11,559 nucleotides of DNA, taken from NCBI GenBank assembly GCA_030430725.1, contig JAUIKP010000052.1, positions 1-11,559 of the forward strand, read 5' to 3'. The stretch is from Nitrospiria bacterium (GTDB lineage Bacteria; Nitrospirota; Nitrospiria; Nitrospirales; UBA8639). Below the pieces are notes generated by a model. It did not search any database. It was not told where the DNA came from and was given only the letters and a program-made list of their open reading frames with translations. The stretch's first letter is position 1; each line of letters opens with the position of its first letter. The position numbers were made by a program, and so were the translations under genes. Positions 1 through 11,559 of this stretch are shown here, one piece after another.

Positions 1-560
1 GTAACGTATCCCCGTTTCCAAAATCCCAAATAACTGTCCTGTGGACCCTGTAACCATGGATGAGCTGCGAAGATGCCGCCCCAATGTTCACGAAATTCCA
101 CGTCGATAGTTTCAATGGTGGATAATTGGCGACCGGCTTTGAGTGTTTCCTGCGCGGCCTTTCCCACGACGTGGTCATATCCCACAAATGCGGATGTGCC
201 AGATTCGACCACCATCTTCTGTAATGTTTGGGCCTGTTCCAAGTCCGGGGGACAGAGAGGTTTTTCCACAAGAATGGCTTTGGGTTTTTCCTCAAGAGCC
301 CCAAGTGCCAGGGTAAGGTGGGAGTCTGGAGGAGTCCCAACAACCACGAGATCAAATCCTCCTCTCGGGGCGTCTTTGACCAGGGAAAGCTTGATGGCTT
401 CGTCCCATTTTCCATACCGGGTCGGATAAATGGTCTGTTTGGTTCGATCCAATGCCGCTTGGTCCACATCGCATATCGTGACGTTCCAACCCAGGGAACG
501 GGATGCATGAGCCAAATGATTGCCGATCGACCCGGCTCCGAAAATTTTTACGTTATACAT
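1..560 (-). CDS. Gfo/Idh/MocA-family NAD(P)-dependent oxidoreductase, N-terminal part (cut by window edge)
   Basis: Reading leftwards from an ATG at 560-558 gives 186 codons without a stop before the window edge, so the C-terminus is missing. A Rossmann dinucleotide-binding motif GAGSIG lies at residues 8-13. An acidic residue (D31) ends the second strand. VVVGTPPDSH (about 72-81) and the family hallmark EKP (99-101) follow, the latter carrying the Lys that normally acts in hydride transfer. The stretch EHWGGIFAAHPWL (about 158-170) starts the substrate-binding domain. Members of this family oxidise or reduce sugars and sugar nucleotides, often in surface polysaccharide loci. The start is fixed by a near-perfect Shine-Dalgarno four bases upstream. 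It is the last visible gene of the minus-strand run, 94 bp after the surface carbohydrate gene, so a role in making a glycan precursor is likely. The exact substrate cannot be told. Confidence 0.9.
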   Translation of the reverse strand, partial: MYNVKIFGAGSIGNHLAHASRSLGWNVTICDVDQAALDRTKQTIYPTRYGKWDEAIKLSLVKDAPRGGFDLVVVGTPPDSHLTLALGALEEKPKAILVEKPLCPPDLEQAQTLQKMVVESGTSAFVGYDHVVGKAAQETLKAGRQLSTIETIDVEFREHWGGIFAAHPWLQGPQDSYLGFWKRGYV

Positions 561-563
561 GTA

Positions 564-572
564 TCCTCCTTA
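564..572 (-). promoter_or_regulatory. Strong ribosome binding site of the Gfo/Idh gene
   Basis: On the minus strand this reads TAAGGAGGA, a near-perfect anti-16S match. The AGGAGG core sits four bases before the ATG at 560. It is by far the best RBS in the window and fixes the start of the oxidoreductase. It suggests this gene is translated independently of the genes before it. Confidence 0.85.
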
Positions 573-608
573 GAGTGTTCACCAGATTCGGTATATGTTT
601 CCCGATGC

Positions 609-641
609 ATGCCCACCCTGAGTGTGGGTAGAGGCATTTTT
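609..641 (+). terminator. Hairpin followed by a T-run, oriented for plus-strand transcripts
   Basis: In the gap between the surface carbohydrate gene and the Gfo/Idh gene, ATGCC (609-613) pairs with GGCAT (633-637) and ACCC (615-618) with GGGT (626-629). A TTTTT run ends at 641. The T-run follows the hairpin only in the plus direction, which is antisense to both flanking genes. On the minus strand the same hairpin forms but has no U-tract. It could limit antisense transcription from the left, or simply be an intercistronic hairpin affecting mRNA stability. Confidence 0.35.
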
Positions 642-654
642 CATTCTCGAGTGG

Positions 655-2043
655 TTAGTTGGGAAATATTTCAAAAATATTGTCGTGCAGGGTCCTGACT
701 TGTATGTGGTGAAATCTTCCTAAAGCCTGTTGTAATCGCTCGATGCGTTCTTCGATATGCGCCAGGGTGATTTCAGGGAAAATGTGGGTCAGATAATTGT
801 AGCGTTGCGATCGGTTTTGATTGCCCATGCGAAATTGCGCGTTGAATCGGCGTCGTAATTTTCTGCCAATGGCCTGAGATTTTGCGGCGAGTACCGTTCC
901 CCATTTCGGGGTCGGGGGTGAAATAGTGGCGTCGAATATTTCCAGCGTATTCACGATGTTTTCCGAGGCAAAAGGCCCTTGGAGGGCTGCCAGGTATTGC
1001 TCAATTAAGCGGGTTTTGGCTTCAGAACCATTTTCCTGCGCAGACTGATCATCTAAGGTTGTTTTGATGAGTTCAATTAATTCCGAAGAGCTAGTTGTCT
1101 TGCGGCTAACGGCATTCGGCAGTTGTTTGTCAAAACGGTCTGAGGTGATCGGTTGATAGGAAAAAACAGGACGTTTCAGGACATATCCTTCCAAGCCGGT
1201 GGTGCAACTATTATGAATGATGGCATCGGCTGCCAATAGCCAGGGAATGACATGCCCTTCTATATGCACCTGGACATTGGTATATCCGTTCGCGGCCTGC
1301 TTCCATGTCTCGTGGTTTTCAGAGGGATGGGGACGGATCAAGATGGTATGAGCGGGAAAGGCTGCGGCCATTTGGCCGACCATTTCCTGAAAATACTGGA
1401 ATAGCGCGAGACGGTGGCGGGCCATCCCAAGATCAAATTCGTCCACATCCGATGGTGCGACTGCTGCCCGTTCAAGCGCTTCCTTTTCCGCACCCTTGTT
1501 AGGCCTGAAGTGGTTCAACTTGCCAAAATTGGTATTGATGAGGATGATTTTTCCAAATTTTTTATGGATAGTTTCGACTTGCGGCGTCCAATATTGGCGC
1601 ATTTCAGGCCGCAATAAATCCACACGGGAATTTCCCGTTATATGCACAGGCATTCCGTTGTATTTGGGTTGGGACTTCCAGATTCTGGCATTTTCTGGTC
1701 CCCATGCTAAAAAGAGATTTGGACGGGAAAATTCTGTCGAGCCCAATTTTTCCTTCACATACACTTCCGGAGAACAATACACAATGGCTTCCTCGTCCGT
1801 TCCTACCAACGAATGCCCCAATTTGGCCAGGAGGGAGAAGACGATAGAGTTCCGGTTATGAAGATTGGTGGGGAGGTAGATAGATTTGGGTAAAGCGGCA
1901 AGATTGAGTTGAATTTCGCGCTTTTCCCCAATAATGACAGTAAATCCACGCTCTGCGGCGAAGCAGGAAAGCAAAACTTTGGCGTCAAATTCCCTATTGA
2001 AGATTTCTACGGGAATGGTGAGACGGTGGCGGGGTTTTGTCAT
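655..2043 (-). CDS. Surface carbohydrate biosynthesis protein (GT-B-like)
   Basis: This 462-residue protein begins with a short strand and an IPVE(I)xxREFDAKVLL segment (about 10-25). It has the layout of the surface carbohydrate biosynthesis family, whose members sit in LPS and capsule loci and look like GT-B glycosyltransferases or CDP-glycerol-type transferases. Recognisable pieces are ITGNSRVDLL (about 135-144), IRPHPSENH (236-244) and HNSCTTGLEGY (277-287). The last two resemble the donor-binding end of GT-B enzymes. The C-terminal 80 residues are basic and helical. The ATG at 2043 has only a weak GGGA upstream. It follows the ELM1 ORF by 65 bp and precedes the Gfo/Idh gene by 94 bp on the same strand. 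No signal peptide or membrane segment is seen, so it should be cytosolic. The acceptor and donor are unknown. Confidence 0.8.
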   Translation of the reverse strand: MTKPRHRLTIPVEIFNREFDAKVLLSCFAAERGFTVIIGEKREIQLNLAALPKSIYLPTNLHNRNSIVFSLLAKLGHSLVGTDEEAIVYCSPEVYVKEKLGSTEFSRPNLFLAWGPENARIWKSQPKYNGMPVHITGNSRVDLLRPEMRQYWTPQVETIHKKFGKIILINTNFGKLNHFRPNKGAEKEALERAAVAPSDVDEFDLGMARHRLALFQYFQEMVGQMAAAFPAHTILIRPHPSENHETWKQAANGYTNVQVHIEGHVIPWLLAADAIIHNSCTTGLEGYVLKRPVFSYQPITSDRFDKQLPNAVSRKTTSSSELIELIKTTLDDQSAQENGSEAKTRLIEQYLAALQGPFASENIVNTLEIFDATISPPTPKWGTVLAAKSQAIGRKLRRRFNAQFRMGNQNRSQRYNYLTHIFPEITLAHIEERIERLQQALGRFHHIQVRTLHDNIFEIFPN

Positions 2044-2066
2044 TTCATATTTATCCCAACACGTTT

Positions 2067-2087
2067 CGGAGCGCTTTTTTTGCTCCG
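2067..2087 (-). other. Intercistronic hairpin
   Basis: A perfect 6-bp stem (CGGAGC/GCTCCG) with a nine-base loop lies between the ELM1 ORF stop (2109) and the surface carbohydrate start (2043). On the minus strand the loop is A-rich and no U-run follows, so it is not a standard terminator. It may stabilise or process the polycistronic mRNA. Confidence 0.3.
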
Positions 2088-2108
2088 GCGGTGCTGATTG
2101 TCGCTTTG

Positions 2109-2831
2109 TTACCGGTGATCAAAGATTCCAAGAGTGGCTTTGACTTTTCGGGCGACTGTTTCCGTTTCCTTTAATTGCGGGCGTGTCCCGTTTGTAATGG
2201 GTTCTCCGAACGGCCGGGCCATTCCACTTTTGATAAGGGAATCGTGCAACATGGCCAGATTTCGACGAGGTTGCACCAATCCCACACGCATGAGCCGAGC
2301 GCAAAGACGTTCCAATCCTTGTTGGGGACGAGCGGTTCCCCGTTTATTCAAGGGTTGGGATTGGGCCCGTTGAATAATCTTCTCACTGAGCCGTACCTTC
2401 CATGTTGGGGAATTTTCCGGAAGCGGGACAATATAAACCGGCTTAGCTAAAGAGGCTGCCTCAGCCAACATGGATTCGCTTTCTCCGGTGACGATAATGA
2501 CATCGGCACCAGCCAAATAGGCGAAATACGGATTGTCGGACTGGTTTGGCTTCCATGTATGAACATAATGATCCGGCAGCAGGGTCGACTCAAGCGCCAA
2601 GCTCAGATCTTTGCCTGTTCTGGGTGACGTGACGGCAAAAATTTTCCCATGGCATTGTTCTGCGAGGTCTTTCAGTTGTTTGCCAATCATCCGAGCCATA
2701 TCAGGGGAAAATTTGAACCGTGCAGTGGAACCCCCCACGACAAAGACGATGCGGGGATGTGGCGCCTTGTCAAAGAGATTGGGCCATCGCTGCGTAACTC
2801 CGTCCAGTCTTTCCTGGGTTAATTCATTCAA
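2109..2831 (-). CDS. C-terminal half of an ELM1/GtrOC1-family putative glycosyltransferase (split from the upstream ORF)
   Basis: The product is about 240 residues. It carries the second half of the ELM1 domain (PF06258 type): PRIVFVVGGSTARFKFS (about 26-42), the central ADVIIVTGESESMLAEA (109-125) and PVYIVPL (131-137). The first half (WILSDGKVGH to VVITPSYYGFP) lies at the end of the upstream ORF, one frame away. The only in-frame start before the domain is TTG at 2831, overlapping the upstream TGA as TTGA. There is no Shine-Dalgarno before it, and the next ATG codons fall inside the domain. This is therefore most likely the displaced 3' part of one gene broken by an indel. Translation by termination-reinitiation or a -1 slip is an alternative. 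ELM1/GtrOC1 proteins have a GT-B-like fold, and the phage GtrOC1 modifies O-antigen. The reading frame downstream of the break is long and well conserved. Confidence 0.7.
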   Translation of the reverse strand: MNELTQERLDGVTQRWPNLFDKAPHPRIVFVVGGSTARFKFSPDMARMIGKQLKDLAEQCHGKIFAVTSPRTGKDLSLALESTLLPDHYVHTWKPNQSDNPYFAYLAGADVIIVTGESESMLAEAASLAKPVYIVPLPENSPTWKVRLSEKIIQRAQSQPLNKRGTARPQQGLERLCARLMRVGLVQPRRNLAMLHDSLIKSGMARPFGEPITNGTRPQLKETETVARKVKATLGIFDHR

Positions 2832-4513
2832 CGAGGAAAGCCGTAATAGGATGGAGTAATGACGACATCAAAGAAGTCAGCGGAACATCCTCCTTTTCGT
2901 CCCAATTGAATAATCCGTGTTTTTCCCCGGCTTTGTTCACGAATCCATCTGGCAATTGGTGCCGGTCGCCAACCGGTAGAAATCACGAGGTCGGGCCAGG
3001 GGGGGCAAAGAGGGGAAGAGCGAACTCTATTTATGCCTATTATATTGGGAGGGAGTAATCCCCACACGAGTTTTTGGATTTTATGCCATCCGTAGAATCG
3101 CAACTTTTTAATTTCATAAGGCCACCCCAAGGACTTTGCGAGTACTTCTGATTGAGTGGTATGTCCAACTTTGCCGTCTGAGAGTATCCAGGTTCGCGGG
3201 GGAGAACCGATCCAATGCCCTCCACAACGGATAAATCTCTGAGGAATTCCCTTGGGTGTTTTAGTATGGAACGCCAGCTTCCAGTGTATAGCCGGATAGC
3301 GGGCGCCAATTGTTTCAAGGTGACTCATCCACCAGTTCATATCTTGTTTCGATCCGGTGTGAGGAGTTTCAGCAGCATAGGGTTGTCCCGGGTTGGTAAG
3401 ATCTATCGCCACAAAGACCATGCCATGTGCACGGGTAAACATTTCTTCAAAAACCCACGGGATATCTTCATCTGGGACGAGATGAAGCCCTCCGGGTGAC
3501 AGGACCAGGTCGAATTGTCGGGAAGGCAGTGGGTCTGAGTCTTTTTGACAAAGATCCAATGAGGTCATGGTTAATGAGGAAAGGTCGGTATCCCGAAGGT
3601 GTTCGGGAACACTGTCGGAAAGTTGCCCGAAATGACAGTACAGAAGCGACTTGGCCTGGAGGGTGCGCACCGCTTCTTGAAGGTCGTGAATGGTCTCGAT
3701 CTCCTGGAAAGGAGATTGTTTCGAAGGGGAACTATTCCGGAGATCCTTTGCCTGTTTAGCAAATTCTGAAAATAGCGAGGAGGGATGTTTCCGAGAAAAT
3801 AAAAGGAATCCTTTTTGGTTGGCACTGTGTTCCAAATTAAACCAAACATCGCCCTCAAGGCTTTTTTGGTACACAAATTCCTGAGGAAAGGGCTGCCAAG
3901 GTTGCGTATGGAGAGCCGTATAATGGAGAACTTTTGACTGGCCTTCCCGATATTCTTCATCACGGGCATTCCATTCGGGTTCCAATGGACCCCAGAGGTT
4001 GGGTACTTCCAAGGCGCGCTGCACCAGCGCGTTTTTTCTCTCGAATTGTGCCGCCTCAAGAGACCAAATGGCAGCCATTTTTTTGCAATCCATGACCATT
4101 ACCGAAGTATCATTCTGTGCGATCGAGAGAAAGCCATGATCGTGCAAATCGTGGTCGAATAATATTCCAGGATCCGCCAGGTAGATTTGATCGACATCGT
4201 TGTAAATCGCTCGTCCTGCCTGACCGGCAAATGTCGGGATCGCAAATCGATAATTTGTAAACCCCGTCAGCCATTTGCGTCGGTCAAATCCCTTTAATTC
4301 CTTCATGAGATATATTTCGTATACTCGAGCCGGATCGCGAACCTGTTCAATTGACCAGATGAGTATACGTTCGGCTCGGCCTTGGGCTGATTCGCTTCCA
4401 ACGAAAATTCGCACCGGAGTTGTTCCAGAGGGAGCGATGCCTTTTCTGACCTCCAAAATGATTTTTTCGGGTATTACCCTGATGCCGTTGGGTCTAGAGC
4501 GGTGACGTGACAT
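2828..4513 (-). CDS. Fusion protein: GT8-like glycosyltransferase, degenerate SAM methyltransferase-like domain, and N-terminal half of ELM1
   Basis: The ORF encodes 561 residues in three parts. Residues about 33-250 resemble a GT8-like GT-A glycosyltransferase: VRIFVGSES (34-42), RAIYNDVDQIYLADP (101-115) with the DVD metal-binding motif at 106-108, and VMVMDC (138-143). Residues about 285-415 follow the outline of a class I methyltransferase: FDLVLSPGGLHLVP (334-347), then a helix with WVFEEMF, and WW at 394-395. However, the glycine-rich SAM loop is absent and the usual VLEH box reads GLHL, so this part is probably inactive. Residues 441-561 are the first half of an ELM1 domain (TWILSDGKVGH, CPPWPDLVISTGWRPAP, FFDVVITPSYYGFP), which then stops at TGA. 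An in-frame TAA lies six codons upstream of the ATG at 4513, so that start is nearly forced. The gene begins 60 bp after spt. The likely role is sugar transfer in glycolipid or surface glycan assembly at the cytosolic face. Confidence 0.75.
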   Translation of the reverse strand: MSRHRSRPNGIRVIPEKIILEVRKGIAPSGTTPVRIFVGSESAQGRAERILIWSIEQVRDPARVYEIYLMKELKGFDRRKWLTGFTNYRFAIPTFAGQAGRAIYNDVDQIYLADPGILFDHDLHDHGFLSIAQNDTSVMVMDCKKMAAIWSLEAAQFERKNALVQRALEVPNLWGPLEPEWNARDEEYREGQSKVLHYTALHTQPWQPFPQEFVYQKSLEGDVWFNLEHSANQKGFLLFSRKHPSSLFSEFAKQAKDLRNSSPSKQSPFQEIETIHDLQEAVRTLQAKSLLYCHFGQLSDSVPEHLRDTDLSSLTMTSLDLCQKDSDPLPSRQFDLVLSPGGLHLVPDEDIPWVFEEMFTRAHGMVFVAIDLTNPGQPYAAETPHTGSKQDMNWWMSHLETIGARYPAIHWKLAFHTKTPKGIPQRFIRCGGHWIGSPPRTWILSDGKVGHTTQSEVLAKSLGWPYEIKKLRFYGWHKIQKLVWGLLPPNIIGINRVRSSPLCPPWPDLVISTGWRPAPIARWIREQSRGKTRIIQLGRKGGCSADFFDVVITPSYYGFPR

Positions 4514-4573
4514 GAGACATTTGGGAAATTATCAGGATCGTTGTTTCGGCAGGCCATCGAAACGCTAGCATTT

Positions 4574-5803
4574 TTAATTGAGAGTTGCACCTGGTTGTAC
4601 GTGAGCAGGGCTGATGTGGGTTTGAGTTCCATGAGACATGTCGGCAAATGCCGCAATAATTTTTTCAATTTGTTTGTGTGTATGAGCGGCACTCACACTG
4701 CATCGCAAGAGGCATTCGCCATTTGGAGTGGCAGGAGGAATCATGAGGTTGACATAAATCCCATTTTCCAAAAGTTGTTGCCACATGGTGAGAGCCAATT
4801 CTTTATTGGGGACCATTGCGGCAATGATAGGTCCTACCTCCGCCCCTAAAATGTACCCACTCTTCGTTAACCCTTCATATAAATTCCGGGAATTGGTCCA
4901 CAGATGCTGACGGAGTTCCGGTTGAGTTTGGATGATGCGAATGGTGGCTCGTGTCGAAGCAACAACTGACGGGCATGGGGAAGCGGTGAAAATATAGGGT
5001 CGACTGGTGTATCGGATTAATTCGAATTCGGGATGGAAGCTTATGCCGAATCCTCCCGTCGAGCCCAGGCTTTTGCTGAATGTCCCGACAATACAATCGA
5101 CGTCCTGTTCGACTCCTGTTTCTTCGGCTAAGCCACGGCCATGTTGTCCGAGTACCCCCAACGAATGCGCTTCATCAACGATCAGGGTGGCCCCATACTT
5201 TTTCTTCACCTCGACGATTTCAGCCAACGGGGCTCGATCACCCAGCATGCTATAAATGCCCTCAACGACAATTAAGGTTCGATAACTTCGATCCCCCAAG
5301 CGACGGAGCCGTTTTTCCAAATCTACCACGTTGTTATGCTTAAACCGGATAATCTCTGCGCCTCCAAGTCGGCATCCATCATAAATGCTGGCATGGGAGT
5401 CCCCATCTATCAAAATAGTGTCCCCGGGGCCTGCAAGAGCAGAAAGCACTCCAAGATTGGCCTGGTAGCCTGTTGAAAAGACAATGGCATAAGGCGCACC
5501 ATAGAAATCCGCGATGGCCTTTTCCAGCGCTTTATGGCTCGCAAAGGATCCATTTGCCATTCTCGATCCGGTGGTGCCGGTTCCTTCCTGGGCAAGCGCC
5601 TGTTGGGCGGCTGTGATGGAATCAGGATGAAAGGTCAAACCTAGGTAGTTATTGGTACCAACTAGAATGGTCTTGCGACCGTTGATAATGGCTTCTGTCG
5701 GGGAAATAATTTTTTCGACGGTGACGTGAAACGGATTGACCCCACTTTTCAGTAACTCGTTTCTGGCTTCTTGGATGGGAAGAAATTTGTCAAATAATGA
5801 CAT
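4574..5803 (-). CDS. spt: Serine palmitoyltransferase (PLP-dependent alpha-oxoamine synthase)
   Basis: This 409-residue enzyme should condense L-serine with a fatty acyl thioester, giving 3-keto-dihydrosphingosine, CO2 and free carrier: the first committed step of sphingolipid synthesis. Visible marks are SPTEAIINGR (34-43), GTTGSRMANGSF (76-87), the PLP-stacking His137 in DSHASIYDG, VVEGIYSMLGD (179-189), Asp210 and His213 in VDEAHSLG, the Schiff-base Lys244 in TFSKSLG, RPYIFTASPCPSVVA (268-282) and LLRCS with Arg367 (365-369). SPTEA, EGIYSMLGD, RPYIFTAS and PPATP fit Spt rather than BioF, Kbl or HemA. Where Sphingomonas Spt has Arg378 just before PPATP, this protein has Ile355. It starts 2 bp after the ACP stop, implying translational coupling and an acyl-ACP substrate. 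It is a cytosolic homodimer by family. The residue assignments come from remembered Sphingomonas numbering. Confidence 0.92.
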   Translation of the reverse strand: MSLFDKFLPIQEARNELLKSGVNPFHVTVEKIISPTEAIINGRKTILVGTNNYLGLTFHPDSITAAQQALAQEGTGTTGSRMANGSFASHKALEKAIADFYGAPYAIVFSTGYQANLGVLSALAGPGDTILIDGDSHASIYDGCRLGGAEIIRFKHNNVVDLEKRLRRLGDRSYRTLIVVEGIYSMLGDRAPLAEIVEVKKKYGATLIVDEAHSLGVLGQHGRGLAEETGVEQDVDCIVGTFSKSLGSTGGFGISFHPEFELIRYTSRPYIFTASPCPSVVASTRATIRIIQTQPELRQHLWTNSRNLYEGLTKSGYILGAEVGPIIAAMVPNKELALTMWQQLLENGIYVNLMIPPATPNGECLLRCSVSAAHTHKQIEKIIAAFADMSHGTQTHISPAHVQPGATLN

Positions 5804-5805
5804 GA

Positions 5806-6051
5806 TTACCCTTTCAGCAACTTCTCAATCTCTTCGCCCAGGTCCTTGACTGTTCGGATATTGGGAAGATTATTCAGAGGGATGGAAATATCAAAGTGAT
5901 CTTCGATTTTTAAGAGGACTTGCATGACTTGTAAGGAATCCAATCCCAGTTCTGCGACCAGCTCGGTTTGTTCTTTTAATTGAAAGCCTGGTTTGGTAAA
6001 AGGCTTGAGGGTGTCGAACAGTTGGGGAAGGATGGCGGAATAACTCATCAT
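5806..6051 (-). CDS. acp: Dedicated acyl carrier protein for sphingolipid synthesis
   Basis: The product is 81 residues with the four-helix ACP pattern. The phosphopantetheine-attachment motif is GLDSLQVM, with Ser39 preceded by Asp38. The following IEDHFDISIPLNNL segment (about 49-62) matches helix II to III of type II carrier proteins. It is a stand-alone ACP with no fatty-acid-synthase genes beside it. It sits between the epimerase gene (42 bp upstream) and spt (2 bp downstream), so it most likely carries the acyl chain from the ligase to Spt, as proposed for the Caulobacter locus. Two adjacent ATG codons (6051 and 6048) could start it. AAGAAGG lies about 10 bases upstream and fits either. 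It must be modified by a phosphopantetheinyl transferase encoded elsewhere. Confidence 0.9.
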   Translation of the reverse strand: MMSYSAILPQLFDTLKPFTKPGFQLKEQTELVAELGLDSLQVMQVLLKIEDHFDISIPLNNLPNIRTVKDLGEEIEKLLKG

Positions 6052-6093
6052 ATTATAATTGCCTTCTTAATGGAGGAAGAGAACAAGGCTGTA

Positions 6094-7035
6094 CTACTCC
6101 CTATGGGATGGCATGAGCCTATCCGATGTGAACAACCGACGCAAGCCTTCTTTGAGGCTGATTTGTGGCGTCCAGCCGAGCGTCTGCGTCGTGTGCGTAT
6201 CACAGACCCAATTGGGGTGGAGAAGTTCAGCAACTTTCCCGCTGGTGAAAAGGGGAGTGTATCCAAAGAGGCGGGAACATATTTCATTACTTTTCCCACC
6301 TATGTGTAATAGGCTTGGTGGAATATGTACGCGCAGGCGGAGGCAGGGATTAGAAAGGCGAAATACATCCTCCCAGGAATATCCCCCAGGGAACCCGTCA
6401 TCAATCTCAAAGGTTTGAGAAGGTGGGTCTCCATTTTTTAGCCAATGAAGAATCGCGCTGGCGAGATCCTCCACATGAATTAAGGAAAATTTGGCTTGGG
6501 AAGGACCGAGTTGAACCCCAATCCCTTTGCGCAACAGGGTAAAGAGGGGTAGCAGCGCACGATCTTTCGGTCCATAGACGGCAGGTGGACGAAAAATGCT
6601 CCACGTCAGTGTTCCTGCCTCACGAATTAAGACAGATTCACCTTCATGTTTGCTCCATGCATATGGTGAAAGTGATGGCTCCCGAGCGGCGAGAGATGAG
6701 AGAAGAACAAACCGCGGAAGAGGGAATTGTGCAAGACAGGCTTGAATCAGGTTAGAGACGCCCATGACGTTTGTTGTATGGAAGCCTTCTCGACTAACGC
6801 CGCGAATCGCTCCTGCACAGTGAATGACACCGACCGTATCTTTGACTAGGGTTAACAGACTGGCAGGATCTTCCAATTGGCCTTGGACCGGCGTGATTCC
6901 CAGTCCCTTGAGCTTTTGAGCCTGACTGGGAGAACGCACGAGTCCACGCACATGCCATCCGCTTTTCATTAGATGTTGTGCGATGACTCCACCAATGAAA
7001 CCGGAAGCCCCTGTTAGGGCAACGGTAGTGCGCAT
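6094..7035 (-). CDS. cerR: NAD(P)-dependent epimerase/dehydratase-type reductase, candidate ceramide reductase CerR
   Basis: This 313-residue protein is an extended short-chain dehydrogenase. The nucleotide-binding motif TGASGFIG is at residues 8-15. D56 (QLEDP) and HCAGA (72-76) follow, with LLSSLAA around the catalytic Ser113/114, and YAWSK with Tyr125 and Lys129 as the catalytic pair. RPPAVYGP (149-156) is the usual extended-SDR substrate-side motif. By sequence alone it could act on a sugar nucleotide or a lipid ketone. Its place between the acyl-AMP ligase and the ACP/Spt pair, the same order as Caulobacter cerR, favours reduction of the 3-keto group of the long-chain base or 3-oxo-ceramide. 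The gene begins 36 bp after the ligase and ends 42 bp before the ACP. The ATG at 7035 lacks a clear Shine-Dalgarno, so coupling to the upstream gene is likely. Function is inferred mainly from context. Confidence 0.78.
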   Translation of the reverse strand: MRTTVALTGASGFIGGVIAQHLMKSGWHVRGLVRSPSQAQKLKGLGITPVQGQLEDPASLLTLVKDTVGVIHCAGAIRGVSREGFHTTNVMGVSNLIQACLAQFPLPRFVLLSSLAAREPSLSPYAWSKHEGESVLIREAGTLTWSIFRPPAVYGPKDRALLPLFTLLRKGIGVQLGPSQAKFSLIHVEDLASAILHWLKNGDPPSQTFEIDDGFPGGYSWEDVFRLSNPCLRLRVHIPPSLLHIGGKSNEICSRLFGYTPLFTSGKVAELLHPNWVCDTHTTQTLGWTPQISLKEGLRRLFTSDRLMPSHRE

Positions 7036-7071
7036 AGACCGTGGAGGACGTGTGAGAAAAGGTGTCTGGTC

Positions 7072-8841
7072 TTAGGCAGACCCAGCGGTGGTAGACAAGT
7101 TGGTAGTCACCTCTTCCCACTGAATGCGGGTAAGGAAGTCCGCTTTGGCACGAGATCGAGATAGTTTTCCAGATGACGTCCGCGGAAGTGTTCTAGGTGG
7201 GATGAGTTCAATATAGCATGGAATAGACAACTCTTTGTGCACTAGGGATCGTAGGCGCTGAACCAGGTCTTCACGCTTTTTGTTATCCATTTCACGACAT
7301 TGAACCACTATGATTGCGATCTCATGGCCGTCTGGTGTGGAAACGGAAAAAGCTGATGAATCACCTGGTCGGACTTCGGCCTGTTGCTCTGCCATGAATT
7401 CTAGATCCTGAGGCCAGATATTTCGTCCATTAATGATAATCATATCTTTGGAACGTCCAATAATGACGAGACTGTTTTCGACCCAATAGCCAATGTCGCC
7501 CGTATTGAGCCAGCCATCAGATGAAAGGACCTCCTGGGTCAAGATGGGATCATTGAAGTATCCCGTCATGGTACTTGCTCCACGAACAAAAATTATTCCA
7601 CTTTCCCGTTCTTTAACGACATCTCCCGTCATAATATTTCGAATTTCGACTTCATATCCTGGGAGAGGAACTCCGCAATTCACAAATTTGCTACATCGAG
7701 CCTGTTCCTCATCAGTCAATGTTGGGATAAAGGGCATGGCTAATCTATTATTGGAAAGCTGATCTCCGTCAACTCTGTCTACTTCGAGGCCCTTGTTCAA
7801 GGGAGCAAAACTAATTGCCAAAGAACATTCAGCCATCCCATAGCAGGCGAGAAATGCTTCAGATTTAAACCCACTCGTCTTCAGGGTTTTGGCAAAACGT
7901 GAGAGGCTATCGGCACGAATGGTTTCTGCTCCAGCACCCGCAATTCGCCAAGAGCTGAGATCAAAGTGTTCATTAAAGTCTTCGCCTAATCTTCGTACGC
8001 AGAGCTCGTAACCAAAGGAAGGGCTGAATGAAATTGTCGCCCGGCTCTTCGTCATTAAATTCAGCCATTGACGTGGGCGCATGGCAAAATCACGTGTGCT
8101 CAAATAATCAACGGAAAGCTGGGAAGCGATTGGACCAAGAACGAATCCGACCAATCCCATGTCATGATAGAAGGGAAGCCAGGAGACGCAACGGTCACCG
8201 GATTGAACTTTGAGGCCATGCTGGATGATTCCTGAAAGATTGGTCATCACGGCCGATTGAGTGACCTCGACGCCCCTCGGCCAACGGGTGCTACCGGAGG
8301 TGTATTGAATATAGGCTAATTCTTGAGGCTCAAGGGGGTTGAGCGGATCCTGATTTTCTTTTAGTGAGGCGAATATTTCCGGACCTCCAATGAGGACCAT
8401 GTCCAAACCGGTTGCTGCTTCCTCCAAAAATGGCAAGAAGCCTTCAGGTGCCATGGCGATGGAGGCTTGGCAGCTTTCGAGCAGCCGATTAAGTTGGGTG
8501 ACGTATGCCTGATGCCCCCCTAAATGTAAGGAAATCGGAAGAGGAACCGGAATGAGTCCGGCATACTGACAGGCAAAAAAGAATCGAATGAAATCTGGGG
8601 TGGTGTCAGCGATTAAAGCCACCCGAGACCCTCGTGATAATTCCAATCCGTTCAATTTTCTGGCTAGGTTCTGAGCCTGTTGTTGTAGATCGGCATATGT
8701 CAGGACGTGGGTGAGTTTGCCTCTCCCCGAATAGAAGTTACAGCCTGTTTCTCCTGAAGCAGCATAATCAAGGGCCTCTGAAAGGGTAGAGAAGTTCCCA
8801 TATTTAAGTCTGAGTTGGTGATGTGTTGGTGTAGCGTTCAT
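7072..8841 (-). CDS. aas: Fatty acyl-AMP ligase / acyl-ACP synthetase of the sphingolipid locus
   Basis: The product is 589 residues, a full-length adenylate-forming enzyme of the fatty acyl-AMP ligase type. Adenylation motifs in order are: YTSGSTRWPRGV (180-191, ATP phosphate loop), PFYHDMGLVG (223-232, an FAAL/FadD32-type segment), GAGAETI (302-308), ACYGMAE (332-338), TGDIGYW (447-453), GRSKDMIIINGRNIWP (462-477, hinge) and the C-terminal SSGKLSRSRAK with catalytic Lys559. It should activate a free fatty acid with ATP and pass it to the ACP encoded two genes downstream, supplying acyl-ACP to Spt. The phosphate loop has Arg189 where Lys is usual. It is the first gene of the minus-strand run, preceded by 218 bp of AT-rich non-coding DNA. 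The ATG at 8841 has a weak GAGAAAG before it. The symbol is assigned by analogy with Caulobacter. Chain-length preference cannot be read. Confidence 0.88.
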   Translation of the reverse strand: MNATPTHHQLRLKYGNFSTLSEALDYAASGETGCNFYSGRGKLTHVLTYADLQQQAQNLARKLNGLELSRGSRVALIADTTPDFIRFFFACQYAGLIPVPLPISLHLGGHQAYVTQLNRLLESCQASIAMAPEGFLPFLEEAATGLDMVLIGGPEIFASLKENQDPLNPLEPQELAYIQYTSGSTRWPRGVEVTQSAVMTNLSGIIQHGLKVQSGDRCVSWLPFYHDMGLVGFVLGPIASQLSVDYLSTRDFAMRPRQWLNLMTKSRATISFSPSFGYELCVRRLGEDFNEHFDLSSWRIAGAGAETIRADSLSRFAKTLKTSGFKSEAFLACYGMAECSLAISFAPLNKGLEVDRVDGDQLSNNRLAMPFIPTLTDEEQARCSKFVNCGVPLPGYEVEIRNIMTGDVVKERESGIIFVRGASTMTGYFNDPILTQEVLSSDGWLNTGDIGYWVENSLVIIGRSKDMIIINGRNIWPQDLEFMAEQQAEVRPGDSSAFSVSTPDGHEIAIIVVQCREMDNKKREDLVQRLRSLVHKELSIPCYIELIPPRTLPRTSSGKLSRSRAKADFLTRIQWEEVTTNLSTTAGSA

Positions 8842-8909
8842 TCTTTCTCAGGGATTAAAGACAGAATAATTCCTAATGGGTTGCAAAAAAGCAGTTAACT
8901 GAGTGAGCA

Positions 8910-8939
8910 ATTTTAATGCCATAATTTTTTTTAGGTGAA
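8910..8939 (-). promoter_or_regulatory. Candidate sigma-70-type promoter of the sphingolipid operon
   Basis: On the minus strand TTCACC (8939-8934) and TAAAAT (8915-8910) are separated by 18 bases, about 70 bp before the ligase ATG. The -10 matches consensus at five of six positions and the -35 at four. The surrounding 8842-9059 gap is strongly AT-rich with A/T runs, as expected for a promoter region, which also means chance matches are easy. No operator was recognised. Confidence 0.3.
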
Positions 8940-9025
8940 TGGCTAAGAATGAAGGAAAAGCGAAAGCAAATTTTTTTAACCAAATTAATTTGTAGCAAAA
9001 AAACCGCAAATTGAGTCTATTTTGC

Positions 9026-9047
9026 AACAGCCTATGTCTTGGCTGTT
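9026..9047 (-). other. Perfect 7-bp stem hairpin downstream of the HIT gene
   Basis: AACAGCC (9026-9032) and GGCTGTT (9041-9047) form a perfect stem with an eight-base loop, starting 13 bases after the stop of the HIT gene. The bases that follow on the minus strand (GCAAAATAG) are not a U-run, so it is only a weak terminator candidate. With the 218-bp gap it suggests the HIT gene and the sphingolipid operon are separate transcripts. Confidence 0.4.
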
Positions 9048-9059
9048 AAGTATTTACGA

Positions 9060-9503
9060 CTAATTTATAGGTTCATGAATCCAGTTATTTTTGAGGTGAC
9101 TTAAAATGTTTTGGTATACCTCTTCCGAAATGTCATTGGCATTTTTAAGAAGTGGTGGCCCCGGCCATCCATGGTCAAGGAATCGCTGTTGAGAAAATAC
9201 TTGAGGGGTGTCATATCGCGGGATGACATGGAAATGAACCTCTGGGTCAACCATCATCAACATCAGGTAATTTATTTTGCTATAGGCAAATATGCGTGAG
9301 ACGCTAGTTTCAATTTCACCAATGATCTTTGGTAGTTCTTGAAATGCATCGGCACTAATTTGGGAAAATGCGATGGCCTCCTCTCGACAGATCAGTACCA
9401 GTGAGCCAAGGGTCACTTGTTGAGGGCGTAAAAGCACAACCCATTGGGCAAATTCTTTTAGGCAGGTGTTGGGGTACCCAAATTTTTTCATCGTGGTGTT
9501 CAT
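9060..9503 (-). CDS. HIT-family (histidine triad) protein
   Basis: The product is 147 residues. VVLLRPQQVTLGSLVLICRE (22-41) is the start of the HIT fold. KINYLMLMMVDPEVHFHVIPRY (76-97) contains the HxH core with His90 and His92. The first His of a classical HxHxH triad is replaced by Glu (E88), while the usual nucleophile position (His90) is kept. A GWPGPP segment follows near residues 112-117. HIT proteins are nucleotide hydrolases or transferases acting on nucleoside phosphoramidates and dinucleotides; the substrate here is unknown. An ATG at 9503 is chosen because AAGGG lies seven bases upstream. A GTG at 9509 would be too close to that site, and an ATG at 9491 would trim the N-terminus by four residues. 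No signal peptide or membrane segment is present, so it should be cytosolic. It lies upstream of, and separated from, the sphingolipid genes. Confidence 0.85.
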   Translation of the reverse strand: MNTTMKKFGYPNTCLKEFAQWVVLLRPQQVTLGSLVLICREEAIAFSQISADAFQELPKIIGEIETSVSRIFAYSKINYLMLMMVDPEVHFHVIPRYDTPQVFSQQRFLDHGWPGPPLLKNANDISEEVYQNILSHLKNNWIHEPIN

Positions 9504-10043
9504 GAGCACGCCCTTATACCCAACGAGTCATCCTTATGTCTATGGGTCAATGGAACTCTCCTCTTCCCTATAGGCCCATATTGTCTCCTGCTCGGCATGT
9601 CGAACATATACCACGATTTTTGTGTCAAAACCTGGTTACAACATTATCATGTGACAAGGTTAGCATTAACCTCGGAATGGATTGAGCTGAATTTTGGGCG
9701 GTGGTGAGAGAGAGCAAAGCATTTCGTGAATGACCATTCCGACCTTCCGATTAGAAGTATTGATTTCCGATAGTCAATTCTTGTGCCTTCTTCTGCAGGT
9801 TTCTATAATTGGTACGCGAATGGTTCTTTCGCAACTGAGGTATTAGGGTGGATTGAGGGGAACAGCCAAAATTAAGGAGCCTTTCTACGTCTCCCGCTTT
9901 TGTTTTCAGTTGTCCCGTTTGGCGCAATAAGCAACAAGCGTTGACATGACACCGGATTTTGTATCGGGTGTCAGGATGCGGTGATGGGATTGCAATGAAT
10001 TGGTGTCGGATATCGGTGTTGCTAGGCAGGAAAAGAGGAGAGT
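9504..10043. other. Divergent intergenic region between the HIT and lipoprotein genes
   Basis: These 540 bp contain no convincing ORF in any frame, and no tRNA or transposase remnant was seen. The visible structures are a 6-bp perfect stem with a four-base loop (AGGTTA/TAACCT, 9657-9672) and the larger inverted repeat at 9947-9973 next to a TTGACA. The region must hold promoters for both flanking genes, which point away from each other. It is long for a simple divergent promoter and may hide a small RNA. Confidence 0.6.
9941..9973 (+). promoter_or_regulatory. TTGACA box fused to an 11-bp imperfect inverted repeat upstream of the lipoprotein gene
   Basis: A perfect -35 hexamer TTGACA (9941-9946) is followed directly by arms TGACACCGGAT (9947-9957) and ATCGGGTGTCA (9963-9973). 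The arms pair at ten of eleven positions around a TTTGT loop. The expected -10 position falls inside the right arm and has only a poor match (TATCGG at 15 bases spacing). The repeat could be an operator for a dimeric regulator covering the promoter, or a leader hairpin. The lipoprotein GTG lies 70 bp further on. No known regulator consensus is recognised. Confidence 0.4.
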
Positions 10044-10709
10044 GTGATAAGGAAAGTTTTGTTTCTAGTGTGGGTTCTTACGCTATTGGCAGGCTGTTCG
10101 AGCTCACCCAAGATCAAGTACGTTGATGTTTCTGTGCCTGAGCTCAATAGGTCCAGTACTGCGTATCTCGGGGAGACCCTGCTGATGCAGGCGAGGGGGT
10201 ACTACACTGATGTTGTGGAAGTGGGGAATATCACCGGTAGTTATGTCGCCATCAACGCGGGTAAGTATTGCCGACTGCCCGGTAGTGATGAGTACTTCAG
10301 TTTTGATAGTCGATCGATTCGGTTCATTAATTTTCTTGGTGGGTCCCGCGGTTATACCAGCCGGTTCACCTATGAAGAAGATTCCAATAAAATTTGTATT
10401 GACGATATGTGGTCAGGTTGCTTTGACTCATCATACGGCACTATTGCTTTTAAAAAGAACACCCTTTGTTCTGATCCCAACTCGTTTCAGCAGATCATCG
10501 AATACAATGGCAGGGCTGGTGATATTCTAAATTTTACGTCCCGCGAATTTAGTGGCGATAGGGTGAAAGCACCTTACACCACCAATTTCACGATGGATAC
10601 TTCTGAAGGTGATACGTTGAGGTATAAGGGTGCACAATTGAAAGTGGATAAGGCCACCAACCAGCAGATCGTATACAGGGTGTTAAGGAATTTTAATAAA
10701 GCGGAATAA
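10044..10709 (+). CDS. Putative lipoprotein of unknown function
   Basis: The product is 221 residues. The N-terminus has Arg3-Lys4, a hydrophobic stretch (about 5-16) and a lipobox LAGC with the lipidation Cys at 18, followed by SSSPK. This is a clear signal-peptidase-II signal, so the mature protein should be anchored in the inner leaflet of the outer membrane or in the inner membrane. Residue 19 is Ser, which does not suggest inner-membrane retention. The mature part is polar and probably beta-rich, with four further Cys residues (in YCRLPG, KICIDD, SGCFD and TLCSD) that could form two disulfides in the periplasm. It ends in LKVDKATNQQIVYRVLRNFN. I do not recognise the family. The GTG start is preferred because it supplies the basic n-region; GAGGAG ends three bases upstream, rather close. 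It is monocistronic by position and diverges from the HIT gene. Confidence 0.75.
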   Translation: MIRKVLFLVWVLTLLAGCSSSPKIKYVDVSVPELNRSSTAYLGETLLMQARGYYTDVVEVGNITGSYVAINAGKYCRLPGSDEYFSFDSRSIRFINFLGGSRGYTSRFTYEEDSNKICIDDMWSGCFDSSYGTIAFKKNTLCSDPNSFQQIIEYNGRAGDILNFTSREFSGDRVKAPYTTNFTMDTSEGDTLRYKGAQLKVDKATNQQIVYRVLRNFNKAE

Positions 10710-10727
10710 ATTCGGTGGTCAATCAGG

Positions 10728-10978
10728 TTTAAAGTGCATGCGGTTGAACCATCACCCCAACACCGTGAGGGATCTCTCTTTTTTTTATTAATGTCAGGAC
10801 ATGCCTTCCAATTTTCTTCAAACTCATGCCAGAAAGCCCCATGCTTTGCACGGGGATGAATGGCATCCATTTTAGGAGGTTTGGGGGACAGACTTTCCAA
10901 AATTTTCTTTAAAGGTTTTTGATAATTCCTGCCCTTTAGGCGGAGAGTCTCACGTGGTCGATGTGCTTGCGAAAGCAT
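10728..10978 (-). other. Protein-like open frame with internal hairpin in the intergenic gap; possible repeat element or gene remnant
   Basis: The 366-bp gap from 10710 to 11075 has no assignable gene, but the minus strand stays open from ATG 10978 and on through the 3' end of the lipoprotein gene. The part lying in the gap reads like real protein (segments such as PLKKILESL, AKHGAFWHEFEENW and KACPDINKKKRD), while the part antisense to the lipoprotein does not. It has no Shine-Dalgarno. A stem CCCCATGC/GCACGGGG (10837-10855, one wobble pair) lies inside it. A short interspersed element or a decayed small gene would explain both. I do not recognise a family. Confidence 0.25.
10767..10786 (+). 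terminator. Weak candidate terminator of the lipoprotein gene
   Basis: A short GAGG-GATC-TCTC hairpin (four pairs, one of them a wobble) is followed immediately by a run of eight T (10779-10786), 57 bp after the stop codon. The T-run is convincing but the stem is weak, so termination efficiency is uncertain. Confidence 0.3.
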
Positions 10979-11075
10979 TGGTGTAGATATATGGGAATGT
11001 GGGAAGGGTGTTTGGATTGAGGTGGTGATGTGGACGCCGTATGGCTGTTAGTAAGGAAAGGGATAGGGTTACTAA

Positions 11076-11559
11076 GTGTTAACCAGCCACTGGTATCGTG
11101 AAAAATATCTCCTTGATCGTATGACATTTCGCGATTTGATGTGGGCATACGTCCTATACCCGAGTATTCAGCTGTATGCGGTTTTATTGGCTTGTAGTAT
11201 TATCAGTGCCTTCGTGCTTTTCCATTATTTCCCAGTTTCAGCGTGGCGCGTCGGAGGAAGTATCGTGGCGACTCTGCTGGCTTACCCATTCGTGGAATAT
11301 GCGGTTCATCGATATATTTTACATGGACGATATCTCTATCGGTCGCCATGGACGGCAGCTTTGTGGAAACGCATTCATTATGATCACCACCAGGATCCCA
11401 ACGATTTGCGGGTGCTGTTCGGGGCAGCTTCCACCACCCTGCCGACGATTGTTGTGGCCACCTTCCCTATCGGGATGAGTATTGGTGACTGGGTAGGGGC
11501 TGCCCTTTCTTTTGCGACAGGATTGGCGTGTTTTATGGTGTATGAACTCTGTCATTGCA
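11076..11559 (+). CDS. Fatty acid hydroxylase/sterol desaturase superfamily membrane protein, N-terminal part (cut by window edge)
   Basis: An open frame of 161 codons runs off the right edge, so the C-terminus is missing. A hydrophobic stretch at about 24-52 and another at about 60-73 are likely membrane segments. They are followed by the di-iron histidine boxes of the superfamily: HRYILH (His78, His83) and HYDHH (His101, His104, His105). DPNDLRVLFG (107-116) follows, then a further hydrophobic region and YELCH (His160) that opens the third box. Such enzymes hydroxylate or desaturate fatty acids, sterols, carotenoids or the acyl part of sphingolipids at the membrane. The preferred start is GTG at 11076, with AGGG seven bases upstream, giving an amphipathic N-terminus; ATG 11121 is the alternative. 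It is on the opposite strand about 2.2 kb from the sphingolipid operon, so a role in lipid hydroxylation there is suggestive only. Confidence 0.82.
   Translation, partial: MLTSHWYREKYLLDRMTFRDLMWAYVLYPSIQLYAVLLACSIISAFVLFHYFPVSAWRVGGSIVATLLAYPFVEYAVHRYILHGRYLYRSPWTAALWKRIHYDHHQDPNDLRVLFGAASTTLPTIVVATFPIGMSIGDWVGAALSFATGLACFMVYELCHC

Follow-up and report, generated by a model that had tools for sequence, protein, structure and literature searches.

Nitrosomonas eutropha, an ammonia oxidiser of the Betaproteobacteria, is one of the bacteria for which a ceramide-type gene set has been described. In this species, as well as in Caulobacter crescentus and Escherichia coli BL21, the genes keep the common order aasR-cerR-acpR-spt, and production of 3-oxo-sphinganine in E. 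coli needed the joint expression of SPT, ACP and ACS (PMC9386255). How sphingolipids reach the outer membrane was called unknown in PMC11324152. Spt-like proteins were reported in metagenome-assembled genomes of 38 phyla by a Black Sea survey (PMC11334938), the main text of which does not contain the string 'nitrospir', although Nitrospirota may still be among those phyla. The Nitrospirales include widespread nitrite oxidisers (PMC10579370); our literature search found no published report of sphingolipids in the present relatives of the marine ones.

The window, that is, the whole stretch of 11,559 nucleotides analysed here (contig C291), comes from a host that was placed in the Nitrospirales (Nitrospirota), with NPIRA03 and Ca. 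Nitrospira neomarina as near relatives, as a first-pass annotation had thought possible at the level of the phylum. It very probably holds half of a sphingolipid island of the Caulobacter type, comprising synthesis, decoration and export. Such a kind of gene set is already known, and what is new is the host order.

The four-gene core and the identity of Spt

The core consists of four minus-strand open reading frames, aasR, cerR, acpR and spt, at 4574-8841 (-), with gaps of 36, 42 and 2 bp. The longest stop-to-stop frame reaches 591 aa, against at most 294 aa when the window was shuffled 100 times by mononucleotides, so these frames are not due to chance. AasR (7072..8841, minus strand, 589 aa), a fatty acyl-AMP ligase or specialised acyl-ACP synthetase, matches PRK09192 with 785 bits (cut-off 600) and shares 45% identity with the AasR of E. 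coli BL21 and 47% with the copy on the P. veronii plasmid. CerR (6094..7035, minus strand, 313 aa) is an extended SDR of the PF01370 epimerase family with the motifs GASGFIG and Y125-x3-K, presumed to be a 3-oxo-sphinganine or oxo-ceramide reductase; it shares 41% identity with its E. coli BL21 counterpart, and its PDB matches include NDUFA9-type chains. The acyl carrier protein AcpR (5806..6051, minus strand, 81 aa, PF00550) carries its presumed phosphopantetheine serine, Ser39, within GLDSL. Its identity to the E. coli BL21 AcpR is 36% over 73 residues, and the low values across three comparators (25-36%) were counted against a sphingolipid reading. Finally, spt (4574..5803, minus strand, 409 aa) encodes the serine palmitoyltransferase.

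The same gene order, with the same four genes, was kept in 18 of 19 other Nitrospirales spt loci, with spt itself broken in L055; the nineteenth, L064, ends inside cerR. Two further loci, L014 and L018, have this arrangement as well. Frames, spacing, the four family assignments and the Caulobacter-like content and order (equal to that in PMC9386255) had all been put forward in the first-pass annotation and hold up. Its description of a complete-looking front-end operon was right in that the four genes are real and fell short in understating the system, since the island also takes in a ceramide synthase, a hydroxylase, genes of head-group type and a second pair of LptF/LptG genes. Scans of the window gave no tRNA and no Rfam match, together with 11 promoters (9.4 in shuffles) and 4 terminators (7.4 in shuffles).

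Spt lies above the curated equivalog cut-off of NF047599 (629 vs 500 bits) and below those of the other Spt models (AlphaP, 518 vs 670; CFB, 370 vs 640 bits), and is 58% identical to the enzyme of E. coli BL21(DE3) and 53% to that of Roseomonas mucosa. The residue alignment showed that the PLP lysine K244, H137, D210, H213 and the C-terminal R367 are kept; the same residues are conserved among the BioF, Kbl and HemA rows and therefore mark an oxoamine synthase rather than Spt in particular. Arg378 of the S. paucimobilis enzyme is replaced by Ile, so that substrate handling may differ from that in Sphingomonas; the equivalent is Leu in the E. coli BL21 Spt, an enzyme that PMC9386255 employed as active.

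For the "strongly Spt-like" protein of the earlier annotation, a position beside BioF or another type of oxoamine synthase would have counted against Spt. In a tree with BioF, Kbl and HemA rows, it clusters with crystallised and biochemically tested Spts from Sphingomonas and E. coli (support 100/100), while the BioF, Kbl and HemA rows stand apart and the host's own BioF falls elsewhere. Long branches occur among the BioF rows of this tree, and two rows sit at the base of the Spt side, one BioF-like from Desulfovibrio (89/82) and one unassigned from Bernardetia (94/82). A second tree of 49 rows, to which 8 of 11 extra proteins were added and from which ten rows were dropped (Bernardetia, four long BioF, the two HemA, one BioF of G038 and two Kbl, leaving no HemA rows), retained the Spt clade at 100/100. 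One protein named as deltaproteobacterial and five of unspecified source are nested there among the Nitrospirales rows, which are therefore not exclusive. The broken Spt pieces of genome G018 were excluded from both trees.

The rest of the island and its distribution

Upstream of aasR the window carries two further genes of interest. A HIT-family-like protein (9060..9509, minus strand, 149 aa), a conserved neighbour of aasR, gave no match to Pfam or NCBIfam and shares 51% identity with the protein annotated as HIT in the Roseomonas sphingolipid locus. A fatty acid hydroxylase similar to Scs7/FA2H (11076..11558, plus strand; PF04116, 36.8 bits vs a cut-off of 31) is cut by the contig end; its histidine motifs are invariant across 8 aligned relatives, and the only PDB chains that the full-length protein of NPIRA03 (locus L013) matches up to E 1 are those of Scs7, 4zr1 and 4zr0. 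A small predicted lipoprotein at 10044..10709 (+), found only in the window and NPIRA03 among the loci searched with its sequence, is probably outside the sphingolipid system. On the other side, 60 bp after spt, begins a glycosyltransferase-like ELM1 fusion, whose N-terminal part (2828..4513, minus strand; PF06258 at residues 450-555) and C-terminal part (2109..2831, minus strand; profile positions 120-271 of PF06258) occupy different frames in the assembly. In NPIRA03 the fusion is intact as an 811-aa frame (L013, 11291-13726), the alignment to the window breaks at 2833-2839, and the predicted structure has a mean pLDDT of 52.9. A surface carbohydrate biosynthesis protein (TIGR04396; 655..2043, minus strand; 343 bits vs a cut-off of 125) and a Gfo/Idh/MocA oxidoreductase running off the contig (3..560, minus strand; PF01408) are neighbours, and their connection to the lipid is uncertain.

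In relatives, a ceramide synthase lies just past the position where the window ends, after the Scs7-like hydroxylase. The genome of the host holds such a bCerS/YghO-type enzyme outside the window, on contig C334 (G000:C334:8372-9490), with 49-50% identity to the YghO of P. veronii (E 5.6e-124). C291 and C334 both terminate inside the hydroxylase gene and lie 189 bp apart on NPIRA03; we infer their contiguity rather than read it, because the genome is 83% complete and in 551 contigs. PF04339, which we had taken to be a ceramide synthase marker, proved to be the wrong one, with matches at E 1e-3 in 14 of 37 genomes (11/24 Spt-positive and 3/13 Spt-negative) and only 4 above the cut-off. No Pfam or NCBIfam model matched YghO up to E 0.001, and the synthase was sought instead by protein search with YghO.

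Further genes on C334 encode two nucleotidyltransferases, a second LptF/LptG pair (the other being on C486), a CDP-alcohol transferase, a lipid kinase (DAGK) and a Tam41-like protein. This set corresponds to the phosphosphingolipid cluster of C. crescentus, in a comparison of domains, and the domains of the CPG/CPG2 pathway are all present if the Tam41 match is taken at 23.0 bits, under its cut-off of 24. The head-group assignments come from domains, some of them weak, as in this case.

Co-occurrence was compared in 37 genomes (24 Spt-positive, 13 Spt-negative) chosen from 59; among the 22 not taken, four (G010, G011, G012, G041) have a whole or partial Spt. The ceramide synthase was found in 23 of the 24 Spt-positive and in none of the 13 Spt-negative genomes, and in two cases (G038, G044) it is located away from spt. 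The one Spt-positive genome lacking it, G008, has a contig that ends inside the hydroxylase gene, so that an assembly gap probably explains the absence. All 13 Spt-negative genomes have two LptF/G copies, whereas Spt-positive ones have four (20/24), three (3) or none (one genome, 73% complete). The contrast holds within a single genus, g5, where G023 and G030 have Spt, bCerS, ELM1 and four LptF/G copies, and G033 has two LptF/G copies and lacks the other three.

Proposed pathway and rival explanations

Which genes are present, how they are ordered, where they fall among families and how they co-occur are observed directly; from here on, substrates, head group, hydroxylation and transport are what we infer. 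AasR would adenylate a free fatty acid and load it on AcpR, and Spt would condense acyl-AcpR with L-serine to 3-oxo-sphinganine. The Scs7-like enzyme probably hydroxylates the amide-linked chain, and the kinase, the Tam41-like protein, the two nucleotidyltransferases and the CDP-alcohol transferase of C334 are probably responsible for a head group that contains phosphate, e.g., phosphoglycerate. The second LptF/LptG pair would then carry the lipid towards the outer membrane.

The genes beyond spt invite a different reading, in which a long-chain-base-like product, not free ceramide, anchors the adjacent surface polysaccharide and is glycosylated by the ELM1 fusion, the TIGR04396 protein and nonulosonate genes. 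The order of the window (spt, 60 bp, GT/ELM1, then the TIGR04396 and Gfo/Idh genes) speaks for it, as do a NeuB-like gene that follows in six loci (L013, L015, L017, L020, L054, L061), a PseF-like gene in the three of these that reach far enough (L013, L015, L017), and the presence of ELM1 in 19/24 Spt-positive vs 0/13 Spt-negative genomes; moreover, an ELM1-like protein of A. baumannii is required for core sugar transfer (PMC10936431). This reading is nevertheless unlikely: conservation is higher for the ceramide set, including bCerS and LptF/G, and GT/ELM1 adjoins spt in 10 of 19 spt loci but not in seven (L016, L057, L058, L060, L062, L064, L066), the stretch ending before the site in L019 and L089. 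The same evidence is compatible with a ceramide that may be glycosylated in addition. It seems decidedly improbable, in turn, that the outer membrane is coated with an acidic, ganglioside-like glycosphingolipid, its ceramide hydroxylated by the Scs7-like enzyme, its head group extended by the GT/ELM1 fusion and the nonulosonate genes and its export left to the second LptF/LptG pair.

Family resemblance, and the label '8-amino-7-oxononanoate synthase' given to close homologues in JGI sources, would also fit an oxoamine synthase of BioF, Kbl, CqsA or polyketide type served by a dedicated ACP and ligase. A related FAAL-ACP-Spt set stands beside NRPS and P450 genes on the Diaphorobacter plasmid pDCB2, so the module can be redeployed. 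Such a function is very unlikely here, with scores under the cut-offs for bioF (TIGR00858, 342/426), Kbl (324/460 and 289/493), ALAS (223/339) and the CqsA type (NF005526, 226 of 428 bits), the tree placement (in a tree free of CqsA and polyketide-type rows), a separate host bioF above its own cut-off, and the co-occurrence of spt with bCerS; a BioF or Kbl identity was rejected on the sub-cut-off scores and the trees. As for contamination or mis-binning, a contig of other than Nitrospirales origin could hide in an assembly of 551 fragments, but the probability is minute: of the 20 genomes in the host genus, 19 carry Spt, whether intact, broken or cut; among them are records labelled Nitrospirales, Nitrospira or Nitrospirota, and the whole locus is contained in the single-contig genomes G009 and G018 (in the latter with spt split into two broken frames), G009 contradicting an absence from closed Nitrospirales genomes.

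The probable sphingolipid island among known systems

If Nitrospirales make sphingolipids, surveys that credit eukaryotes, Bacteroidota or Proteobacteria would miss a source. The cultured Ca. Nitrospira neomarina carries the gene set in a closed genome, and the claim is therefore directly testable. Moreover, the association of Spt with a second LptF/LptG pair offers presence/absence pairs (G023 and G030 vs G033) for probing the transport of sphingolipids to the outer membrane.

The 17 kb stretch of the Roseomonas mucosa plasmid p1-AD3 (L079) holds FAAL, SDR, ELM1, ACP, Spt, Tam41-like, DAGK, CDP-alcohol transferase, HIT and LptF/G genes, homologous to those of the window and C334 (including the DAGK, CDP-alcohol transferase and Tam41-like proteins of the latter); it differs in that FAAL-SDR are separated from ACP-Spt and ELM1 is a gene of its own, and a bCerS match was absent from the stretch read. 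Its metallophosphoesterase, the nearest stand-in for CC_1158, has no counterpart in the window, C334 or L013. The spt locus of E. coli BL21(DE3) (L040) likewise combines aasR-cerR-acpR-spt with a divergent yghO (cerS) and nearby lptFG, but has yghRST- and YtfJ-type genes within 25 kb, a span in which the kinase, CDP-alcohol and Tam41-like genes found no match. Nitrosomonas eutropha, also a nitrifier, has the same four-gene order by locus tag (Neut_0458-0461) and differs in its cerS at Neut_1100 (PMC9386255). In comparison with C. crescentus, the host belongs to the Nitrospirota, the ELM1 of NPIRA03 belongs to a single 811-aa protein that follows spt, and a PF04116 hydroxylase of the Scs7 type adjoins cerS, whereas the C. 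crescentus hydroxylase is a DesA-type gene located elsewhere (PMC11324152). With the region CC_1152-CC_1168 of that bacterium (PMC11324152, PMC9386255), the island shares the order aasR-cerR-acpR-spt, a cerS in a separate transcription unit and domain-level counterparts of CC_1152, CC_1153, CC_1159, CC_1160, CC_1161 and LptF2/LptG2.

Identity and host of the serine palmitoyltransferase

A ceramide front-end operon of ligase, reductase, ACP and Spt had been proposed by the first-pass annotation on the minus strand at 4574-8841, and the four open reading frames (aasR-cerR-acpR-spt) were confirmed there with intergenic gaps of 36, 42 and 2 bp, their identities as fatty acyl-AMP ligase, epimerase-type SDR, ACP and serine palmitoyltransferase (Spt) being borne out by Pfam and NCBIfam. 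At 629 bits against NF047599, the Spt clears that model's curated equivalog cut-off of 500, and it falls short of the NCBIfam cut-offs for bioF, Kbl and ALAS. Going by the chain names in the match table, its best PDB relatives are Spt chains, which we take to come from Sphingomonas. A residue alignment found K244 (the PLP lysine), H137, D210, H213 and R367 conserved, as are their equivalents in BioF, Kbl and HemA, and placed Ile in the window Spt and Leu in that of E. coli BL21 at the position of what is presumably Arg378 in S. paucimobilis. The BL21 enzyme has been reported to use acyl-AcpR (PMC9386255).

The Spt reading also held in a tree of 51 rows that included BioF, Kbl and HemA. Here the window Spt was placed among 19 Nitrospirales Spts (support 96/89), within a 100/100 clade shared with the Spts of S. 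wittichii, S. paucimobilis, E. coli BL21, P. veronii, Rahnella, Roseomonas and Diaphorobacter and containing none of the BioF, Kbl or HemA rows; the BioF of the same genome (contig C487), which passes TIGR00858, branches away from it. The clade again had 100/100 support after ten rows, including both HemA rows, had been removed and eight database proteins brought in for a second tree (49 rows). The Nitrospirales set of this second tree also takes in one protein labelled Deltaproteobacteria, together with five whose source is unknown. As to the Nitrospirota host considered by the first-pass annotation, the nearest named Spt records do lie in Nitrospirales, Nitrospirota: the closest are Nitrospirales MAGs, headed by NPIRA03 (98% Spt identity), and the Spt of Ca. 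Nitrospira neomarina, assigned to the same order and phylum by NCBI taxonomy, is 95% identical. The window forms contig C291 of an 83% complete genome of 3.5 Mb in 551 contigs. Of 5426 complete E. coli genomes, 3205 contain DNA similar to part of the window spt, the best matches spanning 57% of the query.

Ceramide synthase, hydroxylase and ELM1 in the island

Dihydroceramide has been attributed to five genes, aasR, epi/cerR, acpR, spt and aca (CC_1154; yghO in BL21) (PMC9386255), of which the last is absent from the window. A YghO-type ceramide synthase (bCerS) was found at 8372-9490 of C334, another contig of the same genome, in a protein search with YghO of the P. veronii plasmid locus (E 5.6e-124). 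When aligned with the NPIRA03 locus (L013; 95-96% identity), C291 reaches down to 4419 and C334 up to 4229, so that on this relative the two contig ends lie 189 bp apart within one hydroxylase gene. Among 37 genomes searched, a YghO-type protein occurs in 23/24 Spt-positive vs 0/13 Spt-negative ones, the former including G018 (two broken Spt pieces) and G047 (internal TGA); in the sole Spt-positive genome without a match, G008, the contig ends inside the hydroxylase gene.

Divergent orientation of bCerS and hydroxylase relative to HIT-aasR-cerR-acpR-spt was observed in 14 Nitrospirales loci (L013, L015, L016, L019, L020, L054, L055, L056, L057, L060, L061, L066, L067 and L068). The L017 stretch stops within the hydroxylase gene, G021 has the island halves on separate contigs and gave no match in the hydroxylase search, G254 (L089) keeps the divergent bCerS and lacks the hydroxylase, and G038 and G044 carry bCerS away from spt. 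Past bCerS lie genes for two NTP transferases, for LptF and LptG, and for a CDP-alcohol transferase, a kinase of DAGK type and a Tam41-like protein, a run seen in full in C334, L054, L055, L056, L059 and L097; other stretches stop earlier or show part of it. At L055 14254-15484, spt is split into two overlapping frames amid otherwise full frames, in a genome (G018) that is a single contig and 100% complete. In the window, the 172 bp at 10789-10960 between the lipoprotein and hydroxylase genes have no NPIRA03 counterpart, and the lipoprotein gene is limited to the window and NPIRA03 among the loci searched with it.

For a full-length relative of the hydroxylase, the only PDB matches were two chains of Scs7 (E 1e-13), the yeast ceramide hydroxylase, and the histidine motifs are invariant across eight aligned relatives; we infer that the enzyme acts on ceramide. 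On the 3′ side of spt, the GT/ELM1 gene (window 2109-4513) is split over two frames here, against a single one of 811 aa in NPIRA03, the alignment breaking at window 2833-2839 vs L013 12971-12996, which is either real or an assembly error. A separate gene of the Roseomonas mucosa plasmid p1-AD3 (L079 3082-4032) resembles part of it (E 3.5e-7 to window 2828-4513), which suggests that the protein may be a fusion of two partners. An ELM1-like protein of A. baumannii has been discussed as a possible core glycosyltransferase (PMC10936431). ELM1 is present in 19/24 Spt-positive vs 0/13 Spt-negative genomes and, among 14 control genomes, in Caulobacter only, the E. coli control having an Spt over the cut-off and no ELM1. 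GT/ELM1 adjoins spt in 10 of 19 loci and does not in seven, the other two stretches ending too soon, and ELM1 and spt sit on different contigs in, among others, G020 and G027. Farther along the spt strand of L013 (16391-19483), a NeuB-family synthase with a fused cupin domain, a presumably HAD-like gene and a PseF-like cytidylyltransferase amount to a nonulosonate pathway next to the ceramide genes.

Distribution, proposed lipid export and prior knowledge

The Spt cut-off was passed in 29/146 Nitrospirales genomes and in 6/295 Nitrospirota genomes, all six Nitrospirales. Six further genomes of the latter search (G127, G219, G109, G190, G249 and G135; loci L090-L095) have Spts of 435-447 bits, under the cut-off, each in an SDR-Spt-bCerS trio with no aasR or acpR match in the stretch covered. 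Two of these Spts, those of G127 and G219, were scanned and have their top scores on a Bacteroidota-type model (578 and 593 bits against a cut-off of 640), so Nitrospirota seem, from sequence, to have sphingolipid gene sets of two kinds. Two Spt genes above the cut-off occur in one genome, G333 (contamination 8%). The conjugative IncP plasmid pDCB2 of Diaphorobacter (L042) carries FAAL-ACP-Spt alongside NRPS, P450, ELM1 and SDR genes, its Spt scoring 582 bits on NF047599.

Genes of PF03739 (LptF/LptG), a few of them truncated at contig ends, number exactly two in 13/13 Spt-negative genomes, and in Spt-positive ones four in 20/24, three in 3/24 (G001, G017 and G027) and none in one, G047 (73% complete). 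LPS is probably retained alongside the predicted sphingolipid, as LpxC was found in 35/37 genomes, being absent from two Spt-positive drafts (G006 and G014).

No publication dealing with sphingolipids in Nitrospirota or in nitrite oxidisers was found among literature judged by title. The Ca. N. neomarina cultivation paper mentions hopanoids, and a Black Sea survey brings the number of candidate phyla to 40, Nitrospirota, which may be among them, being unnamed in its main text. In view of this literature and of the NCBI name of the N. neomarina protein, already 'serine palmitoyltransferase', the novelty is in host and locus rather than in mechanism.

Comparison with the Caulobacter and Roseomonas loci

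In C. crescentus, CC_1160 is a kinase, CC_1161 a CDP-DAG-synthase-like protein, CC_1159 a CDP-alcohol-type enzyme and CC_1152 and CC_1153 nucleotidyltransferases, and LptF and LptG each have a second copy (PMC11324152); CpgD, the counterpart of CC_1152, produces CDP-glycerate (PMC12275187). The likeness of the Nitrospirales island to these phosphosphingolipid genes is by domain. The Roseomonas mucosa plasmid locus ties island genes by sequence. Its metallophosphoesterase, GT4 and GT39 proteins had no match in the compared Nitrospirales sequences, and its ACP (7e-6) and LptF (3e-7) matched weakly; the tie is carried by the CDP-alcohol transferase (E 4e-78), the Tam41-like protein (4e-49), HIT (7e-47), ELM1 (9e-35) and the kinase (3e-24).
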